From: Bacteroidota bacterium
GTDB taxonomy: Bacteria > Bacteroidota > Bacteroidia > Chitinophagales > Chitinophagaceae
Length of the DNA: 64,000 nucleotides
NCBI GenBank assembly: GCA_947452905.1
Contig: CANGEP010000001.1
Coordinates: 434,001-498,000 of the forward strand
Reading direction: 5' to 3'
The notes beneath the pieces were generated by a model. That model was not told where the DNA came from. It ran no database searches and worked only from the letters and a program-made list of their open reading frames with translations. The position numbers and the translations under genes are program-made. This document shows positions 1 through 64,000 of the stretch, piece after piece. How positions within the stretch are numbered: the first letter of the stretch is position 1; the number at the start of each line of letters is the position of its first letter.

Positions 1-90
1 TACTGGCATCGATTGCGATTTTATCCATTCTTGTTGTAAGCTGGGTGAAAATCTTAACAAAAGTTCTCCAAAACAAAATACTTTCTTCAT
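1..90 (-). CDS. kdgK: 2-keto-3-deoxygluconate kinase, PfkB family (partial, N-terminus only)
   Basis: This is the first 30 codons of a minus-strand gene that continues off the left edge. The ORF track omits it because it is too short. Translation begins MKKVFCFGELLLRFSP, the usual start of PfkB/ribokinase-family sugar kinases (a beta-strand, then a GE-L-R-SP segment). It starts 1 base after the kduI stop, so it is the next gene of the uronate operon. That position, downstream of genes that make 2-keto-3-deoxygluconate (KDG), points to KDG kinase, which makes KDPG for the aldolase. The family is fairly clear, but the KDG specificity rests on context because only 30 residues are visible. Confidence 0.7.
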   Translation of the reverse strand, partial: MKKVFCFGELLLRFSPSLQQEWIKSQSMPV

Positions 91-91
91 C

Positions 92-922
92 TTATGCTAA
101 GGTATTTATAGGTGCGGGATCCATATCCGAATACACTAAATTTTCACCAGCCATTCCCCATATAAAACCATAATTACTAGTACCGCAACCAAAATGCATA
201 CTCCATGGCGCAGATAAAACTGCGTCATGATTGGCTACTACTAAATGTTGTGTTGCTTGAGGTTCCCCCATAAAGTGAAATACTCTATGTTCAGAAGGGA
301 TATCAAAATAAAAATAAACCTCCATTCTTCTTGTATGCGTATGAGGAGGTACTGAATTCCAAACCGAACCAATATCTAAAATAGTTAACCCCATTACTAA
401 TTGACAACTTTGTATACCTTCTAAATGAATGTATTTATAAATTGTTCTTTTATTAGAGGTTTCAGCAGTTCCTAATTGAACTGGCTGAGCATCCTCCTTT
501 TTACAAACTTTTGTAGGATAATTTTGATGAGCAGGTGCTGATAAAATATAAAAATGTGCTGGACTACTTGCATGCAAAGATCTAAAACTAACTTCTTTGG
601 TTCCTCTTCCAATATATACACAATCCATTTTTTGAATAGGATATTCTACCCCATCTGCCATTACAACACCATCCCCTCCTACATTAATGACACCCATTTC
701 TCTTCTTTCTAAAAAGAAATTAGCCTTAAGTTCTTCGGGCGTATGCAAGTTTATTGTTTTAGAAACTGGCATAGCACCACCAACTATCATACGATCATAG
801 TGTGAGTAGGTTAATTGAATACTTTCAGCAGAAAATAAATTTTGTATTAAAAAATTATCTCGCAATGCTTGTGTTAACATTGATCTTGTTTCTTGTGCAC
901 TATTGGCGAATCTTATTTGCAT
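92..922 (-). CDS. kduI: 5-dehydro-4-deoxy-D-glucuronate isomerase KduI
   Basis: KduI isomerises 5-keto-4-deoxyuronate, the open-chain form of the unsaturated galacturonate released by pectate lyase and GH105 enzymes, to 2,5-diketo-3-deoxygluconate in the cytoplasm. The 276 residues match the family length (about 278). The cupin metal site is visible as PPHTHTRRMEVYFYF near residue 195 (two His and a Glu), with a further His in PWSMHFGCG near residue 242. It lies 14 bases downstream of kduD and abuts the KdgK-like kinase. Product and substrate of the neighbours match, so the assignment is firm. ATG start at 922. Confidence 0.97.
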   Translation of the reverse strand: MQIRFANSAQETRSMLTQALRDNFLIQNLFSAESIQLTYSHYDRMIVGGAMPVSKTINLHTPEELKANFFLERREMGVINVGGDGVVMADGVEYPIQKMDCVYIGRGTKEVSFRSLHASSPAHFYILSAPAHQNYPTKVCKKEDAQPVQLGTAETSNKRTIYKYIHLEGIQSCQLVMGLTILDIGSVWNSVPPHTHTRRMEVYFYFDIPSEHRVFHFMGEPQATQHLVVANHDAVLSAPWSMHFGCGTSNYGFIWGMAGENLVYSDMDPAPINTLA

Positions 923-936
923 ATATTTTTTATTTT

Positions 937-1695
937 TTATCTACCCATCCAACCCCCATCTACTACTAAAATGGTTCCGTTTACATAGTTAGAAGCATCA
1001 GAGGATAAAAATACTGTTGGCCCTTTGAAGTCGTCTGGATGCCCCCATCTTGCAGCAGGAATTCTACTGAGTATTGATTTATTTCTTTCTTCGTCCTCTC
1101 TTAAAGCTTTTGTATTATCTGTCTCAATGTAACCTGGCGCAATTCCGTTTACATTAATCCCTTTAGATGCCCATTCATTGGCTAATGCTTTTACTAATCC
1201 ACCAATGGCAGATTTTGCAGCCGCATAACCTGGAACATTAATCCCACCTTGAAAACTTAGTAAAGAGCAAGTAAATATAATTTTACCTTTCCCTTTTGTT
1301 ATCATTTTTTTACCTAATTCTCTGGCTAAAATAAATTGAGCATCTAAATTAATCCCCATTACTTTATCCCAATATTCATCGGAATGCTCTGCCGCAGGAT
1401 TGCGCATAATGATACCAGCATTATTTACCAAAATATCAATAGATTGATCATGAATGTTTTTAAGAAATGCATATAAAGCCTCTCTATTACCTATATCCAC
1501 TTGATGGTATGTAAACGTTTTTCCTAACTTATGTACAGCAGATTCAATTTTTTCAAAATCGCCCCCACTAGAAACCCCAATGATATTTGCACCTGCTTCT
1601 GCTAATCCTTCGGCCATGGCAAAACCAATACCTTTATTACAACCTGTTACTAAAGCTGTTTTACCTTGGAGATTAAATTTATCTATTATACTCAT
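937..1695 (-). CDS. kduD: 2-dehydro-3-deoxy-D-gluconate 5-dehydrogenase KduD (SDR family)
   Basis: KduD reduces 2,5-diketo-3-deoxygluconate to 2-keto-3-deoxygluconate with NAD(P)H, the step after KduI. It is a classical short-chain dehydrogenase of 252 residues. The cofactor motif TGCNKGIG is near residue 17, NNAG near 91, and the catalytic set is a Ser in the CSLLS strand followed by YAAAK. The C-terminal VDGGW motif is also typical of the family. SDR enzymes are hard to separate by sequence alone, but the immediate neighbourhood (kduI, uxaC, uxaA, uxaB) makes KduD the natural reading. It is 5 bases downstream of uxaC, in the same operon. Confidence 0.93.
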   Translation of the reverse strand: MSIIDKFNLQGKTALVTGCNKGIGFAMAEGLAEAGANIIGVSSGGDFEKIESAVHKLGKTFTYHQVDIGNREALYAFLKNIHDQSIDILVNNAGIIMRNPAAEHSDEYWDKVMGINLDAQFILARELGKKMITKGKGKIIFTCSLLSFQGGINVPGYAAAKSAIGGLVKALANEWASKGINVNGIAPGYIETDNTKALREDEERNKSILSRIPAARWGHPDDFKGPTVFLSSDASNYVNGTILVVDGGWMGR

Positions 1696-1700
1696 AATTT

Positions 1701-3113
1701 TTATTTAGGCACTTTCCATCCAAAATATTCATTCGCATTATTAAAACAAATGTCCTCCACTAATTTACCAATCCACTCGATATCATTAGGTAATTCACCG
1801 TTTTCTATTTCCTTCCCAAATATATTACATAAAATGCGTCTAAAATACTCGTGTCTTGGATAGGATAAGAAACTTCTAGAATCGGTCAACATACCCACAA
1901 AACGACTTAATAATCCCATATTACTGAGCGCATTAATTTGTTTCTCCATACCATCTTTTTGATCCAAAAACCACCAACCCGATCCAAATTGAACTTTACC
2001 TGCTACAGAGCCATCATTGAAATTACCTATCATAGTAGCCATAAGCTCATTATCAGCAGGGTTTAAATTATAAATAATCGTTTTTGCTAATTTATCTTCC
2101 GTATCTAACTTGTTTAAAAACTTGGATAATGCGGAAGCTTGAGAGAAATCGCCGATGCTATCCCAACCCGTGTCAGGGCCTAATAATTGCAACATTCTTG
2201 AATTGTTATTTCTTAATGCCCCTAAATGATATTGCTGAATCCATCCTTTTTCCCAATCCCACTCAGCAAAATGCAATAACATGCAAGATTTAAATTTATG
2301 TTGTTCCAATATACTCAACTCTTTGCCCGATTTTACTTTATCAAAAATGGAATTAATTTCAGAACCCGTAAAATCCTCCACATAAATTTGTTCTAATCCA
2401 TGATCACTTACATTACATCCCATCGAAGCAAAAAAGTCGTGTCTATTTTGTAAAGCGTATAAGAAATCATCGAAACTACTTATTGAAATACTACTTGCTT
2501 TTTCTAGCTTGGCTAAATAGGCAATAAAATTAGCGGCATTGCTCACTTCCATCGCTTTATCGGGTCTAAAAGCAGGTAACACTTTAACCTCAAAAGAACT
2601 ATCCTTAATTTTCTGATGATATTCTAATGAATCAATGGGGTCGTCAGTAGTACAAATAACACGTACATTCATTTTTTTAATCATACCCTGTGTAGTATAA
2701 TCAGCAGATTGTAATTGTGACGATGCTTGTTCGTATATTTTTTTTGCAGAAACAGGATTTAATATCTCTGTAATACCAAAATATCGTTGTAACTCTAAAT
2801 GCGTCCAATGATACAATGGATTACGCATCGTATAAGGAACCGTTTCGGCCCATTTCATAAATTTTTCTTCGTCAGATTTATTTCCAGTACAATAGGATTC
2901 ATCTACCCCATTGGTTCTTAATGCCCTCCATTTGTAATGGTCTCCAGCAAGCCAAGCATCGGTTAAATTTTTGAAATTAATATTGTTGGCAATTTGATCT
3001 GGCGCCAAATGACAATGATAATCGATCAATGGCATTTTTACCGCAAAATCGTGGTAGAGTTTTTCTGCAGTTTTGTTTTGTAATAAAAAATTTTGATCTA
3101 AAAAAGCTTTCAT
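1701..3113 (-). CDS. uxaC: Glucuronate/galacturonate isomerase UxaC
   Basis: UxaC converts D-galacturonate to D-tagaturonate (and glucuronate to fructuronate), the first cytoplasmic step for saturated uronates. The protein belongs to the amidohydrolase-like uronate isomerases. The N-terminal metal motif DYHCHL is near residue 31 and the NSRMLQLLGPDTGWDSIGDF segment is also characteristic. I start it at the ATG at 3113, which gives 470 residues, the family length. The ORF-track start at 3119 is a TTG two codons upstream with no support. It lies between uxaA (13 bases upstream) and kduD. Confidence 0.96.
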   Translation of the reverse strand: MKAFLDQNFLLQNKTAEKLYHDFAVKMPLIDYHCHLAPDQIANNINFKNLTDAWLAGDHYKWRALRTNGVDESYCTGNKSDEEKFMKWAETVPYTMRNPLYHWTHLELQRYFGITEILNPVSAKKIYEQASSQLQSADYTTQGMIKKMNVRVICTTDDPIDSLEYHQKIKDSSFEVKVLPAFRPDKAMEVSNAANFIAYLAKLEKASSISISSFDDFLYALQNRHDFFASMGCNVSDHGLEQIYVEDFTGSEINSIFDKVKSGKELSILEQHKFKSCMLLHFAEWDWEKGWIQQYHLGALRNNNSRMLQLLGPDTGWDSIGDFSQASALSKFLNKLDTEDKLAKTIIYNLNPADNELMATMIGNFNDGSVAGKVQFGSGWWFLDQKDGMEKQINALSNMGLLSRFVGMLTDSRSFLSYPRHEYFRRILCNIFGKEIENGELPNDIEWIGKLVEDICFNNANEYFGWKVPK

Positions 3114-3126
3114 AGTCAACTTAATT

Positions 3127-4764
3127 TTATAGACTCACCCCACGCTTCCATGGAATAAAATCATCTTGATTTAATAATACTGCTTTAGGGGTGATCTCTC
3201 CACTTGCAGCTTTTATACAATAGTGTAATATTTCTTCTCCCATTTGTTCAATTGTCTTCTCTCCCTCAATGACAGGTCCGGTATCAATATCAATGATATC
3301 GGCCATTCTTTTTGCAAGGGCCGTATTACTTGCCACTTTGATAGTTGGACAAACTGGATTACCTGTAGGTGTACCTAATCCGGTAGTAAATAAAATTAAG
3401 GTAGCTCCAGAAGCAGCTTTACCTGTGGTAGCTTCCACATCATTACCTGGGGTACACACAAGGTTCAAACCTGCTTTTAATGCGGGTTCAGTATAATCTA
3501 ATACATCCACAATAGGCGCGTTCCCACCTTTTTTTGCGGCACCAGCCGATTTTATGGCATCAGTAATTAAACCATCTTTAATATTTCCTGGGGAGGGATT
3601 CATATGAAATCCAGATCCTACTTTTAATGCAGCATCATTGTAAGAAGTCATCAGTTGAATAAATTTTTGTGCCGCCAAAGGATCGATGGTTCTATTAATT
3701 AATTCTTGCTCCACACCACAAAGCTCTGGGAACTCTGCTAACAATATTTGCCCCCCCAACGCCACCACTAAATCGGCGCAATAACCCACGGCTGGATTTG
3801 CCGAAATCCCACTAAAGCCATCACTCCCGCCACATTTAACTCCAATACATAATTTACTGAGCGGCGCAGGCGCTCTTTTTGATTTATTGGCTTCTACCAA
3901 TCCTTTAAAAGTGGATTGAATGGCATCTGCAATTAATTCTGGCTCACTTTTAGATTGTTGTTGCTCAAAAATGTATAAGGGCTTATTAAAATTTGGATTT
4001 CTATCTTTAATATCTTTTTCGAAATCTGATAATTGTAAGTTTTGACAGCCTAAACTTAACACTGTAATTCCAGCTACATTCGGATGATCGGCATAAGCAG
4101 CTAATAATTTACTTAACACTGCGGCATCTTGTCTTATACCTCCACACCCCCCTTGATGATTTAAAAATTTAATACCATCTATATTTTCAAATACTCGATC
4201 TTTTTTTGTGGTAGCAGTTAAATTAATAGGAATAGAAATATCTTTCCCTTCTTTATATGCATTTAATAATTGTTTCGTGTATTGTTTATACTGATTAGAA
4301 ACCTCATACCCTAATTCATTATGTAAAGCTTCTTTGATAACATCTAAATTTCGATTTTCACAAAAAACTGTGGGCACAAATAACCAATAGTTAGCAGTAC
4401 CCACTCTACCATCAGCACGATGATACCCGTTAAATGTTTGATCCTGAAACTTAGTTATATCAGGGGCTTGCCATGTATAATCAAAAGGCTTAAATACAAA
4501 AGGTTGCGCTGCATGGTGTAAATTTTCGGTACTCATTCTGGCACCAGCAACTACATCCAAGGTTAATTTTCCCACGAGTACCCCGTACATAAAAATGGAA
4601 TCCCCTTTTTTAAAATCGGTAGGGTAAATTTTATGTTTAGCCGAAATATCTTCTTGAACAGTTACCTCCTGTCCATCAATTGACACTATAGTACCTTTTG
4701 AGATATTTTGCAAAGCCACCCACACATTATCTTTAGGATTTATTTTTAAAACGTTTTTTTTCAT
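3127..4764 (-). CDS. uxaA: Altronate dehydratase UxaA
   Basis: UxaA dehydrates D-altronate to 2-keto-3-deoxygluconate, where the saturated and unsaturated branches of pectin breakdown meet. An N-terminal SAF-like domain (about residues 1-95) is followed by the large dehydratase domain. The conserved Cys/Gly motifs HQGGCGG near residue 203 and GVKCGGSDGFSG near residue 310, together with ATTGKAASGATLILFTTGLGTPTG, match the UxaA/GarD family. At 545 residues it is somewhat longer than the E. coli enzyme (495). Its ATG overlaps the uxaB stop by 4 bases (ATGA), which suggests translational coupling. Confidence 0.95.
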   Translation of the reverse strand: MKKNVLKINPKDNVWVALQNISKGTIVSIDGQEVTVQEDISAKHKIYPTDFKKGDSIFMYGVLVGKLTLDVVAGARMSTENLHHAAQPFVFKPFDYTWQAPDITKFQDQTFNGYHRADGRVGTANYWLFVPTVFCENRNLDVIKEALHNELGYEVSNQYKQYTKQLLNAYKEGKDISIPINLTATTKKDRVFENIDGIKFLNHQGGCGGIRQDAAVLSKLLAAYADHPNVAGITVLSLGCQNLQLSDFEKDIKDRNPNFNKPLYIFEQQQSKSEPELIADAIQSTFKGLVEANKSKRAPAPLSKLCIGVKCGGSDGFSGISANPAVGYCADLVVALGGQILLAEFPELCGVEQELINRTIDPLAAQKFIQLMTSYNDAALKVGSGFHMNPSPGNIKDGLITDAIKSAGAAKKGGNAPIVDVLDYTEPALKAGLNLVCTPGNDVEATTGKAASGATLILFTTGLGTPTGNPVCPTIKVASNTALAKRMADIIDIDTGPVIEGEKTIEQMGEEILHYCIKAASGEITPKAVLLNQDDFIPWKRGVSL

Positions 4765-6116
4765 ATTCCTAAGATTGTTTTAATGCCTACTGTATTAATT
4801 TTTTCTTTCCATTGTTCTACTTTTTCTACAAAAGCTACTTGACTACAATATTCAGTAGTGTTGATATTTTTACCCTGTTCTTTTTCCATGTATAAAGCAA
4901 AGGCGGCAAAGCCTAAACTCATTTTATCGGCAGGCGATTGATGGATAGTAAAATATTTTTCCATGAGAAACTGATTTCTCATTTTCATTTTTTCTTCAAA
5001 ATTCATAGCAATACTTACCCATTTGTGTTCAATAAATGGATTGGCAAAACGCTCTAAAACACTTTTCCCAAATTGCACCGCATCGTTGGTTGAAATATCA
5101 TCCCCCACAACACAAGGGGCAATCTCTTCGATAGCTAATTGAGTGATGAAACCTTTAAAACCTTCGTTATTCATTGCCTGAATAACAGTTTCAAATCCTG
5201 CTAAAATTGCCACCGCACAACTAAAAGTATGCGTGCCATTTAAAAGTCTTAATTTTAATTCACGGAATTTTACAATAGACGGTGCTACCACCACTCTTTC
5301 GTCGGTAGTCGCAAATGAAATTTTTTGAATCGTGGATGTTTTTTGTGATTCTATAGCCCATAAAGCAAAGGGCTCACTACTAATTAACAATTGATCCTCA
5401 TAACCCAAAGTATCTTTTAACTCTTCCATTTCTTTTTCACTCAACTTGCCTGGCACAATTCGATCCACCAAAGTATTACAAAAATCATTGGCGTCGGATA
5501 TCCATTGAATAAAGGATGCTGGTAAAGCATGATGTTTTGCCAAACTAATAATTATGTCTACCAAAACATTCGCATTATTAGGAACTAACTCGGTAGGCAA
5601 AATTACCCATCCTTTATTTTTGTCTCCATTAAAATGTTGCCATCTAGCATGTAATAAAGCCAATAATTTTGCAGGAAAAGTATTAGGTGCCTCCGGGCCT
5701 AAGGGATCATTTACATCTAATATTAAACCAGCTTCGGTAGTATTTGAAATAATCACCTCAATATTTTCACTAACTGCCAAGTTTAATAAAATATTCCAAT
5801 CTTTTTTCGCTTCTACCACTCTACTAATGGAACTATTCACAAAAGAATTGTTCACAAGCTCCCCTTTATACACGCCTCTTATACAATGAGTAAATAAATT
5901 GTCTTGTGAAGTAAAATCGGAAACACCCCCCTGTGAAGTTGATTTAACAACTACCACTTTACCATTAAACACACCCTGCTGGTTTGCATGATGAATAAAA
6001 AAATCAGGCAAGCCTCTTAATAAAACGCCTGTTCCAAATTGCAATACTTTTTCTGGCAAATCCTTGATTTGACCATGACTATTTATCCATTCCTTATTTA
6101 ATATTGGCCTACTCAT
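4761..6116 (-). CDS. uxaB: Tagaturonate reductase (altronate oxidoreductase) UxaB
   Basis: UxaB reduces D-tagaturonate to D-altronate with NADH, the step between UxaC and UxaA. It belongs to the mannitol dehydrogenase / polyol-specific long-chain dehydrogenase family. The N-terminal strand VLQFGTGVLLRGLPDFF carries the GxGxxxR nucleotide-binding signature, and KLRLLNGTHTFSCAVA near residue 287 is the conserved catalytic helix with its Lys and Asn-Gly-x-His. The length is 451 residues. It lies 29 bases downstream of the GH28-GH105 gene and overlaps uxaA by 4 bases. Having uxaB, uxaA and uxaC in one operon makes galacturonate rather than mannitol the substrate. Confidence 0.95.
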   Translation of the reverse strand: MSRPILNKEWINSHGQIKDLPEKVLQFGTGVLLRGLPDFFIHHANQQGVFNGKVVVVKSTSQGGVSDFTSQDNLFTHCIRGVYKGELVNNSFVNSSISRVVEAKKDWNILLNLAVSENIEVIISNTTEAGLILDVNDPLGPEAPNTFPAKLLALLHARWQHFNGDKNKGWVILPTELVPNNANVLVDIIISLAKHHALPASFIQWISDANDFCNTLVDRIVPGKLSEKEMEELKDTLGYEDQLLISSEPFALWAIESQKTSTIQKISFATTDERVVVAPSIVKFRELKLRLLNGTHTFSCAVAILAGFETVIQAMNNEGFKGFITQLAIEEIAPCVVGDDISTNDAVQFGKSVLERFANPFIEHKWVSIAMNFEEKMKMRNQFLMEKYFTIHQSPADKMSLGFAAFALYMEKEQGKNINTTEYCSQVAFVEKVEQWKEKINTVGIKTILGI

Positions 6117-6145
6117 CTTTTATTATTATGCTAAATTTTACGTAA

Positions 6146-9100
6146 TTATTTTATCAACCAATTAACCAGTTCCTGAGCAGCTTCAAAATTTTGATACTGC
6201 TTAGGCAATTTTCTTCCATCAATATATTCATTATACAACCAAGGGTCTCCTACTACTAATACCTTCCCCTTTCCTACCATAGCTTTAGCAATAACAGGCA
6301 CAGTACCATTGGTAGCCACCACAGTGGCAGGCGCTTTCACCGATAAAGCACTCACTTCTTTTAAATGTAATTTTAAGTTGGTCGAAAAAATACCATTGTC
6401 TTTTGAAGGATACACATTTCCCATTTCAAAGGCATTGCCTTTTACCATATTAACGGATTGATTGGTAGAACTTATTCCAAATTTTTCCAATAAAATATTC
6501 ATATGAACCAAATCGGTATTCGCACTATCATTGGTCATCACTAATAAAGTACCCCCTTGCTTTACCCAATCAACAATAACACTTGCCTCTTTTTCATTCA
6601 TATAATTGGGATGAGGATTGTCTTTTACATGATCAGCATCGATAATTAAATATACTTGACTCGTTTTTAGATTTTCAGCCGTGGGTGCTGTGTCTAAACT
6701 ACGAAGCAAGGCACCTTTATCTATAAACTGTTGTCCCCAACAAGCATTTCCACTATTACTTACTTCTTCCCAAGCATAATGCCAACGGTAGTCATTGCCT
6801 TTAGCATCTTTTTTTAATTCATTGTTAAAATAAGTATCAAGTGTGACAATAGGATGTGATTTAATAGTTGATTTTTCAAAAACAATGGCTTGATTGGCTG
6901 CTTGTAAAAGAGAACCAAATCCTTTAGGATCATTTAGTACAATGGGTTCTTTAAAATAATAATCTAAAGTCCCATCTCTGTATGGCGTTCCTCCTAAACC
7001 TGAAACAGAAACTGTATTGTTTAACTCAATAAAGCCATTATTGTCTTTGATATAGTTTTGAATAATCCCTGTATAGGCTTTTTGTGCATTGGATGTATAA
7101 GCGTTACTGATATATCCTTTTTTAACCGCCTTAAATAATACTCTTGAAAACATTGAAGAAGCAGAGGTTTCGTAATAATTTCTAGGATCACTTGGCGCAT
7201 CTAAAATATCAAACCACAATCCATTTTTTTGCTGCACTGCAACAATTGCTTTAGCATATCTATTTAAGATTTGAATTAAGGAATCTCTTCCTGGATCTTG
7301 TAAAGGATAATAATCTAATGCATCCACCAAAGCCATTCCATACCAACCCATGGCTCTACCCCAAATATGAGGCGATTTTCCGGTTTGTGGATCGGCCCAT
7401 TTTTGTTGTTTTTTTGCATCCCACGCATGAAATAATAATCCCGTTTTTTCGTCTTTAGTGTAAGTTTCGGCTAAAACAAATTGTCGAGTAATTTCTTTGT
7501 AAGCGCTACTATCATGAAATACACTAGCATATTGTGCATAAAAAGCAGCCCCCATGTATAACCCATCTAACCACATTTGATGAGGGTAAATATTTTTATG
7601 CCATAAGCCACCCAATTCATTGCGAGGTTGTAATTGCCATTGATGATACATCTGATCCAAGGCCTTTTTGTATTTTTCTTTACCCGTGACTTGATATAAA
7701 GTAAGAAGTAATTTACCATTGTTTAAATGGTCTATATTAAACTCGTCGGGTTTATAATCATACACCGAACCATCTTCTTTTACATAATAATCCATGCTAT
7801 GTTGGATATACTGAAAATATTGAGGATCCCCTGTAGCATACCATAATTCTTCAATCCCTTTTAAAATAACACCTTGGTCATAACTCCATCTAGCTCTTGC
7901 TCCTGGAGCTGGCTTTACCGCAAAGGAGTCGGGCCATAGACGCATGGCAGTGGCTGCCATCTTTTCCGCCATAGATGTGGCAGTAGTAGGCTTTAATTTT
8001 TTTAGTTGAACCGTATCAACATCTATATTAAGAGCATGTACCGTTTTTAACATAGGAGTAAGAGCAGATGTTAAAATGGTAGATTGCTGAATAGAAATAC
8101 TATCTGCTTCCTCAATTTGTATACCTTCTCTTGCACTTATAAAACTATTTTTGATAAGAATATTTTTTATGGGCATCTCAGGTATACCTCTTACAAATAA
8201 AGCCTTACTAGCACCATCACATGAAACATTACTTATTTCAAAATTTCTAAAAATAGGTGTAGCCTCAGTTACTGGAAACTTTTGTACAACAACCTTATCT
8301 TCTTCCCCATTTAATTTGATAGGATCAGTAGCAGCATAATACATATCAAAGAGTATCGCTTCTCCCACAATATCCTTCATATTAATATTGGTAGCATAAA
8401 TATTCTCAACCACACCTCCTCTGCCTCTTACCGTCTTAAAACGAAGCCCAATGTCTGTACCCACGAACGTACAACCATCGATGTAAATATTTTTAGCGCC
8501 CCCACTCATTTCACTACCTACCACAAAACCACCGTGTGCATGATAAACAGTACAGTTTTTTACAATAATGTTTTGAGTAGGCATACCTCTTTTTCGACCA
8601 TCTTCGTCTCTTCCGCTTTTAATAGTAATACCATCATCGCCCGTATCGAATACACAATCTTCTAAAATAGCATTAGAGCAGCTTTCTAAATCAATGGCAT
8701 CGGTATTGGTTCCCCACCATGGATTTTTTACGATCATTTTTTTAATTACAATATCCTTACTCATTAAAAAGTGAGTTGTCCATGCAGGTGAATTTTCAAA
8801 ACTTACCCCTTCAATTAACACTTTACTACATTGGTTTATGCGAAGCATGTTGGGACGTAAAAAATCTTTGATGCCCTCAAAATCTTGCAAAGTTTTTCCA
8901 GCGATTAATTTGCCAACATCTTTTTTTATAGAGGCTTCTGCGGCTGCTTTAGATGGATACCATGTTTTTTTATCCTCAGTTAAAGCACCACCAAAATTTT
9001 TCAAATGTCTTTTCCATTCCTCTTCCGATAATTTATCTTTCTTTAAGGGTCTCCAGTATAATCCATTTCCATTAAAAATACCTTCACCGGTTATAGCAAT

Positions 9101-9502
9101 ATTGGTTTGTTTTTCGGCAGAAATTGGGGATTGACATCTTGCAGCATCTACCCCTTCGAAAGAAGAAACCACTAATGGATATTGTGCAAAATCGGAACTA
9201 AAAACTACTAATGCACCAGCATTTAAGTGTAAGTTTACATTGGATAATAACACAATGGGGCCAGTAAGCCATTGGCCTTTAGGAATAACCACCACACCCC
9301 CGCCTTTGTCATGCATGATTTGGATGGCCTTGTTAATGGCGAAACTATTTAAATGATTCCCATTGGCACGAGCACCCGTAGAGACTATCGAAATGGTGTC
9401 TTTTCGGAAACTGGTTTTTTGGATTAAAAAATTGGGTGTTTTTAAAGCAAAACTGGGCAAGGTGAAGGCAAGGCTTAAGCCTAAATAAATGAATCGTTTC
9501 AT
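6146..9502 (-). CDS. GH28 polygalacturonase - GH105 unsaturated uronyl hydrolase fusion with an extra C-terminal domain
   Basis: This is a 1118-residue secreted multidomain pectinase. A signal peptide (residues 1-19, ending PSFA) precedes a GH28 right-handed beta-helix at about 35-500. Its catalytic motifs are visible: NTDAID near 265, DTGDDG near 286, AHGGFVVGSE and RFKTVRGRGG. A GH105 (alpha/alpha)6 domain spans about 515-880, with QMWLDGLYMGAAF and HIWGRAMGWYGMAL. The last 230 residues (about 885-1118) resemble a DUF4350/glutamine-amidotransferase-like fold, with LIIDADH, VKQGGTLLVMTNDS and KGKVLVVGDPWLYN. GH28 would cut polygalacturonate or rhamnogalacturonan and GH105 would remove the unsaturated uronyl end, which feeds KduI/KduD. 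It leads the uronate operon, divergent from the LacI gene. The role of the last domain is not clear. Confidence 0.93.
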   Translation of the reverse strand: MKRFIYLGLSLAFTLPSFALKTPNFLIQKTSFRKDTISIVSTGARANGNHLNSFAINKAIQIMHDKGGGVVVIPKGQWLTGPIVLLSNVNLHLNAGALVVFSSDFAQYPLVVSSFEGVDAARCQSPISAEKQTNIAITGEGIFNGNGLYWRPLKKDKLSEEEWKRHLKNFGGALTEDKKTWYPSKAAAEASIKKDVGKLIAGKTLQDFEGIKDFLRPNMLRINQCSKVLIEGVSFENSPAWTTHFLMSKDIVIKKMIVKNPWWGTNTDAIDLESCSNAILEDCVFDTGDDGITIKSGRDEDGRKRGMPTQNIIVKNCTVYHAHGGFVVGSEMSGGAKNIYIDGCTFVGTDIGLRFKTVRGRGGVVENIYATNINMKDIVGEAILFDMYYAATDPIKLNGEEDKVVVQKFPVTEATPIFRNFEISNVSCDGASKALFVRGIPEMPIKNILIKNSFISAREGIQIEEADSISIQQSTILTSALTPMLKTVHALNIDVDTVQLKKLKPTTATSMAEKMAATAMRLWPDSFAVKPAPGARARWSYDQGVILKGIEELWYATGDPQYFQYIQHSMDYYVKEDGSVYDYKPDEFNIDHLNNGKLLLTLYQVTGKEKYKKALDQMYHQWQLQPRNELGGLWHKNIYPHQMWLDGLYMGAAFYAQYASVFHDSSAYKEITRQFVLAETYTKDEKTGLLFHAWDAKKQQKWADPQTGKSPHIWGRAMGWYGMALVDALDYYPLQDPGRDSLIQILNRYAKAIVAVQQKNGLWFDILDAPSDPRNYYETSASSMFSRVLFKAVKKGYISNAYTSNAQKAYTGIIQNYIKDNNGFIELNNTVSVSGLGGTPYRDGTLDYYFKEPIVLNDPKGFGSLLQAANQAIVFEKSTIKSHPIVTLDTYFNNELKKDAKGNDYRWHYAWEEVSNSGNACWGQQFIDKGALLRSLDTAPTAENLKTSQVYLIIDADHVKDNPHPNYMNEKEASVIVDWVKQGGTLLVMTNDSANTDLVHMNILLEKFGISSTNQSVNMVKGNAFEMGNVYPSKDNGIFSTNLKLHLKEVSALSVKAPATVVATNGTVPVIAKAMVGKGKVLVVGDPWLYNEYIDGRKLPKQYQNFEAAQELVNWLIK

Positions 9503-9509
9503 AGAGATT

Positions 9510-9517
9510 TAAATATA
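9510..9517 (-). promoter_or_regulatory. Candidate -7 element for the pectinase/uronate operon
   Basis: TATATTTA on the minus strand matches 7 of 8 positions of the Bacteroidota element TAnnTTTG. It ends only 7 bases before the ATG at 9502, which would give a very short leader. No clear -33 TTTG lies at the expected distance, so this is tentative. Confidence 0.3.
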
Positions 9518-9574
9518 GGCAAAATGCCCATTTTTAGCCTTTATTTAAGCTTAAAATAGGGTGCTTTTTTACGC

Positions 9575-9588
9575 AAACGATTTCGTTT
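9575..9588. promoter_or_regulatory. Candidate LacI-family operator
   Basis: AAACGATTTCGTTT is an inverted repeat of two exact 6-base halves (AAACGA / TCGTTT) around a TT centre. It lies in the 133-base interval between the divergent pectinase operon and the LacI-type gene, where an autoregulated operator is expected. It overlaps a TTTG at 9587-9590, a possible -33 box for the regulator gene. The palindrome is directly visible. Binding by the adjacent regulator is inferred. Confidence 0.5.
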
Positions 9589-9612
9589 TGAGTGCAATAA
9601 ATTAACTAACTT

Positions 9613-9620
9613 TATTTTTA
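9613..9620 (+). promoter_or_regulatory. Candidate -7 element for the LacI-family gene
   Basis: TATTTTTA matches TAnnTTTG at 7 of 8 positions, 15 bases before the ATG at 9636. A TTTG lies 22 bases upstream (9587-9590), slightly more than the usual 19-21. It is next to the candidate operator, so repressor binding would block it. Confidence 0.35.
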
Positions 9621-9635
9621 CAACAATATCCCTTT

Positions 9636-10673
9636 ATGAGATTTGAAGCAATTACAATAAAAGATATAGCAAAGGCCTTAGGGCTTTCTACATCTACTGT
9701 AAGTAGGGCTTTGAGGGATAGCTATGAAATTAGCCCCGAAACAAAACAAAAGGTAATTGCCTATGCCAAGGAAAACAATTACCGCCCCAATCCAATTGCA
9801 TTAAGTTTAAAGGAGAAAAGAAGTAGCTCCATTGGGGTGATTGTGAGTGAGATTGCTAATAGCTTTTTTTCTCAGGCAATTAATGGTATTGAATCCATTG
9901 CCAACGAGAAAGGTTATAATGTAATTATTGCACAAAGTAAAGAGGAATTGGAAAGAGAGGATTCTGCCTTACAATATTTGGCGTCAAGAAGTGTGGATGG
10001 AATATTATTATCGGTATCAAGCAGAACCTCTAATTTTGATCATATTAAAAAATTGTATGACAGAGGGATGCCCATGGTGAGTTTTGATTGCTTGGTAGAT
10101 TTTGAGGGTATTCACAAAGTAATGGTGGACAATATAAAAGCAGCCTATGAAGGCACCGAGCATTTAATAAATAAAGGCTTTAAAAATATTGCTTGTATCG
10201 CGAGTTCTTCTTTTTTATCTATTACCACCGAAAGAGTGAAAGGTTATACGGCCGCTTTGCATAAGTATAACCAACCTATTCAAACCAATAATATTGAATA
10301 TATCCCGCATGGCGGACTTATCCAGGAAGAAATTTATGAGGCCATGGACAGACTCATGAATCAAAAAGAAAAACCAGATGCAATTTTAGCTTGTTCGGAT
10401 CGTATTACCACTAATGTGATGCGCTATTGTCAAAATAAAAAAATAAATATCCCCAAACAATTGGGTTTAATTGGCTTTAGCAATTTAGACTTAACCGATT
10501 TACTAACACCCTCCCTTTCCGTGGTTCGACAACCTGCTTATGAAATGGGTCGTGCCGCAGCAGATTTACTCATAAAAATGCTTGAAAGCAAAAGAGCGAT
10601 TACTGAATTTGAAAATGTAGTAATCCCCTCAACACTTATAGAAAGGGATTCTTCGATGCAAATAAAATTGTAA
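9636..10673 (+). CDS. LacI-family transcriptional regulator, probable regulator of pectin/uronate genes
   Basis: This 345-residue protein starts with a LacI-type helix-turn-helix (residues 6-55: TIKDIAKALGLSTSTVSRAL, ending NYRPNPIA with the hinge). A periplasmic-binding-like effector domain follows (IGVIVSEIANSFF, VDGILLSV, DAILACSDR, LGLIGFSN). It is transcribed away from the uronate operon. Divergent LacI-type genes commonly control the adjacent sugar operon and respond to a pathway intermediate, here perhaps galacturonate or KDG. The target and the ligand are inferred from position only. Confidence 0.92.
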   Translation: MRFEAITIKDIAKALGLSTSTVSRALRDSYEISPETKQKVIAYAKENNYRPNPIALSLKEKRSSSIGVIVSEIANSFFSQAINGIESIANEKGYNVIIAQSKEELEREDSALQYLASRSVDGILLSVSSRTSNFDHIKKLYDRGMPMVSFDCLVDFEGIHKVMVDNIKAAYEGTEHLINKGFKNIACIASSSFLSITTERVKGYTAALHKYNQPIQTNNIEYIPHGGLIQEEIYEAMDRLMNQKEKPDAILACSDRITTNVMRYCQNKKINIPKQLGLIGFSNLDLTDLLTPSLSVVRQPAYEMGRAAADLLIKMLESKRAITEFENVVIPSTLIERDSSMQIKL

Positions 10674-10682
10674 ATATTAATT

Positions 10683-11114
10683 TTAGGAAGGATGTACGGC
10701 TTGTCTTGCCAACATTTTCCAGGTTCCATTTTCTTTCTTAAAAACCAACAAAACTTTTAATTTAACGGTTCCAGGTTTATTATTATCATTGGTAACTGCC
10801 TCCAATGAATGTCTTACAATAGCGGTATTACCATACACAGCAATGGTTTGATCTTTAATATCAATACTCACAAAATCGGATTTACCCGAAGCAATTTTTT
10901 CGACAAACTCTGCTTTCCCTTCCACATGTCCTCCTGAATGGCCATAACTTAAATTATCAGAAACGGATTCACTTAAAGCGTTTCTATCGCCACTAATCAT
11001 AGCTGCAATTAATTTATTTACCGCTTGCTCCACTTTGGCTTGTTTTTTATTTTGTGCATTTGAAAATAAAAAACAGCCTAAAAAAACAAACAAAACTAAA
11101 AGGGTCTTTTTCAT
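10683..11114 (-). CDS. Secreted NTF2-like (DUF4440-type) protein
   Basis: This 143-residue protein has a signal peptide (MKKTLLVLFVFLGCFLFSNAQ) followed by a compact NTF2/SnoaL-like cone-shaped domain. Typical features are an N-terminal helix ending LIAAMISGDRNALSESVSDN, a central GHSGGHVEGKAEFVE, and the C-terminal strands LLVFKKENGTWKMLARQAVH. Members can be enzymes or simple binding domains, so the function is unknown. It converges with the LacI-family gene (9 bases between stops), and its promoter region is shared with the divergent GMC oxidoreductase gene. Secretion and location suggest a role in extracytoplasmic sugar processing, but nothing proves it. Confidence 0.8.
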   Translation of the reverse strand: MKKTLLVLFVFLGCFLFSNAQNKKQAKVEQAVNKLIAAMISGDRNALSESVSDNLSYGHSGGHVEGKAEFVEKIASGKSDFVSIDIKDQTIAVYGNTAIVRHSLEAVTNDNNKPGTVKLKVLLVFKKENGTWKMLARQAVHPS

Positions 11115-11253
11115 ACGATATTTAATGTTTAACTAAAACTAAACAATTTATGAATACCTTTTTACAAATTAATACATCGTTTTCGTAAAATAGTTAATTT
11201 TTTTTCTCTTTTGCAAAGTAGTTATTTGTAAATTTAGCAACAGAACTTTTTAT

Positions 11254-12978
11254 ATGGAAAACTATAATTTCAACATCAATGCCAATCATACTTATGATGC
11301 TATTGTAATAGGGTCTGGTATCACTGGAGGTTGGGCAGCCAAAGAATTGTGTGAGAAAGGATTAAAAACCTTAGTGCTTGAAAAAGGACGAATGGTAGAA
11401 CATGTTAAAGATTATATCACCGCCAATAAAGATACTTGGGACGAGGAATTTAGAGGACAAATTTCTTACCAAGAAATGGAACAACAACATGTACAAGCAA
11501 GAAGTGGCTACATAAATGCTTTCTCGAAACACTTCTTTGCCAATGACGCCGAAAATCCTTATCAAGAAATTCAACGTTTTGATTGGTTCAGAGGTAACCA
11601 AGTGGGCGGCAGATCCATTACTTGGGGGAGACATACTTATAGATGGTCTGATTTAGATTTTGAAGCCAATGCAAAAGAAGGTATCGCCATTGATTGGCCT
11701 ATTCGTTATAAAGACATTGCCCCTTGGTATAGTTATGTAGAAAAATTTATTGGTGTAGCTGGCGAAAAAAGAAATTTAGCCCATTTACCCGATGGCGATT
11801 TTTTAAAGCCCCTAGAAATGAATTGTATCGAAAAACATTTTGCAGCTAAAGTGCAAAACTCATTTGATGCAAGACCTGTTATGATGGGAAGAGTCGCTCA
11901 TTTAACAGAAACCAAACCATGGCATACTGCATTAGGTAGAGGTACCTGCCAAAATAGAAATAGATGTGGTAGAGGGTGTCCCTTTGGTGCTTATTTTAGT
12001 AGTAATGCGGCCACTTTGCCCGCTGCTAATAAAACAGGGAATTTAACCTTAAGACCATTTTCCATTGTACATTCTATTATTCTTGATAAAAATACCAACA
12101 AAGCAACAGGAGTTCGTGTAATAGATGCCGAAACAAATGCAATAACAGAATTTTATGCTAAAATAATTTTTCTGTGTGCCTCCACTTTAGCAAGTACACA
12201 ATTATTATTACACTCTAGTAACGAAAGATACCCCCATGGATTGGGAAATGAATCGGGCGAACTAGGTCATAACCTAATGGATCATCATCATAATGTAGGT
12301 GCCATGGGAAGCTTTGAGGGCTTACAAGATTCTTATTATAAAGGCAGAAAACCTGCAGGCTTGTTTATACCCAAATATGTAAACTTAAACGAGAAAACAA
12401 AACAAGCCAACTTTAAAAGAGGATTCAATTATCAAGCAGGTGATGCAGTTCGTGCAAGTTGGAATAGAGGTGTAAATGAAGTGGGTGTAGGAGGTAATTT
12501 CAAAGATGCCTTAATGAAACCTGGTGAATGGAGTATGAGCATGATGGCATTTGGAGAAGTATTACCCTATCATGAAAATAAAGTAACGCTGCACCCTACC
12601 CTAAAAGATAAATGGGGCATTCCTCAATTAGTGATAGACGCAGGCTTTAAAGATAATGAGTGGAATATGCGCAAAAAAATGAAAGAGGATGCAGGTGAGA
12701 TGTTTGAAAAAGCAGGATTTAAAAATATTAAAACATTTGACAATCCCACCGCATTAGGAAATTCAATACACGAAATGGGCACGGCTCGTATGGGTAAGGA
12801 TCCTAAAACTTCGGTATTAAACGAGCATAACCAAATACATGGCATACCCAATGTATTTGTTACAGATGGTTCCTGTATGGTGTCATCTAATTCTGTAAAC
12901 CCAAGTTTAACTTATATGGCACTTACTGCAAGAGCAGTTGACTTTGCTGTAAGTGAATTAAAAAAGAATAATTTATAA
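11254..12978 (+). CDS. GMC-family FAD-dependent oxidoreductase, large subunit of a putative sugar dehydrogenase
   Basis: This 574-residue flavoprotein has the FAD-binding motif VIGSGITGGWAAKEL near residue 19. The substrate/FAD region GGRSITWGRHTYRWSDLDFE lies near residue 114. The GMC C-terminal signature comprises HEMGTARMG near 508 and SSNSVNPSLTYMALTARA near 545. A Cys-rich stretch (CQNRNRCGRGCPFG, near residue 233) occurs in members that pass electrons to a partner. It has no signal peptide of its own. The next gene, 3 bases downstream, encodes a gluconate 2-dehydrogenase subunit 3-like protein with a Tat signal, so the pair could be co-exported as a complex. Relatives include gluconate 2-dehydrogenase and glucoside 3-dehydrogenase; the substrate here is unknown. 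Confidence 0.9.
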   Translation: MENYNFNINANHTYDAIVIGSGITGGWAAKELCEKGLKTLVLEKGRMVEHVKDYITANKDTWDEEFRGQISYQEMEQQHVQARSGYINAFSKHFFANDAENPYQEIQRFDWFRGNQVGGRSITWGRHTYRWSDLDFEANAKEGIAIDWPIRYKDIAPWYSYVEKFIGVAGEKRNLAHLPDGDFLKPLEMNCIEKHFAAKVQNSFDARPVMMGRVAHLTETKPWHTALGRGTCQNRNRCGRGCPFGAYFSSNAATLPAANKTGNLTLRPFSIVHSIILDKNTNKATGVRVIDAETNAITEFYAKIIFLCASTLASTQLLLHSSNERYPHGLGNESGELGHNLMDHHHNVGAMGSFEGLQDSYYKGRKPAGLFIPKYVNLNEKTKQANFKRGFNYQAGDAVRASWNRGVNEVGVGGNFKDALMKPGEWSMSMMAFGEVLPYHENKVTLHPTLKDKWGIPQLVIDAGFKDNEWNMRKKMKEDAGEMFEKAGFKNIKTFDNPTALGNSIHEMGTARMGKDPKTSVLNEHNQIHGIPNVFVTDGSCMVSSNSVNPSLTYMALTARAVDFAVSELKKNNL

Positions 12979-12981
12979 ACC

Positions 12982-13575
12982 ATGAACAGAAGAGAATATA
13001 TAACGCAAACTACAAAATACTTAGGCTATACATTGGTAACAGGAACCGTATTAGAATTATTAGCTTCATGCGAAAACAATGCACAAAATTGGAAGCCGGT
13101 ATTTTTTACACAAGAGGAAGCCATTACTTTATCTGCCATTACGGATACTATTTGTCCTAAAACATCTAGCCCCGGCGCTAATGAATTAGGAGTGCCTTCA
13201 TTTATTGATCAGCTGGTAAAAAAATTATTAAAACAAGAGGATCAAGCATTTTTTAAAAAAGGAATTCAAGAAATAAATGAAACTGCTCAACAAGAATTTA
13301 AAAAACAATTTTCCGAACTTCCTATCAACCAAAAAGAAAGTATCTTAATAGACTTGGATAAAAAATCGGCGCCTACTGCTATGACTATGTGGGGCAAGCC
13401 CATGGAAGAACATCCATCCCCATTAAGTTTTTACAGAAAAATAAAAAGCTTAACCCTCATGGCTTTTTTTACCAGTGAAAAAATTGGAAAAGAATTTCTT
13501 ACCTACGACCCCATTCCAGGCGAATTTAAAGGATGTATTCCTTATACTCAACAAACCAACTGGACAGAAATTTAA
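12982..13575 (+). CDS. Gluconate 2-dehydrogenase subunit 3-like protein, Tat lipoprotein
   Basis: This is a 197-residue partner subunit for the GMC oxidoreductase. The N-terminus has a twin-arginine motif (NRREYI) and then a hydrophobic stretch ending in a lipobox-like LLASC near residue 30, so it looks like a Tat-exported lipoprotein. The rest matches the gluconate_2-dh3 family: FTQEEAITLSAITDTICPKTSSPGA near residue 41 and the C-terminal FFTSEKIGKEFLTYDPIPGEFKGC. In known complexes this subunit carries the folded flavoprotein across the membrane. Its 3' end overlaps the convergent Gfo/Idh gene by 4 bases. Confidence 0.9.
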   Translation: MNRREYITQTTKYLGYTLVTGTVLELLASCENNAQNWKPVFFTQEEAITLSAITDTICPKTSSPGANELGVPSFIDQLVKKLLKQEDQAFFKKGIQEINETAQQEFKKQFSELPINQKESILIDLDKKSAPTAMTMWGKPMEEHPSPLSFYRKIKSLTLMAFFTSEKIGKEFLTYDPIPGEFKGCIPYTQQTNWTEI

Positions 13576-14996
13576 AAGTCGTATTGCTTTCTTCTGGGTC
13601 TTGACAACATAGCGGTTGCCTCGGCATCATTATTTTTAAACACTTCTTTTTCTGGATCCCAATAAATTTTTCTTTTTACTTTCATCGCAATATGATGCAG
13701 CAAGCAAGCACTACAAGAACGATGCCCTACTTCGATAGGCGTAGAAGGTTGTGTTCTTGTTTTAACAGATTCTAACCAATTCACATGCTGCTCACCACTT
13801 TCTAATAAATGAACTTCATTAGGGCCAATAACAGATTGTAATATTTTGGGATTGCTTGCATCAATGGGTTTAACACCATTACTATCACTCACTGGATCTG
13901 TTTCGGTAACTCTATAATTTCCTCTGGTTACCCAAATCCAACCTTCGGAACCAATAAACTTTACACCATTAGGAAGTTCATTAGAAACAGTCATATGAAC
14001 ACCGTTCGCATATAGTGCTTCGGTTCTAAAAATTCCATGCACATCCCAAAGACCCGTATAATTTGGATCGTCAGTTGGAAAATTGGCATGTCCCCAAATT
14101 TCGATTGGGCCTGTATATTCAGTATCCATACCCCAATGTGCTATATCAATATGGTGTGCACCCCATCCTGTTATCATGCCTGCTCCAAATTGTTCACAGC
14201 GTAACCAACCAGGTCTGGAGGCGACACCTTTTAATGAACTATCTAAGGAATGAACACGATCTTCTGTATAATAAGTTTCGGGGGTAGCACCTAACCAAGC
14301 ATCAAAATTTAAATTAGCAGGTACTGGCATTTGTATTTTACTTCCGCCTCCTGGATCACCAGGCAAACCCACTTCGATATGGGTAATTTTTCCGATTCTT
14401 CCATTACGTACTAATTCGCATGCTTTTTTAAATTGAGGCCATGGATCAGAACCTCTTTGTTGAGAGCCCATTTGAAAAATGCGTCCAGTTCTTTTTACTG
14501 CATCACTTAAAATTCTACCTTCTTCGATTGTTAAAGAAGCGGGTTTTTGAAGATACACATCTTTACCTGCGTTTACTGCATGAACACCCACAATTGCATG
14601 ATGATGATCGGGCAAACTAATATGTACCGCATCAATATCTTTGTTTAATAATAGCTCTTTATAATCGTTGTAAACTTTAATATCCCAATCGCCTTTTAAA
14701 CCACCATTAAAGGCGCCTTGTGATTTATAATTGGCTCTAACAGCAGCAGGACCAGCATTGGCTCTATCTTTATCCAAATCACATACTGCCATAATTCTCG
14801 CCCCAGCATATTTGGCAACACCTGTCATATCATGAGAGGTAGAAATTCGTCCACAACCAATAGAGGCTACATTAATTAAATTACTGGGCGCATATTTCCC
14901 AAAAACTCTTGCTGGTACAATGGTAGGAAAATTAACTGCAATCGCAGTACCCAATGTTGCCTTCACCGATGATTGTATAAAATTTCTACGTTTCAT
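13572..14996 (-). CDS. Tat-exported Gfo/Idh/MocA-family oxidoreductase
   Basis: This 474-residue protein starts with a twin-arginine signal (KRRNFIQSS, then a hydrophobic segment ending around VPARVFG). An NAD(P)-binding Rossmann domain follows (NVASIGCGRIS near residue 41, AVHISLPDHHHA, LQKPASLTIEE with the EKP-like motif as QKP), then a substrate domain (GAGMITGWGAHHIDIAHWGM). Secreted members of this family act on sugars, in some cases on 3-keto glycosides. It is the last gene of the susCD pectin operon, 69 bases after the GH43 gene. Its 3' end meets the GMC/small-subunit pair. Exact reaction unknown. Confidence 0.9.
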   Translation of the reverse strand: MKRRNFIQSSVKATLGTAIAVNFPTIVPARVFGKYAPSNLINVASIGCGRISTSHDMTGVAKYAGARIMAVCDLDKDRANAGPAAVRANYKSQGAFNGGLKGDWDIKVYNDYKELLLNKDIDAVHISLPDHHHAIVGVHAVNAGKDVYLQKPASLTIEEGRILSDAVKRTGRIFQMGSQQRGSDPWPQFKKACELVRNGRIGKITHIEVGLPGDPGGGSKIQMPVPANLNFDAWLGATPETYYTEDRVHSLDSSLKGVASRPGWLRCEQFGAGMITGWGAHHIDIAHWGMDTEYTGPIEIWGHANFPTDDPNYTGLWDVHGIFRTEALYANGVHMTVSNELPNGVKFIGSEGWIWVTRGNYRVTETDPVSDSNGVKPIDASNPKILQSVIGPNEVHLLESGEQHVNWLESVKTRTQPSTPIEVGHRSCSACLLHHIAMKVKRKIYWDPEKEVFKNNDAEATAMLSRPRRKQYDF

Positions 14997-15065
14997 TTAT
15001 TTGTATTTGAATACGTTAATGTAGAACATTTTTTATTACCATCAAAAGAATAAGCTTACGAAAAA

Positions 15066-16631
15066 TTATCGTAAAATGCTAAATGCATCCACTGTCATAT
15101 AACCAGCATCATTCGTAGTTGTTTCACTACTACAATAATACCCCATTTTAGCACCTACCCACACACCCGCTTCCGCCTGAAATGGTCTTGGACAGGTTAT
15201 ATAATGTATGCCATCTATACTATACGAAAAATAAGCAATGGCATTTGGCTCCATCACTAAACGTATATAAATTTTACTAGGGGCAGAATCATTTATCAAA
15301 TTTGTTACTAATTCCTGTGCTCCTTTATCTGCCTTTATACACTCTATATAATTTAATTGCAACCCTTTCTCCGTATTTTTTAGCTCTATTCCTGCATATG
15401 ATTTTCCAAATACAATAAATCCTGCGCGTTCCCCTTTTTGCAAACTTGTAAAATTGATGCTTGTTTTTAGTTCAAATTTTTCGGCTGGAATTTTTGCTAA
15501 ATAGAGGGCAGGGAAATTCCATAAATTTTTTACACTATCCTGCTTTACTACTGCATATTGCCTATAGGTATTTCCTAAAGCCATTCTCCACTGTGGTTGA
15601 AAATTCACATTCCACTGAAACTCCAATGCTGGATTATAGAGCGCACTGGCTTGTTTTAATAATTTTGTTTTAGGTATAGTATAGGAATCCACTGGCTCTC
15701 CCACTCCATCCCCATCTTTATCAAACCCTATCACAGGCCATTCGTTTTTCCAAATCATGGGTTGCAAATGAGTGATTCTTCCATAAGCCCCTTTGTCTTG
15801 AAAATGTATAAACCAATCTTCATTGGTATTGGTTTGAACCCAAGCCCCCTGATGTGGCCCATTTATTTTAGATGCCCCTTGCTCCATTACTTTTTTTCGT
15901 TCATAAGGGCCATAAATATTTTTAGACCTTAATACTATTTGCCATCCAGTACTTACCCCTCCTGCGGGTGCAAAAATATAATACCACCCATTACGCTTAT
16001 ATAGTTTAGGGCCTTCTACAGTGGGATCAATCCCATGACCATCATATATCAATTTGCCTTCGTCTATTATTTTAGTACCACTCACATTCATTTGCTTCAT
16101 GGCTAATACACTTTTAATACCCGCTCTACTACCTGCATAAGCATGTACTAAATAAACTTTGCCATCCTCATCCCATAAAGGACAAGGGTCAATTAATCCT
16201 TTTCCAGGAGACACTAACACTGGTGTAGACCATTTACCAAGTATATTTTTTGTCTTTACTACATAAATTCCCATCTCAGGGTCGGGATAATAAATATAAA
16301 ATTCGCCATTATGAAATCGAATACTGGGTGCCCAAACACCTGCACCATGATGCGGTTTTTGATAATATTCATAAGGTGATAATTTATCTAAAGCATAGCC
16401 TATTAATTGCCAATGCACTAAATCAGACGACTGCAAAATGGGCAAACCTGGTACAGAAGTAAAACTAGAAGCCACCATATAATACTGGTCTCCCACTCTT
16501 ATGGCATCAGGATCGGAATAATCTTCGTGTAAAATGGGGTTGTTATAGGTTTGCGCAAAACTTAAGCTTGAAAAATATATTTGTAGCGTAAAACAAAGTA
16601 AACTAAATATTATCTTTTTATTGGCTGCCAT
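15066..16631 (-). CDS. Glycoside hydrolase family 43 protein (beta-xylosidase/arabinosidase type)
   Basis: This 521-residue secreted enzyme has a signal peptide (to about residue 26, SLSFAQ) and a five-bladed GH43 propeller. The three catalytic acids are recognisable: Asp in HEDYSDPDAIR near residue 40, Asp in LIDPCPLWDEDGK near 150, and Glu in TVEGPKLYKRNGWYY near 206. The last 200 residues form the beta-sandwich domain common in this family. In a pectin cluster it probably removes xylose or arabinose side chains from xylogalacturonan or rhamnogalacturonan I. Family specificity is too broad to choose between them. The start overlaps the pectinesterase gene by 22 bases. Confidence 0.9.
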   Translation of the reverse strand: MAANKKIIFSLLCFTLQIYFSSLSFAQTYNNPILHEDYSDPDAIRVGDQYYMVASSFTSVPGLPILQSSDLVHWQLIGYALDKLSPYEYYQKPHHGAGVWAPSIRFHNGEFYIYYPDPEMGIYVVKTKNILGKWSTPVLVSPGKGLIDPCPLWDEDGKVYLVHAYAGSRAGIKSVLAMKQMNVSGTKIIDEGKLIYDGHGIDPTVEGPKLYKRNGWYYIFAPAGGVSTGWQIVLRSKNIYGPYERKKVMEQGASKINGPHQGAWVQTNTNEDWFIHFQDKGAYGRITHLQPMIWKNEWPVIGFDKDGDGVGEPVDSYTIPKTKLLKQASALYNPALEFQWNVNFQPQWRMALGNTYRQYAVVKQDSVKNLWNFPALYLAKIPAEKFELKTSINFTSLQKGERAGFIVFGKSYAGIELKNTEKGLQLNYIECIKADKGAQELVTNLINDSAPSKIYIRLVMEPNAIAYFSYSIDGIHYITCPRPFQAEAGVWVGAKMGYYCSSETTTNDAGYMTVDAFSILR

Positions 16632-17581
16632 GGGGCTAAAATTTTAGAAACTGTAAATATACTTGCTTGCTCTTCAGTTAATTGTTTGCTCCAACTTACT
16701 CTTTTGCTAGGATTTGCTCCAGGTCCTTCACTATTGTATTCACTATATCTAGCAGTGGCTTCATTGGCAGGATTTTTCCAATTATTCCATCCTTCTTCAA
16801 TAATATGTTTGTCTAAAAAACAATTTAAGTAAGTAACACTTGCAGTAGGGCTCCAAGGCCTTCCTAAAGATACTTTGTTTACAGAACTATCAGCGCTAAG
16901 CGTGCATTTATTAAATACAAAACCAAAAGGAATAATAGAATTGGTAGAAGCGGCCGTTACGTGTGAGTTTTTTTTGCTATGAATATGACAGTTATCAAAA
17001 TAAGCAGTGGCGGCACCAAAAATAAAATCGGTAGTGCCTTCGATATAACAATCTTTAAAATAATGTTTTACTCCATTGCCACTTAAAAATAATACATCCT
17101 GGAAGCCTAGCATTTTGCAATTATAAAATGAAGCTCTATTACCCTCTACTCTTAAAGCAACGGCTTGTCCAGCTGTAAATCCAGCTTGATTACTAAAACT
17201 TAAATTTTGTGCCTGAAAATCGTTCCCATAAATAAATACCGCAGCACAGTTCCATGTATTTAAAGTATCGCCATTGGCTTGTTTAATGCCAGAATGATTG
17301 TCATATTGAATGATGGTATTATTTTCATCTTCCCCAACTAATGTAATATTAGACTTGCTAGCATCTAAGGTTACTACTTCTTTATAAATACCCTTTTTAA
17401 TAAAAATACGTATTGGCTTTAAATTACCTGAAGGAATTAAATTTAATACTCCTTGTACGGAATGATAAGGAGTGGTATTGTCTTTTGCAACTACATAATC
17501 ATAACTAATATTATTTGTTTGAGCCATCACTTGACTGCAACAAAATAAAATAAATAAAAAATTAAATGCTAGTTTTTTCAT
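16610..17581 (-). CDS. Pectinesterase (CE8)
   Basis: This secreted pectin methylesterase of 323 residues has a signal peptide ending near SQVMAQ (residue 21). The CE8 beta-helix motifs are present: VALRVEGNRASFYNC, GFQDVLFL (the catalytic acid/base Asp), GTTDFIFG (nucleophile Asp) and LGRPWSP (Arg and Trp). It would remove methyl groups from homogalacturonan so that the lyase and polygalacturonase can act. It shares 1 base (TAATG) with the acetylesterase gene upstream. Confidence 0.95.
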   Translation of the reverse strand: MKKLAFNFLFILFCCSQVMAQTNNISYDYVVAKDNTTPYHSVQGVLNLIPSGNLKPIRIFIKKGIYKEVVTLDASKSNITLVGEDENNTIIQYDNHSGIKQANGDTLNTWNCAAVFIYGNDFQAQNLSFSNQAGFTAGQAVALRVEGNRASFYNCKMLGFQDVLFLSGNGVKHYFKDCYIEGTTDFIFGAATAYFDNCHIHSKKNSHVTAASTNSIIPFGFVFNKCTLSADSSVNKVSLGRPWSPTASVTYLNCFLDKHIIEEGWNNWKNPANEATARYSEYNSEGPGANPSKRVSWSKQLTEEQASIFTVSKILAPWQPIKR

Positions 17582-18330
17582 TACTTGGTTTTTGTTGTAA
17601 TGACATGGTCACTTAAATTAGTATGTAATGATTTTACTTCTTTTAAAACCAATTGTGCAATAAGCCTAGCCCCTAATTCATTAAAATGAGTGTTATCTAT
17701 TTTACCCTCTGGATAATTAGGATGTTCGCCCGGTTTTAACTGTAAAAATAATAAAGTAGAATTTTCTTGCCCAAATTGTTGATACAAAGCTCTACTCTTA
17801 GTATCCAAATCGATGAATAAAACATTTTCTTTTTTGGCAACTTCCTCCACCAAAGGACTATACTCTTTATGCGTTTCCTGTGCTTTCCCGAGGCTATCAA
17901 ACTTTCTGCGCGAAACAGGCGTTAATAAAATAGGAATGGCTTTAAGTGCTCTTGCTTCTTTTACGAATTTTGTTAAATTGGCTTTAAAATCTTCAGGGTT
18001 AGAATATCTGTCTTTTTTCTCAACAGACTCGTCATTGTGTCCAAATTGAATAAAAACATAATCCCCTTCTTGAGCACCATCAAGTACTTGTTGCCATAAA
18101 CCTTCACTTATAAAAGTTTTAGTGCTACGACCATTTTTGGCAAGGTTATTAACTTGCGTACTTGAATCCCAAAAATATACAAATGGCATGCCCCATCCAG
18201 TTTCTGGATAAGTATTGGTTTGTTTAATAGCAATAGTACTGTCTCCACATAACCAAATTTTCATTTTTGCGGGAGGAGTGGCAGCCACTAAAATAGTAGA
18301 TGCGAAAATTAACACTAGAATCTTTTTCAT
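17581..18330 (-). CDS. Rhamnogalacturonan acetylesterase (CE12, SGNH hydrolase)
   Basis: This is a 249-residue SGNH/GDSL esterase with an N-terminal signal peptide (to about residue 19). The nucleophile block is CGDSTIA near residue 29, the oxyanion Gly is in NLAKNGRSTKTF, the Asn block is IQFGHNDE near 96, and the catalytic Asp/His pair is in IDNTHFNELGARL near 213. These match the CE12 rhamnogalacturonan acetylesterase family. It deacetylates pectin backbones outside the cytoplasm. It sits between the PL1 lyase (8 bases) and the CE8 esterase (1-base overlap). Confidence 0.92.
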   Translation of the reverse strand: MKKILVLIFASTILVAATPPAKMKIWLCGDSTIAIKQTNTYPETGWGMPFVYFWDSSTQVNNLAKNGRSTKTFISEGLWQQVLDGAQEGDYVFIQFGHNDESVEKKDRYSNPEDFKANLTKFVKEARALKAIPILLTPVSRRKFDSLGKAQETHKEYSPLVEEVAKKENVLFIDLDTKSRALYQQFGQENSTLLFLQLKPGEHPNYPEGKIDNTHFNELGARLIAQLVLKEVKSLHTNLSDHVITTKTK

Positions 18331-18338
18331 TTTATAAA

Positions 18339-19718
18339 TTAAGGGGTAAGTTCATTTAAGTACATCTCAATATTAGTATATTGTTTTGAAAGTGAAAATT
18401 TAGTATCATCTGCTTCCTTTTTATTCAACCCCATTTTTATTTCCCAGCTATCTGGTATTCCATCTCCATCTGTATCTAATAAAGGTTCAGCAGTTTGTAA
18501 AAACGGCCACGCTTTAATGGTTTTGGCATATTCAGTACCATGCGCATATCCGCCTTGTACATCAATTATTTTACCTCTTTTGTAAACTACGTCTTGAATA
18601 ATTCTAGCATCTAAACTATCTCTTTTATAGGAAGCGCCTACATGTGTGAGTACCGAATAATAAGCAGCTTTTGCTTCTTGTATTTGAATTGCTAGAGTTG
18701 GGAAAGGTATAGTTGTTATAGCCTTAGATTTTTGTAATTCGGTAATTTTTTTATCAAATTCAATACCATTAATATTTTCTTTACTTACCCATTCATTGCC
18801 TTCCACAAAGTTACCTTTAACAAAGAATTCGCCTAAACCTCTTGTCTCATTTAAGGTAGGATTCACAATTCTTTTAGCTACTGATTCATGGGTAGATGGC
18901 CCTGGTCGATAATAATTATTAATCATATTATATTTTCCTGCCTCGCCTCCATACACGCTATTATGTTCCCAATTATAAATAACATTATTACTAAAATCAA
19001 CAAACTCTTCACTTGATCCTAATCTTGCCCCATTAAAACGAGGATTTCTACTCACACAATGGGCAAATAAATTGTGATGAGCGCTTAAATGAGCCCCTCC
19101 CCAAATACCGCCGTACCCATGTTTTTCAAAATCAGTATCGCCTTTTTCAAAATGATAGGAATAATTTAGGGGTTCTGCAATTAAATTCCATTGGAGCGTG
19201 GTGCTATCACCCCCATATATTGAAAACACTTCATCATTACTCCAACTCATACTACAATGGTCAATGACAATATTTTTATGTCGATTGCCCCCAAATGAAT
19301 CATCATCACCACTTAAATCAACCATTCCTTTATTCTGAAATTTATCTCCTAATCTAAATCGTAGAAAACGAATCACAATATTATCTCCTCCTAGTCCCAC
19401 CGATTGATCAGCCAAACATATGCCTTCTCCTGGTGCTGATTGTCCCGCTATAGTTACATCACCAGCAATAGTTAATTTAGTTTCTAAGTGTATGGTGCCT
19501 GTAATATCGAAAACAATGATTCTTGGTATTTTAAGAGTGGCAGCGGCTCTAAAACTTCCAGGTCCATCATCATTTAAATTAGTTACTTTAATAAGCTTAC
19601 CTCCTCTCCCTCCTTTTGTATATTTACCAAAGCCTTCGGCCGAAGGAAAAGCAAAGGTTTGTGCTTTAGCAAAACCTAGAGATAAAATGATTAATAAAAA
19701 TAAAAATGTTTTTTTCAT
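18339..19718 (-). CDS. Pectate lyase (PL1 family)
   Basis: This 459-residue secreted PL1-type lyase cleaves polygalacturonate by beta-elimination and gives 4,5-unsaturated products. The signal peptide runs to about residue 20. The conserved start FPSAEGFGKYTKGGRGGK, the helix segment NIVIDHCSMSWSNDE near residue 148, and RNPRFNGARLGS with the catalytic Arg near residue 229 support the call. A C-terminal Ca-binding-type repeat DTDGDGIPDSWEIKMGL follows. I start at the ATG at 19718. The earlier ATG (19733) lies at the T-tract of a terminator and would put charged residues before the signal peptide. Confidence 0.92.
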   Translation of the reverse strand: MKKTFLFLLIILSLGFAKAQTFAFPSAEGFGKYTKGGRGGKLIKVTNLNDDGPGSFRAAATLKIPRIIVFDITGTIHLETKLTIAGDVTIAGQSAPGEGICLADQSVGLGGDNIVIRFLRFRLGDKFQNKGMVDLSGDDDSFGGNRHKNIVIDHCSMSWSNDEVFSIYGGDSTTLQWNLIAEPLNYSYHFEKGDTDFEKHGYGGIWGGAHLSAHHNLFAHCVSRNPRFNGARLGSSEEFVDFSNNVIYNWEHNSVYGGEAGKYNMINNYYRPGPSTHESVAKRIVNPTLNETRGLGEFFVKGNFVEGNEWVSKENINGIEFDKKITELQKSKAITTIPFPTLAIQIQEAKAAYYSVLTHVGASYKRDSLDARIIQDVVYKRGKIIDVQGGYAHGTEYAKTIKAWPFLQTAEPLLDTDGDGIPDSWEIKMGLNKKEADDTKFSLSKQYTNIEMYLNELTP

Positions 19719-19731
19719 AAAATGTTTAAAC

Positions 19732-19761
19732 AAAAAAATAAGGCAGTAAAACTGCCTTATT
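19732..19761 (-). terminator. Intrinsic terminator between susD and the pectate lyase gene
   Basis: On the minus strand the sequence reads AATAAGGCAG-TTTTA-CTGCCTTATT followed by TTTTT. This is a perfect 10-bp stem, 5-base loop and U-tract, located about 20 bases after the susD stop and just before the PL1 start. It would release part of the transcripts and let the rest read into the enzyme genes. Confidence 0.85.
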
Positions 19762-19780
19762 AAAATTAAGTAACTAAATA

Positions 19781-21586
19781 CTAATATCCTGGATTTTGTT
19801 TCATATTAAAATTAGCATCTAATACAGGTTGAGGAATGGGAAGTAGTTCCGATTTTCCTGTAGTAAATCCAGTGGCAAAACGTGCTAATGCTACTGTATT
19901 AATAGTAGTACCCATCCAAACTATTTTTGTAGTACCAGTAGGTGCAGTGGTAGGTTCTTTAGTATAAAAAGAATTACTCCAAGCTGCTTTATCATCTGCC
20001 GTAGAGTTAGTTTTAAAATACATAGATTGAGGTAGATTAGCCCAAGTACCTGTTCTGTTAGACATAGCTAATAAAGTGGTTTTAGTATTTGCAATAGTGG
20101 TTGCCAATAAATTCCATCTTATTAAATCATATTTTCTTATACCTTCTCCACCTAATTCTAAAGAACGTTCTTTTACTAATGCAGTAAAGAATGATGATTT
20201 TGACAAACCAGCAGGTAAATCAACAGTAGCATCGGCCGTATTGATGGCTTTACCATAACCTCTTCTGCGCACTTGGTTAATGGCATTATAGGCAGCAGCA
20301 GTAGGGCCATTTAATTCATTCTCTGCTTCAGCAAACATTAATAAAACATCCGCATATCTAATAATTTGCCATTTTAAACTTAAGTATTGAACTGCGTCCG
20401 TCGGAGAAATGATAGGGTTTGTTAACCAATCTCTTCTATATTTTCCATCATTTATGGCAGTTATCGCTTGTCCAGCTTTGGTAGCACCGTCTGCATTCAC
20501 GTTATAAACAGCACAGGTAACATCTCTTCTTAAATCGGTAGAATCAAACGCGTAAAAATAGGAAGGCAATACGTTGATACTTTTATTACCATAAGAACCC
20601 ACAGTAGGTCCATTATAGTATCCTAATTTTGTATCAGCAACACCCGATCTTCCAGTAGCACTTGCCTGGAACATTAATTCCCCATCAGGATCAGCAACCG
20701 CATGCGCACAAACCTGATCTTTCCATAAAGCTTTAAAACTAGGGTTTAATGCATGTTGTCCAGAAGCAATAATTTCTTTTGTTTCATCTAATGCAATTTT
20801 ATAATAAGTTGGGGCGTCAGCACCTTGTGCCACCTGTCCATTTTTTCTTAAAGCATACCCTGCTCTATAAAAAGCAATTCTTGCTCTTAAAGCTTTAACT
20901 GTTCCTTTGGTAATTCGCTCATCTTCTTGATTGCCAATAGAAGCCAACTCTTTTCTCCAAGGCACTAAAGTTGCCGCTGTTTTTAAATCATTCAATAATA
21001 CTTCATATAAAGAATCGCGATCGGTGGCAGCAGGAAATTGTTTTGCACCTGCTTGATTTGAAGCGGATGTAAAATGTGCAGGTAAATCGCCCCAGTTTCT
21101 AATGGCTTCTAAATAAAATTGAGCTCTTAAAGTTAATGACTCACCATATAACCTTTGTAATTGCTTCTTTTGCTGATCAGTACCATTACTGTACATGTTC
21201 ATTTTAGGAATATTATCAATACAATTATTAGCAAATTCAATACCGGTAAAAATTTGATTAAATGGATTGGTAATTTGAGCATTCCCCGAAGTGGCACTAT
21301 AACGTGCTATATCACGTCTGTCATTATCCGCTGCACCTGTAGGCCCTTGCATCTCATCATTATCTACCGGATAATACAAACTTAATCGAATGCCATATCC
21401 AGCATCTCCTACTAAACGGCTATATACTGAAGCCACTGCTTTTGTAGCACTTGTTACATCACTAAAAACAACTTCAGTGCTTAATTCTGTGATAGGTTGT
21501 TGATCTAAGTACTTTTTACACCCAGTCATCACAGAAAGGGGAAGCAATAAAGCTAAAAAGTATTTATAAAAAGATTTATTTAACAT
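19781..21586 (-). CDS. SusD/RagB-family glycan-binding outer membrane lipoprotein
   Basis: This 601-residue lipoprotein (lipobox VMTGC, Cys at residue 23, followed by KKYLDQQP) is of the SusD/RagB type. The N-terminal TPR-like half carries VTSATKAVASVYSRL and ALRARIAFYRAGYALRK. The C-terminal part holds QIIRYADVLLMFAEAENEL, NAINQVRRRGYG and the ending LLPIPQPVLDANFNMKQNPGY, all hallmark segments of the family. It caps the SusC transporter on the cell surface and captures pectin oligosaccharides. It is 28 bases downstream of susC. The oligosaccharide specificity is inferred from the enzyme genes. Confidence 0.96.
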   Translation of the reverse strand: MLNKSFYKYFLALLLPLSVMTGCKKYLDQQPITELSTEVVFSDVTSATKAVASVYSRLVGDAGYGIRLSLYYPVDNDEMQGPTGAADNDRRDIARYSATSGNAQITNPFNQIFTGIEFANNCIDNIPKMNMYSNGTDQQKKQLQRLYGESLTLRAQFYLEAIRNWGDLPAHFTSASNQAGAKQFPAATDRDSLYEVLLNDLKTAATLVPWRKELASIGNQEDERITKGTVKALRARIAFYRAGYALRKNGQVAQGADAPTYYKIALDETKEIIASGQHALNPSFKALWKDQVCAHAVADPDGELMFQASATGRSGVADTKLGYYNGPTVGSYGNKSINVLPSYFYAFDSTDLRRDVTCAVYNVNADGATKAGQAITAINDGKYRRDWLTNPIISPTDAVQYLSLKWQIIRYADVLLMFAEAENELNGPTAAAYNAINQVRRRGYGKAINTADATVDLPAGLSKSSFFTALVKERSLELGGEGIRKYDLIRWNLLATTIANTKTTLLAMSNRTGTWANLPQSMYFKTNSTADDKAAWSNSFYTKEPTTAPTGTTKIVWMGTTINTVALARFATGFTTGKSELLPIPQPVLDANFNMKQNPGY

Positions 21587-21614
21587 AACTATTATTTTAA
21601 AATATTGTTTTTAA

Positions 21615-24600
21615 TTAAAATGTTGCATTTATACCAAAAATGAAAGATCTACTTTTTGGATAAGCTGAGTAATCTAAGCCTGGAGTTAAACCACTATTTG
21701 CAACACTTACTTCAGGGTCATAACCAGTGTAATTTGTAAATACAGCTAAATTATTACCTGTTACGTAAAATCTTAATTTTGTTAATTTAAGTTTTGCTAA
21801 TTGCTTACCACTTACTGTATGACCAATGGTGATATTGTTGATTCTTACAAAAGAACCATCTTCCATTGCCCAAGAAGAAGGATAAAATGCACCAGCACTC
21901 TTTAAGGGTTGCCAAATATTAGAGAACAAGTTAATGCTTGATAAATAAGCAGGATCTAAACCTACTACTTGACCAGCAGCATTTACAGATTGTAATACTG
22001 TTCCATTGGCAGAAACTGTTTTCCAACGAGCACTCATAATGTCTAACATATTTGCATTGTTAGTGTATCCATTAGTAAGCTCAACTTTGTTGGCATTATA
22101 AATAGTATTGCCATAAACAAAATTTACAAAGATACTTGCATCCCAATTTTTATAAGTAAACTGTTGGTTTAACCCTCCCGTAAATTTAGGATTTGGATTA
22201 CCTATAATTTGTCTATCGTTATTAAGATCAATTTTACCATCTCCGTTTAAATCTTTGTATTTAATAGATCCAGGTTGTATAGTTCCAATGATACCCGAAT
22301 TATTAACCACGCCTGCTTTTAAAGTATAGACACTTGTTGCAGGATTATAATCAAAATCGGAAGGACGGTAAATACCATCTGTTACTAAACCATACATAGC
22401 CCCCACTGGTTGACCAATTTTAATAATGTAATCAGTTGGCTGACCAGAAACACCCCAACTAGCTGATGGATAAAAACTTGTTTGATTCACTCCCAAAGCA
22501 TCCACTGAATTCTTGTTGAAAGAAATATTAAAATTAGCATTCCAAGTAAAATCCTTTTTAGACATCACTAAAGCACCTAAGCTTACCTCTACTCCTTTAT
22601 TGGTTGTTTTACCAATATTTTGTAATTGTGTAGCATATCCATAAGTAGAAGCAATAGGCACATTTAATAATAAGTTACTTGAACTATTATTATAAACATC
22701 TACACTTAAATTAAAGCGCTTTAAGAAACTAATGTCAATACCATAGTTTCTGTTAATAGTAGATTCCCATAATAAATTAGGGTTTACTAAGGAAGCAGAT
22801 GAATAACCATATATAGTTTGTCCACCAACTCCATAGAAATAAGATCCGTTATTATTAAAGGTACTTAAGTATAAATAGTCATTAATACGATTATTACCCA
22901 CTGAACCATAACCAAATCTTAATTTCATATCATTTATGAAATCAACATTTTCCATGAACTTCTCCTTTTTAATTCTCCAAGCAAAAGAACCTGATGGGAA
23001 AGACCCCCATCTATTGGCATCAGAAAACTTAGAAGCACCGTCGTAACGTAGATTGGCACTAAATAAATATTTATCTAAGTATGAATAAGTGGCTCTACTA
23101 AAGAAAGATAAACTTGTATAGGTACTCTTTTGTAATTTAGGATATCCCGTAAATGAAGTACCCGCTACTTGATAGTTAATTGCTTGCGTTGGTGTTGTTC
23201 CATTAGGATATAGTTTATACAAAGAATTGGCTGTTTTAGAATCTAACTGATAGGTTTCTTCCCCCACAATTAAACTAAAACTATGTTTATCATTGCTAAT
23301 ATTATACGCCAATACATTTGAATTAGTTAAAGATGTTCCTTGTAAAGTATCTTTACCCATGATAGGTTTTTTTGAACCTTGTAAAACTGAATAAGGTGTA
23401 ATAGAATCACTAAACTTACGATCTACCACAAAATTATCATTATAACCAAAAGTTGAAGTGAAAGCAAGGTTTTTGTTAATCTTATAACTAACATTAACAC
23501 TTACATTTTTAACTTCTGTTGACTTTTTACGATATTCTTGATCAATTAAATCAATAGGATTAATTAATATTAAGCCGTTTCCCACAGAAGGCTCAGCCAT
23601 TGGATCTATATCTGTGATAGATTGATTAGGTGATAAATAAGGTCTATAACGTACCGCATTTCTTAATCTATTGTATGAAGTTCCTTGTTCGCTTGATACA
23701 CCAGCACCCATAACTTCCTGATAATTATATCTAGTTGACAAACCAACTGTTAAATTTTTTATCGGTGTGTAGTCTATTTTTCCAGTTATGATAGATCTTT
23801 TTAAACTAGAATTTCTAACAATAGCTTTATCGTCGTTAGTAGTAACTCCTAAATTGTAAGTTAACTTACTATTACCCCCAACTATAGCTAAGTTTTGAGA
23901 ATTAGTGGTACCCGTATTGCCAAATGTTTCTTGTTGCCAATCTACTGGATTCACTGACTTAAGCGACTCTAAGTTCGAAAAAGAACCAAAATTTCTCACA
24001 AAACTTGCACTATCCGTAGCGTTGCCCACTTGTCTCTCGTATTGATAAAAAGCATAATCATAAGGTGTTAACACGCCTAATTTCTTGGCTAGCTCTTTAG
24101 TTCCATAAAATGCATTATAGCTAACTTGCATTCTACCTTGTCTTCCTTTTTTAGTCGTAATTACAATCACACCATTCGCACCTCTAGCACCATAAATGGC
24201 AGTAGCTGCTGCGTCTTTTAAAACGTCTACTGATTGTATATCTTGAGGAGATATTAAGGACAATGCATTTTCAACTTGTACTCCATCTAAAATATATAAA
24301 GGAGAATTATCTCCAGTAATAGACATACCACCTCTCACTCTAATTCTAATAGTGGCGTCTGGTGAACCTTCAGCAGTAGATGCTGTAACACCTGCTAAAC
24401 GACCATTCAAAGCTTCAGCAGCTGAATTCAAAGGAATATCTTTTAAATCTCTGGCACTTACTGAAGCAACAGATGCTAAAACATCCTTTCTTCGAACTGT
24501 TTGGTATCCTATCACAACAACTTCGTCTAAGTTAGCAGAAGATTTTTCCATTTTAACCAGCAATGATCCAGAGCCAGTTATTTTTAAATCTAAATTTTTG

Positions 24601-24827
24601 TAACCAAGGAAACTAAAACTTAATTCAGCACCCAAGGCTGGAACAACCATTTGGAAAGTTCCTTCTTTATTGGATTGAGTAGCTTTATTTGATCCTTTTA
24701 TTTTAATGGAAGCCCCCGATAATGGAACACCATTTTCATCTGTAACTTTTCCTGTAACAGTAATATTTTGTGCAAAAACTGCAACACAGGCAATCAATAA
24801 CACAAAACTTAAAACTAGTTTTTTCAT
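21615..24827 (-). CDS. SusC/RagA-family TonB-linked outer membrane transporter
   Basis: This 1070-residue TonB-dependent receptor would import pectin oligosaccharides through the outer membrane with SusD. It has a signal peptide (MKKLVLSFVLLIACVAVFAQ), a carboxypeptidase-regulatory-like domain (residues 21-95, TVTGKVTDENGVPLSGASI), a plug domain (LDEVVVIGYQTVRRKDV, then LNGRLAGV, NSPLYILDGV and AAATAIYGARGANGVIVITTKKG) and a 22-strand-type barrel ending in FGINATF. There is no STN domain, so it is not expected to signal to an anti-sigma factor. I use the ATG at 24827; the ORF-track start 10 codons upstream would add residues before the signal peptide. It heads the pectin operon. Confidence 0.96.
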   Translation of the reverse strand: MKKLVLSFVLLIACVAVFAQNITVTGKVTDENGVPLSGASIKIKGSNKATQSNKEGTFQMVVPALGAELSFSFLGYKNLDLKITGSGSLLVKMEKSSANLDEVVVIGYQTVRRKDVLASVASVSARDLKDIPLNSAAEALNGRLAGVTASTAEGSPDATIRIRVRGGMSITGDNSPLYILDGVQVENALSLISPQDIQSVDVLKDAAATAIYGARGANGVIVITTKKGRQGRMQVSYNAFYGTKELAKKLGVLTPYDYAFYQYERQVGNATDSASFVRNFGSFSNLESLKSVNPVDWQQETFGNTGTTNSQNLAIVGGNSKLTYNLGVTTNDDKAIVRNSSLKRSIITGKIDYTPIKNLTVGLSTRYNYQEVMGAGVSSEQGTSYNRLRNAVRYRPYLSPNQSITDIDPMAEPSVGNGLILINPIDLIDQEYRKKSTEVKNVSVNVSYKINKNLAFTSTFGYNDNFVVDRKFSDSITPYSVLQGSKKPIMGKDTLQGTSLTNSNVLAYNISNDKHSFSLIVGEETYQLDSKTANSLYKLYPNGTTPTQAINYQVAGTSFTGYPKLQKSTYTSLSFFSRATYSYLDKYLFSANLRYDGASKFSDANRWGSFPSGSFAWRIKKEKFMENVDFINDMKLRFGYGSVGNNRINDYLYLSTFNNNGSYFYGVGGQTIYGYSSASLVNPNLLWESTINRNYGIDISFLKRFNLSVDVYNNSSSNLLLNVPIASTYGYATQLQNIGKTTNKGVEVSLGALVMSKKDFTWNANFNISFNKNSVDALGVNQTSFYPSASWGVSGQPTDYIIKIGQPVGAMYGLVTDGIYRPSDFDYNPATSVYTLKAGVVNNSGIIGTIQPGSIKYKDLNGDGKIDLNNDRQIIGNPNPKFTGGLNQQFTYKNWDASIFVNFVYGNTIYNANKVELTNGYTNNANMLDIMSARWKTVSANGTVLQSVNAAGQVVGLDPAYLSSINLFSNIWQPLKSAGAFYPSSWAMEDGSFVRINNITIGHTVSGKQLAKLKLTKLRFYVTGNNLAVFTNYTGYDPEVSVANSGLTPGLDYSAYPKSRSFIFGINATF

Positions 24828-24851
24828 ATAAGCATTTTGTTTAGCAATCAA

Positions 24852-24886
24852 GGCCAAAATGGCCGTTATTTTTGGACTTGCAAGTC
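24852..24886 (-). promoter_or_regulatory. Dyad elements upstream of susC
   Basis: Two dyads lie 25-60 bases before the susC start. GGCCAAAATGGCC (24852-24864) can form a short hairpin, and GACTTGCAAGTC (24875-24886) is a perfect 12-base palindrome. They could be a regulator site or leader structure. No matching regulator is identified, and no TAnnTTTG box was seen close by on this strand. Confidence 0.35.
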
Positions 24887-25011
24887 TATTTATTTTAACT
24901 TAAATTTCACATTTAATAAAGTTCTTTATTTACGCAATCGATACCGAAAATTGGCTGTTTTTAGTAATCGGTCTCTCTATTTTATGTATTTTAGCCAAGC
25001 AAAAAAAAATA

Positions 25012-26382
25012 ATGAGAAGGATTATTATAATATGTCTAGGAAGCTTGATTTTTCATGCCAGCTGGGGGCAAAACTCAGCGCAACCAGATCCTAACAAAAC
25101 CATACAAGAATTTAAACACAAATTGTCCATTGAAAAAAATGACAGTGTAAAGGTGTTATATCTTAATCAAATTGGAAATACTTTTTACGAAAACAAAAAA
25201 GACGACAGCAGTTTCTTGTATTTTAATTACGCCTATGAGTTGGCTAAGAAAATAGATAATTACAAGCTGCTTATTAATTCTGCTAAAAACCTAATTGACA
25301 TAAACACAAACTTGGGTAATTTTTCTGAAGCAGTTAATCTGGGTTTAGAAACTATTAAAGAATGTGAAAAACAAAAGGACAAAGATTATATCTTATACTT
25401 TTTATTAAGTATTCATGATACTTACCGCTTAGCCAAGGATAGCAAGAATCAAATTGAATATACCCTTAAAGCTATTGAATTAGCCAAAACACATAATAGC
25501 AACTACGCTAAATCTATTTTAACAGATTATGCTACTATAGGAGATGATTACCAAAGTGCAGGACAATTAGACTCAGCCTTATTATATTTTAATAAAGATT
25601 ATGAGCAAGCTTTAAAAGACAAAGAACATGGTTTTAATATTACCTATACTAATTTAGGAGAGATAAATCTAAGACTTAAAAATTATGATATAGCTATTTT
25701 ATATTTTAAAAAAGCAATCAACTATTTCCCTGCTGAATTTGCCAATGGCATGACCAATGAAATTAATTATCCTGAATTATTATTAGAAACCTCTAAAGCC
25801 TACGCTGCCATTGGTAATTATGATTCTGCTTTATACTATGGTCGAAAATCTTATACCTATGCGGGGCAAATGAATTCTAATCAATTCCTAAAAGATGGTG
25901 CTGAAAATTTGTATACCCTTTTTGAGCATAATAAAAAATACGACAGCGCTTTTTTCTATCAAAATATATATATCAAGTTAAAGGATAATTTATACAATGA
26001 CGAGAAAACAAGAAAGCTTGAATATGTATCCATCCAACAAAGAATTGAAGAGGAAAAAAAGCTAGCAGAAATTGAACATCAAAAGGAAGAACGTAACAAG
26101 AACCTGGCATTGGCTGCCATTGGTATTTTTATTCCCTTTTTTATATCCTTATTATTTTTAGTAAGTAAATGGGGAAAAAAGAAATCTTCCATTTTAACAT
26201 CAATGGGCATTGCTTCTTTATTAATGTTGTTTGAATTTATAAGCCTTTTTATTCACCCTTATATAGAAAAACTGACACATCATAATATTTTCTTGATGTA
26301 TATCATTTTGCTTTTATTAGCATCCGCACTTGTTCCATTGCATCATAAGATGGAAAGCCTTATTAAAAAGAAGCTTTCTTAA
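25012..26382 (+). CDS. TPR-repeat protein with C-terminal membrane segments, function unknown
   Basis: This 456-residue protein has a signal peptide (to about residue 20, ASWGQ) and at least four TPR-like repeats (for example SSFLYFNYAYELAKK, DSALLYFNKDYEQALK, YDIAILYFKKAINYF, YDSALYYGRKSYTYA). A charged coiled-coil segment (IQQRIEEEKKLAEIEHQKEE, near 345) comes next, then three hydrophobic segments in the last 100 residues. This layout resembles the sensor half of Bacteroidota TPR-type regulators, but there is no kinase or DNA-binding domain. It is divergent from susC and might be unrelated to it. I can name no function. Confidence 0.8.
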   Translation: MRRIIIICLGSLIFHASWGQNSAQPDPNKTIQEFKHKLSIEKNDSVKVLYLNQIGNTFYENKKDDSSFLYFNYAYELAKKIDNYKLLINSAKNLIDINTNLGNFSEAVNLGLETIKECEKQKDKDYILYFLLSIHDTYRLAKDSKNQIEYTLKAIELAKTHNSNYAKSILTDYATIGDDYQSAGQLDSALLYFNKDYEQALKDKEHGFNITYTNLGEINLRLKNYDIAILYFKKAINYFPAEFANGMTNEINYPELLLETSKAYAAIGNYDSALYYGRKSYTYAGQMNSNQFLKDGAENLYTLFEHNKKYDSAFFYQNIYIKLKDNLYNDEKTRKLEYVSIQQRIEEEKKLAEIEHQKEERNKNLALAAIGIFIPFFISLLFLVSKWGKKKSSILTSMGIASLLMLFEFISLFIHPYIEKLTHHNIFLMYIILLLLASALVPLHHKMESLIKKKLS

Positions 26383-26394
26383 GTAAAAGATATA

Positions 26395-26865
26395 TTATTT
26401 TCCAAATTCAAAACTGGTTAACCAATAGAGAAGCTCTTTGCCATTATAGGCATTAAAAGAGGTAGTAATGGTAAGTGCAGGGTTTGATAAACTAAGCTTC
26501 TTGTGATCCATGTAAATATTATCCTTAGATAAAATGTAATTAAGCCTTTCAATAGACATAGATTTATCTTCTTGATCTATGATAGACATACCCTCTTTAA
26601 TATCTTTAACAAATTGCTGAAACGTGTTTGCTGTAGTAAAAAATAATGTATCAGATTCTTGCTTGTAAATATATTGTTGATTCTTAAAAATTAATCGCAC
26701 TGCAAATTGTGCATCTCCATTGTCTTTCAATATTTTTTGATAATCGCACTGAATAGTTGCGATTAGAGAAGATTTTAAAACTTCCGTATTTTGGGAATAT
26801 CCAATTACTGTAAAAAATAATAAAGCTAATAAAACACCAACAGCCTTGAGGGATAGGTTGCGCAT
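26395..26865 (-). CDS. Small secreted protein of unknown function
   Basis: This is a 156-residue protein with a signal peptide (MRNLSLKAVGVLLALLFFTVIGYSQ) and a mixed alpha/beta mature part, with no motif that I recognise. I start it at the ATG at 26865. The ORF-track start at 26889 is a TTG that forms the end of the TACTTTTG promoter box, so it cannot be the translation start if that box is used. The 3' end converges with the TPR gene 12 bases away. Confidence 0.7.
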   Translation of the reverse strand: MRNLSLKAVGVLLALLFFTVIGYSQNTEVLKSSLIATIQCDYQKILKDNGDAQFAVRLIFKNQQYIYKQESDTLFFTTANTFQQFVKDIKEGMSIIDQEDKSMSIERLNYILSKDNIYMDHKKLSLSNPALTITTSFNAYNGKELLYWLTSFEFGK

Positions 26866-26886
26866 TTGTTTGATTTTTTGATCGAG

Positions 26887-26894
26887 CAAAAGTA
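26887..26894 (-). promoter_or_regulatory. Candidate -7 element of the small secreted protein gene
   Basis: TACTTTTG on the minus strand is a full match to TAnnTTTG and ends 21 bases before the ATG at 26865. It helps fix the start codon because the upstream TTG falls inside the box. Confidence 0.5.
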
Positions 26895-27003
26895 TTAAAA
26901 TAGAATGGGAAAATCAGTTTTTTTTATTGATAATCAATTAATTGTATAAATTTAATTTTATATATTTTTTATTCTTAATTTATCAAAACCACCACAACAA
27001 TAG

Positions 27004-27011
27004 TATATTTA
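27004..27011 (+). promoter_or_regulatory. Candidate -7 element of rlmH, almost leaderless
   Basis: TATATTTA (7 of 8 matches to TAnnTTTG) is followed by CTGA and then the ATG of rlmH. If it is used, the transcript would start at or very near the start codon. Confidence 0.35.
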
Positions 27012-27015
27012 CTGA

Positions 27016-27480
27016 ATGAAAATTTCTGTTTGGTCGGTAGGTAAAAATAATGAGGCTTATGTGAAAGAAGGCATAGAACTATTCACTAAAAGAATAGAAC
27101 ATTACTACCCTATCGATTGGAAATTAATTAGCCCATCTAAACATACCGATATAGCTAAAATCAAGAAAGAAGAAGCAGATAATATTCTTAAAAATTTACA
27201 ATCCAATGATACGCTCATTTTATTAGAAGAGACAGGAAAAATGCTAAGCTCCCCCGGTTTAGCCAAACTTATTCAACAAAAAGCTAACCAAAGTACTCAA
27301 AAATTAATATTCTTAATTGGCGGCGCTTATGGGGTATCGGATGAAATTAAACAAAGAGCACAATTTACTTGGTCTTTATCGGAATTAGTATTCCCTCATA
27401 TGTTAGTTAGATTATTAATAGCAGAGCAAATTTACCGAGCCTGTAGCATTTTAGCCAACGAAAAATATCATCATCTTTAA
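27016..27480 (+). CDS. rlmH: 23S rRNA (pseudouridine1915-N3)-methyltransferase RlmH
   Basis: RlmH is a small SPOUT-class methyltransferase that uses SAM to methylate pseudouridine 1915 in helix 69 of 23S rRNA. The 154-residue length is typical. The trefoil-knot motifs LIFLIGGAYGVSDEIKQRA near residue 97 and the C-terminal LVFPHMLVRLLIAEQIYRA...NEKYHH match the family closely. It shares 1 base with the rhomboid gene downstream (TAATG). Confidence 0.97.
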   Translation: MKISVWSVGKNNEAYVKEGIELFTKRIEHYYPIDWKLISPSKHTDIAKIKKEEADNILKNLQSNDTLILLEETGKMLSSPGLAKLIQQKANQSTQKLIFLIGGAYGVSDEIKQRAQFTWSLSELVFPHMLVRLLIAEQIYRACSILANEKYHHL

Positions 27481-28118
27481 TGAGCATTACTTTACTTATA
27501 ACAATTGTTACAGTTGCTTTTTCCCTTTGGGGTTTCAAAAGCGATTCAATATTAGAAAAATTTATTTTTCACCCCTATTCAGTCTCACATTATCAACAAT
27601 TTTATCGTTTTATAAGTTGTGGTTTTATACACGCCGACTTAATGCATCTTGCCTTTAATATGTTTTCCTTTTATATGTTTGGGGATTATGTAGAGCAATA
27701 CTTTAGTATGATTTTTGGTAGCTTGGGTAAAACTCTTTACATACTTTTATACTTATCAGCCCTCGTTATAAGTATTATACCCACCTATATAAAAAATAAA
27801 AATTCTTATTATTATCGCAGTTTAGGGGCTTCAGGAGCAGTTTCTGCAATTGTATTTGCAGGTATTTTTTTAATGCCTACTATGGAGATTGGATTTTTTA
27901 TTATTCCTCCCATAATACCTGGCTTTATTTTTGGCCCCATCTATTTAGGATTAACCGCTTACCTTGCCAAATCAGGGCCTGGAAAAATTAACCATAGTGC
28001 CCACCTTTGGGGTTCTATATACGGTATTGTTTTTTTGATTATCACAAGCCACTTTTTAAGTAGTTATAGTGCACTAGGCTCTTTTATAGAACAGGTTAAA
28101 TTGTATTTTGTAAAATAA
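27480..28118 (+). CDS. Rhomboid-family intramembrane serine protease
   Basis: This 212-residue polytopic membrane protein has the rhomboid fold. FIHADLMHLAFNMFSFYMFG near residue 50 carries the conserved H-x-x-x-N part. The catalytic Ser is in SLGASGAVSAIVFAG near residue 121, and the catalytic His is in INHSAHLWGSIYGI near residue 171. About six transmembrane helices are visible. It would cleave membrane protein substrates within the bilayer; the substrate is unknown. It is translationally coupled to rlmH by a 1-base overlap. Confidence 0.93.
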   Translation: MSITLLITIVTVAFSLWGFKSDSILEKFIFHPYSVSHYQQFYRFISCGFIHADLMHLAFNMFSFYMFGDYVEQYFSMIFGSLGKTLYILLYLSALVISIIPTYIKNKNSYYYRSLGASGAVSAIVFAGIFLMPTMEIGFFIIPPIIPGFIFGPIYLGLTAYLAKSGPGKINHSAHLWGSIYGIVFLIITSHFLSSYSALGSFIEQVKLYFVK

Positions 28119-29123
28119 TTAGTTGTTAAATAAACTATACAAAACAAGATCAGAAGGACGTTTCCCCAAAGGCATCGAAAAATTTAACTCTATGGTTTGA
28201 GGATGTAAGTTTGATTTAGTTAAATTATTATTATAAATATCATAGCTTAAACCCATCCTATACCTATCATACATAAAACCTACATAGGGAATTAGGGCAT
28301 CTTTTGTTCGATAAAAACAGCCTAGATAAAAACGATTTTCATAGGCGTTTTTGTTATATATGGGTAATCCTATAGCACCACCGAAATAAAAGAATTCACT
28401 CTCGAAGCGATTTTGATAATCTGCATGAACTAAAAAGGTCTTATCCTCTAAAAATTGATGCTCCATATTTAATTGTCCCATTAATTGATAATACCTTAAA
28501 CCATTTGTGTTTTCTAACTCATTTGCAGTTCGGTTTATATAAAACAAACTTCCCCCAAATTGCAAATAGTTTCTTTCTCCATGTGAGGTATATATAACCC
28601 CAACCTTGGAGGCATATTTCACCGGATAATTGGCTATGGCTTCTAGGGTGCCATTAAATAATCTACCCGAATAAAATTGATCCCCAAAAGATAATTGTTG
28701 AACATCTAAGGTTCTTGTAATCATGGAAGCGCCCAATCCCATAGATATATAATTGGTTTTTTTAAGATTTAAAAACAATCGATCCGCAATGCTTAGAGAG
28801 ATAGTATTGGTTTGCAGTGCACCATTTAATACTCTTTCGGAAAGACCTTCTATACCCATCCCAACATAGTTATTGCCCTCGGTGCTTTTTTTAAATAATC
28901 CAAAATCCATCGACATACCAAAACTGTTATAAGGGTCCGCAATATTGGCATATTGAGTTCTATAAAAGGATTTAAATTGACTATTTACACTATATCCTAC
29001 GGTAGCTGGATTAAAAAAATTGGTGAGTGTAAAATTTTGAGAGCTGTAGGGCGTTTGAGCTATAAGTTCAGCTCCACTTATAATAAGTAATAAGAAAAAG
29101 AATATGTATTTAAATTTTCTCAT
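28119..29123 (-). CDS. PorP/SprF-family type IX secretion outer membrane protein
   Basis: This 334-residue beta-barrel protein has a signal peptide (to about residue 22, AELIAQTPYSSQNF). The start of the mature part, with FFNPATVGYSVNSQFKSFYRTQY and then NSFGMSMDFGLF, is the classic PorP/SprF pattern. Members help to export or anchor one specific T9SS cargo, often encoded next door. It follows the IgGFc/PKD gene with a 1-base overlap (TAATG), so that protein is its likely client. Confidence 0.93.
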   Translation of the reverse strand: MRKFKYIFFFLLLIISGAELIAQTPYSSQNFTLTNFFNPATVGYSVNSQFKSFYRTQYANIADPYNSFGMSMDFGLFKKSTEGNNYVGMGIEGLSERVLNGALQTNTISLSIADRLFLNLKKTNYISMGLGASMITRTLDVQQLSFGDQFYSGRLFNGTLEAIANYPVKYASKVGVIYTSHGERNYLQFGGSLFYINRTANELENTNGLRYYQLMGQLNMEHQFLEDKTFLVHADYQNRFESEFFYFGGAIGLPIYNKNAYENRFYLGCFYRTKDALIPYVGFMYDRYRMGLSYDIYNNNLTKSNLHPQTIELNFSMPLGKRPSDLVLYSLFNN

Positions 29124-32100
29124 TATCTAATTAAAATTACAGATCCAGTTTTATTTACATGCTCCCCACGATAGTTTACAAAATCAATCACATAATTGTA
29201 GGCGTCCATTTCTTGATTATTGTTCAAATATTTTCCATCCCAACCTTCATTGATATTTTTGGTATAAAAGACCATATTTCCCCAACGATTAAATATTTGC
29301 AGATAATTAAATTGTTTAACGCCCGCTCCATATTCAATTTTCAATAAATCATTTAAATTATCACCATTGGGGGTAAAAGCTTTAGGCAAGGTAATGGCCA
29401 CAGTATTAGACACATCTATATAATAATTATCCACCACTTTACATTTAGAAACTGAATCGGTTCTAGTTAATAAATAAGTGATACTGACATTCGATTTAAA
29501 ATTGGGCTTCATTAATTTATTATTGGATAAATTAATATTGGGTAGCCATGTATATTGTGTATAACCCGAATCTACTTTTAAAGGATGTAAAATGGTATCT
29601 ATATCAGCTAAAACAAAATAAGTATAATTGGCAGGTTTAACCGGCAAAACCACATCTAAACTATCGCCTTTAATATCATAATTATAAGAAGGGCAAAAAT
29701 CGTTGGTTACTTTTACGTTAATCGCATATTTCCCTTTTTGTGTATAGGTATGTGAAACTGGTTTGGCGGTAGCAAATTTAGAACCATCCCCTAAATCCCA
29801 TGCATAATGTAAATTAGGTTTGTCAAAAGCATTGGTAGAGATAGGCTCGGGAGTATTAATACAGATAAATGCAGGATAGGATAAATTAATAAATGGAACA
29901 TCATACTTGGTAATTAAAATACTATTAGAAGCTAAAGAATTACAAAAGCCATCATTGACCACTAATTCATAAGTACCGTCCTTACTAGTAGAGAAAGTAT
30001 CTATAGTTGAAGTATTTTCGATCGATTTATTAAGTAGCCATTTATTGAACATTGTATTACTACCCACCAAAGTGATAGGATCTCCATTACATACCACCGT
30101 ATCCCTTGCCTTTAAAACAGCTTTGGGAATATCTCTCACTTCTACCGATTTTAAATTATCGTAAGGATAAATACAATTTTTAGCATCTTGAATAACTAAT
30201 GAAATTTTTACCGTTGAGGGGCTTAATCCATTTAACACATCTCCTGAAAATTTGGCAGTTGCTTGGTCTGATTTCCATGTATAGCTATAGGGAGGTGTTC
30301 CTCCTAATGTTGAATAGTTAAAGTTTAAAGTATCCGCTAAACATACATAATCTTTAAAAGTAGAAAAAGTGAATTTTTCTGGAGGAGGCACGATATTAAT
30401 ATTTTGTAAACTATCACTAATACAGGTTCCTCCCGATAAAGCAAGCATCTTAATTTTATACGACATAGTATCCGGATAGTGAAACTTAGCATAACTATGG
30501 GTATAGGCTTTGTCAAAACTTGCATTATCGTCTACTGTTATATTGGTGGTATCTCTATCATAATCCCAAAAAATTATCAACTTCCCTATTTTACCAATAT
30601 CTACCGTAGATTTATTAGTGATGGACACTAATTCATTACTACATAATGCCGAATCTTTAGGTACAATAAAATGTGCTTTAGGGATGGCCCCATTCACAGT
30701 AAAACTAACGGTGTCGGCACTTACACATCCTTTATTACTAGTTACCGTATGTATAATTGTATAGTCACCTGGTGTTTTATATAAATGTTTTGGATTGGAT
30801 GCCGTATCAGTATTTTTAGCAGCAGTATTTGCAGCGTCTCCAAAATCCCATAAATAAGTAAAGCCTCCTGAATTATCAATAATTTTACTGGTATCTGTGA
30901 AAACGGCTTGGCCATCTCTTAAACAGAAATTGGGCAGTTTAACACCCACCAAAGGATTAGGATTGACGGTGACAGATTTAATTGTTTTTTGCAAACATCC
31001 ATTTTCGGTTACCGCAGATAATCCAACTTTATAATTCTTTAAAGTATCAAAATGATGTACCACCGAATCCTTTGTTAATAAAGTATCTACATTCGAAAAA
31101 TCTGCAAAATCCCAAACCCATTTTTGCAATTTTGATTTTCCAGTAGCCGAAGAAGAATCGCTAAAAACGATGTCTTTAAATTGACAGGTTAATGCAGAAT
31201 ATCCGAAATTAACTTTGGGTAAACTATCAATATAAATATATTGTGAAACCGTATCACTTAAACAACCAATCTCATTTATTATAAAATAGTTTATCTTAAT
31301 GCTATCCGCTTTTTTAGGCAAGAAACTTACTTTAGTGCCTGATAAAACCGTGTCCGTTCCTAGGAGCCACTTATAATCGATAATTTTTGGATCATCCGGA
31401 ACAACTATTGTTTTATCATTTAAAAAAACAGAGTCTTTAATACAATGGGTGGTTAAAATAGAATTCTGCGCTTTGGGTGGCCCATAAACTACTAAATCAA
31501 AATCAATTTCCTGCTCTCCACTACAGCCATCTGCGGTTGGATTATTCACCAATACTTGTACGGAATAATTTCCAGCAGAATCTATTGTCAAAAATTTTGG
31601 CAATGAATACCTATAAATTGTTTTCCCATTAAGCAAGTAAGTTGAATCTTCTTTGGGTGCATAATCCCTTGGAATAGAATCATTTTTTGGCACTTTCCAC
31701 TGGATAGATAAAGGTTTATAGGGAAGTGTAATGGAAACTTTAAATGGAGTGCCTTTACAAGTGGCAGGTACTTTTATAACTCCGAACTGATTATCTACCG
31801 ATAACTTTTGATACAAATCAATAACATTGGTACCCGCATTATAACCATAGGATTCGGTTGCTCCATAACCATAAGCAATGGCATTAAAACCCGAATCGGA
31901 AACAATGGTATGCGAACCTGCTTTTAACTTGTACTGAAAATAAACATAATTAGCATCATAGGGACTGGGAATTGAATCATGTAATGAAACCCCATCTACC
32001 TTTAATGAGTTTACTCCTTCTTTGGGTATAATTATATTTACAAAATGCAGGGTGTCTTTTATAGCCCAAAAAGGAGTTGAATTTATGGTTACTTTTTTAA

Positions 32101-33226
32101 TAGTTTGCTCGATGGGGCTTAAGTAAATCATTTCAGGATCACCAAAATTTATAATAGTATTACCATAGGCACCTGTGGTAGTTATATACTGTGCCACCAT
32201 AATGGGTAAATCAGATTCAATTAAATTAGATTTATTAGATTGAAACTCATAATAAAAATTCCTTTGCAAGGGATATAAAGTACTTATATCTACTCCATTT
32301 AATTTTACTTTGGCAGCTTTATCACTCACTGCAATCCTAAAAAAATTATTAGGCATTTTTGCTGTAGGTACTGTAATATACTTTTTACCCCAGGCATTGG
32401 CAGGAAAAACTTGCTGGATATAGTTGTCAGCGGAATTATTGGTGGCTTTATCGGTTATATTAATTTTACCTGACCCCGAGAAAACAGCTATTTTTTTACA
32501 GGGGTTAGTAGCGGAAGCCACCGATCTAATAACAGTTCCTGTTAGATCTTCTCCTGTAGTAGTACTCAATAATTTTCCCATTATATTGTACACTTCCCCT
32601 TTCATTAAGGTTTTTCTTATTGTATCACCTGCATTATTAAGTAAAGTATTTGCACTTGGTATTATTTCTATATTAGTTGAATCCTCAGTGGCAATTACAA
32701 AAGCATAACAATAAGAGTAATTGTTATTAGAAACCTGTTTAAAATTTAATGAATAATAAAATTGTCCAAGTGTATTTGTTGGAAATAATAAACTTGCACC
32801 AGATACACTACCATTATATATATGCGCATAGGCTATTATGGGATAGTCCGATGTAATATGTATTCCTTTATTACTTAATCCTTCTTTTGCAATTCTGGCA
32901 TCCTGATCCCCTAATTTTGGAATGGGTTCAGAAACTGTAACTGTATTGGCTTTTAAAGTATATGTTTTTACATAACCTAACCATGGGATTTCTACTTTAA
33001 TATTAGCATCATGATCAGAGGTAAAATACAAAACTAAATCTTGACTATTTTTATTATTTTGAACATCAACTATGGTATAGGGATCTCCTTTTGTGTCATA
33101 CATATAAACATGACTACCATAGCCGACCCAAAAATCCTTGCCCTTGTTAGAAAAGTCTTGCGCAAAAACAACGGTACTAAAAGTAACCGCCATAAATGAA
33201 AGTAAAAGAGATAAAAACTTTGGCAA
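29123..33226 (-). CDS. T9SS-secreted IgGFc-binding-like/PKD surface protein with gliding-type C-terminal domain
   Basis: This is a 1367-residue cell-surface protein. A signal peptide (ends VVFAQ) is followed by an IgGFc-binding-like beta domain (about 25-460, starting FSNKGKDFWVGYGSH). Several PKD-type modules follow, for example WVWDFADFSN near 700, YLWDFGDAAN near 790 and YAWDLGDGSK near 1135. A CHU_C/type B sorting domain closes the protein at about 1283-1367 (LPKAFTPNGDNLNDLLKI, IFNRWGNMVFYT, WDGKYLNNNQEMDAYNYVI). The start codon is TTG: an in-frame stop lies two codons upstream, and the next ATG would cut the signal peptide. It is probably an adhesin or matrix protein. Confidence 0.92.
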   Translation of the reverse strand: MPKFLSLLLSFMAVTFSTVVFAQDFSNKGKDFWVGYGSHVYMYDTKGDPYTIVDVQNNKNSQDLVLYFTSDHDANIKVEIPWLGYVKTYTLKANTVTVSEPIPKLGDQDARIAKEGLSNKGIHITSDYPIIAYAHIYNGSVSGASLLFPTNTLGQFYYSLNFKQVSNNNYSYCYAFVIATEDSTNIEIIPSANTLLNNAGDTIRKTLMKGEVYNIMGKLLSTTTGEDLTGTVIRSVASATNPCKKIAVFSGSGKINITDKATNNSADNYIQQVFPANAWGKKYITVPTAKMPNNFFRIAVSDKAAKVKLNGVDISTLYPLQRNFYYEFQSNKSNLIESDLPIMVAQYITTTGAYGNTIINFGDPEMIYLSPIEQTIKKVTINSTPFWAIKDTLHFVNIIIPKEGVNSLKVDGVSLHDSIPSPYDANYVYFQYKLKAGSHTIVSDSGFNAIAYGYGATESYGYNAGTNVIDLYQKLSVDNQFGVIKVPATCKGTPFKVSITLPYKPLSIQWKVPKNDSIPRDYAPKEDSTYLLNGKTIYRYSLPKFLTIDSAGNYSVQVLVNNPTADGCSGEQEIDFDLVVYGPPKAQNSILTTHCIKDSVFLNDKTIVVPDDPKIIDYKWLLGTDTVLSGTKVSFLPKKADSIKINYFIINEIGCLSDTVSQYIYIDSLPKVNFGYSALTCQFKDIVFSDSSSATGKSKLQKWVWDFADFSNVDTLLTKDSVVHHFDTLKNYKVGLSAVTENGCLQKTIKSVTVNPNPLVGVKLPNFCLRDGQAVFTDTSKIIDNSGGFTYLWDFGDAANTAAKNTDTASNPKHLYKTPGDYTIIHTVTSNKGCVSADTVSFTVNGAIPKAHFIVPKDSALCSNELVSITNKSTVDIGKIGKLIIFWDYDRDTTNITVDDNASFDKAYTHSYAKFHYPDTMSYKIKMLALSGGTCISDSLQNINIVPPPEKFTFSTFKDYVCLADTLNFNYSTLGGTPPYSYTWKSDQATAKFSGDVLNGLSPSTVKISLVIQDAKNCIYPYDNLKSVEVRDIPKAVLKARDTVVCNGDPITLVGSNTMFNKWLLNKSIENTSTIDTFSTSKDGTYELVVNDGFCNSLASNSILITKYDVPFINLSYPAFICINTPEPISTNAFDKPNLHYAWDLGDGSKFATAKPVSHTYTQKGKYAINVKVTNDFCPSYNYDIKGDSLDVVLPVKPANYTYFVLADIDTILHPLKVDSGYTQYTWLPNINLSNNKLMKPNFKSNVSITYLLTRTDSVSKCKVVDNYYIDVSNTVAITLPKAFTPNGDNLNDLLKIEYGAGVKQFNYLQIFNRWGNMVFYTKNINEGWDGKYLNNNQEMDAYNYVIDFVNYRGEHVNKTGSVILIR

Positions 33227-33285
33227 GGCTTATATAATAATTAATAATAATATATATTAACCTTTTAAAAATACGAGAAAATAGT

Positions 33286-34623
33286 TTAAGTAAACGTAAT
33301 CTTAAGCACTTGTTTGGTGTGTTCTGTAAATTTGAATCGGTCGTCGATTCGATGGCCAATAACCCATAATATTTTATCTCCAGAAGCCAAAACTGTAGCC
33401 TTCTCTTTAAGGGCAGGACTTAATTTTAACCCCCCTAAAAAGTGAGGAAGCTTCTTCTTTTTTCTTAGTCCTAAAGGATAAAAATAATCGCTTGCCTGCC
33501 AGGTTCTGACTAATAAAGGCCAGGAGATTAAATCGGCATTTAAATACGCAATTTTAGGATCAGGATTGATGGTAATTACCTTAGTAGCTTCTATTAATTC
33601 AAAATGAAGGTTCCCAGATTGAATATTTAATTTACCCTCCCCCGCATACACCATCGTATGCTCGGCGGTATTCGTTAAGGGAACAATCTGAATATTGTCC
33701 TGATATTTTATAAATCGATGAGAACTACTCGCTAAATAAGCACCATTGGAGGCTTCTAATAATTTATGTACTTCATTTATTTGGGCCGCTTTAAACCCAT
33801 AGCGTTTAATAAATGCCCAAGAATAAGTGGAATTATCTTTTACTTTATGCCAATAAGAAATGGGGATGGTTAAAATTCCCTTCTTAGTTTTAAGTCCCTT
33901 TTTCCAAAAATCATTCATTGTTTTTTCAACAATTTTTTCGGCTTCCGCTATTCTTTCCCCAGTTAAAAATATATTTGTTTTAACAGATGGATATAGCTCT
34001 TGCACCTGAGGCAATAAGGTATTACGAATTAAATTTCTAGTATAATCGTCTTTAGCATTTGAACTGTCTTCTACAAAATCAATGCCTTCTTTATGAGCAT
34101 AATCAAGAATTTGTTCTTTGGTAAAACTAAGTAAAGGACGTGCTAAATTGAGAATGTCTTTTCGGCGATTGGGTATACCTGTTAAGCCATGTAAACCAGT
34201 GCCTCTAAAAAGTTGCATTAAAATAGTTTCTACCTGATCATCTGCATGATGAGCAGTTAATAAAATCTGCCCCTGCCCTAACAAAGTCTCAAACCAAGCG
34301 TATCTAATTTCTCTGGCTGCTTCTTGTATACCCATTTTATAGGTTTGAGCATACTTTGCTGTATCCACCGAATGTAGCTGTAATTCAAAATTATACTTTG
34401 ATGCTAGAGTGCGCACAAATTCCTCATCTCTCTTACTTTCCTCTCCTCGTAAATTAAAATTAACATGGGCTATACTGCATCTGGATTTCGTTAAATGCAT
34501 GAGGTGAGCCAATACTATACTATCCACCCCTCCACTTACCGCAATCACATAATTATCGCGTCGTAAACGTAAATCCGGAAACTGTTTATCCCAATATTGT
34601 TTAAAGGTTTCCAGATTTAACAT
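33286..34623 (-). CDS. tilS: tRNA(Ile)-lysidine synthase TilS
   Basis: TilS attaches lysine to cytidine 34 of the AUA-decoding tRNA-Ile. The N-type ATP pyrophosphatase motif VSGGVDSIVL is near residue 29. LLTAHHADDQVETILMQLFRGTGLHGLTG near residue 119 is diagnostic. Substrate-recognition domains follow, and the C-terminal TilS_C domain carries LRTWQASDYFYPLGL...KKLPHFL. The 445-residue length is typical. It lies 7 bases downstream of glnS and is probably cotranscribed with it. Confidence 0.97.
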   Translation of the reverse strand: MLNLETFKQYWDKQFPDLRLRRDNYVIAVSGGVDSIVLAHLMHLTKSRCSIAHVNFNLRGEESKRDEEFVRTLASKYNFELQLHSVDTAKYAQTYKMGIQEAAREIRYAWFETLLGQGQILLTAHHADDQVETILMQLFRGTGLHGLTGIPNRRKDILNLARPLLSFTKEQILDYAHKEGIDFVEDSSNAKDDYTRNLIRNTLLPQVQELYPSVKTNIFLTGERIAEAEKIVEKTMNDFWKKGLKTKKGILTIPISYWHKVKDNSTYSWAFIKRYGFKAAQINEVHKLLEASNGAYLASSSHRFIKYQDNIQIVPLTNTAEHTMVYAGEGKLNIQSGNLHFELIEATKVITINPDPKIAYLNADLISWPLLVRTWQASDYFYPLGLRKKKKLPHFLGGLKLSPALKEKATVLASGDKILWVIGHRIDDRFKFTEHTKQVLKITFT

Positions 34624-34630
34624 AAAGAAT

Positions 34631-36286
34631 TTATTTTTTTTGCTCTTTAGCCCAAGTATCTTTTAGGGTTACGGTTCTATTAAATACTAATTGCCCAGGT
34701 TTACTTTGGGTATCTTGATAAAAATATCCTTTTCTCAAAAATTGAAATCTGGCATCAAGCGCATCATTGGCTAATGCAGGTTCGGCATATGCAGTAAGCG
34801 TTTTTAAAGAGTTCGAGTTTATATAGTCTTTAAAATCACCATCGGCTGTGGCTAAATCTTCAACATTAAATAAACGATCATATTCATTAAGTGTAACAGG
34901 AATGGCATTCTTTGCACTTACCCAATGTAAAGTTCCTTTTACATGAATTCCACTAGTGTCAGAACCTGATTTACTGTCTGGAAAATAACTTGCATAAATA
35001 GTTTGAATATTACCGGCCTCGTCCTTTTCAAAACTATCGCACTTAATAATGTAAGCACTTTTTAATCTTACTTGTAAACCCGGTCCTAATCGAAAATACT
35101 TTTTGGTAGGCTCTTCCATAAAATCATCACGCTCAATCCATAGTTCTTTACTAAAAGGAACTTCACGTGTGCCACCATTTTCATCTTCGGGATTATTTTC
35201 GGAAAGTAAAATTTCCTCTCCTTTTTCGTAATTGGTAATCACCAATTTTACAGGATTGGCAACTACCATTCTTCTTAAAGCAATCTTATTTAAATGTTCT
35301 CGAACACAAAACTCTAATAAACTAAAATCAATAATATTTTCACGCTTGGCAATTCCAATGCGCTCGCAAAAATCACGAATACTATGTGGAGTATACCCCC
35401 TACGACGCATACCACTAATAGTTGGCATACGTGGATCGTCCCAACTTTGCACATGACCCTCTTGTACTAATTGCAATAACTTTCGTTTACTCATCACTGT
35501 ATAAGTCATGTTTAATCGCGCAAATTCGTATTGATGAGAAGGGAAAATGCCTAATTGTTCGATGCACCAATCATACAAAGCTCTATGTGGTATAAACTCC
35601 AAAGTACATACAGAGTGGGTGATTTGTTCGATACTATCACTTTGCCCATGTGCAAAATCATACATTGGATAAATACACCATTTGTCGCTAGTACGGTGAT
35701 GGTGTGCTTTTTTAATGCGATAAATGATAGGATCACGCATATGCATATTGGGACTTGCTAAATCTATCTTTGCTCTTAACACTTTAGCGCCATCTTCAAA
35801 TTTGCCCGCTTTCATGGCTTCAAAAAGTTCCTTGTTCTCTTGAATATTTCTATTCCTAAAATCATTGCCTGTTCCTGGTACTGTAGGGGTTCCTTTTTGT
35901 TGTGCAATTTCATCTGGGGTACTATCATCAACATAAGCTAAACCTTTCTCAATTAATTGAACGGCAAATGCATATAATTGATCAAAATAATCAGAGGCAT
36001 AACATTCTTTTACCCAATCAAAGCCCAACCATTTAACATCGGCTTTAATGCTCTCTACATATTCAGTTTCTTCTTTTTCTGGATTAGTATCGTCAAAGCG
36101 TAAATTAGTAGCTCCATTAAAAGTTTTTGCTAAACCAAAGTTTAAACAAATACTTTTAGCATGACCAATATGTAAATAGCCATTGGGTTCAGGTGGAAAC
36201 CTGGTTAAGATACTTTTATGCTTTCCTGCAGCTAAATCGGCTGCCACAATTTCTTCGATAAAATTCAAACTTTTTTCTTCACTCAT
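34631..36286 (-). CDS. glnS: Glutaminyl-tRNA synthetase GlnS
   Basis: This class I aminoacyl-tRNA synthetase has 551 residues. The HIGH motif is in FPPEPNGYLHIGHAKSI near residue 32, and the KMSKS equivalent is VMSKRKLLQLV near 265. LRFDDTNPEKEETEYVESI is shared by GlnRS/GluRS. The anticodon-binding beta-barrels follow, with GTLHWVSAKNAIPVTLNEYDRLF specific to GlnRS. I start it at the ATG at 36286; the track start at 36295 is an in-frame GTG. A TACCTTTA box lies 20 bases upstream of the ATG. Confidence 0.97.
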   Translation of the reverse strand: MSEEKSLNFIEEIVAADLAAGKHKSILTRFPPEPNGYLHIGHAKSICLNFGLAKTFNGATNLRFDDTNPEKEETEYVESIKADVKWLGFDWVKECYASDYFDQLYAFAVQLIEKGLAYVDDSTPDEIAQQKGTPTVPGTGNDFRNRNIQENKELFEAMKAGKFEDGAKVLRAKIDLASPNMHMRDPIIYRIKKAHHHRTSDKWCIYPMYDFAHGQSDSIEQITHSVCTLEFIPHRALYDWCIEQLGIFPSHQYEFARLNMTYTVMSKRKLLQLVQEGHVQSWDDPRMPTISGMRRRGYTPHSIRDFCERIGIAKRENIIDFSLLEFCVREHLNKIALRRMVVANPVKLVITNYEKGEEILLSENNPEDENGGTREVPFSKELWIERDDFMEEPTKKYFRLGPGLQVRLKSAYIIKCDSFEKDEAGNIQTIYASYFPDSKSGSDTSGIHVKGTLHWVSAKNAIPVTLNEYDRLFNVEDLATADGDFKDYINSNSLKTLTAYAEPALANDALDARFQFLRKGYFYQDTQSKPGQLVFNRTVTLKDTWAKEQKK

Positions 36287-36306
36287 AATAAACACAGTAA
36301 TTCAGG

Positions 36307-36314
36307 TAAAGGTA
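36307..36314 (-). promoter_or_regulatory. Candidate -7 element of the glnS-tilS unit
   Basis: TACCTTTA on the minus strand matches TAnnTTTG at 7 of 8 positions and ends 20 bases before the glnS ATG, the same spacing as at other promoters in this window. Confidence 0.4.
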
Positions 36315-36350
36315 CAAAACCTAACCCAAAATTGATGGCAAAAGGCTTAC

Positions 36351-36962
36351 TTAGCCCTTATATCCGTATAATTTTTGAAGTTCTTGAACGATCTTCTCTA
36401 TTTCTCGATCGTCCCCTTTAGGATCGTATTGCTGTTTTAAACTACTACTAAATACATACGCCACCGCTTGCCAAAAACCAGCATTAAAACCGCCTTTAAA
36501 TTCTTTGATTATCTCGTAACAATTATTGCCCGTTTCTCTATTAATTAATTTCATTAAAACCCTGCCTTGATAAACCGATAAATTAGTGACTTTGTCGGCA
36601 AAGTCTCTCTTTAACTCGGCTTCGCGCGCTTTGATTATTTTACGTCTTAACTTTTCGTCGGAAACATTTGCCAATTGTGCATTCACTTCGGAAATTACTT
36701 TACTCGCGGTTTTTGCATAGGGATATGTAACATACACAGCGTTTCTTAATCTTGTCCAATCACGCCAGTAGTTTTTCCATTTTGTTGTTTGAATCGATTT
36801 AACCTCTACTGTTGGCAGCCAAGATTGACCAATGGTGTCTCCCTCGGGGGTAATATATGCCTCTACTCTTAAAGTGTCATAGACACCCATTTGAGCATTC
36901 GCTTTTATCCCCATAAAGGTTACTAAAAACAATAATGATATATGTTTAATCCAGTTTTTCAT
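36351..36962 (-). CDS. DUF4294 family protein, secreted, function unknown
   Basis: This 203-residue protein has a signal peptide (MKNWIKHISLLFLVTFMGIKANAQ). The mature part matches DUF4294, a Bacteroidota-specific family: PEGDTIGQSWLPTVEV, then WRDWTRLRNAVYVTYPYAK near residue 65, LKRDFADKVTNLSVYQGRVLMKLINRETGN near 112, and a C-terminal KEFKGGFNAGFWQAVAY. Its function is not known. I use the ATG at 36962 because the signal peptide begins there. It lies 56 bases after ccmF on the same strand. Confidence 0.85.
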   Translation of the reverse strand: MKNWIKHISLLFLVTFMGIKANAQMGVYDTLRVEAYITPEGDTIGQSWLPTVEVKSIQTTKWKNYWRDWTRLRNAVYVTYPYAKTASKVISEVNAQLANVSDEKLRRKIIKAREAELKRDFADKVTNLSVYQGRVLMKLINRETGNNCYEIIKEFKGGFNAGFWQAVAYVFSSSLKQQYDPKGDDREIEKIVQELQKLYGYKG

Positions 36963-37018
36963 AAAAAGAACCAATTAGACCTACCATTTTTATACCCTAA
37001 TTTACAAAAAGTAACCTT

Positions 37019-39463
37019 TTACCCATTTTTTTTAACACGAGCATAAGTACTCATCATAAAACCAAGCGTCATAACAATAACACCAATCCACAACAGGTTA
37101 ATAAAAGGAAACTCATACACTTTGAGCGTAATTAAATTGGATAAAGTAGACGACTCCTTGATGCCAATTTGTAATATTCCCTTGGGCTGATCAACCACAT
37201 TACTAAAATTTAGAATTAAATTTTGTGCTCTGATAGTATCTGGAATCATCCTCATAGTCATCCCTGTTACAGAAATAGTAGGATGCGCTTCATAGGTTAA
37301 TCCAGTAGCACTATGCACTTTCATTTGCAACACTAACTCATTGGTTCCTGCTGCACGATTAGCATTCGGATTAATTAAAACTTTTTCCAACTTTACATAA
37401 CCATTACTATAAAAAACCGAATCCCCTACTTTTATTTTAGCAGGCTTAAATTGAACAGTATCTTCTTTTGAATGATCTTGAAACGAGGTCACATAAACGA
37501 AAATATCTTTATTCCAATAATGCTTGGAAGCTGGATTAGCCGAAAAGCCTTCCATCCCCTTATTGTTTTTTAACACATCTGGATATAAATAAAAACTATC
37601 CGAAGTTTTCTTTTCTTTAAACTTAAGTTCATAAAACTTTTTGTCTAAATTATCGATGGTATCTCTTTGATAAGTAACCATATACTTACCCATATCAGTA
37701 GTAATACTTTCAAATAAAGTTATATTCTCCATAGGATTACCCACCGGAGATTTTGCATTAGGATCTTTCTGAATAACATTTATACCTGTGGTATTCCAAC
37801 TTAATACAGTTTTGTTGGAAGAAGAAATTAAAATACCTACAAGTACTAATCCAAAACCAATATGACCAATACTTGCACCTGCCGATTTTGTTTTACCTTT
37901 TAAAGTTACTAACCAATAATAAGCATTGGATACTACTGTAAATACCGATGATACAGTGGCCACATATAAGGCAGCTAAAAATCCAATTCCTTTTTCGTTA
38001 TATACAATACCAACTAAAACAAAAATGATGGTGCTTATAATTGCGGTAATTAGGAATGGCCATCGTAATGACTTCCAAAAATTTTCACCAGGTGTTGACT
38101 TAAATTTTAAGTATTGACCCACAGCAGATAATACACCTATAATAATGGCAACAAAAACTTGCACTTGATTATGCGCGAAAGCAGGATCCTCGGGTGGTGC
38201 AATTTTTGTTCCAAAAATTTTATTAAATACAGGAATAGAAGTAATGGCAATAATTACGAGGGCAGATAAAAATAATACTAGCGACCCTACTAACATCCAA
38301 AACTCTCTACTATCAATAGACTCTTCTGTTGTAGGTTCCACCAGAGTTTTATATCTGAAAATAAATAAACTAAAGTAAGGCAATACAAAAATTAATAAGA
38401 ATGCCAATAATTGTGCATTCATCCCCAAATCGGTAAATGCATGAACTGACGTATCGCCTAAAATTCCACTTCTTGTTAAAAAAGTGGAATACACGACTAA
38501 TAAAAAACTAATCCCAAAAAATAAGTAAGTTGCTTTTAAGCTTCTGCCCGTTTTGCGATAAATAATGGCGGTATGAATGGCTGCTACCAATGTTAGCCAT
38601 GGAACTAAGGAGGCGTTTTCTACTGGATCCCATGCCCAATAACCTCCGAATGTTAAACTTTCATAAGCCCATGCAGCTCCCATCATAATTCCTAAACCTA
38701 AAATACCCGCTGAAAAAGTAGCCCATGGAAGTGCCGTTGTCATCCAATTATTATCTTTCTTTAATAAACCCACTACTGCAAAAGCAAATGGAATGGTAGT
38801 AGAGGCAAACCCTAAGAAAAGTATTGGTGGGTGAATGACCATCCAATAATTTTGCAATAAAGTGTTTAAACCGGTTCCGTCCTTTATAAGTTGTAAGTAA
38901 TCGGGTCTAGATAAAATAGGCCAATTCATTTCATGTCTCAACATGATAAATGGACTACTACCCACTTTAAAATTGAAAATATATAATCCTACTACCATAG
39001 TGGCCAAACAGAACTGTGTAAAACTTAACACCATTAAGACCCCATAGGATTGTTGCTTCCACTTATTGGAACGAGCCATTACTACTAAGCCTAAAATACA
39101 ATGCCAAAAGCTCCACAATAAAAAGCTTCCCTCTTGTCCTTCCCAAAAACAGCTTAGCAAATACTCTGTTGGCATATGCTTATCACTATGTGTATAGGCA
39201 TACTTATACTCAAACATATGATTGGAGATCACATAATATAAAATCAAAAAGCTAGCAAAAACAGCTACTGACTCTATTATAAAAGAAAGCTTGGCTAATT
39301 TATACCAATCCTTTTGTGTAGTTATTTCAGTCGCATAAAAAGCTTTAGCAAAAGCAAAAGTGGCTAATAAAGAAGCCACTAATGAAAGTATCGATAAAAA
39401 ATATCCTAATTGACCTGGTAATAAATGTTCTCCAATAAATTGGATAGAGGGTGCTGTATTCAT
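37019..39463 (-). CDS. ccmF: Heme lyase CcmF-type cytochrome c biogenesis protein
   Basis: This 814-residue polytopic membrane protein is of the CcmF/NrfE family. The heme-handling WWD motif is GGYWAWDPVENASLVPWL near residue 273, and conserved segments LLQNYWMVIHPPILFLG near 203 and STFLTRSGILGDTSVHAF near 325 flank it. About 15 transmembrane helices are followed by a periplasmic region of about 180 residues (570-780) and a last helix. It attaches heme to apocytochrome c in the system I pathway. ccmE is directly upstream (18 bases). No other ccm genes are in the window. Confidence 0.94.
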   Translation of the reverse strand: MNTAPSIQFIGEHLLPGQLGYFLSILSLVASLLATFAFAKAFYATEITTQKDWYKLAKLSFIIESVAVFASFLILYYVISNHMFEYKYAYTHSDKHMPTEYLLSCFWEGQEGSFLLWSFWHCILGLVVMARSNKWKQQSYGVLMVLSFTQFCLATMVVGLYIFNFKVGSSPFIMLRHEMNWPILSRPDYLQLIKDGTGLNTLLQNYWMVIHPPILFLGFASTTIPFAFAVVGLLKKDNNWMTTALPWATFSAGILGLGIMMGAAWAYESLTFGGYWAWDPVENASLVPWLTLVAAIHTAIIYRKTGRSLKATYLFFGISFLLVVYSTFLTRSGILGDTSVHAFTDLGMNAQLLAFLLIFVLPYFSLFIFRYKTLVEPTTEESIDSREFWMLVGSLVLFLSALVIIAITSIPVFNKIFGTKIAPPEDPAFAHNQVQVFVAIIIGVLSAVGQYLKFKSTPGENFWKSLRWPFLITAIISTIIFVLVGIVYNEKGIGFLAALYVATVSSVFTVVSNAYYWLVTLKGKTKSAGASIGHIGFGLVLVGILISSSNKTVLSWNTTGINVIQKDPNAKSPVGNPMENITLFESITTDMGKYMVTYQRDTIDNLDKKFYELKFKEKKTSDSFYLYPDVLKNNKGMEGFSANPASKHYWNKDIFVYVTSFQDHSKEDTVQFKPAKIKVGDSVFYSNGYVKLEKVLINPNANRAAGTNELVLQMKVHSATGLTYEAHPTISVTGMTMRMIPDTIRAQNLILNFSNVVDQPKGILQIGIKESSTLSNLITLKVYEFPFINLLWIGVIVMTLGFMMSTYARVKKNG

Positions 39464-39481
39464 TCAATAATTTGTAAATAA

Positions 39482-39892
39482 TTAATTAGAAAGGCTAGCG
39501 GGTTGTTCTCTCATCGCATTTGGATTATCCTTGTATTTGGAAGGACATTTTAATACAATTGCGGAACATTCAAAAACATCTCCTTGTACTTTTCCTTTTA
39601 AAACCAATCGCTCCGATTTTTCCATATCTGTTGGCATGGTATTGTGATACACTACGCCAATTTTTCCCCCTAAACTATCTTGCACATTAAACTTTAATAG
39701 ATTCGGGTTTTTTACAGGGTCGTACACAACCGGCTGCGATTTATCCATTTTAACAATCAAATTCACGAATTTGCCTGGTTTTTGCTTTGCTGAACCAACT
39801 GTTTCATAACTACTTAAATCCCCTGTATAGCTTATTAACACTACAATTGCAGCAGCAATTAATACCAATAAAAAGATATGTGTTTTCTTCAT
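39482..39892 (-). CDS. ccmE: Cytochrome c maturation heme chaperone CcmE (CxxxY variant)
   Basis: CcmE is a periplasmic heme chaperone anchored by one N-terminal helix (residues 5-24). The OB-fold core is recognisable: KPGKFVNLIVKMDKSQPVVYD, LKFNVQDSLGGKIGVVYHNTMPTDM and ERLVLKGKVQGDVFECSAIVLKCPSKY. Most bacterial CcmE proteins bind heme with a His in an HxxxY motif. Here the equivalent position reads CPSKY, the Cys-type CxxxY motif known from some archaea and Desulfovibrio. The 136-residue length is slightly short but typical for this lineage. It sits upstream of ccmF. Confidence 0.92.
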   Translation of the reverse strand: MKKTHIFLLVLIAAAIVVLISYTGDLSSYETVGSAKQKPGKFVNLIVKMDKSQPVVYDPVKNPNLLKFNVQDSLGGKIGVVYHNTMPTDMEKSERLVLKGKVQGDVFECSAIVLKCPSKYKDNPNAMREQPASLSN

Positions 39893-39896
39893 TGGG

Positions 39897-39904
39897 CAAA
39901 GTTA
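39897..39904 (-). promoter_or_regulatory. Candidate -7 element of ccmE, almost leaderless
   Basis: TAACTTTG on the minus strand is a full match to TAnnTTTG and is followed by CCCA and the ccmE ATG. A TTTG lies 22 bases upstream. Use of this box would give a leaderless or nearly leaderless transcript. Confidence 0.4.
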
Positions 39905-39956
39905 ACCAAATGGCCTTAAATTGCATCAAATTTTATCCATCTCCAAACAATCTCTT

Positions 39957-40505
39957 ATGCGTGTTTTTGATTATATAATTGTTTGCAAAACCTCCGATTT
40001 TAAGCGAGTAGATCGTATCAGCCAATTTATGTTATTACTTACCATTATTGGGCTAAGCTTTGGCATTTATAAAGGCTTTTTTGCCAAACCTACTTTGATT
40101 ATTGCTATCATAAGCGCTGTCCTATCTTGGACCCTATTTTGCATTTATCAACAAAAAAAGGGAGGGCAGCCTTATTATCGTTTAGGTTTGCTTTTTGCTT
40201 CTTGGGGTTGGTTTTTAATGCCCAAAGCCTTATTGATTGCAGGGGTTTACTTAATTGCAGCGCTTTTTGAAAGACAAGTTAAATTCCCCTATGAAATAGC
40301 ATTTGATACAGAGGGCATAGTCATCAATACTTTTCCCAAAAAACACTACCCTTGGTCGGCCATCCAAAATGCAATTATTAAAGATGATATTATTACTATC
40401 GACTTTAATAATAATCGACTTATTCAAAAAGAAATTAACGAACCAGTTACAGAAACAATTTCTGCTGAATTTAACACCTTCTGTTCTCAGCAAATTAACC
40501 ACTAA
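39957..40505 (+). CDS. Small membrane protein of unknown function (PH-like C-terminal part)
   Basis: This 182-residue protein has hydrophobic segments at about residues 22-38, 44-62 and 75-100. A soluble C-terminal half follows (YEIAFDTEGIVINTFPKKHYPWSAIQNAIIKDDIITIDFNNNRLIQKEI), which looks like a small bacterial PH/YcxB-type beta domain. I use the ATG at 39957, since the ORF-track start at 39921 adds 12 residues overlapping the ccmE promoter region. It precedes the radical SAM gene by 16 bases. No function can be assigned. Confidence 0.65.
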   Translation: MRVFDYIIVCKTSDFKRVDRISQFMLLLTIIGLSFGIYKGFFAKPTLIIAIISAVLSWTLFCIYQQKKGGQPYYRLGLLFASWGWFLMPKALLIAGVYLIAALFERQVKFPYEIAFDTEGIVINTFPKKHYPWSAIQNAIIKDDIITIDFNNNRLIQKEINEPVTETISAEFNTFCSQQINH

Positions 40506-40509
40506 TTGA

Positions 40510-40517
40510 TATCTTTA
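40510..40517 (+). promoter_or_regulatory. Candidate -7 element of the radical SAM gene, almost leaderless
   Basis: TATCTTTA (7 of 8 matches to TAnnTTTG) is followed by CCCT and the ATG at 40522, the same 4-base geometry as at rlmH and ccmE. The gene could also be read from the upstream gene. Confidence 0.3.
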
Positions 40518-40521
40518 CCCT

Positions 40522-41826
40522 ATGTCATTATCTGAATCTCCTTATTTACTATATTCTGATGGCGAAGGCCAAATATTTGAAGATACTAGTTTGTATACCG
40601 CCGGACGTGCAGGATGGGACGCCTATCCTATTGATGTAGAGGATTGGATTGAACTTCCCAACGGAGGTAATTTATACGAGTTACCCGGACGAAGAGGTAT
40701 TGGTATTGATGTAGAAACAGGTGAAATGAGACTTTGTGAATTAGGTTGGGCAGTTGCGGCATTTATTCCTCCAGCACACACAGGTTTATATGTGGCCGCC
40801 TATGAAACCCTAGATAAGGATGCCCCAACCTTACCCTTATTTTGTTACACTGCTGTTGGTTGGAGAGAGGGTAAAAATTATGTGCCCGCAGTAAGAATTG
40901 AACAAGATATAAGACAAGACTGTGAAGGATATGATCAGGAAATTATTGACAATGGAACTCAGCAATTATTGAGTCAGTATAGCCAAAACAGATTGGTAAA
41001 ACATTTGATGGAAAATTGCTGCCAAACCTATACCTGCCCAGCTGCAAGGAATTTAGCCATGGGAAGATGGGAATGTCCCATCCCTATCTCACCTGCTTGT
41101 AATGCTAATTGTATTGGGTGTATTTCATTTCAACCTCAAGAAGAAGAAATTATCTCCACACAAGATCGTCTTACTTTTAAACCACTTGCGGAAGAAGTGG
41201 TAGAATATACAGTTCCCCACTTAATGAATGCCCCTTTCCCTATTGTGAGTTTTGGGCAAGGTTGTGAAGGAGAACCTTTATTAATGTGGGAGACCATTAA
41301 AGAGTCAATCATCGAAATTCGAAAGCATACCGATAAAGGAAGTATCAATATAAATTCAAATGGCTCTAATCCAAAAGCAGTTGCAGAATTAGCTGCAGTA
41401 GGATTAGATAGTATTCGTGTAAGTATGAACTCGGCACGTGAACATATTTATAATGCCTATTATCGACCTAACAATTATACATTCGCTGATATTAAAGAAA
41501 GTATTCGTGTGATGTCTGCTGCTGGCAAATGGACAAGTATTAATTATTTTGTTTTCCCTGGCATGACAGATAGTGTTGAAGAATATGAGGCGCTTAGACA
41601 ATTGATAAAAGAAACAGGTTTAAAAATGATTCAATGGAGAAATTTTAATATTGACCCTGATTGGTACCTTGGAAAAATTGGCGCTACAGAACAATGTGAA
41701 ATAATGGGGCTTAAACAAATGATGGAATTAATTAAAGAAGAATTTCCTGATTTAAAATTTGGTTATTTTAACCCACCTATTGAAAGAATCAAAGGTGATT
41801 TTGATAAAAACTTTGCGCACCATTGA
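40522..41826 (+). CDS. Uncharacterised radical SAM protein
   Basis: This 434-residue protein has the radical SAM cluster motif CNANCIGC (CxxxCxxC) near residue 193, placed in the middle of the chain. Typical barrel segments follow: FGQGCEGEPLL, INSNGSNPKAVAELAAVGLDSIRVSMNSA, and INYFVFPGMTDSVEEYEAL. The first 185 residues form a separate beta-rich domain (DGEGQIFEDTSLYTAGRAG, LPGRRGIGID) ending in additional cysteines (NCCQTYTCPAARN and WECPIP) that could bind a second metal site. Overall shape is like peptide-modifying or anaerobic-activase enzymes, but I cannot name the substrate. Its stop overlaps the possible TTG start of the EamA gene. Confidence 0.85.
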   Translation: MSLSESPYLLYSDGEGQIFEDTSLYTAGRAGWDAYPIDVEDWIELPNGGNLYELPGRRGIGIDVETGEMRLCELGWAVAAFIPPAHTGLYVAAYETLDKDAPTLPLFCYTAVGWREGKNYVPAVRIEQDIRQDCEGYDQEIIDNGTQQLLSQYSQNRLVKHLMENCCQTYTCPAARNLAMGRWECPIPISPACNANCIGCISFQPQEEEIISTQDRLTFKPLAEEVVEYTVPHLMNAPFPIVSFGQGCEGEPLLMWETIKESIIEIRKHTDKGSININSNGSNPKAVAELAAVGLDSIRVSMNSAREHIYNAYYRPNNYTFADIKESIRVMSAAGKWTSINYFVFPGMTDSVEEYEALRQLIKETGLKMIQWRNFNIDPDWYLGKIGATEQCEIMGLKQMMELIKEEFPDLKFGYFNPPIERIKGDFDKNFAHH

Positions 41827-42728
41827 GAAAGCAAAATCAAATGGGTGCCATCATGGCAATTACCGCAACTATAATTTGGTCTGGTAATTTTATAGTTTCT
41901 CGTTATGCAATTCATTTAATTGGCCCTATAAGCTTAGCTTTTTTTAGATGGTCTGTGGCTATGATATGCATGTTCCCTTTTGCTTATGGTCAACTAAAAA
42001 AAGAGCTTCCCCTATTTAAACAAAATAAAGTTTACTTTTTTTGGATGGGACTTATTGGATTTGCTATTTATAATACTTTAATATATACAGCAGGACATTA
42101 TACTACCGCTATTAATTTAGCACTGATTGGATCAACGGTGCATCCTGTGGTGGCAGCTTTACTAGGTGCAGTTTTTGTACAGGAAAAATTACATTGGAAA
42201 AATACTACTGGAATTTTACTCTGTATAGCTGGAACGGTTTTTTTAATCACCAAGGGTGACATTATGAACATTATTCATTTTCGTTTTTCAACGGGCGATT
42301 TATGGATGGTAGGTGCTGGTATTTGCTTTGGAACTTATAATGTTTTTGTAAGAAAAAAACCACAAGGGATTTCAAATAGTAGTTTTTTACTTGTTTTGTT
42401 TAGCTTAGGTTCATTCATGTTATTACCCGCTGCCATTATCGAGATGAAATACTTTCAACCAGTGGTAATGGATACAAAATTACTATGGATAATTCTCTAT
42501 CTAGGTATTGCTAATAGTACCATTGCATACTCTATATGGAATATGGCCATACATAAATTAGGCGCAGGAAAAACGGCTCTATTTGCCACCTTACTTCCTT
42601 TAATTAGTTCATTTGAAGCAGTAATACTTTTGGGTGAAACCTTTAACAATGCTCAAATTACTAGTGGTTTAATAATCATCACTGGCATAGTCATAAATAC
42701 GTGGCCTTCTAAAACTAGTAATGCTTGA
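41823..42728 (+). CDS. EamA-family (DMT superfamily) transporter
   Basis: This is a 10-TM drug/metabolite transporter of 301 residues with two EamA repeats. The first starts AITATIIWSGNFIVSRYAI, and the second FSTGDLWMVGAGICFGTYNVFVRKK near residue 154. The conserved end of the repeat is seen as NSTIAYSIWNMAIHKLGAGKTALFATLLPLISSFEAVILLGE. Such proteins export small metabolites or amino acids; the substrate is unknown. The track start is a TTG overlapping the radical SAM stop as TTGA. An ATG at 41841, 18 bases later, is an alternative. The identical TTGA overlap at the next junction supports the TTG. Confidence 0.88.
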   Translation: MRKQNQMGAIMAITATIIWSGNFIVSRYAIHLIGPISLAFFRWSVAMICMFPFAYGQLKKELPLFKQNKVYFFWMGLIGFAIYNTLIYTAGHYTTAINLALIGSTVHPVVAALLGAVFVQEKLHWKNTTGILLCIAGTVFLITKGDIMNIIHFRFSTGDLWMVGAGICFGTYNVFVRKKPQGISNSSFLLVLFSLGSFMLLPAAIIEMKYFQPVVMDTKLLWIILYLGIANSTIAYSIWNMAIHKLGAGKTALFATLLPLISSFEAVILLGETFNNAQITSGLIIITGIVINTWPSKTSNA

Positions 42729-43486
42729 CAACTACCCTCCTCCTTCTTTGTGGTATCGCTTTTTTAGCGGGATTTGTAGACGCCATTGTGGGTGGTGGTG
42801 GATTAATTCAAACTCCAGCAGGATTAATAATGTTCCCTAATGAGCCTGTGGCAAGGGTAATTGGATCATTAAAAGTTCCTTCTTTTACAGGTACTTTTTT
42901 TGCTGCTGCTGCTTATTTAAAAAAAGTAAAAATTCCCTTCGCAAGACTATTAGCCTTTACTACAATAGCATTTATAGCAGCTTTTATAGGTTCTTTTTTG
43001 CTAACTAAAATGAGCAACCATTTTATGAAACCCATCATCTTTGGTGTTTTAGTTATCATCGCTATCTACACTTATTCAAAAAAAGAATTGGGGCAACAAT
43101 TAAAAATAACTGCCTTAGATTTTCCTATTTATAAAGGACTTCTAATTTGTTTAGTGCTTGGTTTTTATGATGGGTTCATAGGCCCAGGAGCAGGGTCTTT
43201 GTTAGTACTTGCCTTTATTAGCAGCTTAGGGTTTGATTTCATGCAAGCCAATGCACATGCTAAAGTGGTAAATCTTGCTACTAATTTAGGATCAATATTA
43301 TTATTTACTTTAAAAGGGTCTATTCTTTGGAGTATCGCCTTACCCATGGCAGTCTGTAATGCCTTAGGTGGATATTTAGGATCCAAACTAGCTATTAAAA
43401 AAGGAAACCAATTTATTAGAATTTTCTTTTTAATTGTCATTATTGCCACTTTATGCAGATTGGGATATGATGTATTTTTGCATTAA
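42725..43486 (+). CDS. TSUP-family (TauE/SafE) membrane transporter
   Basis: This is a 253-residue membrane protein with 7-8 transmembrane helices. The two TSUP repeats show AGFVDAIVGGGGLIQTPAG near residue 15 and LGFYDGFIGPGAGSLLVLAF near residue 143. The family exports sulfite, organosulfonates or other small anions. The start is a TTG that overlaps the EamA stop as TTGA; no in-frame ATG lies near enough to keep the first helix. This suggests translational coupling with the EamA gene. The substrate is unknown. Confidence 0.92.
   Translation: MTTTLLLLCGIAFLAGFVDAIVGGGGLIQTPAGLIMFPNEPVARVIGSLKVPSFTGTFFAAAAYLKKVKIPFARLLAFTTIAFIAAFIGSFLLTKMSNHFMKPIIFGVLVIIAIYTYSKKELGQQLKITALDFPIYKGLLICLVLGFYDGFIGPGAGSLLVLAFISSLGFDFMQANAHAKVVNLATNLGSILLFTLKGSILWSIALPMAVCNALGGYLGSKLAIKKGNQFIRIFFLIVIIATLCRLGYDVFLH
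43473..43480 (+). promoter_or_regulatory. Candidate -7 element for the TonB-like gene, inside the TSUP 3' end
   Basis: TATTTTTG is a full match to TAnnTTTG, ending 15 bases before the ATG at 43496. It overlaps the last codons of the TSUP gene, so the TonB-like gene may have its own promoter. Confidence 0.35.
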
Positions 43487-43495
43487 TTTTAAGGT

Positions 43496-44278
43496 ATGCA
43501 ACTAAGCTTCGAAAGACAAAAAAATATTAAGGCCAGCATTTACACTATAATCATATGTGTAATAATGTCTTTGTTATTTGTTGTCTTAAAGTGGAAACAA
43601 ACGCCTCCTTTAATTGCGCCTCCTGAACCTTCCTATATGGAAGTGAACTTAGGTAATTCAGAAACGGGTGCAGGGCAAATACCTCCATTATCCAAAGAAG
43701 CCCCCGCCCCTGAAGTAGGTGCTAGCAAACAAAGTAAAGCAAGTGCCTCTGAAAAAGGAATTAAATTAAACGCAGCAAATGCCTCTGAAGCAGACGAAGC
43801 CATTAAAACTTCAAAAGCAAAAAATAAAACCAAAAATATTCCTGTACCACCAAAATTAAAAGCAAAGGCATTGATGGGGAAATACGCAGGTGGTAATGGC
43901 AAAGGAGGTAATAATCAGGATAGTTATAACAATGTAAAAGACCAAGGTATTGCAGGGGGCAAAGGCGATCAAGGAGTAGCAAACGGATCTATCAACGGAA
44001 AATCATACACAGGTACAGCAGGACCATTTGTAACCAAAGGTGATCGTCATGTGACAAAAGCCTATTCATTTAACGGTGATGTAGAGCCAGCAACTATTTA
44101 TGCAGAAATTGCAGTAAATACTGCTGGTGTAGGAAAATTTATACAAATTGCTAGGGGTTCCTCCTCTAATGATGCCAAATACAAAAGAGCTATTGTTGAA
44201 TATTTAACAAAGATCAGTTTTAATGTAGCCGATCATGAATCTACAGTTACAGTAAAGTTTAAGTTCGAAAACCAATAA
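43496..44278 (+). CDS. TonB-like energy transducer protein
   Basis: This 260-residue protein is anchored by a single N-terminal helix (about residues 14-32, SIYTIIICVIMSLLFVVLKW). A long Ala/Lys/Gly/Asn-rich periplasmic linker (about 45-190, with a GGNGKGGNN segment) follows. The C-terminal alpha/beta part (EPATIYAEIAVNTAGVGKFIQIARGSS...YKRAIVEYLTKISFN) resembles the TonB/TolA C-terminal domain. It would link an ExbB/ExbD motor to outer membrane receptors, but no exbB or exbD gene is next to it in this window. The TonB call is moderate; TolA-like is the alternative. Confidence 0.6.
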   Translation: MQLSFERQKNIKASIYTIIICVIMSLLFVVLKWKQTPPLIAPPEPSYMEVNLGNSETGAGQIPPLSKEAPAPEVGASKQSKASASEKGIKLNAANASEADEAIKTSKAKNKTKNIPVPPKLKAKALMGKYAGGNGKGGNNQDSYNNVKDQGIAGGKGDQGVANGSINGKSYTGTAGPFVTKGDRHVTKAYSFNGDVEPATIYAEIAVNTAGVGKFIQIARGSSSNDAKYKRAIVEYLTKISFNVADHESTVTVKFKFENQ

Positions 44279-44294
44279 TTGACAATTAATATTT

Positions 44295-45608
44295 ATGTCC
44301 TATCAAGACACCATAGACTACCTCTATAGTCGTTTACCAATGTTTAGTCGTATAGGAGCTGCTGCCATAAAAAACAATTTAGACAATACCCTTTCCATTT
44401 GCGAATTCTTAGGTAACCCAGAAAAAAAATTTAAAACAATTCATATTGCCGGAACAAATGGTAAAGGATCTACTAGTCATATGTTAGCTTCCATTTTTCA
44501 GGAAGCAGGTTACAAAACAGGTTTATATACTTCGCCGCATTTATATGATTTTAGAGAACGTATAAAAGTGAATGGACAAATGTGTTCACAAGATTTTGTA
44601 ATCGAATTCACTAACCGACTTAAAAAAAAGATTGACGAAATTGATCCTTCTTTTTTTGAACTTACTGTAGGCATGGCAATTGAATACTTTGCTCAACAAA
44701 AATGCGATATCGCCATTATTGAAACAGGCTTAGGTGGCCGCTTAGATAGTACCAATGTCATTAGTCCTGAGCTAAGCATCATTACTAATATTGGCTGGGA
44801 CCATATGGCTTTACTGGGTAGTACACTTGCTGAGATAGCCGGGGAAAAAGCGGGTATTATTAAAACAGATACTCCAATTATTATTGGAGAAGCCTTAGAG
44901 GAAACTAAACCCATTTTTAATAACAAAGCAAAAGAGCAAAATGCTTCACTTTATTTTGCCGAAGAGTATTTGGATAATATTAGTTTCCAAAATAATTGGC
45001 AAACAGCTCAATTTGAATTTGTACAAAAAAAGATTCATTTACTAGATGCCCCCATTTTTACTAAAACTTTTACTATCGAATCGGATTTGCCTGGCAAATA
45101 CCAAGCTAAAAATTTGAAATCGGTTTTAGTGGCTACTCAATTGCTTTCAGATATGGGATGGAAATTAAAGTCGGCCCAAATTAAAAAAGGCATTTTACAA
45201 ACTAAAGCCAACACTGGACTCATGGGCAGATGGGAAACCCTTTCACAAAATCCAAGAGTTGTTTTAGATGTAGCGCATAATGAACATGGTATTAAAGCCA
45301 TGTTGGATCAATTGTCAAGTATGTCCTATGAAGCACTTCATATAATCACTGGCATGGTAAAAGACAAAGACGTTGATGCTGTATTAACATTACTTCCTAC
45401 AAAAGCACAGTATTATTTTACACAGTCACATATACCTAGAGCCTTAGCTGCAAGTGAGCTACAACTAAAAGCTGAAAAATTTGGATTAGAAGGTAATCTT
45501 TTTGAAAATGTAAATGACGCTATAGAAGTGGCCAAAAAAAATGCCAATAACAAAGATTTAATTCTTGTCATTGGCAGTGTATTTTTAGTGGCAGAGGTAA
45601 AAAGATAA
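44295..45608 (+). CDS. folC: Bifunctional folylpolyglutamate synthase / dihydrofolate synthase
   Basis: This is a Mur ligase-family enzyme of 437 residues that adds glutamate to dihydropteroate and folates. The P-loop IAGTNGKGSTSHMLASI is near residue 51, TGLYTSPHLYDFRERI near 75, and IETGLGGRLDSTNVISPELSIITNIGWDHM near 141. GRWETLSQNPRVVLDVAHNEHG near 310 is a clear FolC signature. It is 16 bases downstream of the TonB-like gene and converges with the DinB-family gene, with no space between the stops. Confidence 0.96.
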   Translation: MSYQDTIDYLYSRLPMFSRIGAAAIKNNLDNTLSICEFLGNPEKKFKTIHIAGTNGKGSTSHMLASIFQEAGYKTGLYTSPHLYDFRERIKVNGQMCSQDFVIEFTNRLKKKIDEIDPSFFELTVGMAIEYFAQQKCDIAIIETGLGGRLDSTNVISPELSIITNIGWDHMALLGSTLAEIAGEKAGIIKTDTPIIIGEALEETKPIFNNKAKEQNASLYFAEEYLDNISFQNNWQTAQFEFVQKKIHLLDAPIFTKTFTIESDLPGKYQAKNLKSVLVATQLLSDMGWKLKSAQIKKGILQTKANTGLMGRWETLSQNPRVVLDVAHNEHGIKAMLDQLSSMSYEALHIITGMVKDKDVDAVLTLLPTKAQYYFTQSHIPRALAASELQLKAEKFGLEGNLFENVNDAIEVAKKNANNKDLILVIGSVFLVAEVKR

Positions 45609-46136
45609 TTACCAGCCTTTTTCTTCTCTAAGGTTTGTGATATGTGCCACATGATGTTTACCATGCCAAGCATATATGGCAAACATATCCCATAAGCTTA
45701 CTTCTGCATTTCGAACTGGATGAAATAATTTTCGCTCCCATTGTTCAGGTGTTAAGCTATCAAATAAATTAGCCCATTTTTCATGCAAAGCATGTAGTAA
45801 GGTCATTGAGTAATTAATAGGTGTATTATAGGTGTCTGCCATAGCAACCCAAGCATTTTCGTCATAGGTTTTAATGGGTGGAACCTCTTCTGTTAAACCT
45901 AATTTAAAACGTATATAAGCATTCATATGACTGTCCGAAATATGATGCACTAGTTGATGCACTGTCCATCCACCTTCACGATAAGGAGTGTCTAACTGTG
46001 CTTTATCAAGGTTAGCCACAGCATGTTCTACATCGGTAGGCAAATGGCGTAAATCATTTATCCATTTAGCCTTAGTGATTTCTGAATAAGGTTCAGTTTG
46101 ATACTTCCCAATGGGGTAACGAGGGTCTTTTGTCAT
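45609..46136 (-). CDS. YfiT-like DinB-superfamily metal-dependent protein (putative bacillithiol transferase)
   Basis: This 175-residue four-helix-bundle protein is of the DinB/YfiT type. The family motifs are present: DPRYPIGKYQ at the start, REGGWTVHQLVHHISDSHMNAY near residue 56, and WDMFAIYAWHGKHHVAHI near 150. The His residues are placed to bind one metal ion. YfiT homologues act as thiol transferases or hydrolases. I use the ATG at 46136, because the ORF-track start at 46202 would overlap the ABC ATPase gene by 50 bases and adds a non-conserved extension. Confidence 0.85.
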   Translation of the reverse strand: MTKDPRYPIGKYQTEPYSEITKAKWINDLRHLPTDVEHAVANLDKAQLDTPYREGGWTVHQLVHHISDSHMNAYIRFKLGLTEEVPPIKTYDENAWVAMADTYNTPINYSMTLLHALHEKWANLFDSLTPEQWERKLFHPVRNAEVSLWDMFAIYAWHGKHHVAHITNLREEKGW

Positions 46137-46152
46137 AGAAATATTTTTAATT

Positions 46153-46917
46153 TTATTCGGCTCTCCATTCTTTTCCTGTAAGCTGTATAAAAACATCTTC
46201 AAGGTTTGCTTTTTTTATTTCTTTTTCTTTTTCAAAACCAGTGGCAACTAATTCATCAATTAATTGATTAGGTGAATTAATGGCAATAATTTTTCCAGCA
46301 TCTACAATAGCTACTCTATCGCATAAAATTTCAGCTTCATCCATGTAATGGGTAGTAATAATTACAGTGGTACCTGCTTCTCTGATTTCTTTGATTAAAT
46401 CCCATAAATTTCTTCTTGCTTGTGGATCTAATCCTGTGGTAGGCTCATCTAAGAAAATAATTTTAGGCTGATTTATTAAAGTAGTTGCGATAGAAAATCT
46501 TTGCTTTTGTCCCCCACTTAGTTCTTTAAACTTTGACTTGGCTTTATCTTCTAAATTTACTTTTTTTAAAAGTTGGATAGGGTCCACTTTTGTTTGATAC
46601 AAACCCACAAATAATTGTATAAGTTCGGTTAAATTTAAGTTTGGATAAAATCCAGAAGTTTGTAATTGAACCCCAATGAATTTTTTTATTTCCTCAGGAT
46701 CTGTATCTAAGTTTACACCATTTACCCAAATCTCACCAGAGGTTTTAGGCCTAAGTGTTTCAATAATTTCTAAGGTGGTAGATTTACCTGCACCATTAGG
46801 TCCCAATAATCCAAAAATCTCCCCTTGGTGCACTTCAAAACTTATGCCTTTAACCGCTTCAAAAGAACCATAGGATTTATGTAAATTTTGTACCGTAATG
46901 ATGGGTGCCAAAGACAT
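46153..46917 (-). CDS. ABC transporter ATP-binding protein (DrrA/CcmA-like)
   Basis: This 254-residue ATPase has a complete set of motifs: Walker A GPNGAGKST near residue 36, Q-loop VQLQTSGFYPNLNLTEL near 83, signature LSGGQKQR near 134, Walker B IIFLDEPTTGLD near 152, and the switch His in ITTHYMDEAE. The C-terminal ANLEDVFIQLTG is typical of export-type ATPases of the DrrA group. The matching ABC-2 permease is not adjacent; the neighbours are a DinB gene and purK. The substrate is unknown. Confidence 0.93.
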   Translation of the reverse strand: MSLAPIITVQNLHKSYGSFEAVKGISFEVHQGEIFGLLGPNGAGKSTTLEIIETLRPKTSGEIWVNGVNLDTDPEEIKKFIGVQLQTSGFYPNLNLTELIQLFVGLYQTKVDPIQLLKKVNLEDKAKSKFKELSGGQKQRFSIATTLINQPKIIFLDEPTTGLDPQARRNLWDLIKEIREAGTTVIITTHYMDEAEILCDRVAIVDAGKIIAINSPNQLIDELVATGFEKEKEIKKANLEDVFIQLTGKEWRAE

Positions 46918-46937
46918 AGCTATTTAAATTTTACACC

Positions 46938-46945
46938 CAAATTTA
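46938..46945 (-). promoter_or_regulatory. Candidate -7 element of the ABC ATPase gene
   Basis: TAAATTTG on the minus strand is a full consensus match, ending 20 bases before the ATG at 46917. It lies back-to-back with the purK box, 14 bases away. Confidence 0.5.
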
Positions 46946-46959
46946 ACCTCTTTTCATCT

Positions 46960-46967
46960 TATCTTTG
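46960..46967 (+). promoter_or_regulatory. Candidate -7 element of purK
   Basis: TATCTTTG is a full match to TAnnTTTG, ending 17 bases before the purK ATG. Its -33 region overlaps the -7 box of the divergent ABC gene. Confidence 0.5.
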
Positions 46968-46984
46968 ACAAAAATCATAAAACT

Positions 46985-48106
46985 ATGAAAGTAGGTATCT
47001 TAGGCGGCGGTCAACTAGGCAGAATGTTATTGCAAGCTGCAGCCAACTATGATGTTACCACTTATGTTTTAGAAAATGATGACCAGTGCCCAGCGGCACA
47101 TTTATGCCATCATTTTACCAAGGGAAGTATCACCGATTTTGATACAGTTTATAATTTCGGCAAACAATTAGATGCTATTACTATTGAAATTGAAGCGGTT
47201 AATATACAAGCACTTGAAAAACTAGAAGCAGAAGGTATTAAAGTATATCCTAGCACTTCGGCCATCAAGACCATTAAAAATAAAATTCTACAAAAAGAGT
47301 TTTATGCTGCCCACGAAATTCCTAGTGCTCCTTTTACCATCACTTATACAAAAGAGGATATAAAATCGCATGAAAATTTATTACCTGCTGTTCATAAAAT
47401 AGCGGAAGGCGGTTATGATGGAAAAGGTGTTCAGGTAATTAATGAAACAGCCGATATTAATTTAGGATTCGAGGGCCCTTCAGTTTTGGAGCAAAAAATA
47501 AAAATAAGTAAAGAGATTGCTTTAATGGTAGGCATGAACGCTGCTGGAAAAACCATTAACTACCCTCCTTGTGAAATGATTTTTGACCCTGTGTATAATT
47601 TATTAGATTATCAATTAAGCCCCGCAAAATTAGACGAAAAGCAACTTTGGAAAGCACAAGCCATTGCTCGTAAAGTGGTAACTGAATTAAAAAGTCCAGG
47701 TTTATTTGCTATTGAATTATTTATAGATAAAGACGGAGATATTTGGGTTAATGAAACAGCACCAAGAGTGCATAATAGTGGACACCATACTATTGAAGCT
47801 AACTATAGTAGTCAGTACGATATGCTTTGGAGAATAATACTCGACTACCCTTTAGGCAATACAAATGAAATTTTGCCTTCTGCCATTGTAAATATAATTG
47901 GAGCCCCTGGTTATGAAGGTGATGTATTTTATGAAGGCTTGCCTGAAGTGTTGTCCATGGACAATGTTTTTGTTCATTTATATGGCAAAAAGAAAACCAA
48001 GCCTGGAAGAAAAATGGGACATGTAACCATTATTAGTAGCGATTACCAAGACCTTACCTATAAAGCGAATAAAATAAAGCATACGCTAAAAGCCATCTGT
48101 AAATAA
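46985..48106 (+). CDS. purK: N5-carboxyaminoimidazole ribonucleotide synthase PurK
   Basis: PurK uses ATP and bicarbonate to convert AIR to N5-CAIR in purine synthesis. The 373-residue ATP-grasp protein starts with the family motif VGILGGGQLGRMLLQAA. The central EGGYDGKGVQVI near residue 140 follows. The metal/ATP site is seen in LFAIELFIDKDGDIWVNETAPRVHNSGHHTIEA near residue 240. The partner mutase gene purE is not in the window. Confidence 0.97.
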   Translation: MKVGILGGGQLGRMLLQAAANYDVTTYVLENDDQCPAAHLCHHFTKGSITDFDTVYNFGKQLDAITIEIEAVNIQALEKLEAEGIKVYPSTSAIKTIKNKILQKEFYAAHEIPSAPFTITYTKEDIKSHENLLPAVHKIAEGGYDGKGVQVINETADINLGFEGPSVLEQKIKISKEIALMVGMNAAGKTINYPPCEMIFDPVYNLLDYQLSPAKLDEKQLWKAQAIARKVVTELKSPGLFAIELFIDKDGDIWVNETAPRVHNSGHHTIEANYSSQYDMLWRIILDYPLGNTNEILPSAIVNIIGAPGYEGDVFYEGLPEVLSMDNVFVHLYGKKKTKPGRKMGHVTIISSDYQDLTYKANKIKHTLKAICK

Positions 48107-48110
48107 GTAA

Positions 48111-49106
48111 CTATTTATTAGAATTATTACCAAAACCTCCTATTAAAATGGGTTTCACCTTCGCTTTTTTTACTTGTAAATTTTTCAAGTAACCAATTCC
48201 CACCATACTCTTCAATTGCAATCCAGGAGAGGATTTAGTTGGGCCAAATATTTTAATTTTATCGTCGTAAATAAGATCTAGACTATAGGTTGCCGAAAAG
48301 TTTTTGTACATTTTGAACGTGAACAAATTAGTCATGTATACATTTATATTTTCTGGCTTTTTATAATAATTGGAGAAAAAATCGGCCCTCCCTTTATAAG
48401 AAATTAAATCGGTAATTGCTTTTGAGTAATTAATTGTCACAAATAAACCCGTTTCTCTATTTGCCTTTTTCCCTGTATCCACCCCGTATTTACCTAAGGA
48501 AGACAAATAAGAATTTAAAACCAATGTAGTTCTTGAAGTAAGGGGTGAAAAGAAAATAGACAAATCTTTATTGGGCTTATAATCAAAACCTGCAGACAAG
48601 ATTAAATAAGCGGGGGAGAAAAAACTCGAAGTAAATACCGATTTTGTTCCACTAAAGGCATACCCATCAAAAAATTGAGAACGGAAGTTTATTAATCCTG
48701 AAACAAATACAACGCCTCCTGAATCAATTTTATAACCATATTTGCTAAGTAAGTCAATGCGATCATCATTTTTCCTGCCACCCAAACTGGTAGACTCTAT
48801 ATAGCCTAGGTTTACATCTAAATTATTATCCCAATTAAACCGAGGCTGTTGATAAAAAGCGAAATAATTAAAATAACTATTTAGGGCCATATTAAAATTA
48901 TCACCCCCTGCAGCCCAGTTGCTTAAAGAGCTTTGCGACAAATTAAAATTATAAAGGCCTCCTCTTTTCCAATTCCAGGTACTTGTATCTGTATCTTTCT
49001 TAATACTGCGAGTAGTTTCGGAGCGAAGTTTTGCCAAAACCAAATCCTGTGAAAAAGACTTGGTAAGCCCTAAAACCAACAAAATCAATATAAACCCTTT
49101 TTTCAT
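48111..49106 (-). CDS. DUF3078 family protein, probable outer membrane protein
   Basis: This 331-residue protein has a signal peptide (MKKGFILILLVLGLTKSFSQ). The rest matches DUF3078, a Bacteroidota family of unknown function: WNWKRGGLYNFNLSQSSLSNWAAGGDNF near residue 43 and NNLDVNLGYIESTSLGGRKNDDRIDLLSKYGYK near 93. The alternating aromatic/polar strands suggest a beta-barrel in the outer membrane. It converges with purK, 4 bases apart, and has its own TATATTTG box. Confidence 0.88.
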   Translation of the reverse strand: MKKGFILILLVLGLTKSFSQDLVLAKLRSETTRSIKKDTDTSTWNWKRGGLYNFNLSQSSLSNWAAGGDNFNMALNSYFNYFAFYQQPRFNWDNNLDVNLGYIESTSLGGRKNDDRIDLLSKYGYKIDSGGVVFVSGLINFRSQFFDGYAFSGTKSVFTSSFFSPAYLILSAGFDYKPNKDLSIFFSPLTSRTTLVLNSYLSSLGKYGVDTGKKANRETGLFVTINYSKAITDLISYKGRADFFSNYYKKPENINVYMTNLFTFKMYKNFSATYSLDLIYDDKIKIFGPTKSSPGLQLKSMVGIGYLKNLQVKKAKVKPILIGGFGNNSNK

Positions 49107-49123
49107 TCAACGCCCTATTTTGC

Positions 49124-49131
49124 CAAATATA
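49124..49131 (-). promoter_or_regulatory. Candidate -7 element of the DUF3078 gene
   Basis: TATATTTG on the minus strand is a full match to TAnnTTTG and ends 17 bases before the ATG at 49106. Confidence 0.5.
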
Positions 49132-49243
49132 GCAATCCTTTTCTAATGGCTTGATTGTTAGGTATATATAAATAATATGTTCATATAAGAATCCTTAATT
49201 AACCATTTCATTATCAAATAATTAGCATTCCTTGGCTGACAAC

Positions 49244-49274
49244 TTGACACATACTATTATTTTAACTAAATTTG
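49244..49274 (+). promoter_or_regulatory. Promoter of the miaB operon
   Basis: TTG (49244-49246) and TAAATTTG (49267-49274) are 20 bases apart, a good match to the Bacteroidota -33/-7 promoter. The -7 box ends 21 bases before the ATG at 49296. The TTG chosen as start in the ORF track (49272) is part of this box. Confidence 0.6.
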
Positions 49275-49295
49275 CCCTTCAAAGAAAAAAAGGCA

Positions 49296-50720
49296 ATGGA
49301 ACTGTATTCCTTAGATACAAAAGCACATGACGAAGCAAGGCAGGGAGAAGTTTTACAATCCCCAAACGAAGGCAAAAATTTTGATAAGTTTTTCCTGGTA
49401 GAAAGCTATGGCTGTGCAATGAATTTTGCAGACAGCGAAGTAGTGGCTTCCATTTTAGAAAATAATGGATATGGGGCAACAAGAGACTTAGAAAAAGCAG
49501 ATTTAATTTTGGTGAATACTTGTTCAGTAAGAGAAAAAGCTGAGCAAACAGTTCGTAAAAGATTAACAGAATTTAAAAAGCTCAAGCATGCTAAACCTTC
49601 TTTACTAGTAGGTATTTTAGGCTGCATGGCAGAGCGATTAAAATCGCAATTATTAGAACAAGAAAAACTAGTAGACATTGTGGTGGGCCCAGATGCTTAT
49701 CGTACCCTTCCTGAATTAATTGCTGAAGCAGGCACTGGACAAAAAGCGGTGAACGTAATTTTAAGTAGAGACGAAACTTATGGCGATATCTCGCCAGTAA
49801 GATTAGATAGCAATGGCATTAGTGGATTTGTATCCATTATGAGAGGTTGCAATAATATGTGTAGTTTTTGTGTAGTACCTTTTACAAGAGGTAGAGAGCG
49901 AAGTAGAGATAGTTTTTCGATTATTGCAGAATCACGTGATTTATTTGAAAGAGGATATCGTGAGATTACTTTATTAGGACAAAACGTAGATAGTTATTAT
50001 TGGAATAACCCCGAAACCAATTTATCCGTAACTTTTGCTGAATTATTAAGTTCGGTGGCTCAAATTAGCCCTTTGTTAAGAGTACGTTTTAGTACTTCAC
50101 ACCCTAAAGATATTACAGACGAAGTTTTATATGCGATTGCTAAATATCCTAATATTTGTAAATACATTCATCTTCCTGTGCAAAGCGGAAGTACGCGAAT
50201 TTTACAATTAATGAATCGTACTTATACCAGAGAATGGTATTTAGCAAAAGTGGATCGTATTAGAGAGATTGTACCAGAGTGTAGTATATCTGCAGATATC
50301 ATTGCAGGTTTTTGTACCGAAACAGAGCAAGACCATCAAGATACGATGAGCATAATGGAAGCTGCCCAGTATGATTATAGTTATATGTATTTTTACTCTG
50401 AACGACCAGGTACACTTGCTGCTAAAAGATATGTAGATGATATACCAGAAGCCATTAAAAAAAGAAGATTGCAAGAAATTGTAGATGTACAATGGACCCT
50501 CTCTAATGAAAGTAATAAAAGAGATGTAGGTAAAACTTTTGAAGTATTAGTAGAAGGGAATAGCAAAAAAAGTGAGTTAGAGTGGATGGGAAGAAATAGT
50601 CAAAATAAAGTAATTGTTTTTCCTAAAGATGCTCATTCGATTAAAAAAGGGGATTATGTTATGGTTCATATTACAGGTTATACCAAAGGAACTTTATTAG
50701 GAGTTTTAAAAACAAATTAA
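49296..50720 (+). CDS. miaB: tRNA-2-methylthio-N6-dimethylallyladenosine synthase MiaB
   Basis: MiaB is a radical SAM methylthiotransferase that modifies A37 of tRNAs reading codons that start with U. The N-terminal UPF0004 domain has three cluster cysteines ([33 protein letters not shown]). The radical SAM motif is [22 protein letters not shown] near residue 188, and a TRAM domain closes the chain ([21 protein letters not shown]). I start at the ATG at 49296 (474 residues), because the TTG at 49272 lies within the promoter. It heads a run with the sigma-54 activator, lptE and secG genes. Confidence 0.97.
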
Positions 50721-50721
50721 A

Positions 50722-51990
50722 ATGGACTTACAAAGTTTAAAAAATAGATTTAATATTATAGGCAATACGCCTTCCCTAAACCATGCGCTTAACACTGCCG
50801 AACAAGTAGCTGCAACAGATTTAACAGTGCTTATTGTGGGCGAAAGTGGTGTAGGTAAAGAAGTCTTTTCACAAATCATTCATAGTTTATCGGCAAGAAA
50901 ACACAATCCATTTATTGCAGTAAACTGTGGCGCCATTCCTGAAGGCACAATCGACTCCGAATTATTTGGTCATGAGAAAGGATCCTTTACAGGCGCCGTA
51001 GATAGCAGAAAAGGTTATTTTGAAACGGTGAGTGGTGGAACTATATTTTTAGATGAAATTGGCGAATTACCCTTGGGCACACAAGCAAGATTATTACGTG
51101 TATTAGAAACTGGTGAGTTTATCAGAGTAGGATCTTCAAAAGTGCAAAAATCGGATGTGCGCGTAATTGCAGCCACCAATAGAGAATTATTAGAGTTTAC
51201 TCAAAAGGGTAAGTTTAGAGAAGACTTATACTATCGATTAAACACAGTTCCTATTCGTGTGCCAAGTTTAAGAGATCGTAAAGAGGATATCCCCCTACTC
51301 TTTAGAAAATTCGTTGTTGATTTTGCAGAAAAATATAAAACTAAACCCATCTTTTTAGAGGACTCAGCACGTACCTTATTAACTAGCTATGCATGGCCAG
51401 GCAATGTGCGTGAATTAAAAAACATAGCAGAACAAATTTCTGTACTTAGCAAAACAGATCATATTAGTGAAGAGGTTTTAGCGGGATTTTTACCGATACA
51501 AGACCCCCATAATCGCTCTATGATTAAAGGCAACACCCCTGTGGGTGAGTTTGCTAATGAAAGAGAAATTTTATACAAACTTTTCTTTGACATGAAAAAA
51601 GATGTAAACGAATTAAAGAAAATGTTTTTTGAAATTTTACAAAATCCAAATATTGCTAATAGTGCAAATGGCAATTATACTAGAGAAAGTATATTAAATG
51701 AATTAAAAGAAGATATATTACCCGCTAACATACAGAGTCCTCCTATTAGCACAACCACTAATGCTTTACCTCCAGTTCAAATTGGCGTTCAACAACCCAT
51801 GATATTAGACAACCAACTTCATACCGATTTTGAAGTAGAAGAGTCTTTAAACATTATGGATAAGGAAAAAGAGTTAATTTTAAAAGCATTAAAAAAGCAT
51901 AAAGGCCGCCGCAAGGATGCCTCAACCGATTTAGGCATTAGCGAAAGAACCTTATATCGTAAGATTAAAGAATATGACATTGAAGAATAA
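50722..51990 (+). CDS. Sigma-54-dependent transcriptional activator without receiver domain
   Basis: This 422-residue protein begins directly with the AAA+ sigma-54 interaction domain: Walker A VGESGVGKEVFSQII near residue 37, the sigma-contact loop as EKGSFTGAV near 87, Walker B GGTIFLDEIGELPLGTQARLLRVLE near 108, and the end of the domain at YAWPGNVRELKNIAE. A long linker (about 240-370) leads to a Fis-type helix-turn-helix (KALKKHKGRRKDASTDLGISERTLYRKIKEY). There is no response regulator or sensory domain, so it may be constitutive or controlled by protein partners. It starts 1 base after miaB. Confidence 0.95.
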   Translation: MDLQSLKNRFNIIGNTPSLNHALNTAEQVAATDLTVLIVGESGVGKEVFSQIIHSLSARKHNPFIAVNCGAIPEGTIDSELFGHEKGSFTGAVDSRKGYFETVSGGTIFLDEIGELPLGTQARLLRVLETGEFIRVGSSKVQKSDVRVIAATNRELLEFTQKGKFREDLYYRLNTVPIRVPSLRDRKEDIPLLFRKFVVDFAEKYKTKPIFLEDSARTLLTSYAWPGNVRELKNIAEQISVLSKTDHISEEVLAGFLPIQDPHNRSMIKGNTPVGEFANEREILYKLFFDMKKDVNELKKMFFEILQNPNIANSANGNYTRESILNELKEDILPANIQSPPISTTTNALPPVQIGVQQPMILDNQLHTDFEVEESLNIMDKEKELILKALKKHKGRRKDASTDLGISERTLYRKIKEYDIEE

Positions 51991-52510
51991 CCCTTTTTTA
52001 TTTTTAGCAACCTCTTACAAAGGTTTACTGATAGGCTTTCTATTAGTAAGCATGACAAGTTGTGGCATATATAGTTTTAGAGATGCCGTAATCCCTGAAA
52101 ATGTTAAAACGGTTAAAATTGGATTTATCGAAAACAAAGCCCGTTATGTGAATCCACAATTAGCTCCTTTGTTAACCGATAAGTTGCAACAAAAAATTAT
52201 TGGGCAAACAAAACTTACAAGAACCAATAATGATGACGCTCATTATCAAATTTATGCTACCATCACTAATTACGACCCTTCTCAAACAGTAGGTGTAAGC
52301 GCTCAACAAGCCACCACCAATAGATTAACTGTAACTGTACATGTTTTACTAAAAAAGACTTTAGATAACAAAGAGCTAGAATTTGATGTGACGCGTAATT
52401 TTGACTTTTCTGCAAACTTAACTTTGAACCAAGCAGAAAGCCAATTAATGGATGATATTGTACGCAATATTACCGACGATATTTTTAACCAAATTTTCTC
52501 TAACTGGTAA
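51974..52510 (+). CDS. lptE: LPS assembly lipoprotein LptE-like protein
   Basis: This 178-residue lipoprotein has a lipobox SMTSC (near residue 35). The LptE-like domain that follows carries GIYSFRDAVIPENVKTVKIGFIENKARYVNPQLAPLLTDKLQQKI, the strand-helix pattern of the family, with a DAHYQIYATITNYDPSQTVG segment. LptE plugs the LptD barrel for LPS insertion in the outer membrane. The first 17 bases overlap the 3' end of the sigma-54 activator gene, and the gene order next to secG is common in this group. Confidence 0.85.
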   Translation: MTLKNNPFLFLATSYKGLLIGFLLVSMTSCGIYSFRDAVIPENVKTVKIGFIENKARYVNPQLAPLLTDKLQQKIIGQTKLTRTNNDDAHYQIYATITNYDPSQTVGVSAQQATTNRLTVTVHVLLKKTLDNKELEFDVTRNFDFSANLTLNQAESQLMDDIVRNITDDIFNQIFSNW

Positions 52511-52513
52511 ACA

Positions 52514-53236
52514 ATGACTTCAGATAATATACATTCAATATTACAACAATGGACTGGCCAAAGCGAACTCAAGGATGTTTCTGTGACTGAACTTGAAGTG
52601 CTGGTTAAAGAAAATAGCTATAGTAGTAGTTTGCAATTTTTATTAGCTAAAAAATATGCACTCGAAAAAAACGAATTATACACTCAACAAGTAAAAAAAG
52701 CAGCTTGTTATTTTCCCTCTGCTCTTCATTTACATAAATGGCTAAATCATCAAGAGGCTTCAGTTATTAAAGAAGCTTTAGATGATAAACTAAGCTCGTT
52801 ATTAAACGAACAATTAGCCCAATTTAAAGAGCACCCGGATCAGCAAGATGCCCTAGAATTTGAAAAAAGCCTTCAACATATACAAAGGGACTATTTTGAG
52901 GCTCAAGGTATCGAAATTGACCTTTCAAAGCTTCCTCAAGATAAATTTACTAAGCAATTAAGAAGCTTCACAGCTTGGCTTAAAGTGCTAAAGAACCAGG
53001 AGGAAAATGGTCAAAATTTGACCGAAATAGGTGAAGAACAGGAGAAAATGATCAATGCAATAGCCGAAAAAGCCAATAATACAGCCGAAGTGATAACCGA
53101 GGCTATGGCCGAAATTTGGATAAAACAGGGTCAAAAGCGCAAGGCAATCGACATCTATTCTAAATTAAGTTTTATTTTTCCTGAAAAATCCGTTTATTTT
53201 GCGTCTCTAATAGAACAATTAAAACAAAAGAAATAA
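52514..53236 (+). CDS. Uncharacterised cytoplasmic protein with a TPR-like C-terminus
   Basis: This 240-residue soluble, helix-rich protein has no signal peptide or recognised motif. The C-terminal segment ETMAEIWIKQGQKRKAIDIYSKLSFIFPEKSVYFASLIEQLK-like stretch (near 200-238) reads as one TPR, and the N-terminal part carries an additional helical hairpin (LQFLLAKKYALEKNELYTQQVKKAACYFPSA). It lies between lptE and secG with 3- and 1-base junctions, so it is translated with them. Function unknown. Confidence 0.7.
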   Translation: MTSDNIHSILQQWTGQSELKDVSVTELEVLVKENSYSSSLQFLLAKKYALEKNELYTQQVKKAACYFPSALHLHKWLNHQEASVIKEALDDKLSSLLNEQLAQFKEHPDQQDALEFEKSLQHIQRDYFEAQGIEIDLSKLPQDKFTKQLRSFTAWLKVLKNQEENGQNLTEIGEEQEKMINAIAEKANNTAEVITEAMAEIWIKQGQKRKAIDIYSKLSFIFPEKSVYFASLIEQLKQKK

Positions 53237-53583
53237 TGATCACTTTATTTATAATCTTATTGATTGCAGCATGTGTAGGTCTTGGATTTGTAGTGTTAAT
53301 TCAAAACCCTAAGGGGGGTGGTTTAAACGCCAATGTAGGTGGTTTAACGAACAACTTTATGGGTGTAAAGCAAACTACTGATGTGTTGGAAAAAGGTACT
53401 TGGATTTTTGCTGCAGTGATTGCCATTTTGGCGATGACTTCTACGGTGTTTTTAAAAGGAGGGGCTAACGATAGTGATAAAGGGTTAATTAATAAAGTTA
53501 ATACATCAGCTACAGCTCCAGCACCAGCTCCTGCCCCAGCTAATACAGCACCTGCTCAAACCAATCCGCCTGCTCAAAAATAA
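53236..53583 (+). CDS. secG: Preprotein translocase subunit SecG
   Basis: SecG is a small subunit of the SecYEG channel. The 115-residue protein has two hydrophobic helices (about 2-23 and 56-75) with the family pattern FVVLIQNPKGGGLNANVGG between them and then GVKQTTDVLEKGTWIFA. The C-terminal tail is an Ala/Pro/Thr-rich low-complexity stretch (TAPAPAPAPANTAPA), often found in Bacteroidota SecG. The gene overlaps the upstream gene by 1 base and is followed by a strong terminator. Confidence 0.93.
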   Translation: MITLFIILLIAACVGLGFVVLIQNPKGGGLNANVGGLTNNFMGVKQTTDVLEKGTWIFAAVIAILAMTSTVFLKGGANDSDKGLINKVNTSATAPAPAPAPANTAPAQTNPPAQK

Positions 53584-53623
53584 AAACCACTTGAGTGAAT
53601 TTTATTTTTACCTAAAATAGTTT

Positions 53624-53654
53624 ATCCCCACCCAAAAAAGGTGGGGATTTTTAT
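53624..53654 (+). terminator. Intrinsic terminator after secG
   Basis: ATCCCCACC-CAAAAAA-GGTGGGGAT is a perfect 9-bp stem with a 7-base loop, followed by TTTTTATT. It ends the miaB-lptE-secG transcription unit and sits directly upstream of mltG. Confidence 0.9.
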
Positions 53655-53656
53655 TG

Positions 53657-53663
53657 TATTTTG
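53657..53663 (+). promoter_or_regulatory. Possible -7-like element of mltG
   Basis: TATTTTG, one base shorter than TAnnTTTG, is followed by AATT and the mltG ATG. It starts right after the terminator T-tract, so mltG must have its own promoter somewhere here. The short leader makes this tentative. Confidence 0.25.
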
Positions 53664-53667
53664 AATT

Positions 53668-54690
53668 ATGAAAAAACTACTTGTCCTTGCCTTTGTGTTA
53701 TTATTTTTATATGAAGGGTACTCCGTTTTCATAAAAACAACTCATTTTAAAGCAGAAAAAGAAAGTTTTGAATACACCCAAAATGGCTTGTCTAATTTAG
53801 CCGATACTTTAGTGGCTAAAAAAATTATATTAGACAAGCCTAGTTTTTTATTATTAGCGAAAATTTTGAAAGTTGAAGACAAGTTAAAACCAGGCAAATT
53901 TTTAGTACGTCCCAAAACTAGTTTATTGAGTTTAGTTAGAATGCTCAGAAATAATCAGCAAGCTACCGTGAAATTTATACTTAATAAGCTAAGAACAAGA
54001 GGCGAATTAGCAAAACTAGTTGGCAACACCCTTGCAATGGATAGCACAACTGCAGCTCAGTTTTTTAACAACAATGATTCTTTGGTAGCATTTAACACCG
54101 ATACAACCCTCTTATTAAGTCTATTTATCCCTAACACTTACGAAATGTATTGGTCAACTTCACTGCCAAAGCTTATGGCCAAAATGAAGGACTACCAGAC
54201 CAAATTTTGGGATAATAAAAACAGATTGAAAAAAGCGAAATCGATAGGAATGTCTCCGCTCGAAGTATATATATTAGCTTCCATCGTAGAAGAAGAATGC
54301 AACTATGATTCAGACAAAACATTAATTGCAAGTGTTTACCAAAACAGGCTTAAAAAGAATATGCCTTTGCAAGCCTGCCCCACCATTAAATTTGCCATGC
54401 AGGATTTTACCTTAACTCGTATTTATGAGAAGTATTTAATTAACCCCTCTCCCTACAATACTTACAAAGTAAAAGGCTTGCCTCCTGGCCCTATTTGTAC
54501 GCCTAGCCCTACTACAATCGACTTAGTCCTAAATGCCCCCACCACTTCCTATTTGTATTTTGTAGCGAAAGCTGATTTTAGTGGATATCATCATTTTAGT
54601 ACTAGTTTTGAAGAACATAGTAAATTTGCCAAAGAGTATCAGTTAAAATTAGATGAATACCAGAAAAGAAAACAGTCCAATCAAAAATAG
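53668..54690 (+). CDS. mltG: Endolytic peptidoglycan transglycosylase MltG
   Basis: MltG is a membrane-anchored YceG-family enzyme that cuts nascent glycan strands. The 340-residue protein has an N-terminal helix (2-16), a LysM-like part, and the catalytic domain with FIPNTYEMYWSTS near residue 150, the catalytic Glu in ILASIVEEECNYDSDKTLIASVYQNRL near 210, and GLPPGPICTPS near 271. The last 38 bases overlap the BrkB gene. Confidence 0.95.
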   Translation: MKKLLVLAFVLLFLYEGYSVFIKTTHFKAEKESFEYTQNGLSNLADTLVAKKIILDKPSFLLLAKILKVEDKLKPGKFLVRPKTSLLSLVRMLRNNQQATVKFILNKLRTRGELAKLVGNTLAMDSTTAAQFFNNNDSLVAFNTDTTLLLSLFIPNTYEMYWSTSLPKLMAKMKDYQTKFWDNKNRLKKAKSIGMSPLEVYILASIVEEECNYDSDKTLIASVYQNRLKKNMPLQACPTIKFAMQDFTLTRIYEKYLINPSPYNTYKVKGLPPGPICTPSPTTIDLVLNAPTTSYLYFVAKADFSGYHHFSTSFEEHSKFAKEYQLKLDEYQKRKQSNQK

Positions 54691-55654
54691 CAGTCTTTTT
54701 ATATGGGGCAAGCAAGTGCAACTCGAAATAACAAAGCGATTAGCACCAATGTATCGTTTTGTTAAAAGAAAAGCGAAAGCTATATATGTGCCCGGATTTC
54801 AACGTATAAATTTATACCAAGTAATTAAGTTTTTATTTAAGCAGCTAAATACATTAGGCCTATACGATCGTGCAAGTGCTATTTCTTTTAATTTAATAAT
54901 GGCCCTTCCAGCAGGATTTTTATTCTTATTTACGATAATACCCTATTTCCCTAAAACCTTTAAAGTAAAAAAACAAATCCTTTCTTTATTTAAAGATATT
55001 GCGCCTAATTCAAGCACTTATAAATTTATACTTGATATCATAAATGACTTACTTAGCCAACATGTAGGTATATTTTCATTTGGTTTTATATTATTACTTT
55101 TTTATGCTTCTAATGCAATGACGGGTATAATTCGAAGTTTTGATAAATCTATCATGCAAAACAAACCTTTCTTTTTACACCAAAGAATGCGTGCGATTCG
55201 TCTTACTATTATTTTAATACTATTGGTTTTTGCCAGTTTAATTGTTTTAATTGGACAAGATCAACTCACCACTTTACTTAGAGAAGTATTTGATATAAAG
55301 CGAAAAGCTATTTTGCCTTATTGGAATACCTTAAGATGGCTAATTATTATTTTATTGCTATTTTTTGGCAATGCCTTTATTTATAAATACGCACCGCTGG
55401 TTAAAGAGAAATGGCCTCTCGCCTCCCCTGGATCGCTTTTGTCTACTACGCTCATGTTAATTACCACAGGAGGCTTTTCCTATTGGGTAAATAATTTTAG
55501 TAGCTATAATAAAATTTATGGCTCTATTGGTACTGTGTTAGTAGTAATGACACTAGTATACATTAACGCGCTAATTCTACTTATTGGATTTGAATTAAAC
55601 GTAAGTATTGAAGTACTTAAAAAGGAGCAGGAACAAATTGACTATTTCAATTAA
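54653..55654 (+). CDS. YihY/BrkB family membrane protein
   Basis: This 333-residue protein has six transmembrane helices of the YihY/virulence-factor BrkB family. The conserved segments are LYDRASAISFNLIMALPAGFLFLFTIIPYFP near residue 74, DLLSQHVGIFSFGFILLLFYASNAMTGIIRSFDKSI near 138, and PGSLLSTTLMLITTGGFSYWVNNFSSYNKIYGSIGTVLVVMTLVYINALILLIGFELN near 260. The function is debated. The ATG at 54653 overlaps mltG by 38 bases; an ATG at 54749 would avoid this and still keep all the helices. Confidence 0.9.
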   Translation: MNTRKENSPIKNSSLFIWGKQVQLEITKRLAPMYRFVKRKAKAIYVPGFQRINLYQVIKFLFKQLNTLGLYDRASAISFNLIMALPAGFLFLFTIIPYFPKTFKVKKQILSLFKDIAPNSSTYKFILDIINDLLSQHVGIFSFGFILLLFYASNAMTGIIRSFDKSIMQNKPFFLHQRMRAIRLTIILILLVFASLIVLIGQDQLTTLLREVFDIKRKAILPYWNTLRWLIIILLLFFGNAFIYKYAPLVKEKWPLASPGSLLSTTLMLITTGGFSYWVNNFSSYNKIYGSIGTVLVVMTLVYINALILLIGFELNVSIEVLKKEQEQIDYFN

Positions 55655-55668
55655 CCCTAAATTCCCAA

Positions 55669-56922
55669 TTACTTATTGGCCATATCAGGTATCTCATTCA
55701 CCTTATAAGCACCAGCATCTAATTTAGCCTTTGTCTCACTAAATGCTTGTAAGGTTAAGTCGATCTCCGCTTGCGTATGCACTGCTGTAGGAATGAGTCG
55801 ATAAATAATATGCCCTTTAGGAATTACTGGATAAACTACAATCGAACAAAATATTTTATAATTTTCTCTTATATCCATCACCATTGCAGTTGCTTCTTCA
55901 ACGCCACCCTTCATATAAACAGGCGTTACTACTGAATCGGTCTTGCCAATATCGAAGCCTCTTTCTTTTAACCCATTTTGTAAGGCTAAGGCATTTTTCC
56001 AAAGCGTATCTTTTAAAATGGGTTGGGTACGTAATAACTCTAATCTTTTTAAATTACCTACTACAAATGGCATAGGTAAGCTTTTAGCAAAGATTTGAGA
56101 ACGAATATTGTAACGGATATAATCAATAATAGTTCTAGGGCCCGCCATAAATGCGCCTATAGAAGCCATGCTTTTGGCAAAAGTAGAGAAGTATAAATCG
56201 ATCTCCTCTTGACATCCTTGTGCTTCCCCTGCACCCGCACCTGTTTTCCCTAAGGTTCCAAAACCATGAGCATCATCCACAAGTAGTCTAAAAGGAACTT
56301 TAGCTTTTAAAGCTGCAATTTCTTTTAATTTACCCTGATCACCCGCCATACCAAAAACACCTTCCGTAATTACTAATATACCACCGCCCTGCTTTTCAGC
56401 TAAAGTTTGGGCTCTTAACAATTGTTTTTCGCAGTCTTCAACATCGTTATGTTTAAAAACAAAACGGTGTCCGGGTAACATTCTTAAGCCATCTATAATA
56501 CATGCATGACACTCTGCATCATACACCACTACATCATGGCGACCACAAATAGCATCAATTGCACTCATGATACCTTGATAGCCATAATTCATTAATATAG
56601 AATCCTCCTTAAATACAAATTCAGCTAATTCTTTCTCCAATTGCTCATGTAAATCACTATTCCCACTCATCATTCTTGCTCCCATGGGCAAGGCCAATCC
56701 ATATTGAGCACTGGCTTCTGCATCTGCTTTTCTCACTTCTGGGTGGTTGGCTAAACCTAGATAATTATTTAAGCTCCAAACAATCATTTCTTGCCCTCTA
56801 AATTTCATTTTAGAGCTAATTTCTCCTTCTAATTTAGGAAATGCAAAGTACCCATGGGCCCTTTCACGATGTTGACCAATGGGGCCATAATTTTTGAGTA
56901 AACGATCGAATATATCTGCCAT
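55669..56922 (-). CDS. Alpha-oxoamine synthase family PLP enzyme (serine palmitoyltransferase or cysteate acyltransferase type)
   Basis: This 417-residue fold-type I PLP enzyme carries the family motifs GARMMSGNSDLHEQLEKELAEF near residue 74, VVYDAECHACIIDGLRM near 130, LLVDDAHGFGTLGKTGAG near 214 and the PLP lysine in YFSTFAKSMASIGAFMAG near 245. Members join an amino acid to an acyl thioester with loss of CO2: serine palmitoyltransferase makes sphingolipids, cysteate acyltransferase makes sulfonolipids, and KBL acts on glycine. Bacteroidota make both sphingolipids and sulfonolipids, so a lipid role is likely, but I cannot decide between them. Confidence 0.82.
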   Translation of the reverse strand: MADIFDRLLKNYGPIGQHRERAHGYFAFPKLEGEISSKMKFRGQEMIVWSLNNYLGLANHPEVRKADAEASAQYGLALPMGARMMSGNSDLHEQLEKELAEFVFKEDSILMNYGYQGIMSAIDAICGRHDVVVYDAECHACIIDGLRMLPGHRFVFKHNDVEDCEKQLLRAQTLAEKQGGGILVITEGVFGMAGDQGKLKEIAALKAKVPFRLLVDDAHGFGTLGKTGAGAGEAQGCQEEIDLYFSTFAKSMASIGAFMAGPRTIIDYIRYNIRSQIFAKSLPMPFVVGNLKRLELLRTQPILKDTLWKNALALQNGLKERGFDIGKTDSVVTPVYMKGGVEEATAMVMDIRENYKIFCSIVVYPVIPKGHIIYRLIPTAVHTQAEIDLTLQAFSETKAKLDAGAYKVNEIPDMANK

Positions 56923-56941
56923 ATTAGAATTATTAATAACG

Positions 56942-56949
56942 CAAATTTA
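56942..56949 (-). promoter_or_regulatory. Candidate -7 element of the alpha-oxoamine synthase gene
   Basis: TAAATTTG on the minus strand is a full match to TAnnTTTG, ending 19 bases before the ATG at 56922. Confidence 0.5.
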
Positions 56950-57011
56950 ATATTTTTTTGCCTTTTTATGCTTAATAAATAGATGTAAATTGCAGTTTTA
57001 AATTACGCCTT

Positions 57012-58652
57012 ATGAAAATTGTGTATTCTTTGATTTTTTTGATGATGGCAAATTTCGCCAAAGCTCAACTTAATAAATCACCAAATGATAAGCCAAAATT
57101 GGTAATTGGCATTGTAATTGACCAAATGCGATGGGACAATGTGAATAGATATAGTCAATTTTTTAAAACTAAAAATGGATTTTTAAAACTGGTAAATGAA
57201 GGCGCTTCATGTAATTATACCCTAATTCCTTATGTTCATACAGTAACTGCTTGTGGCCATACTGCAATTTATACAGGATCAGTGCCAGCCATTCATGGGA
57301 TTGTAGGCAATAGCTGGTTTAATAATTTAACTGCCAAAACAGAGTATTGTGTAGAAGATAAAACAGCTACAACATTAGGAAGTAACAATGAAGCTGTAGG
57401 TAAAATGAGTCCAAAAAACTTATGGACCTCGACGATTGGAGACGAATTAAAACTTTCAAATAATTTCCAAAGCAAAGTAATCGGAATTTCCTTAAAAGAC
57501 AGAGGTGCCATAATCCCTGCTGGTCATACTGCTAATGCTGCCTATTGGTATGATGGTGAAACTGGCAATATGGTAAGTTCAACATATTATCAAAAAAGTA
57601 TGCCGCAATGGGCCACAAATTTTAATAATTTGCATGAAGTAGATAGTTTTTATAAACAAGGCTGGAACTTAAGTTTACCTAAGTCAGTTTATGAAAAAAA
57701 TTGTGACGACGATGATAATGTTTATGAAACAGGATTTTATGAAGAAAAAATTAAAGTAAATTTTCCATTTGATTTAACTAAACTTATTGGGAAAGATTAT
57801 AAAAGATTATTTTCGATACCTCAAGGAAATAAATTAGTTACAGATTTTGCAAAAGAGGCTATTCAAAATGAACATTTAGGTACTGACTCAATTACTGATT
57901 TATTAACCTTAAGCTTTTCTACACCTGACTATATAGGGCATAATTTTGGGCCCTATTCATGGGAGTCACTTGATGGTTACATTAAACTTGATGAAGTTTT
58001 AGCTGATTTTTTTGCTTATTTAGATAAAAAAATTGGTAAAGATAACTATACTTTATTTTTAACAGCCGATCACGCTATTGCACCAATACCCGGATTTGCA
58101 AAAAAGAATAAGTTGCCTGCTGATTACTATGTATCAGCTGATATATCTAAAGATTTAAATAATTTATTAGCCGCCAATAATTTAAAGAAGGATTTAATAA
58201 GCAGTGTATACGAATCCACTATTTATTTTAATCACAAACTAATGGATAGTCTTCAAATAACAGATGCCTATCTAACACAATTGATTAGTAAGTTTTTAGA
58301 AAGTAAACCAAATGTATTACAGGTTGTAAATAATCGTAATGCTGCATTAGCTCCACTACCACAACTAATTAGAGAAATGTTATTGAATGGATACACCCCT
58401 CAACGCAGTGGGGATTTAACTGTTTTATTAAAATCAGGAGTAATAGATGGATATCCAACAGGTGCAAGCCATGGAGTATTTTACAATTATGACTCTCATA
58501 TTCCTTTATTCTTTTATGGCAAAGGAATCAAAAAAGGAAATGTAAATAGCATGAACTATATGACCGATATTGCTCCTACCATAAGTACTTTATTAGGGGT
58601 ACAAATGCCAAGTGGCTCTATTGGTAAACCTATTTTAGAAGTGTTAAAATAA
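57012..58652 (+). CDS. pafA: PafA-type alkaline phosphatase
   Basis: This 546-residue secreted phosphatase (signal peptide to about residue 18, NFAKAQ) belongs to the alkaline phosphatase superfamily and is expected to hydrolyse phosphate monoesters. The nucleophile is Thr79 in TVTACGHTAIYTG. Asn100 (GIVGNSWFN), Lys162 and Arg164 (SLKDRGAI) follow, and these positions coincide with the numbering that I recall for the PafA active site of Elizabethkingia meningoseptica. Metal ligands appear in VIDQMRWDN, FSTPDYIGHNFGP, LTADHA and GASHGV. It is likely periplasmic and would supply phosphate from organic esters. Confidence 0.95.
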   Translation: MKIVYSLIFLMMANFAKAQLNKSPNDKPKLVIGIVIDQMRWDNVNRYSQFFKTKNGFLKLVNEGASCNYTLIPYVHTVTACGHTAIYTGSVPAIHGIVGNSWFNNLTAKTEYCVEDKTATTLGSNNEAVGKMSPKNLWTSTIGDELKLSNNFQSKVIGISLKDRGAIIPAGHTANAAYWYDGETGNMVSSTYYQKSMPQWATNFNNLHEVDSFYKQGWNLSLPKSVYEKNCDDDDNVYETGFYEEKIKVNFPFDLTKLIGKDYKRLFSIPQGNKLVTDFAKEAIQNEHLGTDSITDLLTLSFSTPDYIGHNFGPYSWESLDGYIKLDEVLADFFAYLDKKIGKDNYTLFLTADHAIAPIPGFAKKNKLPADYYVSADISKDLNNLLAANNLKKDLISSVYESTIYFNHKLMDSLQITDAYLTQLISKFLESKPNVLQVVNNRNAALAPLPQLIREMLLNGYTPQRSGDLTVLLKSGVIDGYPTGASHGVFYNYDSHIPLFFYGKGIKKGNVNSMNYMTDIAPTISTLLGVQMPSGSIGKPILEVLK

Positions 58653-58711
58653 CTTTATCTCATCAAAGATTTAAAATTTAAGCTTACATTCAAACTCTAA
58701 AACAACTATTT

Positions 58712-58927
58712 ATGAAAAAAATTTTAATTGCTGCTTTATTTTTAATGGCTTCAAATTTTTCATTTGCAGCTGACAAATGTTCTGCTGATTGTCATAAATC
58801 AGAGCATAAATGTACAAAAGCCTGCCATAAAGATGGCGCAGGGCATATTGCCAATCATGGCGAAAAAGGCCATATGTGTACTACAAAAGACTGTAAACAT
58901 GATTGCAGTAAAACATGCATGAAGTAA
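58712..58927 (+). CDS. Small secreted Cys/His-rich protein
   Basis: This 71-residue protein has a signal peptide (MKKILIAALFLMASNFSFAA). The mature 51 residues contain 8 Cys and 7 His, as repeated KC/DC/AC units (DKCSADCHKSEHKCTKACHKD and then MCTTKDCKHDCSKTC). The composition suggests metal binding or disulfides in the periplasm, although no named family is recognised. It sits 60 bases after pafA and is followed by a bidirectional-looking terminator, so it could be a short separate transcript. Confidence 0.75.
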   Translation: MKKILIAALFLMASNFSFAADKCSADCHKSEHKCTKACHKDGAGHIANHGEKGHMCTTKDCKHDCSKTCMK

Positions 58928-58947
58928 CATTTACACCTATTTTGATA

Positions 58948-58981
58948 AAAAAACCCGACAGTTAAAACTATCGGGTTTTTT
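58948..58981. terminator. Bidirectional intrinsic terminator between the Cys/His-rich gene and icd
   Basis: AAAAAACCCGACAG-TTAAAA-CTATCGGGTTTTTT forms a stem with one C-A mismatch, with an A-tract on the 5' side and a T-tract on the 3' side. It can therefore stop transcription in both directions and serves both convergent genes. Confidence 0.85.
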
Positions 58982-59005
58982 ATTGAGATCCCTATTTAAT
59001 TTTTA

Positions 59006-60235
59006 TTAAGCTAGCTTCTTTTGCAAATTAGCATCTAAAGCATCTAAGAACTCTTCGGTATAAACATAATGTTCGCCATGGCTTACTTTATTTCCATGTA
59101 CACAAACTGCTAAATCTTTGGTCATGATACCAGACTCAACTGTTTCTACGCAAACATCTTCTAATGCTTTTGCAAAACGAATTAATTCTTGGTTATTATC
59201 TAATTGACCTCTAAAATCTAGGCCTCTAGTCCATGCAAAGATTGATGCAATAGGGTTGGTAGAAGTTCTATTCCCTTTTTGGTGTTCGCGGAAATGACGT
59301 GTAACTGTACCATGTGCAGCTTCGGCTTCCATTACTTTACCATCTGGGGTAATTAATGTTGATGTCATTAAACCTAATGAACCAAAACCTTGAGCCACCG
59401 TATCTGATTGTACATCACCATCGTAGTTTTTACAAGCCCAAACAAAATTACCATTCCATTTTAAGGCACTCGCTACCATGTCATCAATTAAACGATGCTC
59501 GTAAGTTATACCAGCAGCAGCATACTTAGCCTTAAATTCGTTTTGATATACTTCTTCAAAAATATCTTTAAAACGACCATCATACTTTTTAAGAATAGTA
59601 TTTTTTGTAGATAAATACAAAGGCCATTTTTTAGACAAAGCTTGGTTAAAACAAGCACGCGCAAAACCATAAATACTTTCGTCGGTATTATACATGGCAA
59701 GCGCTACACCATCTCCTTTATAATTAAAAACTTCAAACTCTTGATTAGTTCCATCTTCCCCTTCAAATTTGATGGTTAATTTACCTTTACCTTTTGTTAC
59801 AAAATCGGTAGCACGGTATTGATCGCCAAAAGCATGACGTCCAATACAAATGGGAGCTGTCCAGTTAGGCACTAAACGTGGTACATTTTTACAAACAATA
59901 GGCTCGCGAAATACGGTGCCATCTAAAATATTACGAATGGTGCCATTAGGGCTCTTCCACATTTGCTTTAACTTAAACTCTTCTACTCTTTGCTCATCGG
60001 GTGTAATGGTAGCACATTTGATACCTACTCCATATTGTTTAATAGCATTGGCAGCATCAATAGTTACTTGGTCATTTGTTTCGTCACGATATTCCATGCC
60101 CAAATCGAAGTATTTAATATCGATTTCTAAATAAGGAAGGATTAATTTATCCTTAATAAACTTCCAAATAATTCTGGTCATTTCATCACCATCCAATTCT
60201 ACCACTGGATTGGCTACTTTAATTTTTTGTCCCAT
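59006..60235 (-). CDS. icd: NADP-dependent isocitrate dehydrogenase
   Basis: This TCA-cycle enzyme converts isocitrate to 2-oxoglutarate with NADP. The 409-residue protein is of the dimeric eukaryote-like (IDH1/IDH2) type. Its motifs are [21 protein letters not shown] at the start, [20 protein letters not shown] near residue 94, [28 protein letters not shown] near 252, and [18 protein letters not shown] near 305. I use the ATG at 60235 (MGQKIKV). The ORF-track start 21 codons upstream reads through the promoter box and adds a non-conserved tail. Confidence 0.97.
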
Positions 60236-60255
60236 TTCTTTAAAATTTTTGTACG

Positions 60256-60263
60256 CAAATGTA
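60256..60263 (-). promoter_or_regulatory. Candidate -7 element of icd
   Basis: TACATTTG on the minus strand is a full match to TAnnTTTG, ending 20 bases before the ATG at 60235. It lies within the upstream extension of the track ORF and supports the shorter start. Confidence 0.5.
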
Positions 60264-60318
60264 CAAAATGTAGCAGGAAATCTGAGGATAATAATCAACT
60301 AAAAAATAACGAAAATCG

Positions 60319-62187
60319 CTATAGATTTACAATTAAAACCGGGATTTTAACCTGATGCCTTACCGACTCGATGGTTTCCCCGAAAATATAATCTTTCCAG
60401 CCCTGATGGCGGTGCCCTCCCATCACTAACAATTGTGCGTTATGGGTATTAGACAATCTAACAATTTCTTTAACTCTGTTTTCATAGCCTAAATAAGTAC
60501 TTACTTGGTATCCTTTTGCTTTCAATGCAGATGCATATACATTTAATCTTTGTTGATCCTTTCGTGTTTCATTGTCATCACTGGACTCTTGTAAATATTT
60601 AGCAGTAACACTTTCCACTACATGAATAAAAATAAACTCTGTAGCCTGATGGGCATGTTGAACAGCAGTTTTTATGAGTCTAGCGTCGGTTTCCGAAAAA
60701 TCAACCGCAATGGCAATTTTATTTACTGGTGCTTCTTGAGTCCAATCTAACTCGATAAGATTACCATGAAAACCCTCTTCAATTTGGGTGTGATGACGTT
60801 TTAAAAAGAGCGGAAATATAATAATGTAAATGAGTAGTGAAGCAAAACCCAGCAACAATAATAATAATGTAATCTTGATAGCTAGATTATTACTAGTCTT
60901 AAAAAAATTAGCTGTAAAATCAAAAACCAGATGCACATTTAAATACACTAAAATAGCAGCCACCAACCAGGATAATATTTGAATTTTCCAACCAATTGCA
61001 AATTCACCCATAGTGGTTTTATTACTCACAAAATGAATTAAAGGAATTACAGCAAAACCTAATTGTAAACTTAAAATCACCTGGCTAAAAATTAATAAAG
61101 CATCTACTTTCCCTTCCCCCATAATGCCAATAACAAGAACTGCTGGAATGATAGCTATTAATCTTGTTAATAGTCTTCTTATCCAAGGGTTTAGCCTAAG
61201 CTTTAAATACCCTTCCATCACTATCTGACCCGCTAAAGTACCTGTAACAGTGGAGCTTTGACCAGCAGCTATTAAAGCTATTGCAAATAAAGTAGGCGCC
61301 AAAGTTGAACCTAATAAGGGTGCCAACAAAGCATGGGCTTGTTCGATTCTTGCTACTTCGGTATGTCCACTAAAATAAAAAGTAGTAGCAGCTAAAATTA
61401 AAATGGAAGCATTCACAAAAAAAGCTGCATTAAGTGCAACCACACTATCAATAAAATTAAAAAAGATAGATTTCTTGATCCCCTTTGTTGATCTTTCAAT
61501 TTTTCTTGTTTGTACTAGTGCAGAATGAAGATATAAATTATGTGGCATCACAGTAGCACCAATAATACCTACAGCAATATATAAAGCCTCTGGACTTAAA
61601 GCACTGGGAATAAATCCACTAATGGCAAAACTCAAATCAGGTTTTGCAATAAACATTTGTATTAAAAAGCTAAAGCCAATCGTAGCTACTAGCAACAATA
61701 TAAAAGCCTCCATTTTTCGAATGCCAAAGCGTTGTAAAAACAAAAATAAAAAAGTGTCAAATACAGTAATTAAAGTGCCATACATTAAGGGAAGTCCCGT
61801 TAATAATTTTATCCCAATCGCCATCCCTAATACTTCGGCTAGATCGGTGGCTGCAATGGCTAACTCTGCTAGTAAATACAAAATGAAATTTACAAAAGGA
61901 GGAAAAGTTTCCCGATTAGCTTGTGCTAAATCGAGCCTTCGCACGATACCTAATCTGGCACTTAAACTTTGTAATAGTATTGCCATTAGATTACTGAGTA
62001 GTAAAACCCAAATGAGTTGGTATCCAAATTTGGCTCCTCCTTGTAAATCTGTAGCCCAGTTTCCAGGGTCCATATAGCCAACACTTACCAAATAAGCGGG
62101 TCCAATGAAGGCCAATAGTTTCCTAATGCCTTTTTTACCTTTAATAGGCACAGATTCATGTAAAGTATCTAATGATTTTTCGGACAT
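60319..62187 (-). CDS. Nramp-family Mn/Fe transporter fused to a universal stress protein domain
   Basis: This is a 622-residue two-domain protein. Residues 25-455 are an MntH-like Nramp transporter with 11 helices and the metal-site motifs GYMDPGNWATD (DPGN, near residue 38) and VMPHNLYLHSALVQTR (MPH, near 213). A USP domain occupies about residues 485-622 (KIAIAVDFSETDARLIKTAVQHA; nucleotide-type motif VMGGHRHQGWKDYIFGETIESV). The cytoplasmic USP part may sense ATP or stress and control metal uptake. It is divergent from the lipoprotein gene (43 bases between starts). Confidence 0.94.
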   Translation of the reverse strand: MSEKSLDTLHESVPIKGKKGIRKLLAFIGPAYLVSVGYMDPGNWATDLQGGAKFGYQLIWVLLLSNLMAILLQSLSARLGIVRRLDLAQANRETFPPFVNFILYLLAELAIAATDLAEVLGMAIGIKLLTGLPLMYGTLITVFDTFLFLFLQRFGIRKMEAFILLLVATIGFSFLIQMFIAKPDLSFAISGFIPSALSPEALYIAVGIIGATVMPHNLYLHSALVQTRKIERSTKGIKKSIFFNFIDSVVALNAAFFVNASILILAATTFYFSGHTEVARIEQAHALLAPLLGSTLAPTLFAIALIAAGQSSTVTGTLAGQIVMEGYLKLRLNPWIRRLLTRLIAIIPAVLVIGIMGEGKVDALLIFSQVILSLQLGFAVIPLIHFVSNKTTMGEFAIGWKIQILSWLVAAILVYLNVHLVFDFTANFFKTSNNLAIKITLLLLLLGFASLLIYIIIFPLFLKRHHTQIEEGFHGNLIELDWTQEAPVNKIAIAVDFSETDARLIKTAVQHAHQATEFIFIHVVESVTAKYLQESSDDNETRKDQQRLNVYASALKAKGYQVSTYLGYENRVKEIVRLSNTHNAQLLVMGGHRHQGWKDYIFGETIESVRHQVKIPVLIVNL

Positions 62188-62230
62188 ACTATTATTGTAA
62201 AATTAGTCTATTTTAGCATAAAATTAGTTC

Positions 62231-63175
62231 ATGCCTAAAGGCCTATTGATTATCACTTTATTATTCTTGTTTGCTTGTGGCGAAAAGAAAACAGATTTAA
62301 GCGGAAATACGCCTATTAAAATAAATGATTTTAATAAAGTTTTTAAAGCTACTGAGTTGCCTGTTACCATGACGGATAGCAATCTAGAAAAATATGCTGA
62401 CACTTTAACCATTGGACGTAAAGCTTTAGCTCAATTTGTGCCCGACTCTGTTGTAGAAAAAATTATTGCCTTAAAAAATGAGAAGGCCGTTTTACATCCA
62501 TTAATTAGAATTGAAAAAGAGGAGGAATATTATTTATTACTCAATGTGCAACATCCCAAAAAACAAGAAATCGCAGTAGTCGTATTTAGTAAGAAAAATA
62601 AATATTTAGACTATAAAATTATCACCGATTTTTCGGAAGAGAATAAAACTTCAAAACTATACGGGAAAACCTTATCCATCAATAGAGAACCTTCCTTTTT
62701 GGTAGAAGAAAATAAATTGGGTGCTGACAATGCATTAACCTATGAGAAAAAAGGTTGGGCGTATACGGATAGTAATTTTAGATTAATTTATTTTGACAGC
62801 AATAAAAAGCCAGAATCTAAACAAGTAATTAATCCTATTGATACACTAAGTATGAATAATGAATTAAGTGGCGATTACGCAAGGGATAGTAAAAATTTTA
62901 TGTCTCTCAGAGATTTGGGGCCTAATAAATATCAATTCTTTTTACACTTTGAAAAAAAAGAAGGTAGTTGTACTGGTGAACTAAAAGGTGTTTTAAATTT
63001 TACTAAAAACACTGCTACTTTTAATGAAAAAGGCGATCCTTGCATTATTCATTTTAAAATAAATGGTAATGTTATCAGTATTAAAGAAGAGGGAAATTGC
63101 GGCAATCATCGCAATATGACATGTTATTTTAATGATGAATACGATAAGAAAAGAAGGCCCAAGAAGAAAAAATAA
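62231..63175 (+). CDS. Lipoprotein of unknown function
   Basis: This 314-residue lipoprotein has a short signal peptide with lipobox LFAC (Cys near residue 16, MPKGLLIITLLFLFACGEKK). The mature part is charged and beta-rich, with a C-terminal domain (FMSLRDLGPNKYQFFLHFEKKEGSCTGELKG... ending EKGDPCIIHFKINGNVISI) that contains three or four Cys. The last residues are basic (KKRRPKKKK). No family is recognised. It is divergent from the Nramp gene. Confidence 0.75.
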   Translation: MPKGLLIITLLFLFACGEKKTDLSGNTPIKINDFNKVFKATELPVTMTDSNLEKYADTLTIGRKALAQFVPDSVVEKIIALKNEKAVLHPLIRIEKEEEYYLLLNVQHPKKQEIAVVVFSKKNKYLDYKIITDFSEENKTSKLYGKTLSINREPSFLVEENKLGADNALTYEKKGWAYTDSNFRLIYFDSNKKPESKQVINPIDTLSMNNELSGDYARDSKNFMSLRDLGPNKYQFFLHFEKKEGSCTGELKGVLNFTKNTATFNEKGDPCIIHFKINGNVISIKEEGNCGNHRNMTCYFNDEYDKKRRPKKKK

Positions 63176-63283
63176 TCCACAAAAAGGCGTTGCAAACGAT
63201 TGTTATTAACACCCTAATGTGTAAAAGATACATTTTAGGCAAATACCATTATATTGCAGCCAAATCAACAAAGCACATCTTAT

Positions 63284-64000
63284 ATGAGTTTTAGAAATTA
63301 CCAAGTGCCTTACACAATTAATGAACAGTTTAAGAAAAAGGCAGCTTATTTTTCTATGGAATTTGCCATCCACCAACCCTTAAAAATATATAGTGGTGGA
63401 TTAGGTTTTTTAGCAGGCTCTCACTTAAGAAGTGCCTATGAATTAAATCAAAATATGATAGGTGTAGGTATCCTTTGGAAATATGGATACTATGACCAAG
63501 CAAGAAACCAGGATCAAACTTTACAAGTAACTTTTATGGAAAAGATTTATTCTTTTCTTGAAGATACTGGTATCAAATATCAGATCATGATTCATGATCA
63601 TCCTGTTTGGGTTAAAGCTTATTATTTAGCACCCTCTACTTTTTGCAGTGCTCCTTTATTTTTATTAAGTACCGATTTACCTGAAAACGATTATGTTTCT
63701 CAGACAATCACTCATCGTTTATATGATGCGAATGTAGCTACAAAAGTGGCTCAATTTATATTATTAGGAGTTGGTGGTGCAAAGCTTATAGATGAAATTG
63801 GATTTAATCCAGAAGTTTACCATTTAAATGAAGCACACGGCTTCTCTTCTGCTTTCTACTTATTACATAAATTCAAATCATTAGAAGAAGTTAAAAAGCG
63901 TTTGGTATTTACTACACATACCCCCGAAGAAGCTGGTAACGAAAAACATGATATTTATTTATGTCATAAAATGGGTTATTTCTGCGGATTAAGTATTGAT
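63284..64000 (+). CDS. Alpha-glucan (glycogen) phosphorylase, partial
   Basis: The ORF starts at the ATG at 63284 and runs open for 239 codons to the right edge; the track omits it because it has no stop. The N-terminal sequence AAYFSMEFAIHQPLKIYSGGLGFLAGS with ILWKYGYYDQ is the conserved start of the alpha-glucan phosphorylase family (GT35). A His-containing NEAHGFSSAFYLL and FTTHTPEEAGNEKHD follow. It would release glucose-1-phosphate from glycogen. The 3' part, including the PLP site, lies outside the window. Confidence 0.93.
   Translation, partial: MSFRNYQVPYTINEQFKKKAAYFSMEFAIHQPLKIYSGGLGFLAGSHLRSAYELNQNMIGVGILWKYGYYDQARNQDQTLQVTFMEKIYSFLEDTGIKYQIMIHDHPVWVKAYYLAPSTFCSAPLFLLSTDLPENDYVSQTITHRLYDANVATKVAQFILLGVGGAKLIDEIGFNPEVYHLNEAHGFSSAFYLLHKFKSLEEVKKRLVFTTHTPEEAGNEKHDIYLCHKMGYFCGLSID

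Follow-up and report, generated by a model that had tools for sequence, protein, structure and literature searches.

At positions 58712..58927 on the + strand of the window, by which we mean the whole 64,000-nucleotide stretch of DNA that was analysed, from a freshwater Bacteroidota bacterium, lies a gene whose product we propose, with a probability of roughly 0.6, to be a small exported metallothionein-like metal buffer for ions of the Cu/Zn/Cd/Hg type. The peptide most likely acts as a cell-envelope sponge for toxic, sulphur-loving metals, because related Bacteroidota genes sit inside mercury-resistance operons. To our knowledge, only a few bacterial metallothioneins are known, and most of them are cytosolic. 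If the proposal is correct, the peptide family would represent a new component of envelope metal defence in Bacteroidota that is modular, invisible to Pfam and NCBIfam, and located in part within mercury-resistance operons.

The open reading frame runs from an ATG at 58712 to a TAA that ends at 58927, exactly as placed by the first-pass annotation, and encodes 71 aa that consist of the signal peptide MKKILIAALFLMASNFSFA followed by the mature part ADKCSADCHKSEHKCTKACHKDGAGHIANHGEKGHMCTTKDCKHDCSKTCMK. The signal peptide (residues 1-19; 58712..58768, + strand) was recognised by eye from a KK pair, a hydrophobic stretch and an S-F-A site, and its layout is identical in all aligned relatives. Cleavage, also judged by eye, would leave 52 residues if it occurs after SFA and 51 if after FAA. 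The first-pass annotation had described a tiny secreted protein with 8 Cys and 7 His in 51 mature residues, and those counts are exact: the cysteines are residues 23, 27, 34, 38, 56, 61, 65 and 69, and the histidines are residues 28, 32, 39, 45, 49, 54 and 63. The peptide is also rich in lysine, and its mature part contains no aromatic residues (F/W/Y). Against a background set by the genes of the window (0.92% C and 2.0% H), the chance of at least 8 Cys in 52 residues is P ~3e-8, and that of at least 15 Cys plus His is P ~2e-11. Of the window's 78 mechanical ORFs of 40-110 aa, no other has at least 8 Cys. The candidate ligands are organised around a core module, H32-x-C34-x3-C38...H45-x3-H49-GEKGH54-x-C56-x4-C61 (58805..58894, + strand), which was delineated by two alignments and genome searches. 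One extra CxxxC on each side completes the window sub-type: an N-terminal pair (C23-C27; 58778..58792, + strand), which is present in close orthologues and missing from distant members, and a C-terminal pair (C65-C69; 58904..58918, + strand), which is also present in close orthologues. AlphaFold2 modelled the metal-free chain with low confidence (mean pLDDT 57) and one short helix, which fits a chain whose folding depends on metal, yet proves nothing.

The first-pass annotation had proposed a search for homologues, and orthologues with 68-87% identity were found at 16 loci in GTDB contigs and in many same-genus genomes, with the syntenic relatives labelled Sediminibacterium sp. or Chitinophagaceae, a group to which the source organism most likely belongs as well. 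The orthologues differed at a fraction of 0.41-0.81 of synonymous sites and ~0.06-0.12 of non-synonymous sites (0.21 in the most distant one), and the median dN/dS of the mature part was 0.08. Because the protein is conserved despite extensive change at synonymous sites, we conclude that 58712-58927 is a real gene under strong purifying selection. Weak matches such as L019, L020, L023 and L032, which lack the core motif or contain stops, were set aside as chance.

We also examined how the gene is likely transcribed. A strong terminator-type hairpin at 58948..58981 (fold -15.6 kcal/mol, z -4.9) follows the coding sequence, which agrees with the first-pass description of a self-contained gene with a terminator, but the hairpin is common to the peptide gene and the convergent icd gene rather than its own; it is missing from the list of a consensus terminator scanner. 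Upstream, the sequence TACATT (58685..58690, + strand) is a candidate -7 element of the Bacteroidota TAnnTTTG type, and TAnnTT, which resembles the Bacteroidota -7 box, is kept in 11 of 11 aligned upstream regions. In the relative L034, pafA and the peptide gene have a terminator between them, and similar inverted repeats were seen by eye in L009, L037 and L038, of which the L037 repeat is missing from the scanner's list. Based on the L034 terminator, the inverted repeats and the conserved TAnnTT, we consider it probable that the peptide gene is transcribed on its own, at least among relatives. The window copy starts 59 bases past pafA with no terminator in between, and therefore read-through from pafA is possible there.

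The neighbours of the gene are a PafA-type alkaline phosphatase (57012..58652, + strand; PDB 5tj3, E 1.7e-139; Pfam Phosphodiest) and the convergent isocitrate dehydrogenase gene icd (59006..60298, - strand; identified from its sequence), which confirms the earlier placement between pafA and central metabolism. Two genes from the peptide gene lies an Nramp-type metal transporter with a fused universal stress protein domain at its C-terminus (60319..62187, - strand; Pfam PF01566, PF00582), and this fusion is conserved in close relatives. We treat all three neighbours as context, with pafA having no part in the function. Nearly all close relatives maintain the order pafA - peptide gene - icd - Nramp, and yceG, yihY and kbl lie upstream where the contig extends far enough. 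PafA-type phosphatases are Zn enzymes, which together with the conserved order would suit a metallochaperone that delivers one specific metal, for example Zn or Cu, to a transporter or an exported enzyme, Nramp and PafA being candidates. However, we consider this reading unlikely. We inspected the icd flank in 40 same-genus genomes that lack a strong peptide match there, and in 11 of them pafA directly adjoins icd with no such ORF between, the gap being 72-213 bases between matches as compared with ~350 in the window. A shortened Cys-rich exported peptide stands beside icd in another 12, pafA is not beside icd in the stretch read in 16, and the remaining genome has a pafA-icd gap of 1,253 bases. 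Furthermore, in G531 and G049 the pafA-icd site is empty and a module gene lies elsewhere in the genome, the L034 terminator separates pafA from the gene, and the family has no constant partner gene. Because same-genus genomes keep pafA-icd without the gene, or with a module gene elsewhere, we conclude that pafA does not need the peptide and that the gene's position reflects inheritance and not function. On the evidence of the empty sites and the L034 terminator, we rejected a partnership with pafA; the earlier suggestion of a metal buffer for secreted metalloenzymes such as PafA is not supported for the same reasons, and also because of the members that lie far from pafA.

The gene is accessory within the genus, being absent or shortened in many same-genus genomes. 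In the twelve genomes with a shortened form (L233-L238, L240-L244, L248), the peptide of the pafA-icd slot retains the N-terminal CxxxC/CxxC part and has lost the HGEKGH half; in one example, its first 52 residues share 81% identity with a full-length relative. Same-genus genomes with the full gene, the half-length form or an empty site offer a natural experiment.

The core apparently represents an uncatalogued Cys4/His4 module that is common to exported proteins of Bacteroidia. Two alignments yield the consensus H-x-C-x3-C-x(4-7)-H-x(2-3)-H-G-E-K-G-H-x-C-x(3-4)-C, and even among distant relatives its 4 Cys and 4 His show little or no variation. The members, which are short exported proteins or lipoproteins, carry between one and three copies of the module, and the window peptide has both defining traits of this HGEKGH family, an export signal and an HxCx3C...HxxHGEKGHxCx(3-4)C core. 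Of the 147 same-genus genomes searched with a full-length profile, 33 gave a match at E <= 1e-10 and a further 11, mostly with shortened forms, at E <= 0.01. A core profile matched 25 of 399 sampled genomes at the level of the order, 21 of 295 at that of the class and 2 of 297 from across the phylum, each count including the genome of the window, which places prevalence at ~6-7% of the sampled order and class genomes. Plasmid records searched with three query proteins gave no match, and none of four pattern matches in viral contigs was confirmed. One member from another class (L145:5969-6538) has a long, charged, repetitive MEKKGE/MQKKAE stretch followed by two C-terminal HGEKGH modules.

The first-pass remark that the gene is easily missed by annotation agrees with the lack of any Pfam or NCBIfam model for it. 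Searches of Pfam, NCBIfam and PDB returned nothing over threshold for the window protein, nor did searches with distant relatives (five in Pfam, three in NCBIfam). We rejected a YPYG_dom match (21.3 bits against a cut-off of 30), an NF-X1 zinc finger match (PF01422; 12.3 bits, under the gathering cut-off of 22.7), and weak NCBIfam matches that cover the signal-peptide end only. The prokaryotic metallothionein model PF02069 matched neither the window protein at E <= 10 nor five relatives at E <= 1. In the papers searched, the strings HGEKGH and GDCCVxC were not found, a search for Cys/His-rich periplasmic metal-binding proteins with Chitinophaga returned nothing, and the words metallothionein, cysteine-rich and hypothetical are absent from the main text of a survey of mer genes (PMC8261052).

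To examine gene context, up to 13 kb was fetched around 60 members or candidate members. Six of the ~60 module loci lie near MerTP, three of these also with MerA: L148 and L149 (G850 contigs 5 and 6), L194 (G497, from the window's own genus), L150 (G1070), L154 (G931) and L167 (G733). The gene order is ArsR - MerTP - module lipoprotein - MerP-like - MerA in L148, ArsR - MerTP - module lipoprotein - MerA in L194, and ECF sigma - 83-aa ORF - DUF6789 - ArsR - MerTP - MerP-like - MerA - module protein - CsoR-family regulator in L150. MerTP exceeds its cut-off at all six loci, including L148 (NF033556), where MerA also exceeds that of TIGR02053 (503 vs 454). The 50 module-bearing genomes contain 25 MerTP loci over the cut-off, and six MerTP-module pairs within 4 kb were seen as compared with ~0.07 expected (Poisson P ~1e-10), an estimate for which per-genome module counts were set by hand from the order and class searches. 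The mer-linked G850 and G497 may descend from one shared ancestral operon, and the same test with four loci taken as independent gives P ~8e-7. This association with MerTP is a first functional clue, which points to thiophilic metals as judged from gene context, and the mercury operons are one sharp lead on the function of the family. Most module loci lie away from mer genes. Six relatives belong to mer operons and the window copy does not, with no metal-resistance gene adjoining it and Nramp two genes off but after icd. Because a search of its own genome (G000; 2.29 Mb, estimated completeness 100%) found no MerTP, the mercury link belongs to the module and not to the window copy.

Several other features recur around module genes. 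The Bacteroidota mer layout of L148, L150 and L194, and also of L149, L154 and L167, comprises an ArsR-family regulator, a MerTP fusion, a MerP-like protein and MerA, with a GDCCVxC protein, a DUF6789 membrane protein, an ECF sigma factor and a CsoR-family regulator as accessory genes. The DUF6789 membrane protein (PF20587) adjoins module genes in L149, L150, L167, L168 and L171, with no MerTP in the stretch read in L168 and L171, and is a possible partner in metal handling. In three genera belonging to one family (L144, L147, L161, L173), a closely related two-component system (a 64-73% identical kinase and an OmpR-type regulator) is encoded close to module genes and could be the metal sensor. 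RND efflux pumps lie near eight module genes (L179, L180, L182, L186, L190-L192, L162); because seven of these apparently belong to a single syntenic clade at class level, they were not counted as independent evidence.

Since the periplasm is oxidising, the cysteines may be in disulfides, and the peptide might then be a redox buffer or a disulfide-stabilised envelope protein that binds no metal. Export to such a compartment and the even number of Cys in CxxxC spacing fit this reading, but we give it only a slim chance, as the His are conserved as much as the Cys, which disulfides leave unexplained, and the module is associated with mer genes. It is distinctly improbable that the family is dedicated to mercury capture and that the window copy is a relic of a lost mer operon: relatives are mer-associated, including G497 of the same genus, MerTP is missing from the own genome and the gene is lost or shortened in many same-genus genomes, yet very strong purifying selection and stable synteny in the clade are unlike a relic, and most module genes lie away from mer. 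A secreted antimicrobial or signalling peptide would likewise be small, exported and rich in lysine and Cys, but is extremely improbable given a conserved rather than diversifying sequence, the lack of an adjoining immunity or dedicated export gene, and relatives that include lipoproteins inside resistance operons.

We therefore favor an extracytoplasmic metallothionein-like buffer because of the conserved Cys4/His4 candidate ligands, the export, the tandem amplification and the mer association. Many members carry tandem module copies, as binding capacity would predict, and ArsR-family and CsoR-family metal-responsive regulators occur in the same clusters as module genes. The strong purifying selection and the accessory distribution among genomes of the genus also speak for a buffer; counting against it, most module loci are not near mer and twelve same-genus genomes lack the HGEKGH half. 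The exported, cleaved and largely unfolded peptide would wrap soft or borderline metal ions with its CxxxC pairs and the His of the HxxHGEKGH stretch as candidate ligands, such that the core may form one or two Cys/His sites and the end CxxxC pairs of the window sub-type may add capacity. It would thereby sequester Cu(I), Zn(II), Cd(II) or Hg(II), in the periplasm or on the cell surface, ahead of any reaction with exported proteins. Where relatives have a mer operon, the module probably captures Hg(II) prior to import by MerTP/MerP and reduction by MerA, and in the own genome, which lacks MerTP, it is more likely a stand-alone general buffer. We infer the metal binding, the identity of the metal, the protective role and the presence of thiols rather than disulfides. 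The earlier claim of an exported metal-binding peptide has good inferential support from the conserved core of 4 Cys and 4 His and the relatives in mercury-resistance operons. Protection against copper or zinc, also suggested earlier, is plausible, but mercury is the only metal indicated by gene context, and not in the own genome. More tentatively, and somewhat short of an even chance, the peptide may belong to a new exported metallothionein-like family of Bacteroidota with 1-3 Cys4/His4 'HGEKGH' copies, which would provide an extracytoplasmic capture step that the textbook mer pathway does not include and a stand-alone Hg/Cu/Zn buffer in streamlined freshwater lineages without MerTP. The tandem-copy members form a ready series for binding capacity.

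Small metal-sequestering proteins are a known kind, and this family appears to be undescribed in the databases and literature searched. Metallothioneins usually lack aromatics and a confident apo fold. Like the bacterial metallothioneins (SmtA/BmtA, PF02069; MymT), the peptide is small, Cys-rich and non-aromatic, has His beside Cys, has no confident fold without metal and likely binds multiple metals (traits compared with the general description in PMC7558416). In contrast to the known ones, which are cytosolic, it has a signal peptide (by eye), an HGEKGH core, CxxxC rather than CxC clusters, and modular tandem copies. Csp1 is larger and exported by the Tat route, and its four-helix bundle forms even without metal and takes up 13 Cu(I), whereas the peptide is 52 aa long with many His, no twin-arginine in its signal and no predicted bundle. 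The likeness to Csp1-type copper storage proteins, which are thought to store metal in the periplasm (PMC7558416), lies in export and CxxxC richness. The GDCCVxC domain (seleno)protein (NF041374) is also small, Cys-rich and next to MerTP in Bacteroidota clusters (L154, L149), but it is unrelated in sequence, non-exported by sequence, and encoded by a separate gene within the same clusters. Finally, some exported relatives resemble MerP, the periplasmic mercury-binding protein, in being encoded in operons with a regulator, MerTP, a MerP-like protein and MerA. However, the peptide has no HMA domain, GMTCxxC motif or Pfam or NCBIfam MerP match, and module genes stand beside MerP/MerTP rather than in their place, with most members outside mer operons.
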